Position numbers and translations under genes: made by a program. Of a stretch of DNA of 64,000 nucleotides, positions 1-64,000 are shown piece after piece. Source of the DNA: Frigidibacter mobilis (GTDB lineage Bacteria; Pseudomonadota; Alphaproteobacteria; Rhodobacterales; Rhodobacteraceae); assembly GCF_001620265.1 (NCBI RefSeq), contig NZ_CP012661.1:4291001-4355000 (forward strand), written 5' to 3'. The notes beneath the pieces are model-generated. The model had not been told where the DNA came from. It was given only the letters and a program-made list of their open reading frames with translations, and made no database searches. Numbering within the stretch: the first letter of the stretch is position 1; each line of letters opens with the position of its first letter.

Positions 1-917
1 CGCCTGGTGTTGTAGTGCCGTCGCCAGCTCTCGATGACGATCTTCGCCTCGGCGAGGCTGTAGAAGATTTCGCCGTTCAAAAGCTCGTCACGGAGTTTGG
101 CGTTGAAGCTCTCGCAATAGCCGTTCTCCCACGGGCTGCCCGGTTCAATGAAGGCGGTCCTGGCGCCGACAGCGGCGATCCACTCCCGGACCGCCTTCGC
201 CACGAACTCGGGACCGTTGTCAGACCTCACATGGTCAGGCACGCCGCGCAGGATGAACAGGTCGGACAGGACGTCGATGACATCCGTTGACCGCAATCTG
301 CGATCGATGCGGATCGCCAGGCACTCCCGAGTGAACTCGTCAATCAGGTTAAGCATGCGGAACTTTCTCCCATCATGGGTCCGGCTTTCGACGAAGTCGT
401 AGGACCAGACGTGGTTTGGACGCTCAGGCCGCAGGCGGATGCAAGACCCGTCGTTCAACCATTGCCGTCCCCTCTTCGGCTGTTTCTGCGGGACTTTCAG
501 CCCCTCCCGCCGCCAAATCCGCTCGACCCGTTTGACGTTCACCGCCCATCCGGCCTCCCGCAGCAGGGCGGTGATCCGCCGGTAGCCGTAGCGGCCGTAC
601 TCTGAAGCGAGCGCGATGATGTCCGCGGTCAGTGCGTCTTCATCGGCCCGGCCTCGCGGCACCTTGCGCTGGGTCGAGCGGTGCTGCCCCAACACGCGGC
701 AGGCGAACCGCTCGGACACGCCGAGCTTCAGCCTGACGTGGTCGATGCAAGCGCGGCGGCGGGCGGGGCTCAGAAGTTTCCCGAGGCGGCCTCCCGAAGG
801 ATCAGCTTCTCGAGCGTCAGATCGGAGACGGCCTTCCGCAGCCGCTCGTTCTCCTTCTCCAGTTCCTTCAGGCGTTTTACCTGGTCGGTCTTCAGGCCGC
901 CGAACTCCTTCCGCCAC
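1..917 (-). CDS. IS3-family transposase OrfB (DDE catalytic part), partial
   Basis: This is the catalytic half of an IS3-family transposase, which cuts and joins the element ends. The C-terminus lies outside the window. The complete copy at 59121-60158 has 345 residues and shows the rve/DDE core: an Asp in WSYDFVESRT, an Asp in VRSDNGPEF and a Glu in ENGYCESFNAKLRDE. In this family OrfB is normally made as an OrfAB fusion by a -1 frameshift rather than from its own start, so the first codons of this open frame overlap orfA and may not be translated alone. Confidence 0.9.
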   Translation of the reverse strand, partial: MAEGVRRPEDRPGKTPEGTGEGERAAAEGRLRSDAREADPSGGRLGKLLSPARRRACIDHVRLKLGVSERFACRVLGQHRSTQRKVPRGRADEDALTADIIALASEYGRYGYRRITALLREAGWAVNVKRVERIWRREGLKVPQKQPKRGRQWLNDGSCIRLRPERPNHVWSYDFVESRTHDGRKFRMLNLIDEFTRECLAIRIDRRLRSTDVIDVLSDLFILRGVPDHVRSDNGPEFVAKAVREWIAAVGARTAFIEPGSPWENGYCESFNAKLRDELLNGEIFYSLAEAKIVIESWRRHYNTR

Positions 918-1048
918 CGATAGTAGGTGAACTGCGTCACGCCGATCGAGCGAACCGCCTCCGCCACCGAGCGGCCTTGCGATACCAACACATCGACCTG
1001 CCGGAGCTTCGAAACAATCTCTTCCGGCTTGTGCTTCTTCTGGGGCAT
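770..1048 (-). CDS. IS3-family transposase OrfA (HTH)
   Basis: A 92-residue DNA-binding subunit. It has an N-terminal helix-turn-helix (about residues 10-50, with ITQFTYYRWRKEFGG-like spacing) followed by a leucine/charged heptad stretch (about 55-80), as in OrfA proteins. A canonical slippery heptamer GGGAAAC (776-782 on the minus strand) lies two codons before its stop and would shift ribosomes into the orfB frame. It is identical in layout to the copies at 60011-60289 and 63021-63299. Confidence 0.92.
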   Translation of the reverse strand: MPQKKHKPEEIVSKLRQVDVLVSQGRSVAEAVRSIGVTQFTYYRWRKEFGGLKTDQVKRLKELEKENERLRKAVSDLTLEKLILREAASGNF

Positions 1049-1112
1049 TCCTTCGTCCTCCTCTGGCTCAAAAGCCTACTTCAGCGAGGACCACTTTTCA
1101 GGGGGCAGACCA

Positions 1113-1220
1113 GGACGGCGTGATGAAGATGTCGCCTGCCCAGTTTGCCGCCCTGTTCGAAGGGCTCGACTGGCGCCTGGTCCGCCCCGAGCGCGTTCGG
1201 CGACCGCAGCTGGCGGATAA
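1113..1220 (+). pseudogene. tnpB: IS66 TnpB, C-terminal remnant
   Basis: These are the last 35 or so codons of IS66 tnpB, matching 19706-19803 of the full copy. The 5' part was cut off by the IS3 element ending at 1112. One G is missing before the stop relative to the other copy, so the reading frame also runs past the usual stop. Confidence 0.85.
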
Positions 1221-1247
1221 GCTGCGGCAGAATGACTCGGCGACGCT

Positions 1248-2852
1248 TTGGCGATGGTGCCACCGGAGGCCATGTGCATGATCTTGGCCATGACCGACAT
1301 CGCCTTGGCCGAAGAAAACGCCCGCCTGAAGGCGCGCCTCGCGGAAACCGAGGCTGCGCTGGAAGATGCGGTCGAGGCGCAGCGGCGGTTGGAAAGTATT
1401 GTCGGCGAATTGCGTCGCGAGAAGTTCGGCCCCCGGTCGGAAAAGCTCGACCCCGAGCAGTTCAACCTGCCGCTCGAAGATGTCGAGGTTGCGCAGGGCA
1501 TCCTCGAGGCGGCTCAGGAGAGGGCACGGCGCGCGCTGAAGGGCAACAGCCCTGCCGAACGCAGCCCGAGAAATCGTAACCGTGGCCATCTTCCGAAGCA
1601 TCTGCCCGGATCGAGCGGGTCATCGAGCCCGAAAGCACGCTGTGTCCCTGTGGTTGCGGCGTGATGGCCCGGATCGGCGAAGACGTCTCAGAGCGCCTCG
1701 ATGCCGTGCCCGCACAACTGCGCGTGCTGGTCACGCGGCGCCCCAAATATGCTTGCCGACGCTGCTCCGCCGCGGTAGCTCAGGCCCATGCGCCGGAGCA
1801 CGTCGTTCCCGGTGGACTGCCCACCGAGGCACTGATCGCCCAGGTCATGGTGGCGAAGTTCGGCGACCATCTGCCGTTTTACCGGCAGGCCGAGATCTAC
1901 ACCCGACAGGGGATCACGCTCGACCGCGCCACCTTGGGAAACTGGGTCGGCCGCGCCTGCTTCCACCTGCGCCCCATCGTCGATCACCTGCGGGAAAGCC
2001 TGAAGGGCGCGGATCGGGTCTTCATGGACGAGACGAGGGCCCCGGTTCTCGATCCCGGGCGACGGAAGACGAAGACCGGTTACTTCTGGGCAATCGTCTC
2101 CGACGACCGTGGGCATGGGGCACCAGCCCGCCCGTCGTGATGTTCCACTACGCGCCGGGGCGAGGTGCCGTGCATGCGCTCCGCTTCCTTGACGGCTATC
2201 GGGCCAGTTCGTCCAATGCGATGGCTACGAGGCCTATGACAAGTTGACCAAGGTCGACCGGACCGAAGGGCCGTGGACACTTGTCCATTGCTGGACCCAT
2301 GCGCGCCGGCGGTTCGTGAAGCGGCTCGAAAAGGACGGCTCGCCGATCGCCGAAGAAGCCCTGCGCCAGATCGCCGAACTCTATGCCATAGAAAAGACAG
2401 TGCGCGGCGCGGCTCCCGACGTCCGTCTCGCGATCAGGCGCCAGCTCTCGGCGCCCATCGTGGCCGCCTTCCGGCCCTGGCTCGAGGCGCAGCTCTCTCG
2501 CATCCCCAAATCTTCGAAGCTCGCCGAAGACATCCGCTATACCCTCGCGCGATGGCCGGGCCTCACCCGGTTCCTCGAGGATGGACGCCTCGAGCTGGAC
2601 ACCAATCCTGTCGAAAACCAGATCAGGAAGATCGCGCTGACGCGGAAGAACGCTCTCTTTGCCGGGCACGAGGTCGGGACGGAAAACTGGGCCATGCTCG
2701 CCAGCCTCATCGCCAACTGCAAGATGAGCGACGTCGATCCGGTCCGCTACCTCGCAGAGACCCTGCGCGCCTTGCTCGACGGGCACCCAAAGAGCCGCAT
2801 CGACGAACTCATGCCCTGGAACTTCGCGCCCGCGTCAAGCCTGGCCGCGTAG
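1248..2852 (+). pseudogene. tnpC: IS66 transposase TnpC, frameshifted copy
   Basis: The main IS66 transposase. It has an N-terminal coiled coil (residues about 15-60), a zinc-binding domain with CPCGCG and CRRC motifs, then a DDE domain with FMDETRAPVLD, CDGYEAY and NPVENQIRK. The frame breaks three times: near 1605 (C run), 2117 (G run) and 2203 (G run). Each site has one base fewer than the matching run in the copy at 19831-24100. Restoring them gives 536 codons, the same as the other copy once its IS21 is removed. The start is uncertain; the open frame begins with TTG at 1248 and several ATGs follow. Confidence 0.85.
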
Positions 2853-2872
2853 GGCCACAGCAAAGCGCTTAC

Positions 2873-3521
2873 CATGATCAGTGGACGCCATGTGGAACAT
2901 AGGTGCCCAGGCGATGAACCCGTCGCCGGGATCCAGCGCCAGCTGCGCCGCAAAAACCATGGATCGGGCAATATGCGCGCGGTGGCTGATAAGCGCCCCC
3001 TTAGGCAGGCCCGTGGTCCCCGAGGTATAAAGGATCGTCAGACCAGCTTCTGGTTCGTCGACCATGGTTCCGGTGCGCGGGTCCGGCTCGACCCCGGCAA
3101 TGGCCGTTTCCAGGCCTGGCCCGACGGCTAGACAGGGTGTCGCCGCGACGGCGCGATACGCTTCTGAAAGTTCCGGTTCGACAACCGCGAGCACCGGCTC
3201 GACCAGATCGATGCAGTGCCACAGTTCATCGGGGGCAAACCGCCAGTTCAGACAGGCAACGATCGCGCCGATTCCCGCTGCGGCCAGTTCGACCTCCAGG
3301 TATTCAGAGCGGTTGTGCGCCAGGATCGCAATCCTGTCGCCCGGTGCAACGCCCCTGGCCAGAAAGACGGTAGCCAGACGATTGACCCGCTCCAGCAGTT
3401 CTGCATAAGTCAGTTTCCTGCTGCCGTCCTCGATGGCGAGGGCGCGGGCGCAGTCATGTGCGCTGGTTCGAAAGATCGAATACAGATCAGCGCGCCCCGC
3501 GCGGATGACGTCGGTCAGCAT
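2873..3521 (-). pseudogene. AMP-dependent acyl-CoA synthetase, N-terminal fragment
   Basis: The N-terminal 215 or so residues of an ANL-family acid:CoA ligase, which would adenylate a carboxylic acid and transfer it to CoA. The phosphate-binding A3 motif LYTSGTTGLPKG is present near residue 168. The fragment stops at 2873, where IS66 sequence begins, so the C-terminal adenylate- and lysine-bearing domains are missing and the last residues of the open frame come from the IS. Its start lies 26 bp after the fadH stop, so the two formed an operon. Without the rest it should be inactive. Confidence 0.88.
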
Positions 3522-3547
3522 AGTTTCCCCCTTGCCCGAGCTTCGGT

Positions 3548-5590
3548 TCAGAGATCCTGCGCCAGGCGCACGCCTTCATCAATGGCGCGCAGCGCATCCA
3601 GTTCGGCGGCCTCCTTTGCCCCGCCGATCATCGTAACCGGGACGCTGCGCGCGGCAAGCTCTTGGGCCAGGACCCGTTCCGGTTCCTGACCGGTGCACAG
3701 CACAATTGTATCGGCTGCGATGACCTTTGGCATTCCGTCCGCGACGATATGCAGCCCCGCATCGTCGATATGTTCATAGGTCACGCCGCCCATTGCCTCG
3801 ACCCCATGTTTGCGCAGCGCGTTGCGCAGGATCCACCCTGTCGAAACACCAAGCCCCGCCCCCGGTTTAGCGGTCTTGCGCTGCAGCATGACGACCTTGC
3901 GGCGCGACGGCTTCGGTGCCAGAGGGTCGCCCGCCAGGGCACCTGAGGAGACAAATTCGGGGTCCACAGCCCAGGTTTCGCAAAAGACGTCGGAATTGGC
4001 GGTCTCGGCGGGTTTGGTCACTAGGAACTCGGCCACATCATGACCGATGCCCCCCGCCCCCATCACCACGACACGGTCGCCCGCCTCGCGGTCACCGGAC
4101 AGAATTTCGGCGTAGGTCGCGACGCTGGGATGGTCGATACCCGGCAGGTCGGGAATGCGCGGCGTGACCCCGGTGGCGATGACCACATGGTCAAATCCCT
4201 CAAGATCGCTCGCCGCTGCCCGCTGTCCCAGACGCTGCGTGACCCCGTGTTTCTGCATCTGACCGGCATAATACCGCAGGGTTTCGTCGAATTCGTCCTT
4301 GCCTGGTGCGGCGCGGGCCAGATTCAGCTGACCGCCCAATTTGTCCTGCGCTTCGAACAGGGTGACATCGTGGCCCAGCCGCGCCGCCTCGGCGGCTGTG
4401 GCCATGCCCGCGGCACCACCGCCAACGACGGCCACTTTCTTTGGCGTGTCGGTTGGCGTATCCCGGAATTCCGTTTCACGCCCGGCCCTTGGATTGACCA
4501 GACATCCGACCGGACGATCCGAAAAGATGAAATCCAGACAGGCCTGGTTGCAGGCGATGCAAGTGTTGATTTCGTCCGAGCGGCCCTCGCGCGTCTTTTT
4601 CACGAAATGCGGATCAGCAAGAAACGGTCGCGCCATCGAGATCATGTCCGCATCGCCAGAGGCAAGTATGTCTTCTGCAAGCTGGGGCGTGTTGATCCGG
4701 TTTGAGGCGACCACAGGGATCGACACGGCCGCTTTCACGTTGGCTGCCGCCTTGCGCCAGGCACCGCGGGGCACCGGGTAGGCGATCGTCGGCACGCGGG
4801 CCTCATGCCAGCCGATGCCGGTGTTCAGGATATCCGCACCCGCAGCCTCGATCTTGCGGGCCAGTGCGGCAATTTCATCGGCGGGCGCGCCGCCCTCGAC
4901 CAGATCGGCCGCCGAAATCCGGTAGATGACCAGAAACTCGGGGCCGCAACGTTCGCGCACCGCGCGCACGATCTCGACCGGGAATCGGTGGCGGTTCGCG
5001 GCGCTGCCGCCCCAGTCGTCTTGGCGCTTGTTGGTATGGGTGACGGTGAATTCGTTGATCAGGTATCCCTCGGACCCCATGATCTCGACGCCATCAAAGC
5101 CTGCGGCCTGCGCATTGGCGGCCGCCACGGCAAAATCCTCGATGGTACGGAGAATGTCGGCTTCGGTCATTTCACGCGGGATGAAACGGTTGATCGGAGC
5201 GCGGATCGGCGACGGGGCGACACAGCCTTCGATCTTGGCATAGCGCCCGGCGTGGAGGAGTTGCGCGCAGATCAGGCTGCCTTCGGCCTGCACCGCCTCG
5301 CAGATCGGGCGCAGGTCAAGCGCTTCTTCCGGGTCATCGATTCTCGGACCTTCTGGATCGAATATGCCCTCGGCATTGGGCGAAAACCCGCCGGTGACCA
5401 GAATCGCCGCCTCCCCCCGCGCCCGCTCAGAGTAAAAAGCGGCCTGTTTGGCTATGCCGTCAGGCTCGGTTTCCAACCGCGTGTGCATCGACCCCATGAT
5501 GACACGATTTCGCAATGTATGCCGGCCTGCGCGGATGGGCGAGAGCATGGTCCCAAAGCTCTCCGTTGGCTTATTTTCCACTGTGGGCAT
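3548..5590 (-). CDS. fadH: 2,4-dienoyl-CoA reductase (FadH-type, FMN/FAD/4Fe-4S)
   Basis: A protein of about 680 residues with the FadH layout. An old-yellow-enzyme TIM barrel (residues about 10-330) is followed by a 4Fe-4S cluster motif CIACNQACLDF...GCLVNP (about 335-360), then two nucleotide-binding folds with VAVVGGGAAGMA (about 380) and VVVMGAGGIGHDVAEFL (about 510). In this family NADPH electrons pass through FAD and the cluster to FMN, reducing 2,4-dienoyl-CoA formed when unsaturated acyl chains are oxidised. I chose ATG 5590; an in-frame extension to 5626 runs into the divergent promoter. A related flavoprotein with another enoate substrate is possible. Confidence 0.82.
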   Translation of the reverse strand: MPTVENKPTESFGTMLSPIRAGRHTLRNRVIMGSMHTRLETEPDGIAKQAAFYSERARGEAAILVTGGFSPNAEGIFDPEGPRIDDPEEALDLRPICEAVQAEGSLICAQLLHAGRYAKIEGCVAPSPIRAPINRFIPREMTEADILRTIEDFAVAAANAQAAGFDGVEIMGSEGYLINEFTVTHTNKRQDDWGGSAANRHRFPVEIVRAVRERCGPEFLVIYRISAADLVEGGAPADEIAALARKIEAAGADILNTGIGWHEARVPTIAYPVPRGAWRKAAANVKAAVSIPVVASNRINTPQLAEDILASGDADMISMARPFLADPHFVKKTREGRSDEINTCIACNQACLDFIFSDRPVGCLVNPRAGRETEFRDTPTDTPKKVAVVGGGAAGMATAAEAARLGHDVTLFEAQDKLGGQLNLARAAPGKDEFDETLRYYAGQMQKHGVTQRLGQRAAASDLEGFDHVVIATGVTPRIPDLPGIDHPSVATYAEILSGDREAGDRVVVMGAGGIGHDVAEFLVTKPAETANSDVFCETWAVDPEFVSSGALAGDPLAPKPSRRKVVMLQRKTAKPGAGLGVSTGWILRNALRKHGVEAMGGVTYEHIDDAGLHIVADGMPKVIAADTIVLCTGQEPERVLAQELAARSVPVTMIGGAKEAAELDALRAIDEGVRLAQDL

Positions 5591-5618
5591 CCTCCTCAAA
5601 ACTACGCTTGATCTGCAT

Positions 5619-5634
5619 TCTAACATTTGTTAGA
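5619..5634. promoter_or_regulatory. Palindromic operator between fadH and the acyl-CoA cluster
   Basis: A perfect 7-bp inverted repeat, TCTAACA-TT-TGTTAGA, sits in the 84-bp divergent gap between the fadH start (5590) and the dehydrogenase start (5675). This size and symmetry suit a TetR- or MarR-type repressor dimer controlling both directions. No regulator gene for it lies in the window. Confidence 0.6.
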
Positions 5635-5674
5635 TTTTTGGAAAGAAGATTTTCGCTCATGGGGAGGAGCACCG

Positions 5675-6856
5675 GTGCAATTCCAGCCTACAGACGATCA
5701 AAAAGCGTTTCGCGAAACCGCAAAGCGCTTCGCAACTGAAAAGCTAGCGCCCACATATCAAGAACGCGCCAGCGGCCATACATTCGACCGTGCGCTGATC
5801 AAGGAGATGGGCGCACTGGGGCTGATCGGGGCCGATCTGCCCGAGGAATTCGGGGGACTCGGCGAAAGCTCTGTCACGTCAGGGCTGATCGTCGAAGAGA
5901 TCGCCTATGCCGATTTCAACGCAAGTTATGTGCAGCTTCTGGGCTCTCTCATGGGCGGAATGGTTGCCAAACATGCCTCCAAGGACATCGCGTCGGAATG
6001 GGTGCCCAAGGTTGTTTCGGGTGATGCTGTCATTGGCTTGGGCCTGACAGAGCCGCGCGGCGGTTCGGATGCGGCGAACCTGATTCTGAGGGCCGAGAAA
6101 TCCGGCAACGGCTGGCGGCTGAACGGTGAAAAGACATCCATGAGTTTTGCCAGTCAGGCGGATGCGGCGGTCGTCTTTGCACGTACCGGCGATCCTGACG
6201 GCGGCTCACGCGGGGTCAGCGCCTTTTTCGTCGATCTGAACCAGGAAGGCATCAAGCGCACCCATTTTGACGACATCGGCACCAAGCCTGTCGGGCGCGG
6301 GTCGGTGTTCTTTGACGATGTTTTCGTGCCGGCCGAAAATATGATGGCGGAACAGGACCGTGCCTTTGGCACGATCATGGCGGGCTTCGACTATTCCCGC
6401 GCACTGATCGGGCTGGAGTGCCTGGGGGCCGCGCAAGCGTCGGTGGATGAAACCTGGGCCTACGTTCAGGAGCGCGAGGCATTCGGAGCCCCGATCGTGC
6501 AGTATCAGGGTGTCAGCTTTCCCTTGGCCGAGGCCGAGACACAACTGACCATGATGCGCCAGCTTTGCTATTACACGCTGGACCTGCGCGACCGTGGCCT
6601 GCCCCACACCTCTCAGGCCGCCATGTGCAAATGGTACCTGCCCAAAACCGCCTGCGAGATCCTGCACCAGTGCCTGATCCTGCACGGACATTACGGTTAC
6701 ACCACCGACCTGCCCCACCACCAGCGCTACAACGATGTGCTCGGCCTGCAGATCGGTGACGGCACCGCGCAGATCCAGAAGCTGGTGATCGCCCGCGAGA
6801 AGGTCGGTCGCATGGCGCTGCAGTATGACAAGAAGGCGAAGGGAGCCTCGAAATGA
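5675..6856 (+). CDS. Acyl-CoA dehydrogenase (cyclohexanecarboxyl-CoA dehydrogenase-like)
   Basis: A 393-residue FAD-dependent acyl-CoA dehydrogenase that introduces an alpha,beta double bond into an acyl-CoA, passing electrons to ETF. The N-terminal helical domain, the middle FAD-binding strand region (GLTEPRGGSDAANL, about residue 125) and the C-terminal helical domain ending in IGDGTAQIQKLVIARE are all present. The GTG start at 5675 is favoured because GGGGAGGAG lies 6-14 bases upstream; an in-frame TTG at 5627 would place the start inside the operator. First gene of the rightward operon, overlapping the crotonase by 4 bp. The resemblance to alicyclic-acid dehydrogenases is an impression from the C-terminal motif, not a proven substrate. 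Confidence 0.85.
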   Translation: MQFQPTDDQKAFRETAKRFATEKLAPTYQERASGHTFDRALIKEMGALGLIGADLPEEFGGLGESSVTSGLIVEEIAYADFNASYVQLLGSLMGGMVAKHASKDIASEWVPKVVSGDAVIGLGLTEPRGGSDAANLILRAEKSGNGWRLNGEKTSMSFASQADAAVVFARTGDPDGGSRGVSAFFVDLNQEGIKRTHFDDIGTKPVGRGSVFFDDVFVPAENMMAEQDRAFGTIMAGFDYSRALIGLECLGAAQASVDETWAYVQEREAFGAPIVQYQGVSFPLAEAETQLTMMRQLCYYTLDLRDRGLPHTSQAAMCKWYLPKTACEILHQCLILHGHYGYTTDLPHHQRYNDVLGLQIGDGTAQIQKLVIAREKVGRMALQYDKKAKGASK

Positions 6857-7632
6857 GCGACCCCATCCTCGTCACTTCCGAGGGCAACACCGGCATCATC
6901 GAACTGGCCCGCCCCGAGAAATTCAATTGCCTGTCACTTGAGGTGCATGAGCGTATTTCTGTCGCGCGTGCGGAATTCGAGGCGAACCCCGCTATTCGGG
7001 CGATCCTCATCCGGGCGCAGGGCAAGCACTTTTGCACCGGCGCCGATCTGGTGGAAGTGAAAGGTAAATTGAACGATCCCGCCGCGCTGGACCATTTCAT
7101 CGCCTTAGGCATGAACAACCTGCGTGCGCTCGAAACCTCCTCCCTCCCTGTCGTGGTGGCAGTGCAGGGGTTGTGTCTGGCCGGCGGGATCGAACTGATG
7201 CTGGCATGCGATGTATGTTTCGCGGCCGAAAGCGCCCAGTTTGGCGATCAGCACGCGCAATTCGGGCTGATTCCCGGTTGGGGTGGCTCGCAGCGGCTGA
7301 CACGGCTGATGGGGCTGCGCAGGGCGCTCGACCTGATGTTCTCGGCCCGCTGGCTCAAGTCGGACGAGGCCAAAGAGGCCGGATTGGTCAACTACATCGT
7401 GCCGGATGCGGACCTGTACAAGTCCGCGCTGGAATACTGCGAGAAAATCGCCACCCGTTCACGTCCCGGCATCGCCGAGATGAAGCGGTTGGCGCGCGAA
7501 GGCGCGGACCTTGGTATCGACCAGCAGATGCGGCTTGAGCGCGACGCCGCGGTGCGTGCACTGCCCAGCGATGATGTGGCCGAGGGCCTCGACGCATTCG
7601 AGAACCGGCGCGCCCCCAGATTCAAGGCCTGA
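6853..7632 (+). CDS. Enoyl-CoA hydratase/isomerase (crotonase) family protein
   Basis: A 259-residue crotonase-fold protein. The oxyanion-hole segments are present (FCTGADL at about residue 58 and CLAGGIELMLACD at about 113). The usual catalytic Glu in the F-x-x-PE-x-x-x-G segment is not: the protein reads FGDQHAQFGLIPG, putting His at that place, and the second Glu appears as Asp in RRALDLMF. It may therefore be an atypical hydratase, an isomerase, or an enzyme acting on an unusual enoyl-CoA. It is coupled by ATGA to the upstream dehydrogenase and followed 9 bp later by another. Confidence 0.85.
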   Translation: MSDPILVTSEGNTGIIELARPEKFNCLSLEVHERISVARAEFEANPAIRAILIRAQGKHFCTGADLVEVKGKLNDPAALDHFIALGMNNLRALETSSLPVVVAVQGLCLAGGIELMLACDVCFAAESAQFGDQHAQFGLIPGWGGSQRLTRLMGLRRALDLMFSARWLKSDEAKEAGLVNYIVPDADLYKSALEYCEKIATRSRPGIAEMKRLAREGADLGIDQQMRLERDAAVRALPSDDVAEGLDAFENRRAPRFKA

Positions 7633-7641
7633 GGACAGAAC

Positions 7642-8802
7642 ATGGATTTCACTTTGAACGACGAACAACGCCAGATTTACGAGTATGGCGGCCAGCTGGC
7701 GCAGAAGTTCGACAACGATTACTGGCTGAGACACGCGCGCAAGCACGAGTTTCCGCACGAAATGTTCCGCCAGATCGCCGATGACGGCTTCCTCGGCATC
7801 ATGGTGCCCGAGGAATATGGCGGCGCGGGCCTTGGCATGACCGAAATGGCCCTGTTCATGGAAGGCACCGCCAATCACGGCATTCCGCTTTTGATGATGG
7901 TGGTCGGGCCGACCATGTCGCTGGCCCATATCGCCAGCCACGGGAGCGAATTCCACAAGAAAGAGTTGCTGCCGGCCGCCTGCCGCGGTGATATCCAGTT
8001 CTGTTTCGCGATCACCGAACCGGGGGCCGGGTCGAACACGATGAAGGCCACTACGCTGGCCAAGCGTCGGGGCAACCGGTTCAGCCTGTCGGGCGAAAAG
8101 ACCTTCATCACCGGGGCCGAAGTGGCCGACTACTGCCTCGTGGTGGCGCGGACCAGGCCGCATACCGAGGTCAGCCGCAAGACCGACGGCTTTACCCTGT
8201 TCGCCGTGGATCTGAAGAAAAAAGGCGTCGACAAGCAGCGGGTGAAGATCTCGATCCCCCTGCCCGAGGAACAGTGGACCCTGTTCTTCGACGAGGTGGA
8301 TCTCGGCCCCGAGGATGTGGTCGGCGAGGTGGACGAAGGGTTCTCGATCCTGTTCGACAGCCTCAACCCCGAGCGTATCATCCTGGCCGCCCTGTGCTGC
8401 GGCATCGGCCGGTTCGCCCTGAACAAGGGCGTGGCCTATGCCTCCGAGCGCAATGTGTTCGGCCAACCCATCGGTGCGCACCAGGGCGTGCAGCACCCGA
8501 TGGCCAAGGCGCACACAGCGGTCGAGATGGCCAGTCTGATGACCCGTCGCGCGGCATGGGAGTTTGACAACAAACTGCCGGCAGGGGCGTCGTCAAACAT
8601 GGCAAAATACGCCGCCGCCGAAGCCGGGATCGAAGCGGTGGACGCCGCGCTGCAGGCGCATGGCGGATCGGGCTTCACCGAGGATACGGGGCTTTACGAG
8701 ATGTACCCGCTGGTGCGCTTGTTGCGCACGGCGCCCGTGAACCGCGAGCTGTGCCTCAGCTTCATCGGCGAAAAGGTCATGGGTCTGCCGCGGTCTTATT
8801 GA
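7642..8802 (+). CDS. Acyl-CoA dehydrogenase
   Basis: A 386-residue FAD-dependent acyl-CoA dehydrogenase. It has the FAD-binding middle-domain motif CFAITEPGAGSNTMK (about residue 117) and GEKTFITGAEVADY (about 150), and a C-terminal domain with HGGSGFTEDTGLYEMYP and RTAPVNRELCLSFIGEKVMGLPRSY. Members of this family oxidise acyl-CoA to 2-enoyl-CoA. The C-terminus closely resembles that of the dehydrogenase at 16530, so the two probably descend from one ancestor. The ATG at 7642 follows AGGACAGAAC. Confidence 0.88.
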   Translation: MDFTLNDEQRQIYEYGGQLAQKFDNDYWLRHARKHEFPHEMFRQIADDGFLGIMVPEEYGGAGLGMTEMALFMEGTANHGIPLLMMVVGPTMSLAHIASHGSEFHKKELLPAACRGDIQFCFAITEPGAGSNTMKATTLAKRRGNRFSLSGEKTFITGAEVADYCLVVARTRPHTEVSRKTDGFTLFAVDLKKKGVDKQRVKISIPLPEEQWTLFFDEVDLGPEDVVGEVDEGFSILFDSLNPERIILAALCCGIGRFALNKGVAYASERNVFGQPIGAHQGVQHPMAKAHTAVEMASLMTRRAAWEFDNKLPAGASSNMAKYAAAEAGIEAVDAALQAHGGSGFTEDTGLYEMYPLVRLLRTAPVNRELCLSFIGEKVMGLPRSY

Positions 8803-8828
8803 TCGCTCTGCCCGACATGGAGAACGAC

Positions 8829-10220
8829 ATGCAATTTGGAATGCGCTTCCGGCGGGAGGATGCCGCCGACAAGGCAAATGATCGCTTCTGGCACACGATC
8901 GAGGGCACACCGCTCGACGAGGTGCGCCGTATTCAGGAAGAGCGGCTGCGCGATCAGATGGCGTATCTCAAGGCGAACTCGACCTTCTATCAGGAAAAGT
9001 TCGCCAAGGCCGGTGTGGACTTCGACGATATCCGCACCATCGAAGACCTGCAAAAACTGCCCTATACCTACAAGACCGAGATCCGCGAAAGCCTGGCCGC
9101 CGAGCCGCCCTTTGGCAAGCACCGTGCCGCGCCGATGTCGGAAATCATCCAGATGCAGGCCTCGTCGGGCACGACCGGCAGCCCATCATATGTGGCCCTG
9201 ACAGAATCCGACGCCGAGATGTGGCACGAGATGACAGCGCGCTGTTTCTTTGCCAATGGCGTGCGTCCCGGCGATATGGTGCTGCACGCATTTTCGCTCG
9301 CCAAGGGCTTTGTCGGCGGCATCCCCGTGATGCAGGGATTGCAGTACATGGGCACGATCGATGTGCCGGTGGGCGCCGATGGCGGTGCGGAACGGCTGCT
9401 ACGCGCCTGCGCCGACACCCGCCCGCGTTGCGTGGTCGGCGCCCCGAACTTTGTGCTGCACCTGGCCGAAAAGGCTCCCGAGGTGCTTGGCTGCAAGGCC
9501 AGCGAACTGGGTGTCGAGCGCGTGATCGTCGGCGGCGAACCCGGCGGCGGCATTCCCGCAATTCGGGCAAAGATCGAAAAGGCCTGGGGTGCGAAATGCA
9601 CCGAGATGCTGGGCGGCACCGATCTGGGCGTGACATACTGGGCCGAGTGCGACGCCCAGTCGGGTATGCACATGGTCAACATGGATTATGTCCTGACCGA
9701 GCTGCTCGACCCAGAGAGCGGCAGGATCATTCCCTGGAAAAAAGGCGCAGAAGGCGAGATGGTCTATACCGCGCTCGGCCGCCAGGCGAGCCCGCTCGTG
9801 CGGTTCCGGTCAGGCGATTATATCGAAGTGATCGATACCGAATGCTCCTGCGGCCGCACCGGACCGAAGATCCGCTGCACCGGCCGCACCGACGACATGC
9901 TGATCGTGCGCGGGGCCAATGTCTTCCCGTCGGCGATCAACAGCATCATTACCGAAATGGTGCCGGACACCAACGGCGTCATGCGAATCGTGGCCGATTT
10001 CGAGGGCCATACCACGCAGGGCGCGCTGACGGTGATTGTCGAACGCGGCCCCGATCGCGATCCGGCCGATGACGTCACCCTCAAAAAGAAAATCGAGCAG
10101 CGGCTGCGCGACTCCTTGGTCTTCAAGGCCGACGTTCACCTGGTTGTGGCCGACACGTTTGAAAAACCCGGCGCCGCGAAGGTCGCCTTCGTTCTCAGGA
10201 AATATCCAGACCTGCCATGA
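8829..10220 (+). CDS. Phenylacetate-CoA-ligase (PaaK) family acid:CoA ligase
   Basis: A 463-residue adenylate-forming ligase of the PaaK type. It has the P-loop-like ASSGTTGSP (about residue 115), GGTDLGVTYWAE (about 260) and a C-terminal region with CSCGRTGPKIRCTGRTDDML, typical of PaaK. It would activate a carboxylic acid to its CoA thioester with ATP, feeding the flanking dehydrogenases; the acid is unknown. ATG 8829 has GGAG 6-9 bases upstream; ATG 8817 in frame is an alternative. Its stop overlaps the carboxylase start (ATGA at 10217). Confidence 0.85.
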   Translation: MQFGMRFRREDAADKANDRFWHTIEGTPLDEVRRIQEERLRDQMAYLKANSTFYQEKFAKAGVDFDDIRTIEDLQKLPYTYKTEIRESLAAEPPFGKHRAAPMSEIIQMQASSGTTGSPSYVALTESDAEMWHEMTARCFFANGVRPGDMVLHAFSLAKGFVGGIPVMQGLQYMGTIDVPVGADGGAERLLRACADTRPRCVVGAPNFVLHLAEKAPEVLGCKASELGVERVIVGGEPGGGIPAIRAKIEKAWGAKCTEMLGGTDLGVTYWAECDAQSGMHMVNMDYVLTELLDPESGRIIPWKKGAEGEMVYTALGRQASPLVRFRSGDYIEVIDTECSCGRTGPKIRCTGRTDDMLIVRGANVFPSAINSIITEMVPDTNGVMRIVADFEGHTTQGALTVIVERGPDRDPADDVTLKKKIEQRLRDSLVFKADVHLVVADTFEKPGAAKVAFVLRKYPDLP

Positions 10221-11824
10221 CTAGAATGAAATCCCTTCTCGACACTGCGTCGGACGACTTCCGCGCCAACGACGCGTCTTACCGCGAAAAGGTCGATGAA
10301 CTGCATGCCCTCCGGCTCACACAGCGCGTCGGCGGCCCCGAAATGGCGCGCGAACGTCATGTGGAAAAAGGCAAGATCCTGCCCCGCGAACGGATTGAGC
10401 GTCTGATCGATCCGGGCACACCCTTTCTGGAACTCGGCGAGCTGGCCGGACTGAACATGCACAAGGGTGTTCCGCCCGGCGCCGGCATCATCACCGGTAT
10501 CGGAGTGATCGAAGGCCGCCAGTGCATGATCATCGCCAACGATGCTACAGTGAAAGGCGGCACCTATTTCGGGATCACCTGCCGCAAACATGTCCGGGCA
10601 CAAAAGATCGCCTGGAAAAACCGCCTGCCTGTTATCACGCTCGTGGATTCCGGCGGGGCCTTCCTGCCCGACCAAGCCAACCTTTTCCCCGACGAAGGCC
10701 AGTTCGGGTCCATCTTTCACCAACAGATCGGCATGTCGGGTGACGGTGTGCCGCAAATCGCCGTGGTCATGGGGCCCTGCACCGCAGGTGGTGCCTATAT
10801 CCCCGCGCTCTGCGACGAGGTGGTCATCGTGCGCGGCCAGGGCTTCATGTACCTGGGCGGACCAGAGCTGACCTTTGCCGCGACCGGCGAAAAAGTGGAT
10901 GCCGAGACATTGGGCGGCGGCAAGATGCATTGTTCTGTCTCCGGCGTGACCGACCATCTGGCCGAGGACGACGCCCACGCTCTGGCCATCACCCGCGATA
11001 TCGTCCGACACCTGGGCGAAAAGCCCCTGCCCCGCAAGACGCCGGAAACGCCGCGTGAACCTGCCTATCCGGTCGAGGAAATATATGGTCTCGTCAGCCG
11101 CGACCCCAAGGTGCCGACCGACAACCGCGAGATCGTCGCCCGGCTGGTGGATGACAGCGATTTTCACGAATTCAAGCCGCTTTATGGCGACACGATCATG
11201 ACCGGCTGGGGGCGCATCCACGGCCACGAGGTCGGGATCATCGCCAATACAGGCGTGCTTTTCGTCGAAGCCGCGCTGAAGGCGACGCATTTCATCAATC
11301 TCTGCGTCCAGCGTGATATTCCGCTGCTGTTCCTGGCCGATGTGAACGGCTTCATGGTGGGCCGCGAGGTCGAGCAGATGGGCATTGCCAAGGCCGGCGC
11401 CAAGATGATCACGGCCATGTCTTCGGCCCGGGTGCCGAAATTCACAATCATCACCGGTGGCTCTTACGGGGCCGGATACCTGGCGATGCTGGGCCGCCCG
11501 TTCCAGCCGGACGCAATGTTTGCCTGGCCGACGGGACGGTCGGCGATCATGGGGCCGGAACAGGCCGCCAGCGTGCTGGCGCAGGTCCGCGCGCAGATCA
11601 ACGAACGCGAAGGCAAAAGCTGGACCCCCGAGGAGGAGGAAGCCTTCAAGGCACCGATCCGCAAGGAATACGAGGATTTCCAGGGGGCCTATAATTTTGC
11701 CTCCAACCTCTGGATCGACAGCGTGATCGAGCCCTGCGAGACCCGCCACGTCATGGCGCTGATGCTGGATGTGACATCGCGCAGACCCAAGGTCGATACC
11801 AACTTCGGCGTGTTCAGGATGTGA
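10217..11824 (+). CDS. Acyl-CoA carboxylase, carboxyltransferase (beta) subunit
   Basis: A 535-residue carboxyltransferase subunit of the methylcrotonyl/geranyl/propionyl-CoA carboxylase family. The N-terminal crotonase-like half has VDSGGAFLPDQ and GPCTAGGAYIPAL (about residues 150-210). The C-terminal half has GGSYGAGYLAMLGRPFQPD and WPTGRSAIMGPEQAA (about 415-460). The long form with SGGAFLPDQ resembles 3-methylcrotonyl- and geranyl-CoA carboxylases more than propionyl-CoA carboxylases. It transfers carboxyl from carboxybiotin, supplied by the next gene's product, to the acyl-CoA. The two genes are 10 bp apart. Confidence 0.88.
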   Translation: MTRMKSLLDTASDDFRANDASYREKVDELHALRLTQRVGGPEMARERHVEKGKILPRERIERLIDPGTPFLELGELAGLNMHKGVPPGAGIITGIGVIEGRQCMIIANDATVKGGTYFGITCRKHVRAQKIAWKNRLPVITLVDSGGAFLPDQANLFPDEGQFGSIFHQQIGMSGDGVPQIAVVMGPCTAGGAYIPALCDEVVIVRGQGFMYLGGPELTFAATGEKVDAETLGGGKMHCSVSGVTDHLAEDDAHALAITRDIVRHLGEKPLPRKTPETPREPAYPVEEIYGLVSRDPKVPTDNREIVARLVDDSDFHEFKPLYGDTIMTGWGRIHGHEVGIIANTGVLFVEAALKATHFINLCVQRDIPLLFLADVNGFMVGREVEQMGIAKAGAKMITAMSSARVPKFTIITGGSYGAGYLAMLGRPFQPDAMFAWPTGRSAIMGPEQAASVLAQVRAQINEREGKSWTPEEEEAFKAPIRKEYEDFQGAYNFASNLWIDSVIEPCETRHVMALMLDVTSRRPKVDTNFGVFRM

Positions 11825-11834
11825 GGAGCGAACC

Positions 11835-13841
11835 GTGAAAATCAAGACGCTTCTGATCGCCAACCGCGGCGAAATTGCCTGCCGGATCGCGCGCACTGCG
11901 CGGGCCAAGGGTATCACACCTGTCGGCATACATTCGCAGGCCGACGCCAATGCCCTCCATGTCCGCGAGATCGGCAAGTCGGTCTGTATCGGCGCCGGAC
12001 CTGCATCCGAGAGCTATCTGAAAATCGACGCAGTGATTGTCGCCGCGCAATCGGTGGGCGCGGATGCGATCCATCCCGGTTACGGCTTTCTGGCCGAAAA
12101 CCCCGATTTTGCCCGTGCGGTCGAAGCCGCCGGCATGATCTTCATGGGGCCGACGCCGGCGACGCTTGAACGTTTCGGGGACAAGGCCAGCGCCAAGGAA
12201 GCCGCCGTGGCGGCCAGCGTCCCGGTGATTTCGGGCGCGGAAGGCGCGCGGTCGGATCCCCGGCAAATCGCCGACGAGGTGCGCCAAATGGGCCTGCCGG
12301 TCCTGCTCAAGGCTGTCGGCGGCGGTGGTGGGCGCGGACAACGGCTCGTCACCGACGAAACCACACTGGTCGAGGACATCGAAGGCGCGCTGCGCGAGGC
12401 GAAATCCACCTTTGGTTCCGAAGGGCTGCTGCTGGAACGCTTCCTGCCCGATGCGCGCCATGTCGAAGTGCAGATCGCAGGTGACGGCAAGGGTCATGTG
12501 GTGCACCTGTTCGAACGCGATTGCACACTTCAGCGCCGTCACCAGAAGGTCATCGAGGAAGCCCCGGCCTGGGGTCTGCCCCGGACGCTTCTGGAAGACA
12601 TCGCGCGCGACGCGGTGCGCCTTGGTGAAACGCTGGACTATCGCGGGCTGGGCACGGTCGAGTTTTTGGTCGCGGGGGACGAGTATTTCTTCCTTGAGGT
12701 AAACCCGCGCATTCAGGTGGAACATCCCGTCACCGAAGCGATCACCGGACTGGACCTTGTCGCGCTTCACCTGCGCATTGCCGAAGGCGCGGGCCTTGGG
12801 CTGGTGCAGGATGACCTCAAGATCAACGGCCACGCGGTCGAAGCGCGGCTCTATGCCGAAGATCCGGCGATGCAATTCGCCCCCTCGACCGGCACCTTGA
12901 CCACGCTCAGCCTGCCGTCGGGCCTGCGCATCGACAGCGGCGTCGAGGAAGGCGATGCGGTCACGCCTTATTACGACCCGATGATCGCCAAGCTGATCGT
13001 GCACGCGCCCGACCGGGAAACCGCATTGGCACGTCTGGCCACGGCGCTTGATCATGTCGCGGTCGAAGGCGTCGAGACCAATCGCGCCTTTCTGACGGCA
13101 TTGGCGCGAAACCCTGAATTCGAACGGATGCAGGTTCATACACGGTGGATCGACGGCCGGTTGGCCGAGCTGACCCAGGCGTCCCCCCTCGTTCGCCCCG
13201 ATCTGTGGAAAGCGGCCGCTGCCATTCTCTTCGTGACCCAGTCGCGCAGCGACATAAACGCCAACCCCTGGACCAACCGTGATGCCTTTACCGGCTGGCG
13301 GCTGGGCCTGGGCGGCGATGCGACTGAAGCGGGACAGCGTGTGACGCTCACCGATTCTAACGAGGTATCCGAGGAATTGCGCGTCGGTCCTGTGAAACCG
13401 GGTGCCAGATACACGGTCTATTCGGAAAACGGCGAAGCGCTGACACTGTCGGCACGCGAGATCACGCCGGGCCGTTGGCGCCTGAGTGAGGGCGACACCG
13501 TCCACCTGATCGAGGCACGTCTGCACGCCGGCGTGATCGAACTGGATACGCCGGAAGGCCGCCTGGTCTTCCGCCCCGCCGCGCCCCTTGCTTTTGCCGG
13601 CGGCGATGCTGTGGCGGATCGCGCCGTAACCTCTCCGCTGACGGGCATGATTGTCGAAATCAAGGTTTCCGACGGCCAGACTGTCGCCGAAGGCGATGTG
13701 GTTGCGGTCATGGAATCCATGAAACTCGAAATCTCGATCCGGGCGGCCGCGGCCGGAATAGCCAGCAATATATCCGTCTCGAATGGGGACATGGTCGATC
13801 GCGGCCAGGTCATCGCCGAGATTCTGCCATCCGAGGAGTGA
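11835..13841 (+). CDS. Acyl-CoA carboxylase, biotin carboxylase/BCCP (alpha) subunit
   Basis: A 668-residue alpha subunit. The biotin-carboxylase N-domain starts LLIANRGEIACRIARTA; the ATP-grasp glycine loop GGGGGRGQ is near residue 162, and EVNPRIQVEHPVTE is near 290. A C-terminal biotinyl domain has EVVAVMESMKLEI-type context with the target lysine near residue 627. It carboxylates biotin using ATP and bicarbonate. The start is GTG at 11835 with GAGGAGCG just upstream. Its partner is the carboxyltransferase encoded upstream. Confidence 0.9.
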   Translation: MKIKTLLIANRGEIACRIARTARAKGITPVGIHSQADANALHVREIGKSVCIGAGPASESYLKIDAVIVAAQSVGADAIHPGYGFLAENPDFARAVEAAGMIFMGPTPATLERFGDKASAKEAAVAASVPVISGAEGARSDPRQIADEVRQMGLPVLLKAVGGGGGRGQRLVTDETTLVEDIEGALREAKSTFGSEGLLLERFLPDARHVEVQIAGDGKGHVVHLFERDCTLQRRHQKVIEEAPAWGLPRTLLEDIARDAVRLGETLDYRGLGTVEFLVAGDEYFFLEVNPRIQVEHPVTEAITGLDLVALHLRIAEGAGLGLVQDDLKINGHAVEARLYAEDPAMQFAPSTGTLTTLSLPSGLRIDSGVEEGDAVTPYYDPMIAKLIVHAPDRETALARLATALDHVAVEGVETNRAFLTALARNPEFERMQVHTRWIDGRLAELTQASPLVRPDLWKAAAAILFVTQSRSDINANPWTNRDAFTGWRLGLGGDATEAGQRVTLTDSNEVSEELRVGPVKPGARYTVYSENGEALTLSAREITPGRWRLSEGDTVHLIEARLHAGVIELDTPEGRLVFRPAAPLAFAGGDAVADRAVTSPLTGMIVEIKVSDGQTVAEGDVVAVMESMKLEISIRAAAAGIASNISVSNGDMVDRGQVIAEILPSEE

Positions 13842-13845
13842 TGAA

Positions 13846-14805
13846 ATGAGCGACTTTCCCAAATTCGTCGAGTTTCGCGAAGAAGGCCCGCGTGAGGGTT
13901 TTCAGATCGAAAAGAAGATTTACCCGATCGAAGAGCGGATCGAACTGATCGACATGCTCAGCGAAACCGGCTTGAAGCGCATTCAGGTCGGCAGCTTTGT
14001 CAGCCCGAAATACGTTCCGCAGATGGCGGGCACCGGCGAGTTGTTCCAGCGTATCAAGCGCAAACCGGGCGTGAACTACACATCGCTGTGGCTGAACGAC
14101 AAAGGGTTTCGCAAGGCCCTGACCGCGCATGAGGTCGATATCGACCCGCGTCTGCTGTTCTATCCTTCCGAAGCATTCGCAAAGTCGAACAACAATAGTA
14201 CCTCTGCGGAAATGCGGGAGAAGCAACGCGACTGGGTTCGTCTTTACAAGCAAGAGGGATATACGGTCGACGCGGCCTATGTGATGACCGCCTTCGGCTG
14301 CAACCTCGAGGGCCCCATCCCCCAAGAACGCATTCTGGACGATTTCCGCTTCATTCTTCAGCTGTGCGAGGAAGAGGACATCCCCGTGCCGATCCTTGTG
14401 ATCGCCGACACAATGGGCTGGGGAAACCCCGAGGCGGTCAAACGCATGATCGGCGCCCTGCGCGAATTGGCGCCCGAGGCGCGCATCGGTATGCACATCC
14501 ATGACACGCGTGGGCTGGGGATCGCCAACGTTTATGCCGCCCTGTCGATGGGCGTGGACATGTTCGAAAGCTCGGTCGCCGGTCTTGGCGGCTGTCCTTT
14601 CGCGGGCCACGGCCACGCGCGGGCCGCAGGAAATGTCTGCACCGAGGATGCAGTGTTCCTGTGTCACGAACTCGGCATCGAAACCGGCATTGATCTGGAA
14701 AAGCTGATCGCAGCGGCGGTCAAAGCGGAAGAGATCATCGGCGTGCCGCTCATGGGCCGGGTCATGCATACCGGCGGCCTGGACAAATACCGCAAGTCAC
14801 GCTGA
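13846..14805 (+). CDS. HMG-CoA lyase-like protein
   Basis: A 319-residue TIM-barrel lyase of the DRE-metallolyase superfamily, as in HMG-CoA lyase, which cleaves 3-hydroxy-3-methylglutaryl-CoA to acetoacetate and acetyl-CoA. Visible are EEGPREGFQ near the N-terminus (family DGPRDGLQ), the metal-binding HIHDTRGLGIANVYA and the signature GLGGCPFAGHGHARAAGN with the active-site Cys. The first Asp of the DGPRDG motif is Glu here, so the substrate may differ. Its place after a carboxylase is the order seen in leucine and acyclic-terpenoid degradation. Confidence 0.82.
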   Translation: MSDFPKFVEFREEGPREGFQIEKKIYPIEERIELIDMLSETGLKRIQVGSFVSPKYVPQMAGTGELFQRIKRKPGVNYTSLWLNDKGFRKALTAHEVDIDPRLLFYPSEAFAKSNNNSTSAEMREKQRDWVRLYKQEGYTVDAAYVMTAFGCNLEGPIPQERILDDFRFILQLCEEEDIPVPILVIADTMGWGNPEAVKRMIGALRELAPEARIGMHIHDTRGLGIANVYAALSMGVDMFESSVAGLGGCPFAGHGHARAAGNVCTEDAVFLCHELGIETGIDLEKLIAAAVKAEEIIGVPLMGRVMHTGGLDKYRKSR

Positions 14806-14817
14806 GGGAGAAAGAGG

Positions 14818-15732
14818 ATGACAAAAGCACTTGACGGAAAGGTGGTTCTGGTCACCGGCGCCGGCGGTGGGATCGGGCGCGACATCGCCTTGATGGCAGC
14901 CGCAGAAGGCGCCGCCGTCGTGGTCAACGATCTGGGCGCGTCCCTGAAAGGCACCGGTCAGACCGAAACTGCGGCGCAGAAAGTCGTCGAAGAGATCAGG
15001 GCCGCCGGGGGCAACGCGATCGCCGATGGCGGCTCTGTCACCGATCCCGATGCCGCGCGCGCGATGATCGAGGCGGGTGTCAAGGAATTCGGCCGCATCG
15101 ACGCGGTGGTGAACAACGCCGGCATCCTGCGCGACGGTTACTTCCACAAGATGACCTACGAGGATTTCGACGCGGTGTTGAAGGTCCATCTCTATGGCGC
15201 CTTCAACACCAGCCGTGCAGCGGCCGATTATTTCCGCGGACAAGAGGGCGGTGCTCTGGTGCACATGACCTCGACCTCGGGGCTGATCGGCAATCTGGCG
15301 CAGGCGAATTACTCGGCGGCAAAGCTGGGCATTGCGGCCTTCTCGAAATCGGTCGCGCTCGACCTGAAACGCTGGAACGTGCGGTCAAACTGCATCGCGC
15401 CCTTCGCCTGGAGCCGGATGATCTCGTCGATCAAGACAGACACCCCGGAACAGGTGGCACGGGTCGAAAAGATCAAGGAGATGACACCGGCCAAGGTTGC
15501 ACCGATGGCCTGTTTCCTGATGAGCGACCGCGCGGCTGACGTGTCAGGACAAATCTTTGCGGTTCGCAAGAACGAGATCTTCCTGTTCAACCAGCCCCGC
15601 CCGGTGCGGTCGGTTCATTCCGGTGATGGCTGGACCGCCGATGAAATCGCCGATCGCGCCATTCCCGCGCTCAAATCGCAGTTCACGCCGCTCGAAGTTT
15701 CGGCGGATGTCTTTTCATGGGATCCGGTCTAA
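14818..15732 (+). CDS. Short-chain dehydrogenase (hydroxyacyl-CoA dehydrogenase, MFE-2-like)
   Basis: A 304-residue classical SDR. It has the cofactor motif TGAGGGIG (about residues 13-20), the NNAG motif (about 98), and the catalytic Ser and YSAAK (about 160). The C-terminal extension with WTADEIADRAIP is typical of SDRs related to the dehydrogenase domain of multifunctional enzyme type 2, which oxidise 3-hydroxyacyl-CoA. It probably oxidises the hydroxyacyl-CoA made by the hydratase(s) of this cluster. It is translationally coupled to the next gene (TAATG at 15730-15734). Confidence 0.85.
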   Translation: MTKALDGKVVLVTGAGGGIGRDIALMAAAEGAAVVVNDLGASLKGTGQTETAAQKVVEEIRAAGGNAIADGGSVTDPDAARAMIEAGVKEFGRIDAVVNNAGILRDGYFHKMTYEDFDAVLKVHLYGAFNTSRAAADYFRGQEGGALVHMTSTSGLIGNLAQANYSAAKLGIAAFSKSVALDLKRWNVRSNCIAPFAWSRMISSIKTDTPEQVARVEKIKEMTPAKVAPMACFLMSDRAADVSGQIFAVRKNEIFLFNQPRPVRSVHSGDGWTADEIADRAIPALKSQFTPLEVSADVFSWDPV

Positions 15733-16526
15733 TGGGAAAACGCAAAGAAAAAATCAGCTCCAGCATTGCCTGGAGCACCCCTGATAAGATCAGCGTGCGT
15801 GGCCTCGACCTGCCCAACGAGATCCTAGGCCACATGAACCTCGGCGATCTGGCGTTCCTGCAACTGACGGGCCGCAAGGCCACACCCGAGGAAAGCCGGG
15901 TGTTCAACGCCATCGTCATTACCCTGGTCGAACATGGTATCACGCCCTCGGCCCTGGCGGCGCGGATGACCTATATGGGGGCGCCGGAATCGCTTCAGGC
16001 GGCTGTGGCGGCTGGCTTGTGTGGGCTGGGCACCGTCTTTGTCGGTTCTATGGAAGGTGCCTCGAAAATGCTTTACGAGGCACTGCCACAGGACAAGTTG
16101 GGCACCGGTGTCGATCTGGATGCGCTGGCCGTCGAGACGGTAGAAAAATTCCGCGCCCGCAAGATGATCGTGCCGGGGCTCGGACATCCGGTGCACAAAC
16201 CGGTCGATCCGCGCACCCCGCGCCTGTTCCAGATCGCTGCCGAGAACGGCAAGTCCGGTGAATACATTGAGTTGATCCGGAAAATTCAGGCCGTTGCCGA
16301 AGAAAAATCGGGTAAGATGCTGCCGATTAACGCCACTGGTGCGATCGGAGCGATCTGCTGTGAATTCGGCTTTCCCTGGAAGATCGTGCGGGGCTTTGGC
16401 GTCATGGCTCGCGCCATCGGCCTGGTCGGTCATATCCTCGAAGAGAGCGAAAACCCGATTTCCTATGAGCTTTGGCAGCGTGCCGAGCAGGAAATTCTTG
16501 AAACGTCGGGTCCGGGAGCGAAGTAA
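15732..16526 (+). CDS. Citrate-synthase-like lyase (citryl-CoA lyase family)
   Basis: A 264-residue protein with the short citrate-synthase-fold layout of citryl-CoA lyase. LGLGHPVHKPVDPRTPRLF-type sequence (near residue 155) carries the conserved His, and AIGAICCEFGFP lies near 205. Citryl-CoA lyases cleave or form a C-C bond between an acyl-CoA and a keto acid. Here the partner is unknown; it may release acetyl- or propionyl-CoA from a tertiary hydroxyacyl-CoA. Full citrate synthases are much longer, so that call is unlikely. Confidence 0.8.
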   Translation: MGKRKEKISSSIAWSTPDKISVRGLDLPNEILGHMNLGDLAFLQLTGRKATPEESRVFNAIVITLVEHGITPSALAARMTYMGAPESLQAAVAAGLCGLGTVFVGSMEGASKMLYEALPQDKLGTGVDLDALAVETVEKFRARKMIVPGLGHPVHKPVDPRTPRLFQIAAENGKSGEYIELIRKIQAVAEEKSGKMLPINATGAIGAICCEFGFPWKIVRGFGVMARAIGLVGHILEESENPISYELWQRAEQEILETSGPGAK

Positions 16527-16529
16527 CCG

Positions 16530-17693
16530 ATGCAGACGTCAGCCCCAGACACTCACACCGATCTGCGCGATGCCTTGCGCGCACTTTGCGCGCAGTTTCC
16601 GCCAGAATATCATCGCAGGTTCGGCGAAAACGAAACCTACCCCGAGGAATTCGTCGATGCGCTGACCCGCGAGGGCTGGCTTGCCGCGATGATCCCCGAG
16701 GAATACGGTGGCTCGGGTCTGGGGTTGACGGAAGCCTCGATCATCATGGAAGAGGTGAACCGCTGCGGCGGAAACGCGGGCCATTGCCACGGGCAGATGT
16801 ATAACATGAGCACGCTTCTCAGGCACGGTTCGGAGAAGCAAAAGCAGAAATACCTGCCCGGCATCGCCAGCGGCGCGCTGCGCCTGCAATCCATGGCCGT
16901 GACCGAACCGACAACCGGGACCGACACCACCAAACTGAAGACCGCCGCGGTCAAGAAGGGTGACCGGTATGAGATCAATGGCCAGAAGGTCTGGATCAGC
17001 CGTATCCAGCATTCCGACCTGATGATCCTGCTGGCACGCACCACGCCGCTGAGCGAGGTCAAGAAAAAGTCGCAGGGCCTGTCGATCTTTATGGTCGATC
17101 TGAAAGAGGCCATCGGCAACGGGATGGAGGTCCGCCCCATCGCCAATATGCCCGGCCACGAAACCAATGAAGTGTTTTTCGACAACCTGGAAATCCCCGC
17201 CGAGAACCTGATCGGCACCGAGGGGCGCGGATTTTACCATATTCTTGACGGGCTGAACGCCGAACGGACCCTGATTGCGGCGGAATGTATCGGTGATGGA
17301 TACTGGTTCGTCGACAAGGCCCGCGCCTATGCCGGTGACCGCGTGGTCTTTGACCGTCCCATCGGCCAGAACCAAGGCGTGCAATTCCCTATCGCCAGGT
17401 CCTATGTGAACATCGAGGCCGCCAATCTGATGCGCTTCGATGCCTGCAGGCGCTTCGATGCCGGGCTGGATTGCGGAGCGCAGGCGAATATGGCTAAGCT
17501 GCTGGCTTCGGAGGCCAGCTGGGAAGCGGCCAATGCCTGCATCCAGACCCATGGCGGCTTCGGTTTCGCACGGGAATACGATGTCGAGCGCAAGTTCCGC
17601 GAGGCGCGCCTCTATCAGGTCGCCCCGATCTCGACCAACCTGATCCTGTCATATGTCGGAGAACATATCCTCGGCATGCCAAGATCGTTCTGA
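16530..17693 (+). CDS. Acyl-CoA dehydrogenase
   Basis: A 387-residue acyl-CoA dehydrogenase, the third in the cluster. Motifs include SMAVTEPTTGTDTTKL (about residue 122), INGQKVWISRIQHSDL (about 147) and the C-terminal HGGFGFAREYDVERKFRE with a final GEHILGMPRSF. It follows the lyase gene after 3 bp. Several dehydrogenases in one operon suggest a substrate that needs repeated or position-specific desaturation, such as a branched chain. Confidence 0.87.
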   Translation: MQTSAPDTHTDLRDALRALCAQFPPEYHRRFGENETYPEEFVDALTREGWLAAMIPEEYGGSGLGLTEASIIMEEVNRCGGNAGHCHGQMYNMSTLLRHGSEKQKQKYLPGIASGALRLQSMAVTEPTTGTDTTKLKTAAVKKGDRYEINGQKVWISRIQHSDLMILLARTTPLSEVKKKSQGLSIFMVDLKEAIGNGMEVRPIANMPGHETNEVFFDNLEIPAENLIGTEGRGFYHILDGLNAERTLIAAECIGDGYWFVDKARAYAGDRVVFDRPIGQNQGVQFPIARSYVNIEAANLMRFDACRRFDAGLDCGAQANMAKLLASEASWEAANACIQTHGGFGFAREYDVERKFREARLYQVAPISTNLILSYVGEHILGMPRSF

Positions 17694-17704
17694 AGGCCAG
17701 GGTT

Positions 17705-18595
17705 ATGGGTGAGATCGACCTTGACGCGCTGGCGCCCTGGCTGGGACGCACCGAGACTAAGGAAGATGTTCTGACGGAGGGGCTGATCGACAAATTCCGC
17801 GCCACGCTCGGTCCGCATCTTTGGGACGGATCAGGCGATGTCCCGCTGGGAATTCATTGGTGCATTTCCCTTGATACCGTGCCAGCGACCGCCCTGTCAG
17901 AAGACGGCCATGCCGCAAGGGGTGGATTTCTACCCCCTGTCCCGCTGCCCGCCCGGATGTGGGCCGGCGGCGATGTTACACATATCGCGCCGCTGAAAAT
18001 CAGCGAAACCATCACTCGCCGCTCGTCGATCATGGATATTACGGCCAAGCAGGGCCGCAGTGGACCATTGGTCTTTGTGATCGTTGAACATGAGTATCTG
18101 AGTGGCAACCGGCTTTGTGTCCGGGAGCAGCAAACGATCGTTTATCGTGAGATTTCCTCCCCCCGCATGGTCGAGAGCGCACCTGACGCAGGTGACCCCA
18201 CCACGCTCAGATCGATCCTGACCCCGGATCCTGTTCTGCTGTTTCGCTATTCGGCGCTGACGTTCAATGCCCATCGCATTCACTATGACCACATCTACGC
18301 CACCGAAACCGAAGCCTATTCCGGGCTTGTTGTGCATGGCCCCTTGCAAGCCACGCTACTTCTGAATCTGGCGGCGGATGCGTTGAAAACATCGCCCCAC
18401 CGGTTTTCTTTTCGCGGACTCGCGCCGCTCACCCTGCCCTGCGAATTGCAACTGCACAATGAAGGGACCGGCGCTTCCGGGACAGTCTGGTGTCAGGATC
18501 AAAACGGTCTTCGAAGCTTTTCCGCTGAGTACGCGCTGATCGGTGACGTCCCGTTTGGTGGTGTAGGTGTCGGTGGCCATCGGGTTTCTCGGTAG
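17705..18595 (+). CDS. MaoC-like hydratase (mesaconyl/3-methylfumaryl-CoA hydratase-like)
   Basis: About 280 host-encoded residues of a double hot-dog hydratase, family FAS1-type dehydratase/MaoC. The C-terminal half shows LFRYSALTFNAHRIHYD and GLVVHGPLQATLLL, the pattern of mesaconyl-C4-CoA and 3-methylfumaryl-CoA hydratases, which add water to a branched enoyl-CoA. The final 15 or so residues look foreign and probably belong to the neighbouring insertion element, so the gene may be clipped at its very end. It closes the rightward catabolic operon. Confidence 0.78.
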   Translation: MGEIDLDALAPWLGRTETKEDVLTEGLIDKFRATLGPHLWDGSGDVPLGIHWCISLDTVPATALSEDGHAARGGFLPPVPLPARMWAGGDVTHIAPLKISETITRRSSIMDITAKQGRSGPLVFVIVEHEYLSGNRLCVREQQTIVYREISSPRMVESAPDAGDPTTLRSILTPDPVLLFRYSALTFNAHRIHYDHIYATETEAYSGLVVHGPLQATLLLNLAADALKTSPHRFSFRGLAPLTLPCELQLHNEGTGASGTVWCQDQNGLRSFSAEYALIGDVPFGGVGVGGHRVSR

Positions 18596-18637
18596 GGTCG
18601 GGTTCCGACAACCAACCTGAACCGAGGGATAGACCCG

Positions 18638-18926
18638 ATGACCAAACCTATGATGGACCTCCGCGCGCTGGTGGAGAAGAGCGGAGATGCCGATCTGCTA
18701 CGTGAGATGATCGGCTTTGCCGCCGAACGTCTGATGGAGCTGGAGGTCGGTGCCAAGACCGGCGCCGACTACGGCGAGAAGACCCCCGAGCGGCTGGCAC
18801 AGCGTAATGGCTATCGCGATCGCGACTGGCAGACGCGGGCCGGCAGTGTCGAGCTGCGCATCCCGCGCCTGCGCACCGGCTCCTACTTCCCGTCCTTTCT
18901 CGAGCCGCGGCGCTCGGTGGAGAAGG
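18638..18926 (+). pseudogene. IS256-family transposase, N-terminal fragment
   Basis: About 96 residues match the start of a mutator-type (IS256) transposase: REMIGFAAERLMELEVGAKTGADYGE and RNGYRDRDWQTRAGSVELRIPRLRTGSYFP-type sequence. IS66 begins at 18927 and removes the catalytic DDE part. The 5' end of the IS256 probably lies a little upstream of 18600, but I could not fix its inverted repeat. Confidence 0.85.
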
Positions 18927-19000
18927 GTAAGCGCCACGCCGTTCCCCTCCTGCCATGCTGAGTTTGACTGTGAGAGTCCTTCTTCTGTGAAGAGGCAGGA

Positions 19001-19453
19001 TTGGACGGCAAAATGGGCGGCTATTTGGACGGCTCGACGGACGGCTACGCGGGTACCATCGAGGTTTTGGAGGGGCGGTCCGGCCGCCGGCTTCGGAGCG
19101 AGGCGGAACGGGCACGGATGGGCGCGGAGAGCCTGGTGCCGGGAGCGAAGGTTGCGGATATCGCCAGGCGGCATGGTGTGACGCGTTGGCAGGTTTACGA
19201 CTGGCGCAACAAGCTTCGGGCCGGGCAACTGGCGCTGGCGGCCGAGACGGCGGAGGAGCCGATGTTCGCGGCGCTTTTGGTCGAGCCGGAGGCACCGCCC
19301 GCACCGCCCCGTCGCAGCCGTCCGGCGCGAAGCGAGATCAGACCCTGCCGGATTGAGCTGGAGGTGGATGGGGTCATCTTGCGGGTGCGATCCGACATTG
19401 ATGAGCTGCAGCTGTCCCGTACGATCCGGGCGATCCGATCGGCCTCGCAATGA
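19001..19453 (+). CDS. tnpA: IS66 accessory protein TnpA
   Basis: A protein of about 146-150 residues with a transposase_8-like helix-turn-helix: PGAKVADIARRHGVTRWQVYDWRNKL-type sequence (about residues 45-75). A variable hinge and a conserved C-terminal beta region follow. It is required with TnpB for IS66 transposition. The start may be TTG 19001 or ATG 19013. It overlaps tnpB by 4 bp (ATGA), as usual in IS66. Confidence 0.88.
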   Translation: MDGKMGGYLDGSTDGYAGTIEVLEGRSGRRLRSEAERARMGAESLVPGAKVADIARRHGVTRWQVYDWRNKLRAGQLALAAETAEEPMFAALLVEPEAPPAPPRRSRPARSEIRPCRIELEVDGVILRVRSDIDELQLSRTIRAIRSASQ

Positions 19454-19803
19454 TCTCGCCGAGCGGTGACCTGCGCGTCTATGTGGCCACGCGTCCTGTC
19501 GACTTCCGCAAGGGCATAGACGGGCTGGCGCTGGCTGTTCAGGAGACACTCGGCTTGGACCCGTTCAGTGGCGCGGCCTTCGTGTTCCGATCCAAACGCG
19601 CGGACCGGATCAAGGTGCTGATCTGGGATCAGACCGGCATCGTCCTGGTTCACAAGCGTCTCGAGGCGGCAAAGTTCGTCTGGCCCCGGGTGCAGGACGG
19701 CGTGATGAAGATGTCGCCTGCCCAGTTTGCCGCCCTGTTCGAAGGGCTCGACTGGCGCCTGGTCCGCCCCGAGCGCGTTCGGCGACCGCAGCTGGCGGGA
19801 TAA
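19450..19803 (+). CDS. tnpB: IS66 accessory protein TnpB
   Basis: A 117-residue IS66 Orf2-like protein. Signature segments are VYVATRPVDFRKGIDGLA, AFVFRSKRADRIKVLIWD and LVHKRLEAAKFVWP. Its exact role is unknown, although it is needed for transposition in characterised IS66 elements. It is intact here; the matching gene at the window start is truncated by IS3. Confidence 0.92.
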   Translation: MISPSGDLRVYVATRPVDFRKGIDGLALAVQETLGLDPFSGAAFVFRSKRADRIKVLIWDQTGIVLVHKRLEAAKFVWPRVQDGVMKMSPAQFAALFEGLDWRLVRPERVRRPQLAG

Positions 19804-19830
19804 GCTGCGGCAGAATGACTCGGCGACGCT

Positions 19831-20372
19831 TTGGCGATGGTGCCACCGGAGGCCATGTGCATGATCTTGGCCATGACCGACATCGCCTTGGCCGAAGAAA
19901 ACGCCCGCCTGAAGGCGCGCCTCGCGGAAACCGAGGCTGCGCTGGAAGATGCGGTCGAGGCGCAGCGGCGGTTGGAAAGTATTGTCGGCGAATTGCGTCG
20001 CGAGAAGTTCGGCCCCCGGTCGGAAAAGCTCGACCCCGAGCAGTTCAACCTGCCGCTCGAAGATGTCGAGGTTGCGCAGGGCATCCTCGAGGCGGCTCAG
20101 GAGAGGGCACGGCGCGCGCTGAAGGGCAACAGCCCTGCCGAACGCAGCCCGAGAAATCGTAACCGTGGCCATCTTCCGAAGCATCTGCCCCGGATCGAGC
20201 GGGTCATCGAGCCCGAAAGCACGCTGTGTCCCTGTGGTTGCGGCGTGATGGCCCGGATCGGCGAAGACGTCTCAGAGCGCCTCGATGCCGTGCCCGCACA
20301 ACTGCGCGTGCTGGTCACGCGGCGCCCCAAATATGCTTGCCGACGCTGCTCCGCCGCGGTAGCTCAGGCCCA
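19831..20372 (+). pseudogene. tnpC: IS66 TnpC, 5' half (interrupted by IS21)
   Basis: The first 180 or so codons of the transposase: the N-terminal coiled coil, a PKHLPRIERVIEPE-like segment and the zinc-binding CPCGCG/CRRC region. IS21 was inserted after position 20372, creating a 6-bp GGCCCA repeat. The gene continues at 23036. Removing the IS21 and one repeat copy, and restoring one missing C near 23219, gives 536 codons in frame. Confidence 0.88.
20367..20372. repeat. IS21 target-site duplication, left copy
   Basis: GGCCCA directly precedes the IS21 terminus and is repeated at 23030-23035 directly after the other terminus. The uninterrupted IS66 tnpC near 1790 has a single copy, which confirms a 6-bp duplication. 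Confidence 0.9.
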
Positions 20373-20417
20373 TGTGCAGCGACACCGCTGGTGAAACAGC
20401 GCGACATTGCAGGTGGT

Positions 20418-22940
<2,523 letters not shown>

Positions 22941-23029
22941 TCTGACGGCCGCAAACCGGCACCGTCAAAAAACGTCACCGTCATCCACCTGCGATGTCGC
23001 TCAGCACTCAACTGCGATGTCGCGCCACA

Positions 23030-23035
23030 GGCCCA
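23030..23035. repeat. IS21 target-site duplication, right copy
   Basis: GGCCCA, the partner of 20367-20372. It directly follows the ...CGCGCCACA terminus of the IS21. Confidence 0.9.
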
Positions 23036-24100
23036 TGCGCCGGAGCACGTCGTTCCCGGTGGACTGCCCACCGAGGCACTGATCGCCCAGGTCATGGTGG
23101 CGAAGTTCGGCGACCATCTGCCGTTTTACCGGCAGGCCGAGATCTACACCCGACAGGGGATCACGCTCGACCGCGCCACCTTGGGAAACTGGGTCGGCCG
23201 CGCCTGCTTCCACCTGCGCCCATCGTCGATCACCTGCGGGAAAGCCTGAAGGGCGCGGATCGGGTCTTCATGGACGAGACGAGGGCCCCGGTTCTCGATC
23301 CCGGGCGACGGAAGACGAAGACCGGTTACTTCTGGGCAATCGTCTCCGACGACCGTGGGCATGGGGGCACCAGCCCGCCCGTCGTGATGTTCCACTACGC
23401 GCCGGGGCGAGGTGCCGTGCATGCGCTCCGCTTCCTTGACGGCTATCGGGGCCAGTTCGTCCAATGCGATGGCTACGAGGCCTATGACAAGTTGACCAAG
23501 GTCGACCGGACCGAAGGGCCGTGGACACTTGTCCATTGCTGGACCCATGCGCGCCGGCGGTTCGTGAAGCGGCTCGAAAAGGACGGCTCGCCGATCGCCG
23601 AAGAAGCCCTGCGCCAGATCGCCGAACTCTATGCCATAGAAAAGACAGTGCGCGGCGCGGCTCCCGACGTCCGTCTCGCGATCAGGCGCCAGCTCTCGGC
23701 GCCCATCGTGGCCGCCTTCCGGCCCTGGCTCGAGGCGCAGCTCTCTCGCATCCCCAAATCTTCGAAGCTCGCCGAAGACATCCGCTATACCCTCGCGCGA
23801 TGGCCGGGCCTCACCCGGTTCCTCGAGGATGGACGCCTCGAGCTGGACACCAATCCTGTCGAAAACCAGATCAGGAAGATCGCGCTGACGCGGAAGAACG
23901 CTCTCTTTGCCGGGCACGAGGTCGGGACGGAAAACTGGGCCATGCTCGCCAGCCTCATCGCCAACTGCAAGATGAGCGACGTCGATCCGGTCCGCTACCT
24001 CGCAGAGACCCTGCGCGCCTTGCTCGACGGGCACCCAAAGAGCCGCATCGACGAACTCATACCCTGGAACTTCGCGCCCGCGTCAAGCCTGGCCGCGTAG
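23036..24100 (+). pseudogene. tnpC: IS66 TnpC, 3' half (interrupted by IS21)
   Basis: Continues the transposase from 20372 with the DDE domain: FMDETRAPVLDPGRRKTKTG, QCDGYEAYDKL and NPVENQIRKIALTRKNALFAG, then the IS66 C-terminal domain. A C run near 23219 is one base shorter than in the copy at 1974, which breaks the frame at LRPIVDHL. Apart from the IS21 and that base, it agrees with the other copy. Confidence 0.87.
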
Positions 24101-24125
24101 GGCCACAGCAAAGCGCTTACTCTCC

Positions 24126-24515
24126 ATGGACCTCTCAACGGAGTTTCTCACGGATGTTGGTGTAGTTGTCGGCCCTCGTGGTCACCGGCGATGGCCGGAT
24201 GCGCTGAAGGCGCGGATCGTGGCTGAAACGCTGGTCGAGGGGGCTACGGTTCGGGATGTAGCGGCGCGGTATGATCTGCGGCCCAATCATCTGTCGGAAT
24301 GGCGGCGACGGGCGCGGGAGGGGAAGCTGGTTTTACCGGCACTGCCAGAGCCGGAACCGGCGTTCGCGCCGATGGTTATCGAAGAGTTAACCGACCGTAC
24401 GGTGGGGCTGGAGAGCGCAACGCTTGAGATTGTCTTCGGTGATGTGGTGATCCGGCTGGATGCGTCGACACCGGCGGCGCGGGTTGCCGATATTGCCCGG
24501 GCTCTCGGTACATGA
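24126..24515 (+). CDS. tnpA: IS66 accessory protein TnpA (type B)
   Basis: A 129-residue protein with a helix-turn-helix (ATVRDVAARYDLRPNHLSEWRRRAREG, about residues 40-65) and a C-terminal IS66 TnpA domain ending in VADIARALGT. The ATG at 24126 is only 5 bp from the adjoining IS66 end, so its native upstream region is gone. It overlaps tnpB by ATGA. Confidence 0.88.
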   Translation: MDLSTEFLTDVGVVVGPRGHRRWPDALKARIVAETLVEGATVRDVAARYDLRPNHLSEWRRRAREGKLVLPALPEPEPAFAPMVIEELTDRTVGLESATLEIVFGDVVIRLDASTPAARVADIARALGT

Positions 24516-24865
24516 TCTTCCCGTCGAACCGGGTGCGGATCGTTGTGGCCACCAGGCCGGTGGACTTCCGCAAAGGCCATGACGGGCTGGCGGCGCTGGT
24601 GAAGAACGAGCTGAGGAAGGACCCGTTCACCGGGACGGTGTTCGTGTTCCGTGCCAAACGAGCCGATCGGCTGAAGATGCTCTATTGGGATGGTACTGGG
24701 CTGGTGATGAGCTACAAGCGGCTGGAGGAAACGACGTTTACCTGGCCCGCGATCCGCGACGGTCTGATGTCATTGAACCACGCCCAGTTCGAGGCGCTGT
24801 TTGCCGGGCTGGATTGGCGCAAAGTCAAGGCTCTGGCGGCGCGCCCGCCTGCTGCGGCAGAGTGA
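24512..24865 (+). CDS. tnpB: IS66 accessory protein TnpB (type B)
   Basis: A 117-residue IS66 Orf2-like protein with VATRPVDFRKGHDGLAAL, VFVFRAKRADRLKMLYWDG and SYKRLEETTFTWPAI. Intact. It differs clearly from the type A TnpB, so the two IS66 elements are separate lineages. Confidence 0.92.
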   Translation: MIFPSNRVRIVVATRPVDFRKGHDGLAALVKNELRKDPFTGTVFVFRAKRADRLKMLYWDGTGLVMSYKRLEETTFTWPAIRDGLMSLNHAQFEALFAGLDWRKVKALAARPPAAAE

Positions 24866-24919
24866 CTCGGGGCGGCGTTTGGGCGGGCAGTTGGTGGCCG
24901 GATTTGATAGATCGCCCCC

Positions 24920-26433
24920 ATGAATGCGGCGGCAAATCTTCCCGATGACATCGAAGCCCTGAAGGCCATCATCCTGGCCCAGCAGGAACAGAATGCACGG
25001 CTGGAAGCCCTGGTCGCGGCCTTCCGGCAGGCCATGTTCGGGCGCAAATCCGAAAAGATCGACCCGGACCAGTTCGAGCTGGCGCTGGAGGACATCGAAA
25101 CCGCGATTGCCCGGGTCGAGGCCGAGGGTGAGGCCAACCCGCTGGTCACGCCGACGCGGACCTCGACACCCCGCAGGGCCAACCGTGGTTCACTGCCCAG
25201 ACACCTGCCGCGCATCGAGGAGGTGATCGAGCCCGAGAGCACGCTGTGCGACTGTGGCTGCGCGCGGCACGCGATCGGCGAGGATGTCAGCGAGCGGCTG
25301 GATATTGTCCCGGCGCAGTTCCGGGTGATCGTCACCCGTCGCCCCAAATACGCCTGCCGCTCCTGCGAGGGCGGCATCGTCCAGGCCCCGGCACCCGCGC
25401 ATCTGATCCCAGGCGGCATGCCGACCGGGGCGACGGTGGCACATGTCATCGTCAGCAAATACGCTGACCATTTGCCGCTCTATCGCCAGGTCCAGATCTA
25501 CAGCCGTCAGGGCATCGATCTCGACCGGTCCACGCTGGCGGCCTGGGTCGGCCGGGCGGCGTTCGAGCTCATGCCCGTCTACGATGCGCTTCTGGCCAAC
25601 CTGAAGCGGTCGGGCAAACTGTTCATGGACGAGACCACGGCGCCGGTGCTGGACCCGGGGCGGCGCAAAACCAAAACCGGCTACTTCTGGGCCTTGGCCC
25701 GCGATGACCGCCCCTGGGGCGGGGACGACCCGCCCGGGGTGGCGTTTACCTATGCGCCGGGCAGATCCGGGCAATATGCCGAGGACATCCTGAAGGACTT
25801 CACGGGCACCCTGCAGGTTGATGGCTATGCGGGATACAACCGGCTGCTGAAACGGCCCGCGCAGGATATCCGGCTGGCCTACTGCTGGGCCCCTGCCCGG
25901 CGCAAGCTGCATGAGGTCGCCCAGACCGGCACCACGCCGATCGCCGACGAGGGCCTCAAACAGATCGCCGCCTTATACCAGGTCGAGAAGGATATCCGCG
26001 GCCAGAGCCCTGAAGCCCGCCGCGCCGCGCGGCAGGAATGGTCAAAACCGACCCTCGACAAATTTGAAACCTGGCTGACCGCCCACCGCGCCCGCGTCTC
26101 TGCCAAATCTCCGCTCGGCGAGGCCCTCAAATACATCGCCAAGTACTGGGACGGGCTGACCAGGTTCCTCGACGATGGCCGCATCGAGATTGACAGCAAT
26201 GCCGTCGAACGCACCATCCGTCCAATCGCCCTGAACCGAAAGAACGCCCTCTTCGCGGGCCACGACGCCGGGCGCAGAACTGGGCGATGCTGGCGTCGCT
26301 GATCGAGACCTGCAAGCTCAACGCCATCGATCCCCACGCCTGGATGACCGATATCCTCACCGCCATCGTCAACGGCCATAAACAGTCCAAGATCGACGAA
26401 CTCATGCCCTGGAACTACGCCAAGCCCGTGTGA
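24920..26433 (+). CDS. tnpC: IS66 transposase TnpC (type B), C-terminal frameshift
   Basis: A transposase with an N-terminal coiled coil, FGRKSEKIDPDQFEL, a zinc region (CDCGCARH, CRSCEGG) and a DDE domain with FMDETTAPVLDPGRRKTKTG, QVDGYAGYNRL and SNAVERTIRPIALNRKNALFAG. The frame breaks near 26272, where one G added to the run gives GAQNWAMLASLIETCKL and a 504-residue protein ending at 26433. It lies two tnpB-spacer segments (54 bp) from tnpB. Confidence 0.88.
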
Positions 26434-26449
26434 CCGGCGCACCGCTTAC

Positions 26450-26561
26450 CGTCTACCAGAAAACCGACCCACATATCGCAATGGCCGCAGAACGAAACGT
26501 TGCGGCGCATCTCGAGAAGCTGTTGTCTGAGTCGCGGGTGGTACAAGATGGCGGGGTCTAG
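26450..26561 (+). pseudogene. MBL-fold hydrolase, C-terminal remnant
   Basis: A short open stretch directly after the IS66 end reads VYQKTDPHIAMAAERN, then VAAHLEKLLSESRVV and a stop at 26559-26561. This resembles the C-terminal winged-helix tail of metallo-beta-lactamase-fold hydrolases. The rest was removed by the IS66 element. It runs towards alkL and the two stops overlap. Confidence 0.55.
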
Positions 26562-27243
26562 AATCGGTAGGCAACACCGATATTCAAGATTGTTGGGTCC
26601 ACCGAAACCTTGCCTCTGACCGGCGCCCCGCCGAGTGTCCCAGAGATATCTGTTTCGAATGGGGTATAACGTATATCAGCATTGGCAAACCAATTGTCGC
26701 TCATTTGATAGCGCATTCCAACTTGGAGAGCAGGCGCCCAGGCGTCTTTCAAGTCGAAGTCCGCGAGTGCATCCCCTTGTTCTTCCAGAAACAAGATTCG
26801 AGCGATACCGGCACCAAAATAAGGGCTAACGGATGAATTAGTCGAAAAGTGGTATTGAAGCGACAATATGGCAGGGCCGTATTTTGTCTCTCCGACGGTC
26901 ATCCCCCCCAAGCTGCCGGTTCCTGTAAGATTGGCGTTTGCAGGAAAACCACCAAAAAAATTCAATGCCAAAGATGAATTCAAGAAGTAAGAAACATCGA
27001 AACTCAGTGTGGTGTCATCGGAGATATCGATACCAGACCCGGGTATTGGCGCACCGCCCGCGCTGATTGAATCCAACGTTTCGTTCGTGAATACTTTCGC
27101 CGCATTCAGGCCAAAAAGCCAGTCGCCTTTGGAGTAACGCGGTTCCGCATTTGCGACGCTGATCGACGAAAAGCAACCCAGCATCGTGATTAACACGAAC
27201 TTCGAGGCAAAAGACCCTTGGATTTTACATTAGATTGTTTCAT
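26558..27243 (-). CDS. alkL: Outer-membrane alkane importer AlkL (OmpW family)
   Basis: An eight-strand OmpW-type beta-barrel, which in alkane degraders lets n-alkanes cross the outer membrane. A signal peptide ends near SISVANA, and the protein ends in the barrel-closing aromatic pattern NIGVAYRF. Upstream, GGGAGGAATAAATG at 27243 gives a good start, but the frame breaks near 27217; one extra T joins MKQSNVKSKG to LFASKFVLITMLGCF and yields 228 residues, close to the Pseudomonas AlkL length. A GTG at 27196 is the only start without that repair. It is the last gene of the alkBGHJKL operon. Confidence 0.85.
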
Positions 27244-27336
27244 TTATTCCTCCCTTTTGGTCGTTTTTCCGCGCATTTTGCTCGGCCTCAAGGAGGCGGA
27301 ACATGCGATCTGCAAATCCGCCTGCCTGTTTTCAGG

Positions 27337-28957
27337 CTACGCCAGAAGCACGTCTCCATATGCTTCCCGCAGCTTGTTCTTCAGCACCTTGCCAGTTGCG
27401 TTTCGTGGAAGTTCATCCACAAAAACGACCGCATCCGGGATCTGCCATTTGGCGACTTTGTCGGAGAAGAAGGAAATCACATCCTTCTCTGACACTCTTG
27501 CTCCTGGCGCCTTGACAGCGACAAGGACCGGCCGTTCGTCCCATTTTACATGCTTCGCCGCAATTGCGGCGGCATCTGCAATACCGGGATGACCGACCGC
27601 GATTCCTTCAAGTTCGACGGTGGAAATCCATTCCCCGCCCGATTTGATGATGTCCTTGGAGCGGTCTCGGATCGTCATGAACCCATCGGGATCAATCGAG
27701 GCCACATCGCCGGTTTCAAACCATCCATCGGATTCCAAAGTCGTGCCCGGTTCCGCACCGAAATAGCTGTCTACGACCCAATGGCCGCGAATGCGAAGAT
27801 TGCCTTGCGCCGCCCCATCCTCGGGAAGTGTACTGCCTTCATCGTCGACGATCTTGAGTTCCACACCGTAGGGCGGGCGGCCCTGGCTTTCGCGCACTTT
27901 CGCCTGTTCTTCCTCGGTCATGCCCGCATGGCGTTCCAGCAAGGCATTCGCAGTCCCGAGAGGCGAGGTTTCTGTCATGCCCCAGGCGTGCACGACTTCG
28001 GTGCCATATTTGTCGCGGAATTCAGCGATCATTGACGGGGGACAAGCCGACCCACCGACCACCGTTCGTGTGAGGGTCTCGGCTTTGGAGCCAAGCTTGT
28101 CGAGTGATGCGAGCAGCCCCTGCCAAATTGTAGGAACACCAAGCGCGACCGTCACGCCTTCGTCGTCGATCAGCCTTGCGAGGCTGTCACCATCAAGCCC
28201 CGGACCGGGCAAGACCAGCTTGGCGCCGACCATCGCGGCGGCATAGGGGATGCCCCAGGCATTGACGTGGAACATCGGAACCACCGGCATCATCACTTCG
28301 CGCGCTGAAATGTTCAGCGTATCGGGAAGGGCCGCGCCCAAGGAATGCAACACCGTAGAGCGGTGTGAATAAAGAACACCCTTGGGGTTGCCTGTGGTGC
28401 CGGAGGTATAGCAAAGGCTGGATGCGTCATTCTCGTCGACATCCACCCAATCGGCGTTTTCGTCCCCGTGGCCAGAAAATCCTCATAGAACACAAGTCCG
28501 GGGATTTTGCCTGCTGTTTTTTCGTCACGCGCGGACATGAGAACGAAGGTGTCGACCGTCGTCAGCTTTTCTCTGATCCCTTCGATGATCGGCAGGAACG
28601 TCTCGTCAAAAAAGATGACCCGGTCTTCCGCGTGGTTAATGATATAGACAAGCTGTTCGGGGAAGAGGCGCGGATTGATCGTGTGGCACACCATTCCACC
28701 GCAGGAAATGCCGAAGTAGCATTCCAGATGCCGCGCGTTGTTCCACGCGATCGTCGCCACGCGATCCCCTTTGAAGAGCCCCAGCTTTGTCAGCGCAGAG
28801 CCGAGCTGACGGGCTCTATCCGAAATCCCTTTCCAGTTCGTCTTTGTCTTTGTGCCATCTGTTTCCACCGACACAATCTCGGTGTTACCATGATAGCGAG
28901 CGCCGTGATCAATGAGTGAGTGTATTGTGAGGGCATCGCCATCATTTGTCCGCGCAT
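27337..28957 (-). CDS. alkK: Medium/long-chain acyl-CoA synthetase AlkK (two run frameshifts)
   Basis: An AMP-forming fatty acyl-CoA synthetase that activates the fatty acids from alkane oxidation. It has the P-loop motif [19 protein letters not shown] and the C-terminal [17 protein letters not shown] and [14 protein letters not shown]. One T added near 28477 joins [16 protein letters not shown], and one C near 28931 joins the start MRGQMMAMP to [15 protein letters not shown]. The result is 540 residues with the N-terminus typical of AlkK. The ATG at 28957 follows GGAAAGG. Confidence 0.88.
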
Positions 28958-29015
28958 TTAGCTTCCTTTCCGGATTTGTGTTTAGGAGCGGCCATTTGGT
29001 CGGTCTGGTAGGCTC

Positions 29016-29038
29016 GCAAGCCGCTAGTCGCGGCTTGC
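29016..29038. repeat. Hairpin in the alkJ-alkK gap
   Basis: A perfect 9-bp stem, GCAAGCCGC / GCGGCTTGC, with a 5-base loop in the 149-bp space between alkJ and alkK. No T-run follows in the direction of transcription, so it is more likely an mRNA processing or stability element than a terminator. Confidence 0.65.
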
Positions 29039-29106
29039 AGTTTCTTACAACAAACCCATCGCATCCTTGGCAACTGGCTGGTTTTTCATGATTTTCGTAA
29101 GATTTC

Positions 29107-30732
29107 TTAGGCAACATACCGGCTCCTGTCAAAAATACGCACCTGCCCCAGAATGATATCGGCCGCATTCTCAGCGATGACCATGGTCGGGGCGTTGGTG
29201 TTTCCAGCGACAAGGCTTGGCATGATGGATGCGTCCACCACTCGCAGCCCAGATACACCGCGAACCTTAAGCTCGGGTCGACCACAGAATCCTTGTCCGC
29301 ACCCATTCGGCATGTACCAACCGGATGATAGATTGTTTCTGCGCTTTCCCGAATGAATGCCGCGATCTCATCGTCGGTCTGTACAGATTTACCGGGGTGC
29401 ACTTCGTATTTGCTGTGCGCAGACATTGCCGGCGCTTCGAGTATCCTGCGCCCAGCTTTGAAGGCTGCAATCATCGTTCCCATATCTTCCGGATCGCTAA
29501 GATAATTCGGCTGAATCAGAGGATCGCCCATCGGATCCGGGCTTTTGAGGCCGATATAGCCGCGGCTCTTGGGCAAAAGATCGCAGATGTGAAGCGTATA
29601 GCCATAACCAAAAGCGATCTTGCGGCCATGATCTTTCAGATATGTGGGCAGGAAGTGAAACTGAACATTCGGCCTATCGCGTTCAGGGGACGACTTAATG
29701 AACCCACCGCTTTCCGCAACATTTGACGTGAGAAACCCTTTACGTCTGAAGATGTAGGAAAACAAACCACCAATGCCACGCGGCAGAAAGCTGGGCGCGA
29801 CACCGATCGGGCGCCGTGAGCTAGCAGCATGCATAATCGTTACATCGAGGTGGTCGGCCATGTTCTTGCCAACCTCGGGAAGGTCGTGAACGACGGCTAG
29901 ACCATGCCGTTTAATTTCTTGGGCATCCCCGATACCCGACAGAAGGAGGAGTTGAGGCGAATTCACGGCCCGCCAGACAGGATCACTTCGCCGCCAGCAT
30001 TGAGACGCAGTTGGCGATATTCGCCACTTTGCTGTAAGGTGACACCGGTTGCCGTCTTTTCCTCCATGACAACGCGGGTCACGCGGGCGTCGGTGAAAAT
30101 CTCAAGGTTGGACCGGGCCTCAGCCCCGCGCAGGAAAGCTTGCGCCGAGCTCCAACGCCGACCGTCCTTTTGCGTGACCTGATACATGCCCAGGCCCTCT
30201 TGTTCGGCGCTGTTGAAATCGCCGTTGTGGGGGATCTGCAGTTCGCGCCCAGCCTGTACGAAATCGCGGCTCAGAGGGTTCACGGTTTTCAGATCACTCA
30301 CGGAGAGCTCGCCGCCCTACCGTGGGTTTCGGTTGCACCGAACCGATGGTTGTCTTCGATGCGCTTGAACAGTTCGGTCATGCGGTCCCAGCCCCAGACA
30401 TCCGTGCCTGCCTCGGACGCCCAGTAGTCGTAATCGGCCTTGTGGCCACGAATATATACCATGGCGTTGATGGACGACGACCCGCCCAGCGTCTTGCCGC
30501 GTGGCCAGAACAGTTTGCGGCCATTCAGGTGCTCTTGCGGTTCGGTGTCGAATGCCCAGTTCAGCTTTTTGCTGTTGGCCAGCAAGGCGATCCCCAATGG
30601 CATGTGGATCAGGGGGCTCTTGTCCTTTGGGCCTGCTTCGATAAGCGCGACGCGTTTTGCCGGGTTTGCCGACAGCCGGTTGGCCAGAACGCAACCGGCG
30701 GATCCGGCGCCGACGATGATATAGTCGTACAT
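29107..30732 (-). CDS. alkJ: GMC-family alcohol dehydrogenase AlkJ (three run frameshifts)
   Basis: A membrane-associated FAD alcohol dehydrogenase that oxidises 1-alkanols to aldehydes. The N-terminal FAD motif is [18 protein letters not shown], followed by the GMC signature [19 protein letters not shown] (about residue 80) and a C-terminal [19 protein letters not shown] with the active-site His region. Frames join when one base is added near 30316, 29970 and 29277, giving [22 protein letters not shown] and [14 protein letters not shown]. The total is about 542 residues. The ATG at 30732 has GGGAGAGAAGAA just upstream. Confidence 0.9.
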
Positions 30733-30763
30733 TTCTTCTCTCCCTATTGGTTACGGGCGGCTG

Positions 30764-32206
30764 TTATCCAAGCACCCGGACCACGATGTTGATGAGGCGG
30801 CGTACAAAGCCCGTGTAAGGCGGGAAAAGCATGTGCGTGATCGAATGCTTTTCCTCCAGCACGGACTTTTCATGGGAAAAGGCCTTGAAGCCGTATTCGC
30901 CATGGGCCGCCCGATGCCTGAATTGTTGACGCCGCCAAATGGCAGGTTCGGGTGCAGGAAATGCACCACTGTAAGGTTCACTCCCACCGCACCCGAAGAG
31001 GTGCGCGTGATGATCTGATTGGCGAAACCCTTGCTTTTGTCGAAGATATACAGGGCAAGCGGCTTGGGGTTTGCGTTGATCTTGTCGATAACTTTATCCA
31101 GATCGACATATTCGATGATCGGCAAGATCGGCCCAAACAGTTCTTCCTGAGTGATTTCCATATGGTCCGAAACCTCGGAGATCAGCGTCGGGCAACGAAA
31201 TTCTGGGCCGCGTCTGTCTGACCGCCCTGAAGGATGCTTGCGCCTTTGGCACGGGCATCCTCGATCAGGTTGCGAACCCTGTCAAAGTGACGTTCGTTCA
31301 CAATCCGGCAATAGTCGGGCGTTGCTTTTTGTGCCTCGGGCGTCTTTCCATAGACTCGGCCGATCTCGGCCTGAAGCGCAGCCTTGAACGCAGTCGAAAC
31401 ATCGCGATGTACATACACATGATCCGGTGCGATACAGGTCTGACCGTTGTTTGCGAACTTACCCAGACGATGTTGCGCGCGGCCTTCTTGATATTGGCGT
31501 TGGGCCCGACGATTGTGGGCGACTTACCACCAAGTTCCAGAGTGACCGATGTCAGGTTTTTTGCCGCCGCCTCCATCACGACCTTGCCGATTGCCGGACT
31601 GCCCGTGAAGAAAATGTGGTCAAACGGAAGCGACAGTAGCTCTTGGGAAACCGTGGCGTCGCCTTCGATGACCTTGACCAGATCCGGTGTGAACGCCTCT
31701 TCCACGATGTCGATGATGACACGGGACGCATTTGGCGTCATTTCTGACGGCTTGATGATGGCACTGTTGCCGGCCGCGATTGCCGAAACCAGCGGCCCGA
31801 GCGAAAGATTCACTGGATAGTTCCAGGGCGCGATGATCAGGCACACACCCTTGGCCTCGGGGCGAACCCGTGCCTTGGTGCCAAACACCCCCAAAGTGGC
31901 GCGCGCCCGTTTGGGGCGCATCCACGACTTCAGATGGTGTTTGGTGTGCCGGATTTCCTGAAGCACAGGAAAGATCTCGGTAAGTTTCACTTCTTCGGCG
32001 GGTTTACGAAAATCAGCGGCGCAGGCCGCGATGATTCTCTCCTCGTTCCGTTTGACGGCCTCTGCGAGCCGGTCTAGCTGTACGATGCGTGCCTTGCGGT
32101 CAAAATTGGCCCGCCGGGCAAGTTGTGCCCGAATCTGGGTGTCAAACGCCGCTCGGATGTCATCGGCACTGGCTGTTTTGGCGTGAAATAATGCAACCTG
32201 ATTCAT
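30764..32206 (-). CDS. alkH: Aldehyde dehydrogenase AlkH (three run frameshifts)
   Basis: An NAD(P)-dependent aldehyde dehydrogenase that converts alkanals to fatty acids. It has [20 protein letters not shown] (residues about 120-140), the LELGGKSP motif with the general-base Glu, and [12 protein letters not shown] with the catalytic Cys. Joining frames near 31463, 31191 and 30908 (one base each) gives 481 residues ending [16 protein letters not shown]. The hydrophobic C-terminus resembles membrane-bound fatty aldehyde dehydrogenases. Start ATG 32206, 10 bp after the alkG stop. Confidence 0.9.
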
Positions 32207-32216
32207 GTTCACGCTC

Positions 32217-32687
32217 CTACTTCTCTTCGTAGAGGACATAGTCCTCTTTCGTGGCGCCACAGTCCGGACAGCACCAATCATCGGGAATCTGACTGAACAG
32301 AGTTCCCGGCGGGAAACCTTCGTGTTCGTCGCCAAGGGCTTCGTCGTAGATATGACCGCATGTGATGCAAAGCCATTTCCGGTAGGTGGTTCCGGCAGCG
32401 GGGGCCGCCTGTGCCCCCGGAGCAGGCTGCGGCGCTGGCGCTTGCGGTGCGGCAGCAGGAGCGGCAACCGCCACGGGTTCGGGCGCCGGGGCCGGAACCG
32501 GGGTTGGTGCTGGCGCTGCGGCTTCGCCGATCAACACAAAGTCCTCTTTGTCGCGGACCGCGCAATCGGGACACGAAAAGTCTACGGGTACTTGCGACCA
32601 CGGCGTTCCTGGCGGGAAACCTTCATGCGGGTGGCCCTGGATTTCATCGTAGGTATATCCGCAATCCGGGCATTGATATTTAGCCAT
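32217..32687 (-). CDS. alkG: Two-domain rubredoxin AlkG
   Basis: A 156-residue iron protein that carries electrons from rubredoxin reductase to AlkB. Domain 1 has CPDC at 6-9 and CPDC at 39-42; domain 2 has CITC at 107-110 and CPDC at 140-143, each able to bind one Fe by four Cys. They are separated by a linker of about 45 residues made almost only of Ala and Pro (55-99). The two-domain form is typical of the OCT-plasmid AlkG. Intact. The start has GGGAGGAATGAACA upstream. Confidence 0.95.
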
Positions 32688-32810
32688 TGTTCATTCCTCC
32701 CTTACACACGTGCGTTGACAGGCAGGCACATGCGTCGTTCCAGATTTTCTGTCGGTTGTGTCTGCGGCCCCGTCATCAAGTGAGAGCAAGGGGCTGTTTG
32801 TCAGGCCAGT

Positions 32811-32831
32811 GTTGGCCCCATCGGGGCCAAC
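32811..32831. repeat. Hairpin in the alkB-alkG gap
   Basis: A perfect 9-bp stem, GTTGGCCCC / GGGGCCAAC, with a 3-base loop lies 30 bp after the alkB stop in a 173-bp gap. No T-run follows on the minus strand. It may stabilise the alkB message or reduce readthrough into alkG. This gap is where Pseudomonas operons carry alkF; I see no rubredoxin gene in it. Confidence 0.7.
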
Positions 32832-32860
32832 TCCTTAGTCTGAGGCGCCATGCGAGGGTT

Positions 32861-34071
32861 TTATTCGGCAGGCATGGCGGCAGGTTGTGCAGGTGCGACC
32901 GACCCGAATTTACGGTCATAGTACTCACGCATGCCAGGCTCGATCTGAATCTTGTTCAGGTCACCTTTGGCCCAGTCCAAGACACGATGATCCATGATCG
33001 ATCGGAACCAGGAGGGGACCAGCGCCGCAAAGAACATCCCGGGATAGCCCGAAGGAAGCGCAGGCAGATCCTTGAAGTCCCGCAGGGATTGATAGGACCG
33101 CGTCGGGTGCGCGTGGTGGTCCGAGTGCCGCTGCAGGTGGAACAGGATCAGGTTGGACATGATATGGTTCGAGTTCCACGAATGGTGCGGCTTCTGATGC
33201 TCATACTTGCCGTTGGGCAGTTTTTCGCGCAGCAAGCCATAATGCTCGATATAGTTGGCCGAGGTCAGCTGCCACCATCCGTACGCCATCTGAATGGGCA
33301 GGAACACAAGCATGATGGGCCCGAAGAATGCCAGCAGCCCGGCGTAAAGAACGACGGTAATGATCAGCGGCTGAAGAATTTCGTTATCCAGGCTCCAGAC
33401 ATTCTTACCACTCCGCTCAAGGCGAACCTCTTCAAGCTCCCAAGCGCGTTTGAAAGCCCCGGGGATCTCGCGGGTTGCGAAAGAATAGATGTTTTCGCCC
33501 ATACGCGAGGTTGCCGGGTCTTGAGGGGTGGCAACGTCACGGTGGTGCCCTTTGTTATGCTCAATGAAGAAGTGGCCATATCCAACCACAGCCAGCACCA
33601 ATTTGGCCATCCAGCGGTCAAATGTTTCTTTCTTGTGGCCCAGTTCATGGCCGGTGTTTAGTGCCAAACCGTTGACGATACCCAGCGACAGTGCAAGCGC
33701 AATGAACTCAAAGGCATTGACCGATTGGGTTGCCACCCACCAGCAGGACCCGACCAGAGCCGCATAGTGCATGGGTACAGTCAAATAGGTGAGCACGCGA
33801 TAGTAGCGATCTTTTTCAAGATCAGGCACGGCCGATTCGGGGGATTCGAGAAATCCTCTCCGAACATCGCGTCCAGCAGTGGTACCGCCAGATACCACAG
33901 AATCAAGACAGTTCCGTACCAGATGCTCCATCCGGTTACCGAGACCAGGTAAAGTCCGATCAGCGGCGTTGCCGGCCAGAATACGGACAAAATCCAAAAA
34001 TACCGCTTCTTATCAACGTATGCTTCATTGGCGCCGGCTTCTGCCGCGGCCGTTTCGTTCAAATCCTTCAT
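32861..34071 (-). CDS. alkB: Alkane 1-monooxygenase AlkB (one run frameshift)
   Basis: An integral-membrane di-iron hydroxylase that converts n-alkanes to 1-alkanols. After adding one T near 33852 (joining AMFGEDF to LESPESAVPDL) it has 403 residues. The histidine boxes are intact: HELGH (142-146), HNKGHH (172-177) and HLQRHSDHH (312-320), plus the NYIEHYG signature (273-279). Several hydrophobic helices occupy residues 25-70, 95-165 and 235-265. The ATG at 34071 has GGGAGGAAC upstream. It is the first gene of the operon; electrons come from AlkT through AlkG. Confidence 0.93.
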
Positions 34072-34192
34072 CAGTCTGTTCCTCCCTGAAAGGCTGTCAT
34101 TTGGCCGTACGGTGGCCAGAAGCATGATTGCATTGCTTCCTCCTGCCGCTTGACGCTGAGAGGGCAAATTCCTCACAGACAGGCCAGCTAAC

Positions 34193-34212
34193 AACTACAC
34201 GTTCGTGTAGTT
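34193..34212. promoter_or_regulatory. 20-bp palindromic operator upstream of alkB
   Basis: A near-perfect palindrome, AACTACACG-TT-CGTGTAGTT (9-bp arms), lies 122 bp before the alkB start and 23 bp from the IS1380 insertion. Its form suits a dimeric repressor of the TetR type. The known alk regulator AlkS is a MalT/LuxR-type activator, so this site may belong to another regulator not in the window, or be an unusual AlkS site. Confidence 0.65.
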
Positions 34213-34234
34213 TTGAGTTTCGCGTGCTATGGTT

Positions 34235-34239
34235 ATGGA
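34235..34239. repeat. IS1380 target-site duplication, left copy
   Basis: ATGGA directly before the IS1380 terminus, repeated at 35910-35914. Confidence 0.8.
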
Positions 34240-35909
34240 CCCACATTCTCCAAGTAAGTCGCTGATTTCGCTGTCGTAATCGTGATATTTCGCATATAAA
34301 TCATGGCGTTGACGGCTGCGAGGGGCGCGTTTCATGGATCACCTGGAGGGTGCGGGCTTGGCGCGGGGAGATCGGGTTGATTTCGACCGCCGTGTGCGTC
34401 TGGAGTTCCGTGGTGCGCAGATCAGTTCAGACGGTGGCCTGCTGGTGATGCGCGAGCTTGATGACGTGCTCGGCCTGTCCAATCTGGCGTCGGAGGCGCT
34501 GCGAGACAGCCGCACCGGGAAGAACACGCTCCATCGGCTTGACGGATTGTTCCGGCAATCGGTGTTCGGACGACTGGCCGGATACGAGGATGTGAACGAT
34601 GCCGACCGCTTGGCCCTCGATCCCGTGATGCGTCAGGTCGTTGGCGGCAGGGCCGTCGAGGCGCAAGCTGCTTCGGCATCGCAGATGGGACGGTTCGAGA
34701 CCGAGACGCTGGCTCTGGCCGCGAACCGGGCGGCGCTGGCCGATCTGAACGGCCAATGGATCGACCGGTTTCATGACCGCAACGGGTTGAAATACATCGT
34801 GCTGGACATGGACAGCTCGGTCAGCCCCACCCACGGCGATCAGGAAGGTGCTGCCTGGAACGGGCATTTCGACTGCACCTGCTATCACCCCATCTTCTTG
34901 TTCAACCAGTTTGGCATGCTGGAGCGCTGCGCCCTGCGTAACGGCAATGTCCACAGCGCCGATGGCTGGCGGGATGTCCTTGATCCCGTCATTGCCCGAT
35001 ATGCTGGCCGCGACCTTGGTGGACGCTTCTTCCGGGCCGACGCTGCCTACGCGATCCCCGCGATCTATATGCGGCTGGAAGAAGCCAGGTTCTTCTACGC
35101 CATCCGTCTGCCCGCCAACGCCGTCTTGCGCGAGAAGATCGCGCATCGGCTGACACGGCCCGTGGGACGGCCTTCGCTGACCAAGGTCAAACGGTTCTTC
35201 GAGGACTTCGAGTATCAGGCGGCGTCCTGGGACAAGCCGCGCCGCGTCATCGCCAAGATCGAATGGCATCCGGGCGAGCTGTTCCCCAAAGTCGGCTTCA
35301 TCGTCACCAACCTGCCGATGGAGCCAGACTGGGTGGTGAGGTTCTACAACCAGCGCGGCACCGCAGAGCAGCACATCAAGGAAGGCAAATATGCCTTTCG
35401 CTGGACGCGGCTGTCATGCCGGAAGTTCCGGCACAACGAGGTGCGGCTGCAACTGCACGCGCTGGCCTACAACCTGGCAACCTTCCTGCGCTGCATCGAA
35501 CTGCCCGAGGCCATGGCGGACTGGTCGTTGACCAGCCTGCAACTCAAGCTGATCAAGATCGGCGCCCGCGTCGTCCGCCACGCCCGCGCCATTACCTTCC
35601 AGTTGGCCGAGGTCGCCGTCACCGGCCCGATGGTGCGGGCCGTCCTTGCCGCCATCCGCCGTCTTCGAACGCCTCCGTCATGCGCATGACCACGATCCAT
35701 GCCCAAGCTGAACGAAAGCGGCAGGACAGGTCCGTCTGCCGCGCGGAAAAGCGGCTCTGCCGGGCCAGAATGCTGCGGGTTCGAGGCTTGATCCACCCGA
35801 CTTCGGCCGTTTGCGCGACGACAGACACCGCTCGGGCGAAAAACGCTTGCCCAGCGAGCAAAATCAGGCGATCTTGAAGTCAAGCGGCAGGCCACTTGGG
35901 GAATGTCGG
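34240..35909 (+). mobile_element. IS1380-family insertion sequence
   Basis: A 1670-bp element with imperfect inverted repeats (CCCACATTCTCCAAGT at the left, CCGACATTCCCCAAGT reading in from the right) and a 5-bp ATGGA duplication. It has one transposase gene. It split the divergent alkB/alkS promoter region. The clean target duplication indicates simple insertion. Confidence 0.88.
34334..35689 (+). CDS. IS1380-family transposase
   Basis: A 451-residue DDE (transposase_DDE_1) protein, intact. Recognisable segments are SSDGGLLVMRELDDVLGL (N-terminal), IVLDMDSSVSPTHGDQEGA with the first catalytic Asp (about residue 158), FRADAAYAIPAIY with the second (about 238), and YNQRGTAEQHIKEGKY with the Glu (about 345). 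These are characteristic of IS1380 transposases. The start at ATG 34334 is about 95 bp inside the left terminus. The 200 bp after the stop up to 35909 is untranslated IS sequence. Confidence 0.93.
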   Translation: MDHLEGAGLARGDRVDFDRRVRLEFRGAQISSDGGLLVMRELDDVLGLSNLASEALRDSRTGKNTLHRLDGLFRQSVFGRLAGYEDVNDADRLALDPVMRQVVGGRAVEAQAASASQMGRFETETLALAANRAALADLNGQWIDRFHDRNGLKYIVLDMDSSVSPTHGDQEGAAWNGHFDCTCYHPIFLFNQFGMLERCALRNGNVHSADGWRDVLDPVIARYAGRDLGGRFFRADAAYAIPAIYMRLEEARFFYAIRLPANAVLREKIAHRLTRPVGRPSLTKVKRFFEDFEYQAASWDKPRRVIAKIEWHPGELFPKVGFIVTNLPMEPDWVVRFYNQRGTAEQHIKEGKYAFRWTRLSCRKFRHNEVRLQLHALAYNLATFLRCIELPEAMADWSLTSLQLKLIKIGARVVRHARAITFQLAEVAVTGPMVRAVLAAIRRLRTPPSCA

Positions 35910-35914
35910 ATGGA
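35910..35914. repeat. IS1380 target-site duplication, right copy
   Basis: ATGGA directly after the IS1380 terminus, the partner of 34235-34239. Confidence 0.8.
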
Positions 35915-35952
35915 GTCGGGACACCAACGATACATCGCTTCGGGAGGGAGGG

Positions 35953-38562
35953 ATGACAACGCCCTCCAGAGCAAACCCAGACGACATCTCAGACTTTTTG
36001 GAACGGATGAATACCCGTCGTACGAGGTACTCACGAGGTTATCTTAAACGCGACAGGCTGAGTTTTGTAGGACACCCGACAGCCAAGTGTCTTCGTTACA
36101 AAGCGCCTCCCGGTTTTGGCAAGTCTGTCCAGGTCGCGCAGTGCGCCCAAGCCGCGCTCGAAAGAAACGAAGACTGCATCTACCTGGATTTTTCGTCGTT
36201 CCGGCCAAAGGACCTATCTGAAGCCGATTTAATTGCGAATTCGATTGTCGCGGCGCTTTCCTCCGAAGGATTCTCCGAGACACCGACCACGAGTAGTGTG
36301 AATATCCTCGCGCTGCGCCTGCTCACGGATCATGAAAGACCCGTCACGATATGCCTGGATGGCGTAACAGACGCTGCCACAACCCAAAGGTTTCTGAGAG
36401 CGATCGCACTGGAAACGCCGGAAACCGTTCGATTGGCCTTAAGCGAAGGCTTGCCCGACGCGATGGCATCTCTGTCAGCCCTCTCGGATGTCGTCACGAT
36501 CGGTCCGGATGATTTGGGTTTCACCCTCGATGAAACCGGCTCGGTTCTGTCACTGGACGCAGATCAGGCAAGGAGAATATTCGATTTGACGGGCGGCTGG
36601 CCACTTCTGTGCGCGCTGGCGGGAAAATCAAATACCCCAGGCGTAGGCATCGCCCATCTGCCCGAGGTTCAAGCCTATTTCGAAAACGATGTGCTGGCGC
36701 AGGTGCCGCAACCGCTCCGCGATTGCCTGATGAAAGCCAGCTGGCTGGAAGAAATCAATGAAGATGTCTGCAACTACGTGTTCAAGACGGACGCTGCAGG
36801 CCTTAAACTGGCTAAACTTGAATCGCACTATCGCCTTTTGGCGTCCAGCACTGCAACGCCAAACCGCTATGAAATGAACCGGGCGCTGAAAGAGTATCTG
36901 CGCAATCGTTTCATAGAGGCAAACGGATCGCGCCAGTCGTATTTCCTGAAACGTATCGCATTCTGGCATTGGCGAAGAAGAGAATACCGCTTGGTCATTA
37001 AAGTGGCCCTGCGGGCCCAAGATCATAATTGGGCCCAACGTCTGGGCGAACAAGCTCTGCTGGACCTTGCCCTGAGGCAGGGAGAGATCGAGGCCTTGAT
37101 AACCTGGTTCACCGGCATTCCTCGGTTCAAATTAATCCAGACACCATCCTTGGCCATCGGATATGCTTGGGTGCTGTACTTCGGCCAACGTGCTCAGGAA
37201 GCTCAAGAGGTGCTGGACAGACTGAACGTCTTGCCAGCTTCAGATCCCGCGAAACAGGACGACCCGAATGGATGGGGGAACTGGTCCACGCCATTGGTCT
37301 GGCCACACATGATGAAATGAAAGAAAGCGATGAAGGCTGCACTGCATGGGTTGACACCTATGGGTTGGTCAACCCGTCGGGCAGGCGGCTGCACAGACCT
37401 GCAGAGCCTTCATTGCCGCCTCTGACAGGCAGTTCACTATCCTTTCGGATCAAATCGCCACGGCCACGGTCACAAGCGGAGCAGTCCGTCACCGCTATGC
37501 GTTTGGCTGGCTTGCTGCGGCCGGTATCCTGGCCAGACTGCTCAATGGCGACATTTATGGCGCGCGCGCCGAAATCCGACGGGCACAGAAAGATGAAAAC
37601 GTCGCCCACGAGCGCACGCCGTTTGTCAAAGGAATGTTCACCTCCTTCGAATTTCAGGTCCAGGCAGAAGACGGATCAATCACACCTGACGACGGCCTCC
37701 TGCATGAGGCTCTCGATTTCGCGCTGGCATTCGGGTGACGGATGTGGTGTGGAACACGGTTCGAAGCGCGGTCGAGGTATATATTCGCCGAGGTGACACA
37801 TCCCGGGCCTTCTTGTTGCTGGAACGCTGCCGCCTTACGGCAAACGAGCGCGGCTTGAAGCGGTTGGGTATCCTGATTCGGTTGGGTACCGAAGTCTTTG
37901 CCATGGGATCCCGAACGAGTACCTCGCTCGGGATCGGACCTCTCCCATCGGACGAAGACTTGGTCTTCTTGCCAAACCAAAATCGCGCTATTCGAGCGGA
38001 ACGTGAGTTGCTCGAAGCCTCAAGGTTTCTGCGTGACGGGAAACTGGGTCTGGCCGAGAGGCAGGCGCGAAAAGCTTTGACAAACTTTGCCGCCATCAGG
38101 GACCAACGCGGTGAGATCAGGGCGCAATGTACGCTTGCGGCCACTATCCATCTGATGGGCGACGAGAAGCAGGCAATAAAAAGAATGGTCGATGCCAATC
38201 TGCAAGCACAACAACTGGGTGCATTCAGGTCTTTGGAAAACAGGCGGCATTTTCTGAGGGTCATCAGCCCAACAGCAAAAGCGTTCCTGGGTCAAAAGGC
38301 AGACCAAGTTTCGATTGCCGGAAAAACGGCGCATGAACTGACGATCTCTAGGCTCCCGCTGCACATATATCTGCCCGATCAGCCGAAAGCAAATCGGGTT
38401 TTGCAGCATGCGGCACTCGGGTTGAGCAACAAGGAAATTGCAGCGCGCCTGCATGTCACGGAAGACACTGTGAAATGGCATTTCCGGAGAATCTTATCCT
38501 CCCTAAATGCCAGCAACCGTACCGAGGCCGTGTTAATCGCACGCTCGAAAGGCCTCATTTAA
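35953..38562 (+). CDS. alkS: MalT/LuxR-type alkane regulator AlkS (three run frameshifts)
   Basis: A large STAND-type activator that senses alkanes and activates alkB transcription. It has an N-terminal P-loop YKAPPGFGKSVQ (about residue 50), long TPR-like helical sensor repeats, and a C-terminal LuxR helix-turn-helix, LSNKEIAARLHVTEDTVKWHFRRIL. Adding one base near 37264, 37374 and 37734 gives a continuous protein of 870 residues, close to Pseudomonas AlkS. The ATG at 35953 is preceded by GGGAGGGAGGG. Only 38 bp of native upstream DNA remains because IS1380 lies directly upstream, so its promoter may come from the IS. Confidence 0.88.
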
Positions 38563-38595
38563 GAAGACTTCTACATACTCAGGGAGGAACGAAAA

Positions 38596-39771
38596 ATGGA
38601 AACAACCGTGATCATCGGCAATGGGGTCGCTGGGACGACTGCAGCCGCAACACTGCGCAGAAACGGCTACGAAGGCACCATTAAGCTGATAGGTGAAGAA
38701 GCGGCGCTCCCTATCAACGCCCACCTCTGTCAAAGGCGTGGTTGCTGGATTCAGACAGGCCAAAACCGACCCTTTGCGGCCGCTTTCCTTCTATGAAGAT
38801 AACCGCATCGACCTGATGCGCGCGCGCAAAGTCGCCAAGATTGACACGAACGAGCGAAGAATTTTCTTTTCAGATGGTAAAACAACGAAATTCGATAACC
38901 TGATCCTCGCAACCGGAGCGGCGCCTCGCCGCCTCGACTTGAAGGGGCCGACCTGAAAGGGATTCACTACCTAAGAGACTTGGGGACTCCGCAAGGCTTC
39001 GCCAGGCGCTGAGGCGCCCAGAGTGTCGTGACGTCGTCATCGTCGGTGCCGGTGTGATCGGACTCGAGGTGGCCTCTGCCGCAATTGATAGTGGAAAGGC
39101 CGTCACGATCATAGAGGTTGGTGGACGAGCAATGGCTCGCGTTGCCTCTCCTGCAGCGACAAACTTCATCACTGAAAAGCTATCAGATGCTGGGTGCGTT
39201 TCATGTTCAACAAGCGTCTCGAAGAGTTTGGCGCTGCTAATCAACATGTTTCTTCCATTAACCTTGAAAACGGAGTAGAGATTAAGGCCGATCTTGTGTT
39301 GGTGAGTATTGGAGCGGCGCCGAATATAACCTTAGCCCAGGACGCGGGCTTGGTTTGTGACAATGGAATCTGTGTGGATCAGGACATGCGGACATCCGAC
39401 CCAAGATTTTCGCGATCGGTGATTGCGCGCGCGGTGACAACGCGTTCGTGTCGGGAAAGCCGCGCATTGAAACTGTCCACAACGCATCCTCCCAGGCACA
39501 AATCGCAGCAGCTGCTATCTGCAATAAAACACGCCCAGCTCCCGTACCACCACGATTTTGGTCCGACCTCAAAGGCATGAAGGTTCAAGCCATAGGAATA
39601 GCGGCCGGTTACGATCTGGTACGACGCGTTCCAACCCAGCCTCCGACGTCATTGGAGGTGCACCTAAAATACCGCGACCGTCTTGTTGCAGCCGAGGTTA
39701 TAAACCTTCCCCATCGTCAAGGCGAACTGGTTAAAGAGATTTCTCCCGTATCATTTTCAGATACAAAGTAA
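38596..39771 (+). CDS. alkT: Rubredoxin-NAD(+) reductase AlkT (six run frameshifts)
   Basis: A FAD protein that passes electrons from NADH to rubredoxin AlkG. It has the N-terminal FAD motif VIIGNGVAGTTAAATLR, LILATGAAPRRLDLKG, the NADH motif VVIVGAGVIGLEVASAAID and the C-terminal FAD-contact IFAIGDCARGDN. The frame breaks at six runs (about 38709, 38768, 38949, 38985, 39191, 39406). Adding one base at each gives 393 residues with LPYQRPPLSKAWLLDSDRP and other family segments in order. AGGGAGGAACGAAAA precedes the ATG. It lies 33 bp after alkS, as in alkST. Confidence 0.87.
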
Positions 39772-39921
39772 CTGAAAATCCCTGTCAAAACCATGCGACT
39801 TCCGAAGGGAGTGTGCTTCGGATTTTATGGCCAACAGCAAATATGAATGCTGTGCAGCCTACAGCTAAAAGTCGCTTCCTTTAGAATTCGTCCTCTACAA
39901 CCTCCCTGTGGACGACCAACT

Positions 39922-39954
39922 GGCGGCACCGGTATTGCCGGTGCCGCCCTTTTC
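39922..39954 (+). terminator. Rho-independent terminator after alkST
   Basis: GGCGGCACCGG and CCGGTGCCGCC form an 11-bp stem with a 5-base loop, followed by CTTTTCC. It lies 150 bp after the alkT stop and on the plus strand has the stem-plus-T-run form of an intrinsic terminator. Confidence 0.7.
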
Positions 39955-40085
39955 CGAAAGAGTAATTGAACGGCCCATAATGTTTGCGAGACGGATCATC
40001 CCGTGACCTGCTTTTGGGCAGGCACCCCATTCCGGCGATCACGCGCCGTTCCAAGAATTCTACTCCGCACCTCCGAATGTAACAT

Positions 40086-40102
40086 ATATCGCGTGGCGAT
40101 AT
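40086..40102. promoter_or_regulatory. Palindromic operator before the XRE gene
   Basis: ATATCGC-GTG-GCGATAT, 7-bp arms, ends 27 bp before the XRE regulator start. Small XRE repressors usually bind such sites in their own promoter, so autoregulation is likely. Confidence 0.6.
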
Positions 40103-40129
40103 TTCGCGCATCGTGTCCGTTTCGCGGGC

Positions 40130-40339
40130 ATGAACTTGCGGGACCGTGTAGCACTGAACATCCAGGAATTGAGACGCGCCCGCGGCCTCAGCCAGGAGGA
40201 GCTTGCTCATCGGGCCGACGTGAGCCGCGGCCATATGGGCAAGGTCGAGAACGCCAAGTTCGCGGCCTCCCTCGACCTTCTCGAACGCATCGCTCGGGCG
40301 CTCAATGTCGACCCCGAAGAACTCTTCGCGAAACGCTAG
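40130..40339 (+). CDS. XRE-family transcriptional regulator
   Basis: A 69-residue single-domain helix-turn-helix protein. The HTH covers about residues 10-60: IQELRRARGLSQEELAHRADVSRGHMGKVENAK-type sequence with the usual Cro/C1 spacing and a DLLERIARALNVDPEELF tail. Proteins of this size often repress conjugation operons or act as antitoxin-like repressors. It faces the transfer genes and has a palindrome in its promoter. Confidence 0.9.
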   Translation: MNLRDRVALNIQELRRARGLSQEELAHRADVSRGHMGKVENAKFAASLDLLERIARALNVDPEELFAKR

Positions 40340-40416
40340 TCCGTTTCCTGCGGCTTTGATCCCGCCATTCCCAACGAAAGAAAGAACGGCAAGAACAGTA
40401 CGAGTGGCACGGGTAC

Positions 40417-40617
40417 ATGGCGAAAAGAAAGACAGGCTGGCCCTTTCAGGACGGGTTTCTGAACGATGGTACGCAGGAGATCCACCTGTTCACCGATTAC
40501 CGTTGGAATGATGGTTCGGTGAGCCGCCGCTGGCATGTCGACCCAGAACGCTTCGATGTCAGCTTTGCCGAGCTTCGCCCGGTTTCCCTGAACACATCGG
40601 ACCGTTCGGATCAGTAA
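40417..40617 (+). CDS. Small hypothetical protein
   Basis: A 66-residue protein of unknown function, rich in aromatic and charged residues (WPFQDGFLNDG, LFTDYRWNDGSVSRRWHVD). No signal peptide or membrane segment. It begins at ATG 40417, 77 bp after the XRE gene, and overlaps the end of the convergent gene by 7 bp. It may be co-transcribed with the regulator. Confidence 0.55.
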   Translation: MAKRKTGWPFQDGFLNDGTQEIHLFTDYRWNDGSVSRRWHVDPERFDVSFAELRPVSLNTSDRSDQ

Positions 40618-41189
40618 GAGAACCACTCCGAGTGGCCCATGTTGCCCTCGTAGTCGCCGTATTCGACCATGATGCTGCGGGAATAGAAGTGCCAAAGGCC
40701 ACCGCTGGTCGGATAGGCGATCTCCTGACCGCTTTCCGAGATGAATGTCGAGGGCCAGGGCGTGTGGGATCCGTAGACCCGCTGGATGTAGCGGCAGGTC
40801 CGGTTCTCGCGATCGCAGGAACGGATCGACCAATCCCATTGCCGGGGTTCGTCGCGAGGCTCGTAGGAGCGCCCGGTGAACCAGATCACATGGGTTCGGT
40901 TCAGCCATTCGTATTCGGGCAGGTTGGTGTCGAGCTCACCCTCCCCACCTGGCCCACCCAGCTCGACCGGCACATTGGCAAAGGTGCAGACCCCGAAGGG
41001 CGGCAGACTCGGCCAAGGTGTGATCCGACGAATCATCGTGCGATAGGCCCGCGCGCAGACAGCGCTCGGGGGGAAACCACCTGCCATACAGAGCATGATG
41101 GCGCAGTCGATGTCATAGGCCTGCGCCTTTTCCGGGGCGCCAAACACCGCCATCGCCCCCATCGCAGCTGCCATCGCCTGTCGTCTCAT
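40611..41189 (-). CDS. Exported cysteine-containing protein, transfer-region associated
   Basis: A 192-residue protein with a signal peptide (MRRQAMAAAMGAMAVFGAPEKAQA) and a mature region with Cys pairs (DCAIMLCMAGGFPPSAVC near the start, CDRENRTC later) that could form disulfides in the periplasm. I recognise no domain; its place beside virB genes suggests a transfer-associated exported protein. The ATG at 41189 is chosen because the signal peptide starts there. It points away from the virB operon. Confidence 0.7.
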   Translation of the reverse strand: MRRQAMAAAMGAMAVFGAPEKAQAYDIDCAIMLCMAGGFPPSAVCARAYRTMIRRITPWPSLPPFGVCTFANVPVELGGPGGEGELDTNLPEYEWLNRTHVIWFTGRSYEPRDEPRQWDWSIRSCDRENRTCRYIQRVYGSHTPWPSTFISESGQEIAYPTSGGLWHFYSRSIMVEYGDYEGNMGHSEWFSY

Positions 41190-41222
41190 GTCACTCTCCC
41201 GCAAAAGTTGCGCAGACTATCG

Positions 41223-41249
41223 TGCAATATGTATTTCCCTGCAATATGT
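41223..41249. promoter_or_regulatory. Direct repeat in the divergent region before the virB genes
   Basis: TGCAATATGT occurs at 41223-41232 and again at 41240-41249 (17 bp apart), in the 131-bp space between the exported-protein gene and the first rightward gene. A TTGACT hexamer follows at 41254. This may be a regulator site over a promoter for the transfer operon. Confidence 0.4.
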
Positions 41250-41320
41250 CGTATTGACTCCATATGACTTTATGGCCTTAGTGTCGTGAAGTAGAAGGGC
41301 TCTCGTGGGAGAGTCCGAAC

Positions 41321-41635
41321 ATGCCGATAGCGCGCAACCAGATCCTGATCACCATCGATGGGGTGAAAGACCTGTCCGAGAAGGGCATCGCGTTCCGCTG
41401 CCGGTATGAACTCGTGGGGTTCACGGACGATGGCAAGCCGCGCTACCAGTGCATCTACCTGCGCGAGGGCGAGCCGGAAGCCATTCTGGTCTCGACACGG
41501 ATCACCCCGCACGGGCCAGAGCCTCGGTATTTCAACATATGGCCGGGGCTCTTCAAACATCATCTCGAGTTCGGTGACGGGCGCGATCTGCGCTTTGGTC
41601 CTGACTACAGCATCACCCTCGAGGAGCGCGGCTGA
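41321..41635 (+). CDS. Hypothetical protein preceding virB1
   Basis: A 104-residue soluble protein, mostly predicted beta strands ([42 protein letters not shown]). No known domain. It is the first rightward gene of the transfer operon; its stop lies at the point where the transglycosylase frame begins to be coding, suggesting coupling. Confidence 0.6.
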
Positions 41636-41639
41636 CGTC

Positions 41640-42272
41640 ATCGCCTTCGGCCGCGACGGGACCGCCCGGACTTCGGGCTGGACGTTTCATGGTGAGCGGC
41701 CTGCCTGGGCAGGGCTGGATGATAGCGCTGAGGCCGAAGTCGTTCTGGCCTCGCTGGATGTTGCGCAGCCTTCCGGTCGTGACGACATCCTTTCCCTGAT
41801 CCAGACGACTGCCGTCCGCCACCAGAGGAACCGTGCCCGGCGCCAAGTTAATCTGGGCGCCGACGACTGGCAGGTCCTGTTCCGCGCCCTTGTCGAGGCG
41901 GAAAGCAGCTACAACCCGACCGCCGTCAGTCCCAAGGGGGCCTATGGCCTGGGCCAGCTGATGCCGGACACGGCTCGCGCCCTGGGGGTTGATCCGCGCG
42001 ATCCCACTCAGAACCTCGACGGCGCAGCGCGCTATCTGCTCGCGCAGCTTGCCACGTTCAAGGACATCGACTTGGCGCTCGCGGCTTACAATGCCGGGCC
42101 GCATCGGGTCGTCGAATATTCCGGCATCCCGCCTTTCACCGAGACCCGCGACTACATCGCGCGCATCCACCGGATTCGGTCCCGGCTGGCAGGCACCCCC
42201 GTTTCCGCGCCGGACACTCGCATCGCAGACCAGGTGCCAGCCCGCGCGCCCGTCCTTATCGATCTTCAGTAA
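41640..42272 (+). CDS. virB1: VirB1-like lytic transglycosylase (start uncertain)
   Basis: A soluble lytic transglycosylase (SLT) domain that opens peptidoglycan for the secretion channel. The catalytic Glu sits in [29 protein letters not shown], and [26 protein letters not shown] completes the fold. The coding pattern begins about 41640 directly after the preceding gene, but no ATG/GTG/TTG is obvious there; the first in-frame ATG lies at 41406, inside the upstream gene. No clear signal peptide is seen, unusual for VirB1. A second transglycosylase lies at 45543. Confidence 0.8.
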
Positions 42273-42288
42273 AACAAGGGAACTTCGC

Positions 42289-42570
42289 ATGCTCAGACAT
42301 CGCCTCAGCCGCCTCTTGCCCGTCGCCACAACCTTGGCGGCTTTCGCAACGCCTGTTCTCGCGCAAGACTTGTCACCCATCCAGACCATGCTGGAAACCG
42401 TCGAGGCCGCGCTGACCGGTCCGATCGGGATTGCAGTCGCGACGCTCGCCGTCATCGGCACCGGTTTCATGTGCATGATGGGACGGCTGAACTGGGGCTG
42501 GTTCGCTTCGGTCATCATCGGGATCGTGCTGATCTTCTCGGCGGGCACAATCGTCGACGGCTTCTCCTGA
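42289..42570 (+). CDS. virB2: VirB2-type conjugal pilin
   Basis: A 93-residue pre-pilin. A long signal peptide (cleavage after TPVLAQ-like sequence, about residue 26) is followed by two hydrophobic helices (about 43-62 and 70-88) separated by a short polar loop, MMGRLNWGWF. This is the classic VirB2/TrbC form; the mature protein builds the T-pilus. A hairpin follows before virB3. Confidence 0.85.
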   Translation: MLRHRLSRLLPVATTLAAFATPVLAQDLSPIQTMLETVEAALTGPIGIAVATLAVIGTGFMCMMGRLNWGWFASVIIGIVLIFSAGTIVDGFS

Positions 42571-42620
42571 GGTTGGCCGATGACTTTCCCGCAACCTCAC
42601 ATCCTACGTTCCTCTCGAAC

Positions 42621-42639
42621 GCGTTTGCTCGGCAAACGC
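42621..42639. repeat. Hairpin between virB2 and virB3
   Basis: A perfect 8-bp stem, GCGTTTGC / GCAAACGC, with a 3-base loop in the 123-bp virB2-virB3 gap. It is the only long gap within the early virB operon. It could protect the pilin message or attenuate downstream genes, giving excess pilin. Confidence 0.6.
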
Positions 42640-42693
42640 TGCCTCGAGACGACCTACGGATTCTTCATTTCAGCTAAGCGGGAAAGCATCTAG

Positions 42694-42972
42694 TTGGCAG
42701 AACGATCCCCCCTTTTTCTGGGCCTCGCCCGTCCCCCCAAGTATCTGGGTCTCCCTGTCGGATACCTGGTGGTTTTGGCGACTGGGGTCGTTCTGCCGTT
42801 CATCTGGACCAAGTCGATGGTCTTCTTCCTGATCGGGATCATTGCCTATCCGATCCTCTGGTTCGTGGCCGACCGCGAGCCGCATTTCTTCGAGGTGCTG
42901 CGCGTCTCCTACGGCACGGTCCGCCCGACGAAGAACCGGGCCCTGCACGGAGGCGACAGCTTTGGCGCGTGA
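42694..42972 (+). CDS. virB3: VirB3-type inner-membrane component
   Basis: A 92-residue protein with a short N-terminal region (LFLGLARPPKYLGLPV, typical of VirB3) and two adjoining hydrophobic helices (about 20-40 and 42-58). The start is TTG at 42694 with AAGCGGGAAAG upstream. The end overlaps the virB4 start by 11 bp. VirB3 helps anchor VirB4 and assemble the pilus. Confidence 0.85.
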   Translation: MAERSPLFLGLARPPKYLGLPVGYLVVLATGVVLPFIWTKSMVFFLIGIIAYPILWFVADREPHFFEVLRVSYGTVRPTKNRALHGGDSFGA

Positions 42973-45340
42973 TGCAGGCACCCTGTCCACTTTTGGGGCC
43001 GCACTGCATCAAGCCGGCGGCGGGGAGTTCGCGCGGGAAAGCTATCTCGCCGAGCACCTGCCGTATTTTGGCCTCACCGATGACGATGTCATGGTGCTGC
43101 GCGAGGGCGATCTCCTCGCGACCCTGCGCCTCGACGGGCTCAACCCGATGACCAGCGAAGACGCCCGGCTCGATGCGCTCAAACGCGCGGTCGCGGCCAT
43201 CGTCGCCCAGACCGGCAATGCCTTCGGCTTCTACATCCACCGCATCTCTGTGCCGCAGGATCTCGGGATGCGCCCCATCGAGGGCGACAGTTTCGCCGCT
43301 GCGATCGACGCGCGCTGGCAGTCCCATGTGAAGGACCTGCGCCCGGCCAAGCGCCAGCTCTATCTCAGCGTCATCCGGCGCCCCGACATCTCCGCGCGCA
43401 TTCCCCTCCTACGTGCGCTGGCCCGCAAGGCCTGGGTCAAGGACCGCGCGACACGGATGCAGGAACTCAACGAGGTCATGGGCTTCTTCGAGGTGGCGCT
43501 CTCCTCGGCAAACCCTGTGCGGCTCACAAAGTCAGGCGGTGAATGGCTGGGCTGCCTCAACACGCTGAACGCCGGCAGCTTCTCTCCCATTGCCTACGGG
43601 CAAAGTGCCCTGCCCCTCTCGCATACCTTGAGCAACTGCCGCGCCACCTTTGATGGCGACGTCGTCACCCTGACCGATGCCGTGACCGGTCAGGTCAAAT
43701 ATGGCGCGCTCTTTTCGATGAAGACCTATCCGGCCCTCACGGATGTCACGCTCCTCGACGCGCTCGATCTGCCCCTCGACATCGTGCTGACCAACTCCTT
43801 CAGCCCGATCCCCAACAACATCATGGCCGAGCGCATCCAGCGGATCATCCGCCAGATGCAGGCTTCTGACGACGCGGCCGTGTCCTTGCGCGAACAGCTT
43901 GGACAAGCCGCCGACGACCAGGAGGCGGGCCGCATCGCCTTTGGCGACCACCACCTTTCCATCGCCGTCTATGCGCCCGACCGCGACATGCTTGAACGGG
44001 CCGCCGCCCAGATCAAACGCGTGGGCCAGGAGATCATGTCGGTCATCGTGCGCGAGAACATGGCGCTGAAAGCCACCTACTTCGCGCAAAGTCCCGGCAA
44101 TTTCGGCTACCGGGCGCGCAAGACGCCGATCTCCTCGATCAATTTCGCCGACTTCGCGGCCCTGCATGGCAGCGTCGAAGGGCGCGGTCCCGATCAGTCG
44201 CCCTGGGGGCAGACCATCTCGGTCCTGCCGACGGTCGGCACCTCGGGCTATCGCTTCAATTTCCACGAGGCGGGCAGCCCGGGCAAGGAACCCACCGTCG
44301 GCCACACCCTTGTCTTGGGGCGCACCGGCACCGGCAAGACACTGACCACCGCTTTCCTCGCAGTCCAAGCGCAACGGGTCGGCGCGCGGCTTTTCTTCTT
44401 CGACAAGGATCGCGGCCTCGAGATGGCCGTCCGCGCCCTCGGTGGCCGCTATAACGAAATCCGCGCCGGGGTGCCCTCGGGCTTGAACCCCCTCGATACC
44501 GAAATCGACGAACGTGGCCGCGCTTGGCTCTCGGATTGGCTTGCGACACTTCTCACACGCAATGGAACCCTCACCGGCGAGCAATCCCGCCATATCCAGA
44601 GTGCGGTCTCGCAAAATGCCCATGCCGAGGGCTCGCTCAGACGCTTCGCGAGTTTCGAGACGCTGTTCCAGTCGCTTGATGACGATGGCGAGCTTCAGTC
44701 CCGTGTCGCCGAATGGGCCCCGGGCGGGCGCTATGGCTGGGTCTTCGACGAGCCGGAATATGGTGCCGGGCTTGAACTGGCCTCCGACATCATCGGTTTC
44801 GACATGACCGAGATCCTCGACATGACCACCGAGCGGATGGCGGTGCTCTCCTACATCTTCCGCCAGATCGAACGCGTGGTCGAGGATCGCCGCCCCACGA
44901 TCATCGTGCTCGATGAAGCCTGGAAGCTCTTGGACGACCCGTATTTCGGGGCGCGGCTGGAAAACTGGCTGGTCACACTCAGGAAGATGAACTGCGTCGT
45001 GATCATGATGACGCAATATCCGAGCCAGCTGCGGGACAGCCGCGTCGGCAAGACCATCGTCGAGACGGTGCCGACCCAGATCCTCTTCCCCAACGACCGT
45101 GCGACCATCTCCGATTACGACTTCCTGCGCGTGAATGCCAAGGAGGCCGCCCTTCTCGTTCAGCCCACCATCGGCCAGCGCATCGCGCTTGTCCGCTCGG
45201 CGGGCGACAGCGTCTTTGTCGATGCGGACCTTTCGGCCCTCGGCACCCTCCTTCCCATCCTTGGCGGCGGCGCCACCGGCGAAGCGCGTGTGCCCGCCGA
45301 TTGGCGCTCCAATCCCGACTTCTGGAGACATGTCCTATGA
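42962..45340 (+). CDS. virB4: VirB4 conjugation ATPase
   Basis: A 792-residue ATPase that powers pilus assembly and substrate transfer. It has an N-terminal CagE/TrbE domain, Walker A GRTGTGKT (about residue 453) and Walker B IIVLDEAWKLLDD (about 647), followed by the motif MMTQYPSQL. The TTG at 42962 is the likely start because the frame becomes protein-like there and it overlaps virB3. The stop overlaps the lipoprotein ATG (ATGA at 45337). Confidence 0.93.
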   Translation: MARDAGTLSTFGAALHQAGGGEFARESYLAEHLPYFGLTDDDVMVLREGDLLATLRLDGLNPMTSEDARLDALKRAVAAIVAQTGNAFGFYIHRISVPQDLGMRPIEGDSFAAAIDARWQSHVKDLRPAKRQLYLSVIRRPDISARIPLLRALARKAWVKDRATRMQELNEVMGFFEVALSSANPVRLTKSGGEWLGCLNTLNAGSFSPIAYGQSALPLSHTLSNCRATFDGDVVTLTDAVTGQVKYGALFSMKTYPALTDVTLLDALDLPLDIVLTNSFSPIPNNIMAERIQRIIRQMQASDDAAVSLREQLGQAADDQEAGRIAFGDHHLSIAVYAPDRDMLERAAAQIKRVGQEIMSVIVRENMALKATYFAQSPGNFGYRARKTPISSINFADFAALHGSVEGRGPDQSPWGQTISVLPTVGTSGYRFNFHEAGSPGKEPTVGHTLVLGRTGTGKTLTTAFLAVQAQRVGARLFFFDKDRGLEMAVRALGGRYNEIRAGVPSGLNPLDTEIDERGRAWLSDWLATLLTRNGTLTGEQSRHIQSAVSQNAHAEGSLRRFASFETLFQSLDDDGELQSRVAEWAPGGRYGWVFDEPEYGAGLELASDIIGFDMTEILDMTTERMAVLSYIFRQIERVVEDRRPTIIVLDEAWKLLDDPYFGARLENWLVTLRKMNCVVIMMTQYPSQLRDSRVGKTIVETVPTQILFPNDRATISDYDFLRVNAKEAALLVQPTIGQRIALVRSAGDSVFVDADLSALGTLLPILGGGATGEARVPADWRSNPDFWRHVL

Positions 45341-45546
45341 GTTCGAAACCCCTGCTCACGCTCTGCGCCGCCGCGAGCCTTCTCGCCGCTTGCGAAAAGT
45401 ACACCGAGAAAACCTCGCCCTGCTTCGGTCGCAATGGCGAGCCGCAGGTGACGCGGGCCGCGTTTTCGGTCTCGACGATGGGCGCTGCTGCTCAGGAGAC
45501 GGCTATGCACGACTGCAGCTTCGAGCCCCTGCCCCGTCCGGAATGA
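45337..45546 (+). CDS. Small lipoprotein (VirB7-like)
   Basis: A 69-residue protein with a lipoprotein signal: hydrophobic stretch then lipobox LLAAC with the lipidated Cys near residue 21. The mature part is polar, with a second and third Cys. In VirB systems a small lipoprotein (VirB7) stabilises VirB9 at the outer membrane; position in the operon and size agree, but the sequence is too short to be sure. An entry-exclusion lipoprotein is the alternative. Overlaps both neighbours by ATGA. Confidence 0.7.
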   Translation: MSSKPLLTLCAAASLLAACEKYTEKTSPCFGRNGEPQVTRAAFSVSTMGAAAQETAMHDCSFEPLPRPE

Positions 45547-46655
45547 GGCGTATTGCGATCATATCCGCCGGGCTCTGCCTCGGCGTCGGTGCCCTGCCCG
45601 CCCATGCCCAGGGTGTGCCGACACAGGACAACTCCGCGATCGGCCGCGCCATTGCGCGGGTGACAGCGCTCGCCGAGGATCTGGGCGTCCAGCAGGACAA
45701 GGACCGCACCGAGTCCACGCTGGCGGATGTCCAGGCCGACCAGCTGCGCGTCCTCGAGGAGATGACCGCTGCGATCACGGGCCCCGGCTTCGATATCCGC
45801 GCGCTCGAGGGCAATGCGGATTTTGGCGTGGCAGCGGTCTACCCGAACACCGATCCAAGCCCGATGAACAGCCGCCTTTTCGGCGAGGGCCGCGAGACGG
45901 TCGAGATGATGATCGTCGAGGTGGCGGGCGAGTTCGCAGGCGCCCCCGGTGTAGCCCGCGCAGGTCTCTCGGCCACCCAGTGGCGCTGCCTCTTCCAGGC
46001 CCTGATCAAGCAGGAGAGCCGCTTCAACGTCGCCGCCGAAAGCCCGGTCGGGGCCTATGGTTTGACCCAGCTCATGCCCGGCACCGCGTCGGACCTCGGC
46101 GTCGACCGCTACAACGTGAAGGACAATCTGCGCGGCGGGGCCCGCTATATCACAACGCAGCTCAACCGCTTCGGCAATATCCCACACGCGCTCGCGGCCT
46201 ATAACGCAGGTCCCGGCCGGGTGATCGAATACGGCGGCGTGCCGCCCTTTGCCGAGACCCAGGGCTATGTCCGCAACATCTCCAAGTTCTACAACGAATA
46301 CCTCGCCGTGGTGGGTGGTGCCGACGCGCTCGGCACGCTCTCACCCTCGGACTTTGCGCTGGCCGAATATGCCAGCATCTCCGAGGCGGGCGTCTATTAC
46401 GCCGCCGACAGCTCCGCCACGACCGAACAGGTGATCAACCGCCTGCGCGCGATCATCCTGCAGATCGATGGGCAGCCCAATGCCAAGGCGGCCTGGGAAC
46501 TTAACACCTACGCCAAGGCCGAGATTGGCCGCATCCTCAACCTCCGCGTCCGGCTGATGGCGGCAAACCAGCAGCGCGCGGCGGCCTATGCGCAGCACCT
46601 CGTCGCCGACCGGCTGGCCGAGCGCGACTTCATGCAGATGGGAGTTCCCGAATGA
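45543..46655 (+). CDS. Second lytic transglycosylase with long N-terminal region
   Basis: A 370-residue exported protein. A signal peptide ends near ALPAHAQG, a helical region of about 130 residues follows, then an SLT domain with ALIKQESRFNVAAESPVGAYGLTQLMPGTA (catalytic Glu about residue 162) and AAYNAGPGRVIEYGGVPPFAETQGYV, and a C-terminal helical tail. It resembles the first transglycosylase closely in the catalytic part. Two such enzymes in one operon may serve different steps of wall opening. ATGA start at 45543. Confidence 0.88.
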   Translation: MRRIAIISAGLCLGVGALPAHAQGVPTQDNSAIGRAIARVTALAEDLGVQQDKDRTESTLADVQADQLRVLEEMTAAITGPGFDIRALEGNADFGVAAVYPNTDPSPMNSRLFGEGRETVEMMIVEVAGEFAGAPGVARAGLSATQWRCLFQALIKQESRFNVAAESPVGAYGLTQLMPGTASDLGVDRYNVKDNLRGGARYITTQLNRFGNIPHALAAYNAGPGRVIEYGGVPPFAETQGYVRNISKFYNEYLAVVGGADALGTLSPSDFALAEYASISEAGVYYAADSSATTEQVINRLRAIILQIDGQPNAKAAWELNTYAKAEIGRILNLRVRLMAANQQRAAAYAQHLVADRLAERDFMQMGVPE

Positions 46656-47419
46656 GACATCTTCTCCTGACCGTGGCTGCGGTCACAACACTCGGGTTTT
46701 CTTCGCCCGCCTCGGCTCAAGGCGTGCCGACCTTTGATGGATCGCAGCTTGGCCAACTCGTGGCGCAGCTCGAACACATGGCCGAGGACCTGAATGTCCA
46801 GATGCAGCAGCTCGCCACCATGCGTCTGGAGTTGGAAACCCAGCTGTCGCAACTCACGAACCTCGAGGCGCAACTGACCTCGTTGATCGAAGGCAGCGGG
46901 CTCGGCGAACTCTTTGCCACGGTCGAGGAATTCCGAGCGCTGCGTGGCAAGCTGGTGGCCCCGCTCAACACCGCGCAATCCTTGGCCAGCGGTGATTTCC
47001 TGAGCGGCTTCAATCCCGGCGCGGAACTGTCAGCCTCAGTCGAGCGCGTGCTGTCGGGCAGCGGCTTCACCTCGGAACGCCTGGGGACACTCTCAAGCTC
47101 TGACCAACCCGCCGACAACCGGATTGCCGCCTCGGCCGGGGCCAGCGCCATGCTCTCCGTCGCGGCACAAGAAAGCCACTCAGAGGCGGGGCAAAGCCTT
47201 GAGCGGCTCCAGACCATGGTCGGGCTCATCGACGATCAGGACGGGCTGAAAGCAGCCGTCGATCTCAACACCCGCGTCACCGCCGAGCTCGGGATCATCC
47301 TGACCCAGATCTGGCGTCTGGAAGCCGCGCAAGGCGTCAGCGCCGGCCAGCTCGGCGTTGTCGATGCCGCGACCCTTGCAGATGAGCGCAAGTTCCGCTC
47401 GATGGCGGTGGATCCATGA
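46652..47419 (+). CDS. virB5: VirB5/TrbJ-like pilus-tip protein
   Basis: A 255-residue exported protein. It has a signal peptide (cleavage near SPASAQG) and a mainly helical, Gln- and Leu-rich body (LVAQLEHMAEDLNVQMQQL, ETQLSQLTNLEAQLTSL) typical of VirB5/TrbJ, which sits at the pilus tip and mediates contact. The first residues of the mature form repeat the GVPT opening of the upstream protein. It is coupled to both neighbours by 4-bp overlaps. Confidence 0.78.
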   Translation: MRHLLLTVAAVTTLGFSSPASAQGVPTFDGSQLGQLVAQLEHMAEDLNVQMQQLATMRLELETQLSQLTNLEAQLTSLIEGSGLGELFATVEEFRALRGKLVAPLNTAQSLASGDFLSGFNPGAELSASVERVLSGSGFTSERLGTLSSSDQPADNRIAASAGASAMLSVAAQESHSEAGQSLERLQTMVGLIDDQDGLKAAVDLNTRVTAELGIILTQIWRLEAAQGVSAGQLGVVDAATLADERKFRSMAVDP

Positions 47420-47850
47420 AGACTTCCAAACGCATCCCAAGCCGCTTCACTGTGATGGAAGCCGGACTTCTCGGCCTTTCACTTGTTATCCCGGTCGCTC
47501 TCCTCCTCCGCCCCGACGCGGCATCAGGTCAGGATCGGCCCTTCACCTCGATGGCCATCGAACGGGACGAAGCCGATGAATGTCGTGTTCCGAAACCGCC
47601 CGCAGACCTCGCCGAAACCGCTTACCTGCGCAATGGCTACCGCGCGATCCTGCGTATCCTGATTGCCGAAGAGGCACTCGCCTCAGAAACCTGCACTTGC
47701 CTGCTCGACCAGTTCACCTGGGATCAGGCTTTGGGCGCTCTGCCCCGGTTCCAGACCTCAGACAACCCGCGCCTGCCGTTCAAGGTGCTGGACCTCTACG
47801 CCAAGGCCGATGCGCTGGAAGCCCAGATTGCGGAGGTCTGTGAAGAGTAA
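47416..47850 (+). CDS. Hypothetical membrane-anchored protein of the virB operon
   Basis: A 144-residue protein with one N-terminal hydrophobic helix (GLLGLSLVIPVALLL) and a periplasmic-type domain containing four Cys residues (ECRVPKPP, ETCTCLLDQ, EVCEE). I do not recognise it; its strict position between virB5 and virB6 points to a structural or accessory role. It starts by ATGA overlap, and the next gene begins at the base after its stop. Confidence 0.65.
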   Translation: MKTSKRIPSRFTVMEAGLLGLSLVIPVALLLRPDAASGQDRPFTSMAIERDEADECRVPKPPADLAETAYLRNGYRAILRILIAEEALASETCTCLLDQFTWDQALGALPRFQTSDNPRLPFKVLDLYAKADALEAQIAEVCEE

Positions 47851-48864
47851 ATGGGCGTTATTCGGGACATTCTCGGGCAGGTCGACGCCGCGGTGAACAC
47901 CGTAGCACAGGACGGCTTTGTTTCTTCCGCGGCCTCGGTCGGCAATGTCATCTCGGCAGGTGCGACCCTCCTTGTCGTGCTTCTCGGGATCAACGCGGTC
48001 ATGCAACTGCGCCCCCTGCCTTTCGGCACGGGCTTTGCCTTCGGGATAAAAGTGGCGCTGGTTGGGATATTCGCGCAGAGCTGGGACAATTTCAGTGTCA
48101 TATATGGCGTGGTCACGGAGGTCCCCGACTCCATCGGCGCCTCGATCCTTGCCCTTACCGGCTCGGGCGATGAGGCCGGGGTATATGAGAGCCTCGACAA
48201 CATGGTCGCCCGCATCACCGCTTATGGCGACACGATCGGCGACCGCGCAGGCTGGGTCTTTGGCGCGGTCCTCGGCGCGATCTTCTTCGTCCTCTCCGCC
48301 GTCTTCGCCGCCGTCACCGCCGGGATCATCGCCTTCGCCCGCATCGTTTTCGCACTGATGATCGTGATCGCGCCTTTCATGATCGTGACCTCGCTTTTCA
48401 AGCCAACCCAGTCCCTCTTCGAGGCCTGGACCCGCGCCACCATCGGCTATGCGCTGATGCCCGTCGCCGCCGCCGGGGCCGCTGGCATCATTGTCGCCAT
48501 AGCAGAAGCCATCGGGGATGCGTCAGCCGATCCGGGCGATGTCGAGACCGTCAGCCTCATCCTGCCCTTCCTCGTGATCCTCATTCTCAGCGCCGGGATC
48601 ATGGCTTCCGTTCCCTATATCGCGTCCAATCTCACCGGCGTGGTGGGCATTGCCTCCAACGCCGTTGGTCTGACCGGCCTCGCACGTCAGGGATTCGTGA
48701 ACACGCGGGAGTATGGCACGGGTACCGCCTCGCGCCTCGTCACCGGCAAATCCCCGCAGGAACTGAACCAGATGGCCAATACGGGCGTGGTGAAAACCGG
48801 CGAGATGATCCGGCAAAGCCCCGGCGCGCTCCTCTCTGCCGCCAAGGCCTTCCGCAAACCCTGA
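47851..48864 (+). CDS. virB6: VirB6/TrbL-like polytopic membrane protein
   Basis: A 337-residue inner-membrane protein with a soluble N-terminus and at least five hydrophobic helices (about residues 33-50, 60-75, 130-165, 165-190 and 200-265). The segment FKPTQSLFEAWTRATIGYALMP is typical of the VirB6/TrbL core. VirB6 forms part of the inner-membrane channel for DNA transfer. Confidence 0.87.
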   Translation: MGVIRDILGQVDAAVNTVAQDGFVSSAASVGNVISAGATLLVVLLGINAVMQLRPLPFGTGFAFGIKVALVGIFAQSWDNFSVIYGVVTEVPDSIGASILALTGSGDEAGVYESLDNMVARITAYGDTIGDRAGWVFGAVLGAIFFVLSAVFAAVTAGIIAFARIVFALMIVIAPFMIVTSLFKPTQSLFEAWTRATIGYALMPVAAAGAAGIIVAIAEAIGDASADPGDVETVSLILPFLVILILSAGIMASVPYIASNLTGVVGIASNAVGLTGLARQGFVNTREYGTGTASRLVTGKSPQELNQMANTGVVKTGEMIRQSPGALLSAAKAFRKP

Positions 48865-48872
48865 TGTGAAAG

Positions 48873-49562
48873 ATGACTGATGTGAAGAAGCTTGTGACCA
48901 GTTCGTCCGCGCCTGACCGGGACGCTTTCGAGGCGGATTTCATCTACGGGCCAAGGCGGCGCGAGCGCTTTGCGTGGTTCGTGGCGGCGGCTGGCGTGCT
49001 GGTCGGCGTGGCCGGCATGGTTGCCGGCGCGAGCCTCTTTCCGCTCAAGTCGACCGAGACCTTCGTGGTCGTCGTGGACAAGGAGACCGGCGAGATGGAC
49101 CGGGTCGCGGCCGTGCAAGCCCTGACGCTCTCGGAAAGCGACGCGATCATCCAGGCCAATCTCGTCGCTTACGTCGATGACCGCGAAACCTATGACCTGA
49201 CCGACGGCGAGCAACGCATCAACTCGGTGCTCGACCGCTCGGATGGCGACGCCGCCCGCACGCTGCGCGATCTCTGGTCTTCCACCAATGAGGACTACCC
49301 GATCACCGTCTATGGCCGCGACGCCAAGATCGAAGTGGTCATCAAGTCGGTGAACCAGATCGAGCGCGGCGTGGCCCAGGTCCGCTTCACCCGCACGCTC
49401 CGCCGCCCCCGCGACACCCGCACCGTCACCCGGTCCTACGTCGCCACCGTCGGCTACGACTTCCAACCCGAAACCCGCCAGCGCCTTCAGGACGTCTGGG
49501 CCAACCCCTTGGGCTTCGTGGTGACCTCCTACCGCGTCGACGCCGAGACCCTGGAGAACTGA
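48873..49562 (+). CDS. virB8: VirB8 inner-membrane assembly factor
   Basis: A 229-residue bitopic protein. A short cytoplasmic segment, RRRERFAWFVAAAGVLVGVAG (membrane helix about residues 30-50), and a periplasmic NTF2-like domain with YVDDRETYD, IRVVIKSV-like and VARVRFT-like strands. It nucleates assembly of VirB9 and VirB10. The start ATG is 9 bp after the virB6 stop. Confidence 0.9.
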   Translation: MTDVKKLVTSSSAPDRDAFEADFIYGPRRRERFAWFVAAAGVLVGVAGMVAGASLFPLKSTETFVVVVDKETGEMDRVAAVQALTLSESDAIIQANLVAYVDDRETYDLTDGEQRINSVLDRSDGDAARTLRDLWSSTNEDYPITVYGRDAKIEVVIKSVNQIERGVAQVRFTRTLRRPRDTRTVTRSYVATVGYDFQPETRQRLQDVWANPLGFVVTSYRVDAETLEN

Positions 49563-49567
49563 TCCCC

Positions 49568-50302
49568 ATGAAACCCCTGCCCGCGCTCCTCACCACGCTT
49601 CTCCTGGCGCTTGCCCTTCCCATTGCCGCCCGTGCCGAGGCCACCCCGCAAGGCGGCCCGCTTGATGTACGCATCCGCACCGCCACCTATAACGCGAACC
49701 AGGTCTATCGGATCGAAACCGATCTCAAACATTCGACGACGTTGCATTTCGGGGCGGGGGAACGCTTCAAGGCGGTGATCGTTGGCGACACCGAGAGCTT
49801 CCAGGTCGATCCGATCCCCGAGCTTGGCAACGTGCTGACGATCAAACCGCATGTGGCCAAGGCTGAGACCAACATGACGGTGATCACCAACCGCCGCACC
49901 TATTCCTTCCATCTGCGTGAGGGCTCGATCCCGAACCGCACCGGCATGTTCTTCGAAGTCCGCTTCCGTTACCCCGATGAGGAACGTCGCACGGCAGGTG
50001 CAACCCAGCCGAAGGGATTTGAGGCGCCACGGAACTACAACTACCGCGTCTCGGGCGAGGGCGATTTCCGCCCCAGCCATATCTATGACGATGGGCGCTA
50101 TACGTATTTCGTCTTCCCCGAGAACGGTCGCCAGCCCGCCCTCTTCAAGGCGGATGACCGGGGCCGCGAGCGCACGGTGAACTGGACACAGCAAGGCAAC
50201 ACCGTCCGCGTGCTCGGTGTGAACATCTACTGGACGTTGCGCATCGGCGACGAGGCGATCTGTGCCTGGCGCGACGAGAGCGCCATCTACGTGAGCAACT
50301 GA
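49568..50302 (+). CDS. virB9: VirB9 core-complex protein
   Basis: A 244-residue periplasmic/outer-membrane protein. A signal peptide (cleavage near PIAARA) is followed by the VirB9 N-domain with RIETDLKHSTTLHFG and NVLTIKPHVAKAETNMTVITN (residues about 40-115), and a C-terminal beta-sandwich with YTYFVFPENGRQPALF. It forms the core channel with VirB7 and VirB10. Confidence 0.92.
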   Translation: MKPLPALLTTLLLALALPIAARAEATPQGGPLDVRIRTATYNANQVYRIETDLKHSTTLHFGAGERFKAVIVGDTESFQVDPIPELGNVLTIKPHVAKAETNMTVITNRRTYSFHLREGSIPNRTGMFFEVRFRYPDEERRTAGATQPKGFEAPRNYNYRVSGEGDFRPSHIYDDGRYTYFVFPENGRQPALFKADDRGRERTVNWTQQGNTVRVLGVNIYWTLRIGDEAICAWRDESAIYVSN

Positions 50303-50304
50303 CT

Positions 50305-51747
50305 ATGGCCGATCAAACCCCTCCTGACCTTCAAAACCGCCTCGATCAATTCAGCCAGCGCGGCAAATCCAAACGCCGCGGCAACAGTCTCGGGGTCGGC
50401 GCGCTTGCCGCCGCCCTCGCCCTCGGCGGCGCCGGGGTCGCGTATTTCCTGGCCACCGGCTTGCAGGAAGGCGACAGTGCGCTTGAGACCTCCGATGTCG
50501 AGACCTTCCAGGACCGCCGCCCCGGCACCGGCGGGCGGCTGGAGTTTCCGCCCGACGAAACGGAGCAAAGGGTCAACGACGCGCTGATCGCCGTCGAGGA
50601 GGCGCTTGATGTGCCTGCCGCCCCTGCCCCGGAGGCAAGCGCCGAGGTTCTGGCCGAAATCGCCAAGCTGCGCGAGGCCCTCGCCGCCAGCCAGGCCGCG
50701 CGGAATTCTGAAATCCAGTCCGCCGTCGCGGATCTGCGCGAGGCCTTCGACGAACAGAAGGCCGCACTCGAAGCCATGCTGGCAGCAAAGGAGGCCGAGC
50801 TTGCCAACCTGCAGCGCCAGACCGAGTCCCGTATCGCCGGGTTGCAAGCCATGCTTGATGCCGAACGCGCGCAGCGCGAGGGACTCGAGGCCGAGCTCGA
50901 TCGCGAAGGGCTGATCGCCGATCAGCGTCTTCTCGAAGAACGCCGCCGTCAGGAAGAGGAGCAGCGTCAGCGCGAGGCCGAGCGGGTCGCCGAGGAGCTT
51001 CTGACCGCGCAGATCAAATCCCCCGCCGTGGTCTATGCCGACGGGCCGCGCGGCGGCGCGAGTGGCGCGGCGGTGGCCGATCCTGCTGCCGCCGGCACCG
51101 GGGGGCCGGTGCTCTCGGGCAATGAACAGTTCCTGCAAAGCGCCCGCCCGCTCGAGGTGCAGGAAGCCACCCGCCTCGCTTACCCTGAGCGCACCCTGAC
51201 CCAAGGCTCGGTCATCCAGGCAGCGCTTCAGACCGCGATCAACAGCGACCTGCCCGGGTCGGTGGTTGCCGTGGTGTCCGAGCCGGTTCCGGCGTTTTCC
51301 GGGGACCGGATCCTGATCCCCAGGGGCTCCCGCCTTTTTGGCCAATATCGCTCCGGCATCGATATGCACCAGAAACGCATCCTGATCCTCTGGACCCGCG
51401 TCCTGACCCCGGATGGCACCTCGATGGAAATCGCCGCCGTGGGCGGGGATCAGATTGGCCGCTCGGGCCTCACCGGCCTTGTCGATACGAAGTTCGCCGA
51501 GCGCTTCGGCGGGGCGGCACTGATTTCCGTGATCGGGGCGGCACCTGCCGTTGCTTCGGAAAGCGCCAACAACGAAACCACCAGAATCGTCCTGGGCGAT
51601 GTCGGCAGCGACCTTCAGGATGCGGTCGGGTCGGTCATTGCCGACCAGGTCTCGATCGCGCCGACCATCTATGTCGATCAGGGGGCCTCGGTCACCGTGC
51701 TCGTGGACCGGGATGTGGTGATCTACGGGGGTTCCGGTTCACAATGA
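50305..51747 (+). CDS. virB10: VirB10 core-complex protein
   Basis: A 480-residue protein that spans the envelope. It has a cytoplasmic N-terminus, a membrane helix about residues 32-50 (GALAAALALGGAGVAYFLA), a long Ala/Glu coiled coil (about 110-230) where Pro-rich sequence is more common, and the conserved beta-barrel domain with IPRGSRLFGQYRSGIDMHQKR, LVDTKFAERFGGAAL and the C-terminal DQGASVTVLVDRDVVI. The long coiled coil is somewhat unusual. Confidence 0.92.
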   Translation: MADQTPPDLQNRLDQFSQRGKSKRRGNSLGVGALAAALALGGAGVAYFLATGLQEGDSALETSDVETFQDRRPGTGGRLEFPPDETEQRVNDALIAVEEALDVPAAPAPEASAEVLAEIAKLREALAASQAARNSEIQSAVADLREAFDEQKAALEAMLAAKEAELANLQRQTESRIAGLQAMLDAERAQREGLEAELDREGLIADQRLLEERRRQEEEQRQREAERVAEELLTAQIKSPAVVYADGPRGGASGAAVADPAAAGTGGPVLSGNEQFLQSARPLEVQEATRLAYPERTLTQGSVIQAALQTAINSDLPGSVVAVVSEPVPAFSGDRILIPRGSRLFGQYRSGIDMHQKRILILWTRVLTPDGTSMEIAAVGGDQIGRSGLTGLVDTKFAERFGGAALISVIGAAPAVASESANNETTRIVLGDVGSDLQDAVGSVIADQVSIAPTIYVDQGASVTVLVDRDVVIYGGSGSQ

Positions 51748-51829
51748 AAAAGAAGCATCAAGTTTCGCGTTCGAGCCGCAGGCGAGAGGCAGCGAAACCA
51801 GATTCATTATTACCGGAACCACCGAATTG

Positions 51830-52828
51830 ATGGAGCAGGCGTCACCAGCCTCCTACCTCGAGCGTTATCTCGACCCGTTCCGCGACCTTCTAAGGCGTGA
51901 CGACGTGGTCGAGATCGCGATCAACCCGGACGGCAAGGTCTGGCTCGAGGTCGCAGGCGACGCCACCATGCGCCACGAAGGTCAGACCGTGGATCGCACC
52001 ACCGCCCTCAACATGGCCCAGACCATCGTCGGCGACGCCAAGGCCCGCGTCTCTGAAAAGAACCCCCTCGTTTCCGGCAAGGTGGAATATGCAGGCCGCC
52101 CCCTCCGTGTCCAGGTCGCCGTCCCGCCCGCCATCGATCGCGGCGCCTCGATCACCATCCGCCTCTTCGCCTCGGGCAGCGTCCGGGACTACGCACCGGC
52201 CTATCTCTTCGGCAAGGCTGTCTCGCTTGATGCGCTCCGCGCCGAGAAGATGAAGAACATCGCTAGTCTCGCTGAAGAGAACCTAGAGGCCGCGCTGCAG
52301 ACCCTGGTCGAGGCGCGGCTCAACGTCCTGATCAGCGGCGGCACCTCGACCGGTAAGACCACTTTTGCCCGCCACCTTCTGACCCACGTCAGCGAGCACG
52401 AACGGCTGATCACCATTGAGGACGCTTTTGAGCTGTTCCCGAGCCAACCCAATACCGTCGCCCTTCTGGCCGACCGCGGTGCCGGTTCACAACGCAGCGC
52501 CAACGCCCTCTTGCAGGCCTCCCTCCGCATGCGACCCGACCGGATCATCGTCGGGGAGCTGCGCGGCGCCGAGGCCCTAACCTATCTCGAAGCCATCAAC
52601 ACCGGCCATGGCGGGTCGGTCTCCACCATCCATGCTGAAACCGCAGAACTCGCCATCGACCGGCTGGCGATCATGGTACTTCAGGCCGGCACACCGCTGA
52701 CATTTGCCGAAGTGCGCGAATACATCCGGAAGTCCATTGATGTGATCTTGCAGCTCGGGCGCGCCGAGGGGAAGCGGGGGATCACGGAGTTTTATCTGCC
52801 TGGGAGCAGAAACCAACCGCCGCCTTGA
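51830..52828 (+). CDS. virB11: VirB11 traffic ATPase
   Basis: A 332-residue hexameric ATPase. Walker A ISGGTSTGKTTF (about residue 168), Asp box ERLITIEDAFEL, Walker B RIIVGELRGAEAL and the His box NTGHGGSVSTIHA are all present. It switches the machine between pilus growth and DNA transfer. ATG 51830 follows an in-frame TTG. Its stop is 65 bp from the convergent stop of the pfkB-like gene. Confidence 0.93.
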   Translation: MEQASPASYLERYLDPFRDLLRRDDVVEIAINPDGKVWLEVAGDATMRHEGQTVDRTTALNMAQTIVGDAKARVSEKNPLVSGKVEYAGRPLRVQVAVPPAIDRGASITIRLFASGSVRDYAPAYLFGKAVSLDALRAEKMKNIASLAEENLEAALQTLVEARLNVLISGGTSTGKTTFARHLLTHVSEHERLITIEDAFELFPSQPNTVALLADRGAGSQRSANALLQASLRMRPDRIIVGELRGAEALTYLEAINTGHGGSVSTIHAETAELAIDRLAIMVLQAGTPLTFAEVREYIRKSIDVILQLGRAEGKRGITEFYLPGSRNQPPP

Positions 52829-52893
52829 GGCTCGTAGGCAAAACTGGGCCCCCGGGCACCATAGTGCGTGGGCACCGCTTGTGTCACAGTGCT

Positions 52894-53954
52894 TTAGCCG
52901 GTTTCGGCATCATTCCCCGTGGAAAACGGAACAATCTTGCATAGCGAACACAGATTCACTCGCGGCTCAGCCTTACCCTCGGTCAATCTTTCAACTGAAG
53001 CTTCCTTGCCAGCCATCAGGTCTGAAACCGCCAACATGAAAGCATCCTTATCGGCTGCTTGCATCGCCCCGCGGGCACCTTCAAATCCGCAGTTTAGGGC
53101 CGCCGCCGCTTGCCCTCGTCGAAGTGCGTCAGAAATTAACCTCGGCGTCCAGGATACGGGTTCAAATTTCCCCGATTGCCAAGTTCACTCAAGAGTAGTG
53201 CGGTACACCAATCACCTGACCCTGCAGCATCAAGAAAATATGGCGCCTCGAATGCATCAAGTTCGAACCAATCCCAGCGAAGGCGAAATTCCAAGCCTCG
53301 CGGCCCTAAGGTTTGGATGATAAGATCTGGCCCAGTGAGATCACGGATTTCGTTGATGTGACCCAGCCTGTCTTCGGCAAACTTTAGGACGTGACAAACA
53401 TCGACGGCCTTTTGGAACTGGCTCTCATCCCCAATCGAAGACGGCTCAAAGAGGACTAGACCTCCACTTTCGCGCACCCAATAGGCTAGCTTCAAGGCGC
53501 TCGGAGACACACGGTCAAAGAAAAAGATATCGGGAACGCAATGACTATCCAATACCGGCTGGATTTGCCGGATAGTCGTTGACCTGAACCTTGGAAGCCA
53601 GCCGCCGCATTCCGGGCAAGTCAACACATAACGATGTGACCTGTGGCCTTCGGCATCTACCTTGAATTTCTGAACGACAACGGGCGTGGAGACCGACTGT
53701 TCCTGCCATACAAAGTCAGTGTTCACGCCGTCGAACTGAAGATCGTGAACAACAAAGTCTCCCGGTTCATCACGTCCAAGCCGCGCCACAGGATACGAAT
53801 CCCAACCCAGCCAGCTCAACAAAGCCATGACATTCCCACACGAACCGCCTGCCGAAGCAAAGGTCGCGTCGAGGCCCTCCACAACATCCATGGCCACGAA
53901 GCCTGTTCCCATGGCCCGCAACTCGATGGCATCCTGCTTCCTGTCGTCGATCAT
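52894..53954 (-). CDS. PfkB/ribokinase-family kinase with two CxxC pairs (one run frameshift)
   Basis: A 353-residue sugar- or nucleoside-kinase-like protein. The N-terminal GGSCGN (36-41) is the substrate-binding glycine motif, and DAAGSGD (242-248) is the anion hole with the catalytic Asp. Adding one C near 53159 joins LGNRGNLNP to VSWTPRLISDALRRGQAA and extends the protein to a stop at 52894. CPEC (113-116) and CSLC (336-339) could bind zinc, an unusual addition to this family. It starts by ATGA overlap with the upstream gene and is the last gene of the cargo operon. The substrate is unknown. Confidence 0.83.
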
Positions 53955-55060
53955 CGTTCCCAGTCCCCGCGAAGCCACATCGATGAGAGCTGGTACTCCG
54001 TACCTGCATCTATGACAGGATCGGAGTAGTCCGCTGTTTCTACATACAAAACGCCCACTGACATGCGATCTCCTGCGATGGCCCCGTACTTGTGATCATA
54101 GCACGCCAACAACGCACCGACCGATAAAAGCTTGGAAGATAGTGGTGACACGAAAGCCTTGCAACCACCAAGCTCGCTCAGCGCCCGCCGATACCGGTCC
54201 ATGGCGGCGAATATCTGCTTGTAAGCTTCGAACGGATTATACTCTGATGCTCTGAGAATGTTGCCTGGTTCGACTTGGAACTCTTCGAACAAGAGTTGCC
54301 GATGTTCCCGAATGATCTCGTCTCCGCGACGTGGTTCTCTCGTCGGGAACGGGATCACCGGGCAAATCTCGTCAGGGTTCAATTTGTCGCGGATGCGTGA
54401 CAGCCTAATTCCTTGCTGTTCGCCGAGCACCGGAAACCATACCCGAGGAACCTGATCGGTCGATTCACTATCAAGCTGCCCGGTGAAGCCGATTACGTTG
54501 GTGACGTCATCACGGAGCGTGCCTCGGGCGGCGCCGATGTCCGCCGACACGCTCTCGGCGGTCGTCACATGGAGATTTACGTCCGGTCCATCCACACTCA
54601 TTTTGTCAAGCTCGTGCAGCAAAGATGCGACAGCCGTAAGCGCCACCATCCTTGGCATTGCGCTGATATCTGCCACGACGTCCGTATACAGGTCCAACGA
54701 ACCCGCGGCACGCAATGCCTGCCGCACGTTTCTAGAAGTGGCGTTGCCCTGTCCGGAGCGTCCGAGTGAGACCTCAATCACGCGAATCTTCGATGCGCCG
54801 ACCAAAGCTTCAAGTTTTTGAACGTTTTCGAGTGTGAGCTGGATTCTTAATTCGCTATCTTGGAAGCCGTTGTCGAAAGCAAGCAGCCAAATATCGACCT
54901 CCCCACCAAAACCCACGATCTTATCTAAAACGGACAGAGCCCTCGGATCATAACCGCGCCCAAGCACAAACAAAAAACGCCTGGAAGGCTCATTTGCGTA
55001 ATTCTTCCAAAAGTTATCAAAATCCTCACCCTGACGGAAGATATAGGGATCCCAACGCAT
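53951..55060 (-). CDS. Conserved-looking Rossmann-like protein of unknown function
   Basis: A 369-residue protein I cannot assign. Alternating strands and helices suggest two Rossmann-like halves: FLFVLGRGYDPRALSVLDK (about 30-50) with a glycine-rich turn, VDIWLLAFDNG, VVADISAMPRMVALTAVASLL (about 137-157), and a C-terminal half with AFVSPLSSKLLSVGALLA (about 320). The polar motifs GYDPR and DISAMPR look like active-site or ligand loops. ATG 55060 is chosen over TTG 55081. It is coupled to the kinase by ATGA, implying joint function. Confidence 0.7.
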   Translation of the reverse strand: MRWDPYIFRQGEDFDNFWKNYANEPSRRFLFVLGRGYDPRALSVLDKIVGFGGEVDIWLLAFDNGFQDSELRIQLTLENVQKLEALVGASKIRVIEVSLGRSGQGNATSRNVRQALRAAGSLDLYTDVVADISAMPRMVALTAVASLLHELDKMSVDGPDVNLHVTTAESVSADIGAARGTLRDDVTNVIGFTGQLDSESTDQVPRVWFPVLGEQQGIRLSRIRDKLNPDEICPVIPFPTREPRRGDEIIREHRQLLFEEFQVEPGNILRASEYNPFEAYKQIFAAMDRYRRALSELGGCKAFVSPLSSKLLSVGALLACYDHKYGAIAGDRMSVGVLYVETADYSDPVIDAGTEYQLSSMWLRGDWER

Positions 55061-55073
55061 GATAGTGACCTCG

Positions 55074-55226
55074 CTAGACAAGCCGCGGCTCCCTGTCCGA
55101 CTGCTCCCCTATGTCGCCGAGCTCCATCCAGCGATGGAGTGTTCCAAGTGATTGTTCACGCCAGCCGCCATATCCAAGCGGCAGGCCAAATTTCACGCAT
55201 AGCAATCTGTTCAAATAGAAAACCAT
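55074..55226 (-). CDS. Small ORF (50 aa) between the ATPase and the Rossmann-like gene
   Basis: An ATG at 55226 inside the end of the ATPase gene opens a 50-codon frame that ends at 55074, just before the next gene: MVFYLNRLLCVKFGLP, then LGYGGWREQSLGTLHRWMEL and a polar tail. It fills an otherwise empty 150-bp gap in a tightly packed operon and overlaps both neighbours, which argues that it is translated. No known domain. It could instead be a coupling leader without function. Confidence 0.45.
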   Translation of the reverse strand: MVFYLNRLLCVKFGLPLGYGGWREQSLGTLHRWMELGDIGEQSDREPRLV

Positions 55227-56976
55227 GTAAGACTTCCCTTCGCCCTCCTATCCAAGTGAGGGGTGATCAAATTATGTGCAACTAGAGACGTGATGACATT
55301 TCGCAATTGGAGAAAATGCTTGATTTTTTTTTCATCTTCACTTGCAAGCGTATTTCGGTCCTGCATTGATATCGCAAACCCCGTAACTCCCGGCATGTAG
55401 GGAGCGGTTGGGCGAAAGGTCTGATCGCGGCAGTATTTACCGAGAGCTTCTAGAAATCTCTTTGCATCGTAGCCTTGGGGCAAGCGCCGCACCAAGCCTT
55501 CCCATCTTAACTCGGCGACTTCACGAATTATCGCGTCCTGTCGTTCCGCTGACAACGAACGCGGAATGCTCCTTGGACCGGTGATCTTTGCAGAAATCTC
55601 TTCGAACAACGCTCCAGCAATCTCAAGATACTGATCGATGTTCGAACTCGCCACGGCGGCTAGCGTGTCTTTTCCAAAGTACAGCGGAGTTTCCATTTCG
55701 GTTCTAAGAAAATGTTCAGCGGCCCTCGAAACGGCTTTTTCCTTTTCATCGAGCTCATCAGCCGGCAGAACGTCAAATGCGAATGATGCCTGGCTCCGCC
55801 TTAGGTCCCGCTCGATCAGGATCTCCGTGGACCGCCATTTTATAGCTGATAAAATCGCATCTCTGCCATCTTCTCGAGCGGCGGTAATCCATTCTTCATA
55901 GCGGCTGTCACCGGCGGTCTTCTCGACAAGTCGCATTTCGATCTCGGATGACTTCTCGCTGTATCTAGTGTCGCCTTCAGCCAGCTCTTCCTCGTTCGCT
56001 ACTAAAGGGAAAAACTCTCGCCTTCAAAACCGTCCGCCTTGGATGCCCTAAGATTGGCAATTTGCTCGGCAAATCGCGTGAAACCAGATGACCGCTTGCC
56101 GGACCACTGTGTTTCAAGCTGGATAACGGATTCGTAATCGCGTTTCTCCAAGGCACCTTCCGTCAACAAGTCTTGGTGGCTCATCGCATCGAGGCGCTCG
56201 GCAATCCAAATACCGCATGGCTCCCTTGCATTGGTTACAAGGTTTATTAGACTTTTGCGCTGCGTATTATCCAAGAATTGAAGTTCGTCGAAAAGGAGAA
56301 TTCGCCGGGACCGAACCTCTCCGCGCCCATCGAACATTCTCGCCCTGGCAAACCACTTGAGACTGTCGAGCCTTGTATGGCCGCCTTGGAGTTCATCTGG
56401 CTCCCCTAGGTCATCCATCGTGTCATAGAAATTGCGTTCGATCTCAGAAGCCCATTCAAACAGCTCTGTTCCGCTCGCGGATGCAGGCACAGTTGCACCA
56501 GACTCTGGTTCCCAAGTGACTCGCAATGTGTTCAGATCATCCGGGTATAGTCGTCCGCTTTGATCAAGGAGTGATCGGAGCGTCGCGATGACAATTCTAG
56601 AATTCAGAAGGGATCTGAATAACCCATTTCCGCGATCGATCTGTGCAAGATCCTGATATTCTGTCGAGAATGAAATCATGGCACCAAGCAAATTGGCTCC
56701 GTTTTCATCCACGGCACCGAGATTATTCAAGACATCGAACGTTGGCTTGACCTGCTGATCTTCCCGCAACGACACAACGAGCTCGAGCGGGCGCGGCAGC
56801 ATCATTCGCAGCAAGGTTGTCTTTCCGCCCCCAGGAGCGCTTCGAAAGAAGACAAGTCCGGAGAACGGATCTTCTTTGTCGTCGACGACATCCAAAGCAC
56901 CAGGCCCGAACAGTCTGACGAACTGTTCATCACTCACCGAACGCTGAGATGCTCTTATGCGGAATGGGTTTCTCAC
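55211..56976 (-). CDS. AAA ATPase, ORC/Cdc6-like (split by one run frameshift)
   Basis: Two frames form one ATPase. The N-terminal part has Walker A SAPGGGKT (46-53) and Walker B RRILLFDELQ (224-233) followed by a sensor-like NARE, and stops at 56002. The next frame begins with no start codon there. Adding one T to a T5 run at 56010-56014 joins EGESFFPLVANEEELAEGDT and gives 588 residues, with a helical C-terminal half. The order and length suggest ORC/Cdc6-like AAA proteins found in bacterial conflict-type operons; this is from memory. The GTG at 56976 lies 2 bp after the upstream stop. Confidence 0.75.
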
Positions 56977-56978
56977 TG

Positions 56979-58022
56979 CTACTCAAACTTTCTATGGCGA
57001 CTGACACGAGGGAATAGACCGCGCACCCTGTGCACATCTTCAGCCCACAAAAGGAAGATGGAGTTGTTGGGTGTATTGTGTGCCAGCACTACCGGCAACT
57101 TACACCCCGCATAGCCGAAACGTTTGGACGTGCCACCAACCTTCGAATGTTCATCGTCTGCATCAGGGTCAAAATAGCGGTCTTGGTCGGCAAGAGACAA
57201 AATTCCATCGTCCGTCGGCGGCACCAGCTTCACGCCGCTGTTGAGGCGATGAACAACCTTGAACTCGATTGATCCCTTCGAAAATGGCAGCTGATCCAAA
57301 CGCTTCTCGATGTGTTCTATCGCCTGATCAGCCGCGATGTAGATCACGACGAGAACAGAAACTCCGGACTGAGCCACAAGACTACCCAAAAGTTCGTCGC
57401 TATCGAGTTCGCGGATAATCTTCGCAATTTTTCCGTCCCAATCTCCGTTCTTTCCCTCTCGAAGGTAGCTGGTCCCACTCGCTGTAAAATCATCCAGCAA
57501 GACTACATACTCGAACTTGGCTTGATCTTCCGGTACTTCCGCGCCAGCGATCGTCGAGAGATCCTTTTGTAATTTTTCCGTAAAGCCTTTAGCTTTTGGC
57601 GAAGACATATCATACGCGTGAAACACTTGCTCATGAGTGATGTCTTGTGGATGCGCTCTTCGAAACTGGTCGGTACGTGCACCGTCGCTCAATCCAAGAA
57701 ATAGCGTCTTTCGTAATCTTGTGCGATACTCTTTGGATTTAACTATCGATTTCACGCGATGAGCTTCCAAAGCTGAATGGCCTTCCGCGGTATCAGCAAT
57801 CAACTTCGGACGAACAAAGGTTGGGAAGGCCAATCCAACAAGACTGTTTATCTCGGCATTTGAAACAAATATTAGCCGTTCCTTGACGAAGGCATAGGCA
57901 ATATCTCGTTCGCCCTTGGTTTCAAATTGCTGCAACCACAACGCTAGACTCTCCAGAAAACGGCGCCCAGGAGCGAACTGCTGATACTCGTCATATTTGT
58001 AGGACGCAAAGCTTTCCAGCAA
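56979..58022 (-). CDS. Phosphoribosyltransferase-like protein
   Basis: A 347-residue protein with a PRPP-loop-like motif VVLLDDFTASGT (173-184), preceded by a hydrophobic strand and two acidic residues as in type I phosphoribosyltransferases. The N-terminal half is helical, and the C-terminal part (LVVIYIAADQAIEHIEKRL, GYAGCKLPVVLAHNTPNNSIFLLW) completes an alpha/beta core. Such proteins transfer or bind ribose-5-phosphate from PRPP; the acceptor is unknown. The open frame starts at TTG 58022, but coding similarity may extend upstream to about 58085, where a further run error would bring a TTG overlapping the HAD stop. Second gene of the operon. Confidence 0.72.
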   Translation of the reverse strand: MLESFASYKYDEYQQFAPGRRFLESLALWLQQFETKGERDIAYAFVKERLIFVSNAEINSLVGLAFPTFVRPKLIADTAEGHSALEAHRVKSIVKSKEYRTRLRKTLFLGLSDGARTDQFRRAHPQDITHEQVFHAYDMSSPKAKGFTEKLQKDLSTIAGAEVPEDQAKFEYVVLLDDFTASGTSYLREGKNGDWDGKIAKIIRELDSDELLGSLVAQSGVSVLVVIYIAADQAIEHIEKRLDQLPFSKGSIEFKVVHRLNSGVKLVPPTDDGILSLADQDRYFDPDADDEHSKVGGTSKRFGYAGCKLPVVLAHNTPNNSIFLLWAEDVHRVRGLFPRVSRHRKFE

Positions 58023-58095
58023 AGCTCTTTCCTCGGCCTTCTCGGCATCGGACCACCCATTATTTTTGTAAGTAGTGTTTCAGCCAGTTCTTTCT

Positions 58096-59104
58096 TCAAT
58101 TTGTCAAACCTCGGTCGGAGGGCTTAATAGCCATAGCCCAAGCCTCTTCAAGTTTTGCAAGGCTCTCAAGGTAGAATACCGTCGCTTGAACACCACGGAT
58201 GCCCGCGGGAGCCAACGCCCAACCTGTTTTCGGATGTCCGCTCGCCCGATCGACACTCAGGCCAAGTGGATGATCCAAGAGCTGAAAGTCGTTCCCCGCT
58301 GGATCGGCGCGGTCACCAATTCGCAAGACCGCGCCACTATCCACTTTTGCCCAGTTGCACAGCTCTTCGACCAGCATAAGTTTGCTTTGCCCCCGATTAG
58401 TACATCCACTGAGTGGCTGGAAGTTACAACTCGGCTATCAAGTCCACCTACTCTCAACGCCTCACGAATTTCTGTAAGCGCCCGAGATACGTCTCGTCTC
58501 CCGGGTACTTTTATTGAAATCTGTTTCGTGTTCGCGCGAATTTCGCAGGAAGACAAAAATGCACCTTTGCGCAACTCTACGAGTATCGGTTCAACCGCAT
58601 CCAATTCTTCTAATAGGGGATCACGATCGTCGCTCAAAGAGCTAATTATTGCGCCATTGTAGTACCCAACAAGTACTTGCCCCAGAGCTCTCGCTTAATA
58701 CTCGACCTTAGAGACACGCCCGCACTTGGGCCCCGACCGTTGCAATACCTATGGGCAGCCCACCTTCAAGGAGCCTGTTCAGTTGTTCGGCTACCTTTGG
58801 CCGAAGGCCAACTTTGAACCGATCGCGGTCATCAGAGAGCGTTCCGTCATAATCCATAACCAAACCCTGAATGGGAGCATCTCTGACAAAATCAATTGCT
58901 CTGGAATAATGCTCTGACCACGTCTCCTTGTCTGCGCCTGAGAGATTAACTCCCTTCCGCGCGAGCGCAGCATTCAGATTCAGCTCCTTCTGAGATCCTG
59001 AAGGCAGCATCGGACCGATCCGATAGAGCCGCCTTCCGAACTCCGGCACACCTGGCTTGGCGGGGTCTATTTCTGAGGCCTCGCCGTGGCCTGCCCCGAT
59101 TGGG
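58096..59104 (-). CDS. SIS-HAD fusion protein, C-terminal HAD phosphatase part (frameshifted, cut from its N-terminus by IS3)
   Basis: After the IS3 junction the protein continues IGAGHGEASEIDPAKPGVPEFGRRLYRI, the end of a sugar-isomerase (SIS) domain, then a HAD phosphatase: motif I VMDYDGTLSDD, a strand GLPIGIATGRG (motif II region), and the final IGDRADPAGNDFQLL. Frames join when one base is added near 58737, 58681 and 58387. Together with 60354-61273 the length is 644 codons exactly in frame. HAD members with this DGT/GDxxDxxGND layout remove phosphate from sugar phosphates. The IS separates it from its start, so it is probably not made now. Confidence 0.78.
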
Positions 59105-59120
59105 TGGTCCGGTCTCAACC

Positions 59121-60158
59121 TTAGTGCATAATAGGTCTTGGCGCTACGACGGGCGTGGCCGGCGAAGCGGTTCCGGGTGGCGAAGCCGGCCACTGCACTG
59201 CCTCTGGCGCCGGGGGTCGATAGCCCAGTGATGAGTGCGGGCGCCTGGTGTTGTAGTGCCGTCGCCAGCTCTCGATGACGATCTTCGCCTCGGCGAGGCT
59301 GTAGAAGATTTCGCCGTTCAAAAGCTCGTCACGGAGTTTGGCGTTGAAGCTCTCGCAATAGCCGTTCTCCCACGGGCTGCCCGGTTCAATGAAGGCGGTC
59401 CTGGCGCCGACAGCGGCGATCCACTCCCGGACCGCCTTCGCCACGAACTCGGGACCGTTGTCAGACCTCACATGGTCAGGCACGCCGCGCAGGATGAACA
59501 GGTCGGACAGGACGTCGATGACATCCGTTGACCGCAATCTGCGATCGATGCGGATCGCCAGGCACTCCCGAGTGAACTCGTCAATCAGGTTAAGCATGCG
59601 GAACTTTCTCCCATCATGGGTCCGGCTTTCGACGAAGTCGTAGGACCAGACGTGGTTTGGACGCTCAGGCCGCAGGCGGATGCAAGACCCGTCGTTCAAC
59701 CATTGCCGTCCCCTCTTCGGCTGTTTCTGCGGGACTTTCAGCCCCTCCCGCCGCCAAATCCGCTCGACCCGTTTGACGTTCACCGCCCATCCGGCCTCCC
59801 GCAGCAGGGCGGTGATCCGCCGGTAGCCGTAGCGGCCGTACTCTGAAGCGAGCGCGATGATGTCCGCGGTCAGTGCGTCTTCATCGGCCCGGCCTCGCGG
59901 CACCTTGCGCTGGGTCGAGCGGTGCTGCCCCAACACGCGGCAGGCGAACCGCTCGGACACGCCGAGCTTCAGCCTGACGTGGTCGATGCAAGCGCGGCGG
60001 CGGGCGGGGCTCAGAAGTTTCCCGAGGCGGCCTCCCGAAGGATCAGCTTCTCGAGCGTCAGATCGGAGACGGCCTTCCGCAGCCGCTCGTTCTCCTTCTC
60101 CAGTTCCTTCAGGCGTTTTACCTGGTCGGTCTTCAGGCCGCCGAACTCCTTCCGCCAC
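59121..60158 (-). CDS. IS3-family transposase OrfB, complete
   Basis: 345 residues with an N-terminal HTH_21-type region (LASEYGRYGYRRITALLREAG), a WNV-KR linker and an rve core: WSYDFVESRT (Asp), RSDNGPEF (Asp) and ENGYCESFNAKLRDE (Glu), ending RRPHSSLGYRPPAPEA. Probably produced as an OrfAB fusion by -1 frameshifting at GGGAAAC (60017-60023, minus strand). Only the part downstream of that site, beginning LLSPARRRAC, is then translated. Confidence 0.93.
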   Translation of the reverse strand: MAEGVRRPEDRPGKTPEGTGEGERAAAEGRLRSDAREADPSGGRLGKLLSPARRRACIDHVRLKLGVSERFACRVLGQHRSTQRKVPRGRADEDALTADIIALASEYGRYGYRRITALLREAGWAVNVKRVERIWRREGLKVPQKQPKRGRQWLNDGSCIRLRPERPNHVWSYDFVESRTHDGRKFRMLNLIDEFTRECLAIRIDRRLRSTDVIDVLSDLFILRGVPDHVRSDNGPEFVAKAVREWIAAVGARTAFIEPGSPWENGYCESFNAKLRDELLNGEIFYSLAEAKIVIESWRRHYNTRRPHSSLGYRPPAPEAVQWPASPPGTASPATPVVAPRPIMH

Positions 60159-60289
60159 CGATAGTAGGTGAACTGCGTCACGCCGATCGAGCGAACCGCC
60201 TCCGCCACCGAGCGGCCTTGCGATACCAACACATCGACCTGCCGGAGCTTCGAAACAATCTCTTCCGGCTTGTGCTTCTTCTGGGGCAT
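60011..60289 (-). CDS. IS3-family transposase OrfA, complete
   Basis: A 92-residue HTH protein identical in layout to copy 1. It starts MPQKKHKPEEIVSKL and ends EAASGNF, two codons after the slippery site. GAGGAGGACGAAGGA upstream gives a strong ribosome-binding site. Confidence 0.93.
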   Translation of the reverse strand: MPQKKHKPEEIVSKLRQVDVLVSQGRSVAEAVRSIGVTQFTYYRWRKEFGGLKTDQVKRLKELEKENERLRKAVSDLTLEKLILREAASGNF

Positions 60290-60353
60290 TCCTTCGTCCT
60301 CCTCTGGCTCAAAAGCCTACTTCAGCGAGGACCACTTTTCAGGGGGCAGACCA

Positions 60354-61273
60354 CTCAGATGCAAACCTGCTACGATTCCCGCAATAGCCTGTAGGTGTCT
60401 GGGTCCGCGAAAATCTATTCTCAGTCGCGGAATTTCTTGCGGTAAGGCCTCAAGGGTCTTGGTTGCGAGCAGCTCCATTCCGTCGCCCACCAAACAGACG
60501 ATACCCGTGGACGCCTTATGTTTATGCATCCAGAAATGTCTTCCGTGCCCAAAATTTCGCAAGTCCGCAGCGTGCAAGTTCCCCAGACCTGCTTCAACGA
60601 AGCGAGACTCAAGATCGACAGACGTTGCTCGTAAAGAGTTCGTGAACAATAGGCTGACGGTCCGATTCAAGCACAGTTCTTTCGCTTGACTGGCTATGTC
60701 CTCCGCGCTCCATCCGAAAACGGTTTGGTGCATGAGTTCCTCAAGCGAAGAAGGCAACTCCTCGCTACCAGGTCCCGACGCTTGGTACGCACGCATAATC
60801 AGGACGGAAGACGCGACCAAAGAAGCGACTGCCAAGAAACCATCTTTGAAGCTGTCGGACTGAAAGTCGACGATATCCGCGTACTGAAACCTTCGACCCA
60901 AAGCGTGAAGTGGGCTTTCATCTCTTAAAACCAGCGCGGAAAGCGGAGAGAACTCTCGTTGAGCTGCGGCCTTGAAAGCCACACCAATATCTCGGTTTCG
61001 ACCACTTGCCGAAAAGCATGCAATACCAGCGTTCGTAGTCGGGCCGGATATGATCTCGAGCGGCGTGACAGCTTTGGCAGTTTCGCCTTCCATCAGTTCA
61101 TGCATCTGAGCCGCGAAGCTAGCCACAGAATAAGATCCTCCGGAGCCAACCATCATCATGGGGCTCTCTCGCCAACCGTCCACGACGCGACAGAGTTCGG
61201 AGATATCCGCCTTAATGGCTGACTGATATGCCTTCTCGGCGCTGCGTAGTTCCGTTCGGTATCTCTCAGACAC
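60354..61273 (-). CDS. SIS-HAD fusion protein, N-terminal SIS (sugar isomerase) part, interrupted by IS3
   Basis: The first 306 residues of the operon's first gene. A SIS fold is shown by VGSGGSYSVASFAAQ (42-56), the sugar-phosphate-binding Ser loop, CFSASGRNRDIGVAFKAA (about 80-97) and a second half with VSLLFTNSLRATSVDLESRF. SIS domains isomerise or bind phosphosugars, as in GlmS. The reading runs into IS3 at 60353; across the IS it would continue LHLS-PIGAGHGEAS. The start is GTG 61273 with AAAAAAGGCAGG upstream. Its position makes it the operon leader, so the IS is probably polar on the downstream genes. Confidence 0.8.
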
Positions 61274-61534
61274 TGCAAGCCTGCCTTTTTTCTGTTTTTG
61301 CCCCTAGGGCTCCGCTGTGCCATTGCCATCGAACTTTCGTCCGAATGGAGGAGCTCTGCTTGTGGGAGATTGCGGGTTGAGTAGACACCCACAATCGTTG
61401 TTTGCGACAGATTTTTCAACCGTATATCGCACTGGATCTTCAGACATTTCCAGACCAGCTCGTGATGGAGTGACCAACAAAAACGGGTGCGAAACCGCTA
61501 GTTCGTTGACTAGCACTGAAACACATTTCGGTCA
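61274..61534. other. Promoter-side region of the cargo operon
   Basis: This 261-bp stretch lies between the SIS gene start and the virD4 stop, and should contain the operon promoter (minus strand). I see no convincing gene; two short frames of fewer than 75 codons have no recognisable features. It is visibly lower in GC than virD4. Confidence 0.5.
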
Positions 61535-62956
61535 TCATCCACCCAACAACTCCTCGATAAAGTCCTCCTGCCGGTCGAGCGCCGCCTCCCATTCCTTCGG
61601 CACAGCCGCTTCCCGCTCGAGCGTCTCTGGCTCAGGTTGCCCGCGCCCGCCCTCGAGCGCCATCACGCTCATCGCCCGCGCTTCACGGCGTTGCGATCGA
61701 TCCCGGACTGGCGCGCGTTCGGCCGGTTTTGCCAGCTCGTCTGCACCGGCCTCATCACTATCCACGCCACCCCAGGGCCCCACGCCCTGTACGCTCGGCG
61801 GATAGGGAAAGGGCTTACCCTCCTGTCGGGCCAGCATCTCCTTGAAGAACGGATCGTCGTAATATTTGATCCGGCTCGCCTTGATCGGGTGTTGGGGCGA
61901 GGCGAGGATGATGACCTCGTCGGGGTCCATAAGGCGCGCTTCGGTCTCGGAAAGCAGCGGCCGCTCTTCCAGCCGCGCTGATGTCGAAGTTGCGCCAAGG
62001 AAGCCTTTGTTGCGACCATACATCCGGGTCACCGCCTCACGGGTGGTGCTGCCGACGGCGGCAGAAACCTCTTTTACCGTCCGCTGGTCCCGCGGGGTGA
62101 TGTAGAGCTTGAGCCCTGCCCCGTTCTCGAGACTTTCGCGGCCTTCGGGCCCGTAGATCCTGTCGAGTGAAGCCAGCGACTGCGCAATCATCGCGACGCG
62201 GCCGCCATAGCTTGCCAGCGAGTGGATCGCGCGCTCGAGATAGGGCATCGCCCCCATCTGCTGGAATTCGTCGATCATCATCATGACCGGCCAGGGTTCA
62301 TCCGGGCCAGGCTCATTCAGTCGGATCGAGGCGATGAGATCGGCGAACATCAAGCGCAAGAGCGGCGCCAGAGTGGCGATGTGATCCTCGGAGACGGCGA
62401 TATAGAGCGACTGCGGGGACTTGCGGAAGGTCGAGAAATCAAAGTCGCTGTCTTGCGTGGCCGAGCGCACCGCCGGGTTGTCCCATTGCTTGAGACCGGC
62501 GGTCATCAACGCTTGGATGTTCGAGGTCAGGAGCCGCGACGAGGCTGAGGCCGCGTTGGTCCAAAGCTCGCGCAGAATGTCTTCTTCGGCCTCGTCGGCA
62601 TAGGTCTTGTATTGTGCGTTCTTGTACTCGCCCCGGCGACGATCTGGTTCACTGCGCCAAGGTTCGGCGTGCCGCGCTGGATCGCCAGCAGACAGGCCGC
62701 AACAAAGATCGACTTGCCGGCCTCGGAGAATGTGTCGAGGGTCTTGTTGTCCTTGTCGAGGAAGAGGTCGGCCAGGATCGAGACCTCGGTGAATCGCTGT
62801 GCGAAGCTCGGGGCCTTCGCGATCCGGGCGAGCGGGTTGTAACGATGCGTGGCATTGGCCCAGTCGAAGGGGCTGAAGCGATAGACCTCGTCGCCGTTCA
62901 GCGCCCTGAGCCGGGCGGTCTTCTCGAAGTTCTCGCCTTTCACGTCGAGCACCACG
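61535..62956 (-). pseudogene. virD4: VirD4/TraG coupling protein, C-terminal part, truncated by IS3
   Basis: About 474 residues of the type IV coupling protein, which brings DNA to the channel. Visible are VLDVKGENFEKTA, the Walker-B-like VMMMIDEFQQMGAM, LASYGGRVAMIAQSLASLDRIYG and ITPRDQRTVKEVSAAVG. The N-terminal membrane anchor and Walker A lie beyond the IS3 that begins at 62957. One further break near 62632 is repaired by adding one G, giving NQIVAGGEYKNAQYK. It points opposite to the virB operon. Confidence 0.88.
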
Positions 62957-63020
62957 TGGTCTGCCCCCTGAAAAGTGGTCCTCGCTGAAGTAGGCTTTTG
63001 AGCCAGAGGAGGACGAAGGA

Positions 63021-63299
63021 ATGCCCCAGAAGAAGCACAAGCCGGAAGAGATTGTTTCGAAGCTCCGGCAGGTCGATGTGTTGGTATCGCAAGGCCGCTC
63101 GGTGGCGGAGGCGGTTCGCTCGATCGGCGTGACGCAGTTCACCTACTATCGGTGGCGGAAGGAGTTCGGCGGCCTGAAGACCGACCAGGTAAAACGCCTG
63201 AAGGAACTGGAGAAGGAGAACGAGCGGCTGCGGAAGGCCGTCTCCGATCTGACGCTCGAGAAGCTGATCCTTCGGGAGGCCGCCTCGGGAAACTTCTGA
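63021..63299 (+). CDS. IS3-family transposase OrfA, copy 3
   Basis: An intact 92-residue OrfA with the same sequence features as in copies 1 and 2. The slippery GGGAAAC is at 63287-63293, before its stop. Confidence 0.92.
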   Translation: MPQKKHKPEEIVSKLRQVDVLVSQGRSVAEAVRSIGVTQFTYYRWRKEFGGLKTDQVKRLKELEKENERLRKAVSDLTLEKLILREAASGNF

Positions 63300-64000
63300 G
63301 CCCCGCCCGCCGCCGCGCTTGCATCGACCACGTCAGGCTGAAGCTCGGCGTGTCCGAGCGGTTCGCCTGCCGCGTGTTGGGGCAGCACCGCTCGACCCAG
63401 CGCAAGGTGCCGCGAGGCCGGGCCGATGAAGACGCACTGACCGCGGACATCATCGCGCTCGCTTCAGAGTACGGCCGCTACGGCTACCGGCGGATCACCG
63501 CCCTGCTGCGGGAGGCCGGATGGGCGGTGAACGTCAAACGGGTCGAGCGGATTTGGCGGCGGGAGGGCTGAAAGTCCCGCAGAAACAGCCGAAGAGGGAC
63601 GGCAATGGTTGAACGACGGGTCTTGCATCCGCCTGCGGCCTGAGCGTCCAAACCACGTCTGGTCCTACGACTTCGTCGAAAGCCGGACCATGATGGGAGA
63701 AAGTTCCGCATGCTTAACCTGATTGACGAGTTCACTCGGGAGTGCCTGGCGATCCGCATCGATCGCAGATTGCGGTCAACGGATGTCATCGACGTCCTGT
63801 CCGACCTGTTCATCCTGCGCGGCGTGCCTGACCATGTGAGGTCTGACAACGGTCCCGAGTTCGTGGCGAAGGCGGTCCGGGAGTGGATCGCCGCTGTCGG
63901 CGCCAGGACCGCCTTCATTGAACCGGGCAGCCCGTGGGAGAACGGCTATTGCGAGAGCTTCAACGCCAAACTCCGTGACGAGCTTTTGAACGGCGAAATC
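63152..64000 (+). pseudogene. IS3-family transposase OrfB, copy 3 (frameshifted, partial)
   Basis: Begins like the complete OrfB of copy 2 but the frame stops at 63571 because a G run is one base short. Two more short runs (near 63598 and 63688) shift it again, after which RSDNGPEF- and ENGYCESF-coding sequence follows. It is cut by the window end. Either a decayed copy or sequencing undercalls. Confidence 0.85.

Follow-up and report, generated by a model that had tools for sequence, protein, structure and literature searches.

A five-gene block between virB11 and virD4

The window, a 64,000-nucleotide stretch of the Frigidibacter mobilis genome, contains a minus-strand gene block between virB11 (51827–52828, plus strand), a 97% single-frame match to virB11 of a Sulfitobacter alexandrii plasmid, and the remains of virD4 (61535–62955, minus strand), found by tblastn as residues 165–276 and 273–637 in two frames. 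An earlier note had counted six packed frames here; the block and its place were right, but judged by sequence comparison it consists of five genes, encoding a SIS-HAD fusion, a PRTase, an ORC/Cdc6-like AAA+ ATPase, a CARF6 protein and a PfkB-family kinase. G+C content is 0.50–0.55 across the PfkB-to-PRTase part (about 53–59 kb), against 0.64–0.66 on the virB side and 0.60–0.63 on the virD4 side.

From the virD4 side, the first gene encodes the SIS-HAD fusion (58099–61273, minus strand), delimited by profile pieces and by tblastn with the intact protein of another locus (L002). It is broken by an insertion (59101–60352, ends approximate, minus strand; ORFs 60011–60289 and 59121–60158) that occupies the gap between the two SIS-HAD matches, and that we assign to the IS3 family from a reading of its ORFs. 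The SIS part (60317–61273, minus strand) lies upstream of the interruption, and the HAD part lies in pieces between 58099 and 59100 (minus strand; ORFs 58708–59193, 58257–58637 and 58096–58377). Residues 1–288 of the L002 protein match at 61216–60353 (95%), and residues 287–621 at 59100–58099 (66%), in one alignment crossing out-of-frame stretches; four separate profile pieces were also seen at the same site. The first IS3 ORF has five 100% identical copies on contig C1 of the assembly, including the window's own, and a further 76% copy on contig C3.

The PRTase-CE gene follows (56979–58067, minus strand; longest ORF 56979–58022), with a broken start region and a 97% match to residues 12–373 of the intact L002 protein. 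The ATPase gene (55077–56976, minus strand) matches in three frames by tblastn, corresponding to ORFs 56002–56976, 55211–55936 and 55074–55226. The CARF6 gene (53951–55081, minus strand) is intact, the match to its homologue beginning at 55060. The kinase gene (52900–53978, minus strand) is made up of ORF 53136–53978 and a tail at 52894–53064; it is broken near the C-terminus and matches the intact L002 kinase in two frames.

The intact operon copy on the S. alexandrii plasmid served as the reference for decay. Relative to this copy, SIS-HAD is in several pieces and cut by the IS3, PRTase is broken at its start and PfkB at its end, and the ATPase gene is spread over three frames. The virD4 gene is truncated, its N-terminal part being gone next to where another IS3 copy lies in inverted orientation (from 63021 on), and it carries one frame break. 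In contrast, CARF6 and each of 12 compared virB-side genes gave single-frame matches. By this comparison the window copy is decayed, and not intact as sequenced; that most genes of the locus are broken had been missed in the earlier note. Because the 12 virB-side genes are in single frames, while breaks affect four of the five operon genes as well as virD4, real decay is likelier than assembly error alone.

Protein families

The PfkB, ORC/Cdc6-like and PRTase families named in the earlier note were confirmed by Pfam matches in the window. The kinase matches PF00294 (1.4e-6), and the PRTase matches PF24390 (1.7e-21, 77.7 bits versus a cut-off of 27) as well as the PADLOC profile PRTase_III-A (9e-14), a label that we take to mean retron type III-A. 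The two larger pieces of the ATPase gene match PF24389 (5e-10 and 5e-11; 39.2 and 42.4 bits, cut-off 27), and the intact ATPase of locus L052 reaches 77.4 bits. ORF 55211–55936, which had been taken for a separate small gene, covers positions 385–511 of PF24389, and the ORF preceding it covers positions 42–306; both are therefore pieces of one ORC-like gene. Similarly, ORF 58257–58637 belongs to the HAD part of SIS-HAD. Walker B was found in 70 of 76 ORC proteins, and a widened pattern gave the same count for Walker A (6 of 76 with the strict one); against the PDB, the ATPase profile gave weak P-loop matches only. The PRTase-CE and ORC-CDC6-like families reportedly come from Nicastro et al. 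2023, and PRTase-CE is said to degrade nucleotides as an immune effector.

For the SIS-HAD fusion, the window sequence itself gives a weak HAD match below cut-off (TIGR01484, 0.009). Among intact relatives, HAD (PF08282) passes in all four SIS-HAD proteins scanned; SIS (PF01380) passes in one (L095), is weak in another (L052) and absent in two (L019, L035); the SIS identity comes also from PDB profile matches (8eol, 3hba, 2e-5). The closest PDB kin are fructokinases for PfkB (5ey7, 1.6e-19), glucosamine-6-phosphate deaminase and phosphosugar isomerases for SIS, and Cof-like phosphatases for HAD, and HAD and PfkB keep their catalytic motifs.

The fifth protein had been called Rossmann-like. This agrees with its fold but misses its identity, since it matches the PADLOC CARF6 profile at 5.3e-129; all four distant copies scanned match too, at 1e-92 to 5e-118. 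PDB sequence searches with the CARF6 and PRTase profiles yielded nothing useful, and only the folds were informative. For CARF6, Foldseek alone ranked CARF proteins below the regulatory domains of transporters and other Rossmann proteins, and it returned nothing at E <= 0.001 for the PRTase model; realignment was therefore needed. After realignment, the 376-residue CARF6 model shows the CARF Rossmann fold, with two CARF-like halves and no further domain, and the model of the intact L019 PRTase shows the type I PRTase fold with its PRPP loop. A loose CARF lysine pattern was present in 34 and then in 47 of 72 unaligned proteins, for which an alignment column is the better count. The CARF6 family reportedly goes back to a 2020 census of CARF proteins.

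The best-known role of CARF proteins is to read cyclic oligoadenylates produced by the Cas10 complex. Eleven of 31 genomes scored above the Cas10 family cut-off, as did the E. coli control, so that weak matches are unsafe. At E <= 1e-10, there is no Cas10 match in 25 of 30 carrier genomes (drafts may be incomplete). Of the five strong matches, one lies about 13 kb from the operon (genome G311), three are in draft genomes on contigs other than the operon's, and the last is more than 2 Mb away. Since 25 of the 30 carriers have no strong match, the CARF ligand would usually not be made by Cas10. None of 50,697 phage records matched CARF6, and it occurred on only four IMG/VR contigs.

Distribution, neighbours and co-variation

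The earlier note had named confinement of the gene order to this contig as a finding that would refute its idea; the 97 loci collected rule that out. All four of SIS-HAD, PRTase, ORC and CARF6 are present in 88 of the 97 loci, and the remaining nine are close to the end of a contig or stretch. The 68 complete loci all have, in addition, PfkB (39), NADAR (17) or both (12). Within the window's phylum, SIS-HAD and CARF6 were found in the same six of 398 genomes, and the five-gene set recurs across many phyla of bacteria and archaea. By the 97 loci and the 398-genome survey, the gene set is more than a chance association. The PRTase-CE family is wider than the operon: among 289 genomes of the window's class it is over cut-off in nine, two of which (the window's own and L106) have operon neighbours within the short stretch around the gene.

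Across the 51 five-gene loci, tight co-variation links PRTase, ORC and CARF6, and likewise SIS-HAD and PfkB; it is weaker between the two groups. For PRTase and SIS-HAD it is 0.59 on these common loci, a value preferred to 0.82 over 82 loci, where the loci differed from pair to pair. One plasmid (L003, L005) carries a single sugar-phosphate pair and two diverged PRTase-ORC-CARF triads.

Eleven neighbour families recur in four or more of the 97 loci: HTH, transposase, a 78-aa ORF, RHE_PE00001, virB11, an antisense shadow ORF, an unnamed 429-aa family, a GajA/OLD-type ATPase, a relaxase-like, a type I restriction-like and a distant RND-like family. Apart from those taken from annotation and profile scans, these names are our own reading. 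Integrases and methylases are nominally enriched near the operon. PADLOC had no match for five of nine large neighbour proteins picked by eye, and no model matching the SIS-HAD, ORC and PfkB proteins scanned. Of nine small upstream ORFs, five have no Pfam match and the rest are mixed.

The kinships of SIS, HAD and PfkB, with HAD and PfkB motifs kept, are what a metabolic module would show, in which PfkB would phosphorylate a ketose or nucleoside, SIS isomerise or deglycate, HAD dephosphorylate and PRTase use PRPP under regulation by CARF and ORC, so as to feed on or detoxify an unusual ribosyl or fructosyl compound. We consider this quite unlikely. The 11 families include no transporter-like one close to the operon, such as a fructoselysine-like sugar-utilisation operon would have, the RND-like family being distant, although clustering at E 1e-8 could miss diverse transporters; CARF and a retron-type PRTase are unusual for catabolism, and presence in so few genomes is typical of cargo.

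In the S. alexandrii plasmid, and at loci of Mameliella and Roseobacter, the operon also sits between virD4 and virB11, and 8 of 18 CARF6 plasmid records are predicted conjugative. Both observations would suit a role in stabilisation or exclusion by plasmids or ICEs, in which a toxic PRTase is held in check by NADAR or by SIS-HAD/PfkB, so that the element is kept or a rival excluded. NADARs are antitoxins in DarT operons, according to an excerpt of PMC11125620, and a small HTH-type ORF adjoins NADAR in 10 loci (with a weak HTH_26 match in L027). This role is nevertheless unlikely: NADAR is missing from 39 of the 68 complete loci, five genes with a CARF sensor and an AAA+ switch exceed the usual toxin-antitoxin pair, 9 of the 18 plasmid records are non-mobilizable by prediction, and in other phyla many of the carriers are contigs of chromosomal size.

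The SEHAYQ pattern of NADAR is present in 19 of 31 proteins (20 of 31 even after widening), and NADAR distances track neither PRTase (0.18) nor SIS-HAD (0.07), both values being below the largest of 300 permutations. Repeated exclusion between NADAR and PfkB was considered and rejected: PfkB absence is a single change on the tree (63 rows with known state), so that NADAR-for-PfkB substitution rests on one event, and 12 of the 68 complete loci hold both. On the tree, NADAR switches between present and absent at least six times. Such changes would fit RNA or nucleotide repair or salvage, with ribose phosphates recovered from damaged nucleotides and CARF as nucleotide sensor, as would the hydrolysis of ribosyl N-glycosides by NADARs and their links to RNA repair and to disposal of riboflavin intermediates (excerpt of PMC9503650). 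Given the patchy distribution in the 398-genome survey and the lack of a recognisable ligase or RNA-end enzyme among the 11 families, repair or salvage is very unlikely.

A candidate conflict module

Several known systems share parts with the operon. Its PRTase and ATPase exceed the curated cut-offs of Pfam families PF24390 and PF24389, and its CARF protein matches the PADLOC CARF6 family by profile (5e-129) and fold; the label "undescribed operon" is too broad as worded, these families being held in Pfam and PADLOC. No paper was recognised as describing the gene set, in a search that covered subscription journals thinly. In the excerpts available, PRTase is the effector of type III retrons (PMC12548924), PRTase and NADAR domains are among defence candidates (PMC13092281), and Nicastro et al. 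2023 is cited in a sentence on NTP-depleting effectors (PMC12839542); the excerpt of PMC4012209 has no mention of PRTase, phosphoribosyl or SIS. Type III retrons combine a reverse transcriptase, a PRTase and a DNA-binding protein, and the operon PRTase likewise matches PRTase_III-A, but the operon adds the ATPase, CARF and sugar-phosphate enzymes. A reverse transcriptase was absent from the annotated features of 13 plasmid stretches, a count that rests on an incomplete gene table and leaves out 80 genome loci. The DprA-PRTase pair, which protects against T7 and lambda, also joins a PRTase to a DNA-binding partner, as predicted for the operon ATPase; it has DprA in place of ORC/Cdc6, and no CARF is named in the excerpt (PMC9122126), where the mode of action of PRTase effectors was called unknown in 2022. 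The CARF-HAD (Chp) effectors of type III-A CRISPR, whose immune response lowers ATP and IMP (excerpt of PMC12715507), bring a CARF and a HAD phosphatase together, as both families are in the operon. There, however, CARF and HAD form one fused protein and the Cas10 complex supplies the messenger, whereas in the operon HAD is fused to SIS, in a protein separate from CARF.

The locus is probably one copy, now decayed, of a widespread mobile conflict module that most likely acts against phages or plasmids and has two co-evolving parts. In the first, three proteins would form one machine: the type I PRTase would be its nucleotide-targeting effector, the ORC/Cdc6-like AAA+ ATPase its DNA-engaging switch, and the stand-alone two-domain CARF protein its sensor of a nucleotide ligand. 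The second would be the ribose- or sugar-phosphate pair SIS-HAD and PfkB, which the ribosyl N-glycosidase NADAR joins or, in one clade, replaces. The ATPase may detect, or load on, invading replicating DNA and license the PRTase, which would break or make base-ribose-5-phosphate bonds and so starve or poison replication. CARF6 would set the threshold by binding a nucleotide product, and SIS-HAD with PfkB or NADAR would process the phosphoribosyl product and reset the system. We infer the defence role, the trigger, the PRTase as harmful part and the ligand, as well as reset rather than signal-making as the direction of the sugar-phosphate arm. The earlier idea of a ribose-phosphate or nucleotide conflict module under an ATPase fits and is partly supported: PRTase, CARF and ORC/Cdc6 families are known from defence systems, and the set is patchy, occurs on plasmids and lies near integrases and methylases.

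Counting against a conflict module, the chemistry of SIS-HAD and PfkB is typical of sugar metabolism (fructokinase and glucosamine-6-phosphate deaminase kin). Also counted against it are the scarcity of CARF6 in phages, the PADLOC-negative neighbours, the lack of PADLOC models for the SIS-HAD, ORC and PfkB proteins scanned, the wider PRTase-CE family, the single PfkB loss behind the NADAR-for-PfkB substitution and the incomplete NADAR motif (20 of 31).

Another arrangement, less likely, is self-contained CARF signalling with no cyclic-oligonucleotide synthetase, where PRTase and SIS-HAD/PfkB (or NADAR) would make and erase a new phosphoribosyl-type messenger that the two-domain CARF protein reads to gate the ATPase. 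One sugar-phosphate pair lying with two triads, as on the L003/L005 plasmid, is as expected of a diffusible metabolite.

Across many phyla, a CARF protein is locked together with a PRTase, a replication-type ATPase and enzymes of sugar-phosphate chemistry, and the genomes concerned mostly have no strong Cas10 match. Either the range of CARF ligands is wider than cyclic oligoadenylate, or there is a hidden synthetase. The module would put ribose-phosphate chemistry in bacterial immunity, and would help to explain PRTase effectors.

Gene content and state of the window's copy

Between virB11 and the virD4 remnant, five minus-strand genes were found, encoding a SIS-HAD fusion, a PRTase (PRTase-CE), an ORC/Cdc6-like ATPase (ORC), CARF6 and a PfkB kinase. 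The earlier note had counted six, but its small ORF (55211–55936) encodes the ATPase C-terminal half: the two ATPase ORFs cover positions 42–306 and 385–511 of one and the same Pfam model. Its "Rossmann-like" protein is more exactly CARF6 (PADLOC profile match, 5e-129). The G+C content at 53 to 59 kb is 0.50–0.55, with 0.64–0.66 on the virB side and 0.60–0.63 on the virD4 side.

The reference for intactness was an unbroken copy (L002) on a Sulfitobacter alexandrii conjugative plasmid of 349 kb. Relative to it, the window's SIS-HAD is in several pieces, split by an IS3 element, the PRTase is broken at its start, PfkB is broken at its end, the ATPase is distributed over three frames, and CARF6 is intact. 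On the virB side, all 12 genes compared with the L002 region give single-frame matches. The virD4 gene is truncated and adjoins a second, inverted IS3 copy; the IS3 ORF is present in five identical copies on its contig (C1). A tblastn search (E 1e-5) with 21 S. alexandrii region proteins, including the relaxase, found none of them in the 20 kb starting at the window's end (G000:C1:4354000–4373999, L140), the virD4 side lying at 61535–64000 of the window. Given the truncated virD4 and this result, the window's conjugation region is probably incapable of self-transmission. Unbroken operon copies occupy the same virD4-virB11 site in S. alexandrii, in a Mameliella sp. (L019) and in a Roseobacter MAG (L020), the last having virB11 itself split into two frames.

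Conservation and distribution

Ninety-seven loci were annotated with custom-made profiles: 13 plasmid stretches (from 18 plasmid records with CARF6), four IMG/VR contigs, and 80 loci from genomes, taken as the best 80 among 228 relatives of the PRTase and so close PRTase kin by choice. SIS-HAD, PRTase, ORC and CARF6 occurred together in 88 of them, fragments counted (e.g. L013, L054, L097), and the nine remaining loci all lie no more than 2.5 kb from the end of their contig or stretch. Among the 68 loci truncated on neither side, 39 carried PfkB alone, 17 NADAR alone, 12 both and none neither. Among plasmid records, 17 of the 18 with CARF6 also belong to the 19 with PRTase.

In a survey of 398 genomes evenly drawn from the window's phylum, taken to be Pseudomonadota, using profiles built from the operon proteins, CARF6 was found in six, the window's own included, and SIS-HAD in the identical six at identical places. 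PRTase was present in five of these, the sixth copy being on a short contig; the ATPase lay within 1.5 kb of CARF6 in five copies, and SIS-HAD accompanies the sixth. Within this draw, a single genome from the window's genus and 19 from its family were without the operon. Tree labels include fifteen phyla besides Pseudomonadota, archaeal MAGs among them, with binning errors possible for MAGs. The PRTase-CE family is wider than the operon: nine genomes among 289 of the class were above its cut-off, and two of these (the window's own and L106) had operon neighbours within the short stretch covered.

The operon had been called undescribed. No description of the set as a whole was found in the open-access literature, a body that leaves out the likeliest sources; the component families are already named in Pfam and PADLOC. 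PADLOC models cover none of the scanned SIS-HAD, ORC and PfkB proteins.

Co-variation of the operon proteins

Pairwise distances were compared over the same 51 loci, all with five full-length proteins, excluding L003 and L005, which carry duplicated triads. Correlations were 0.92–0.97 among PRTase, ORC and CARF6 and 0.93 for SIS-HAD with PfkB, but only 0.54–0.61 across these groups; 300 permutations gave at most 0.16. Judged from these distances, the operon is made of two co-evolving parts, PRTase-ORC-CARF6 and SIS-HAD-PfkB. NADAR distances showed no matching correlation with PRTase (0.18) or SIS-HAD (0.07), both under the largest permutation, and NADAR was therefore recruited separately. On a quickly built PRTase tree (88 rows, 63 with a known state, support values not from bootstrap), PfkB absence corresponds to one change and NADAR presence to at least six.

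Two plasmids (L003, 8932–19586; L005, 951–13128) each carry two diverged PRTase-ORC-CARF6 triads but, within the stretch covered, just one SIS-HAD and one PfkB. This arrangement points to a substrate or product that is diffusible and shared.

A small HTH-type ORF adjoins NADAR in ten loci (L004, L005, L011, L013, L024–L027, L030, L032); the label is annotated in three plasmids, and L027 gives a weak HTH_26 match. In the PfkB-less clade, six loci have a separate 78-aa ORF, without Pfam match, ahead of NADAR.

Links to conflict systems and proposed mechanism

Family relationships and neighbours suggest that the operon is a conflict module. In PADLOC, the PRTase matches the profile PRTase_III-A, a label that we take to mean retron type III-A, and the L052 NADAR matches the candidate PDC-M42C (1e-8). 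According to the cited papers, type III retrons use PRTases as effectors (PMC12548924), a DprA-PRTase pair confers protection against T7 and lambda (PMC9122126), BREX includes ORC-Cdc6 ATPases (PMC12839542), type III-A CRISPR immunity includes a single protein in which a HAD phosphatase and a CARF both act (PMC12715507), and NADARs, which take off ribosyl groups, serve as antitoxins (PMC9503650, PMC11125620).

Neighbours within 25 kb were counted in 30 carrier genomes, the distance and families being chosen by the analyst and P values nominal. Integrases numbered at least 10, in 8 genomes, among the matches listed, versus 2.5 expected (P = 0.0003; by genome, 0.0016), and PfkB paralogues, the control, 2 among the matches listed, both in one genome, versus 2.3 expected; since both expectations derive from all matches, the comparison is conservative for integrases and blunted for the control. 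N6 methylases numbered 4, versus 0.56 expected (P = 0.003). A hand-picked sample of nine large neighbour proteins included two type I restriction enzymes, one GajA and one candidate PDC-S28, the other five being without PADLOC match. The Gabija GajA and the PDC-S28 candidate, at L046 1699–4038 (−) and L083 15607–18912 (−), lie near operon copies. Two plasmids also carry a nucleoside 2-deoxyribosyltransferase gene close to the operon (L004, 3290–4165; L007, 16950–17510).

CARF effectors of type III CRISPR respond to messengers of the Cas10 complex, as PMC12715507 states. Cas10 was detected at E ≤ 1e-10 in five of the 30 carriers; weaker matches are unsafe, because the E. coli control matches too. 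One genome of the 30 (G311) has a strong Cas10 match about 13 kb from the operon PRTase (contig C171, about 5.9–30.6 kb). Three integrases also lie near the operon and Cas10 on this contig. For the other 25 carriers, either the ligand has a different source, or CARF6 has another role, or Cas10 is missing from the drafts.

We infer that the PRTase would be the effector, that the ATPase and CARF6 would gate it, and that SIS-HAD plus PfkB or NADAR would form an arm processing the phosphoribosyl product. For this sugar-phosphate arm, we lean slightly towards a role in resetting the system over one in making its signal.
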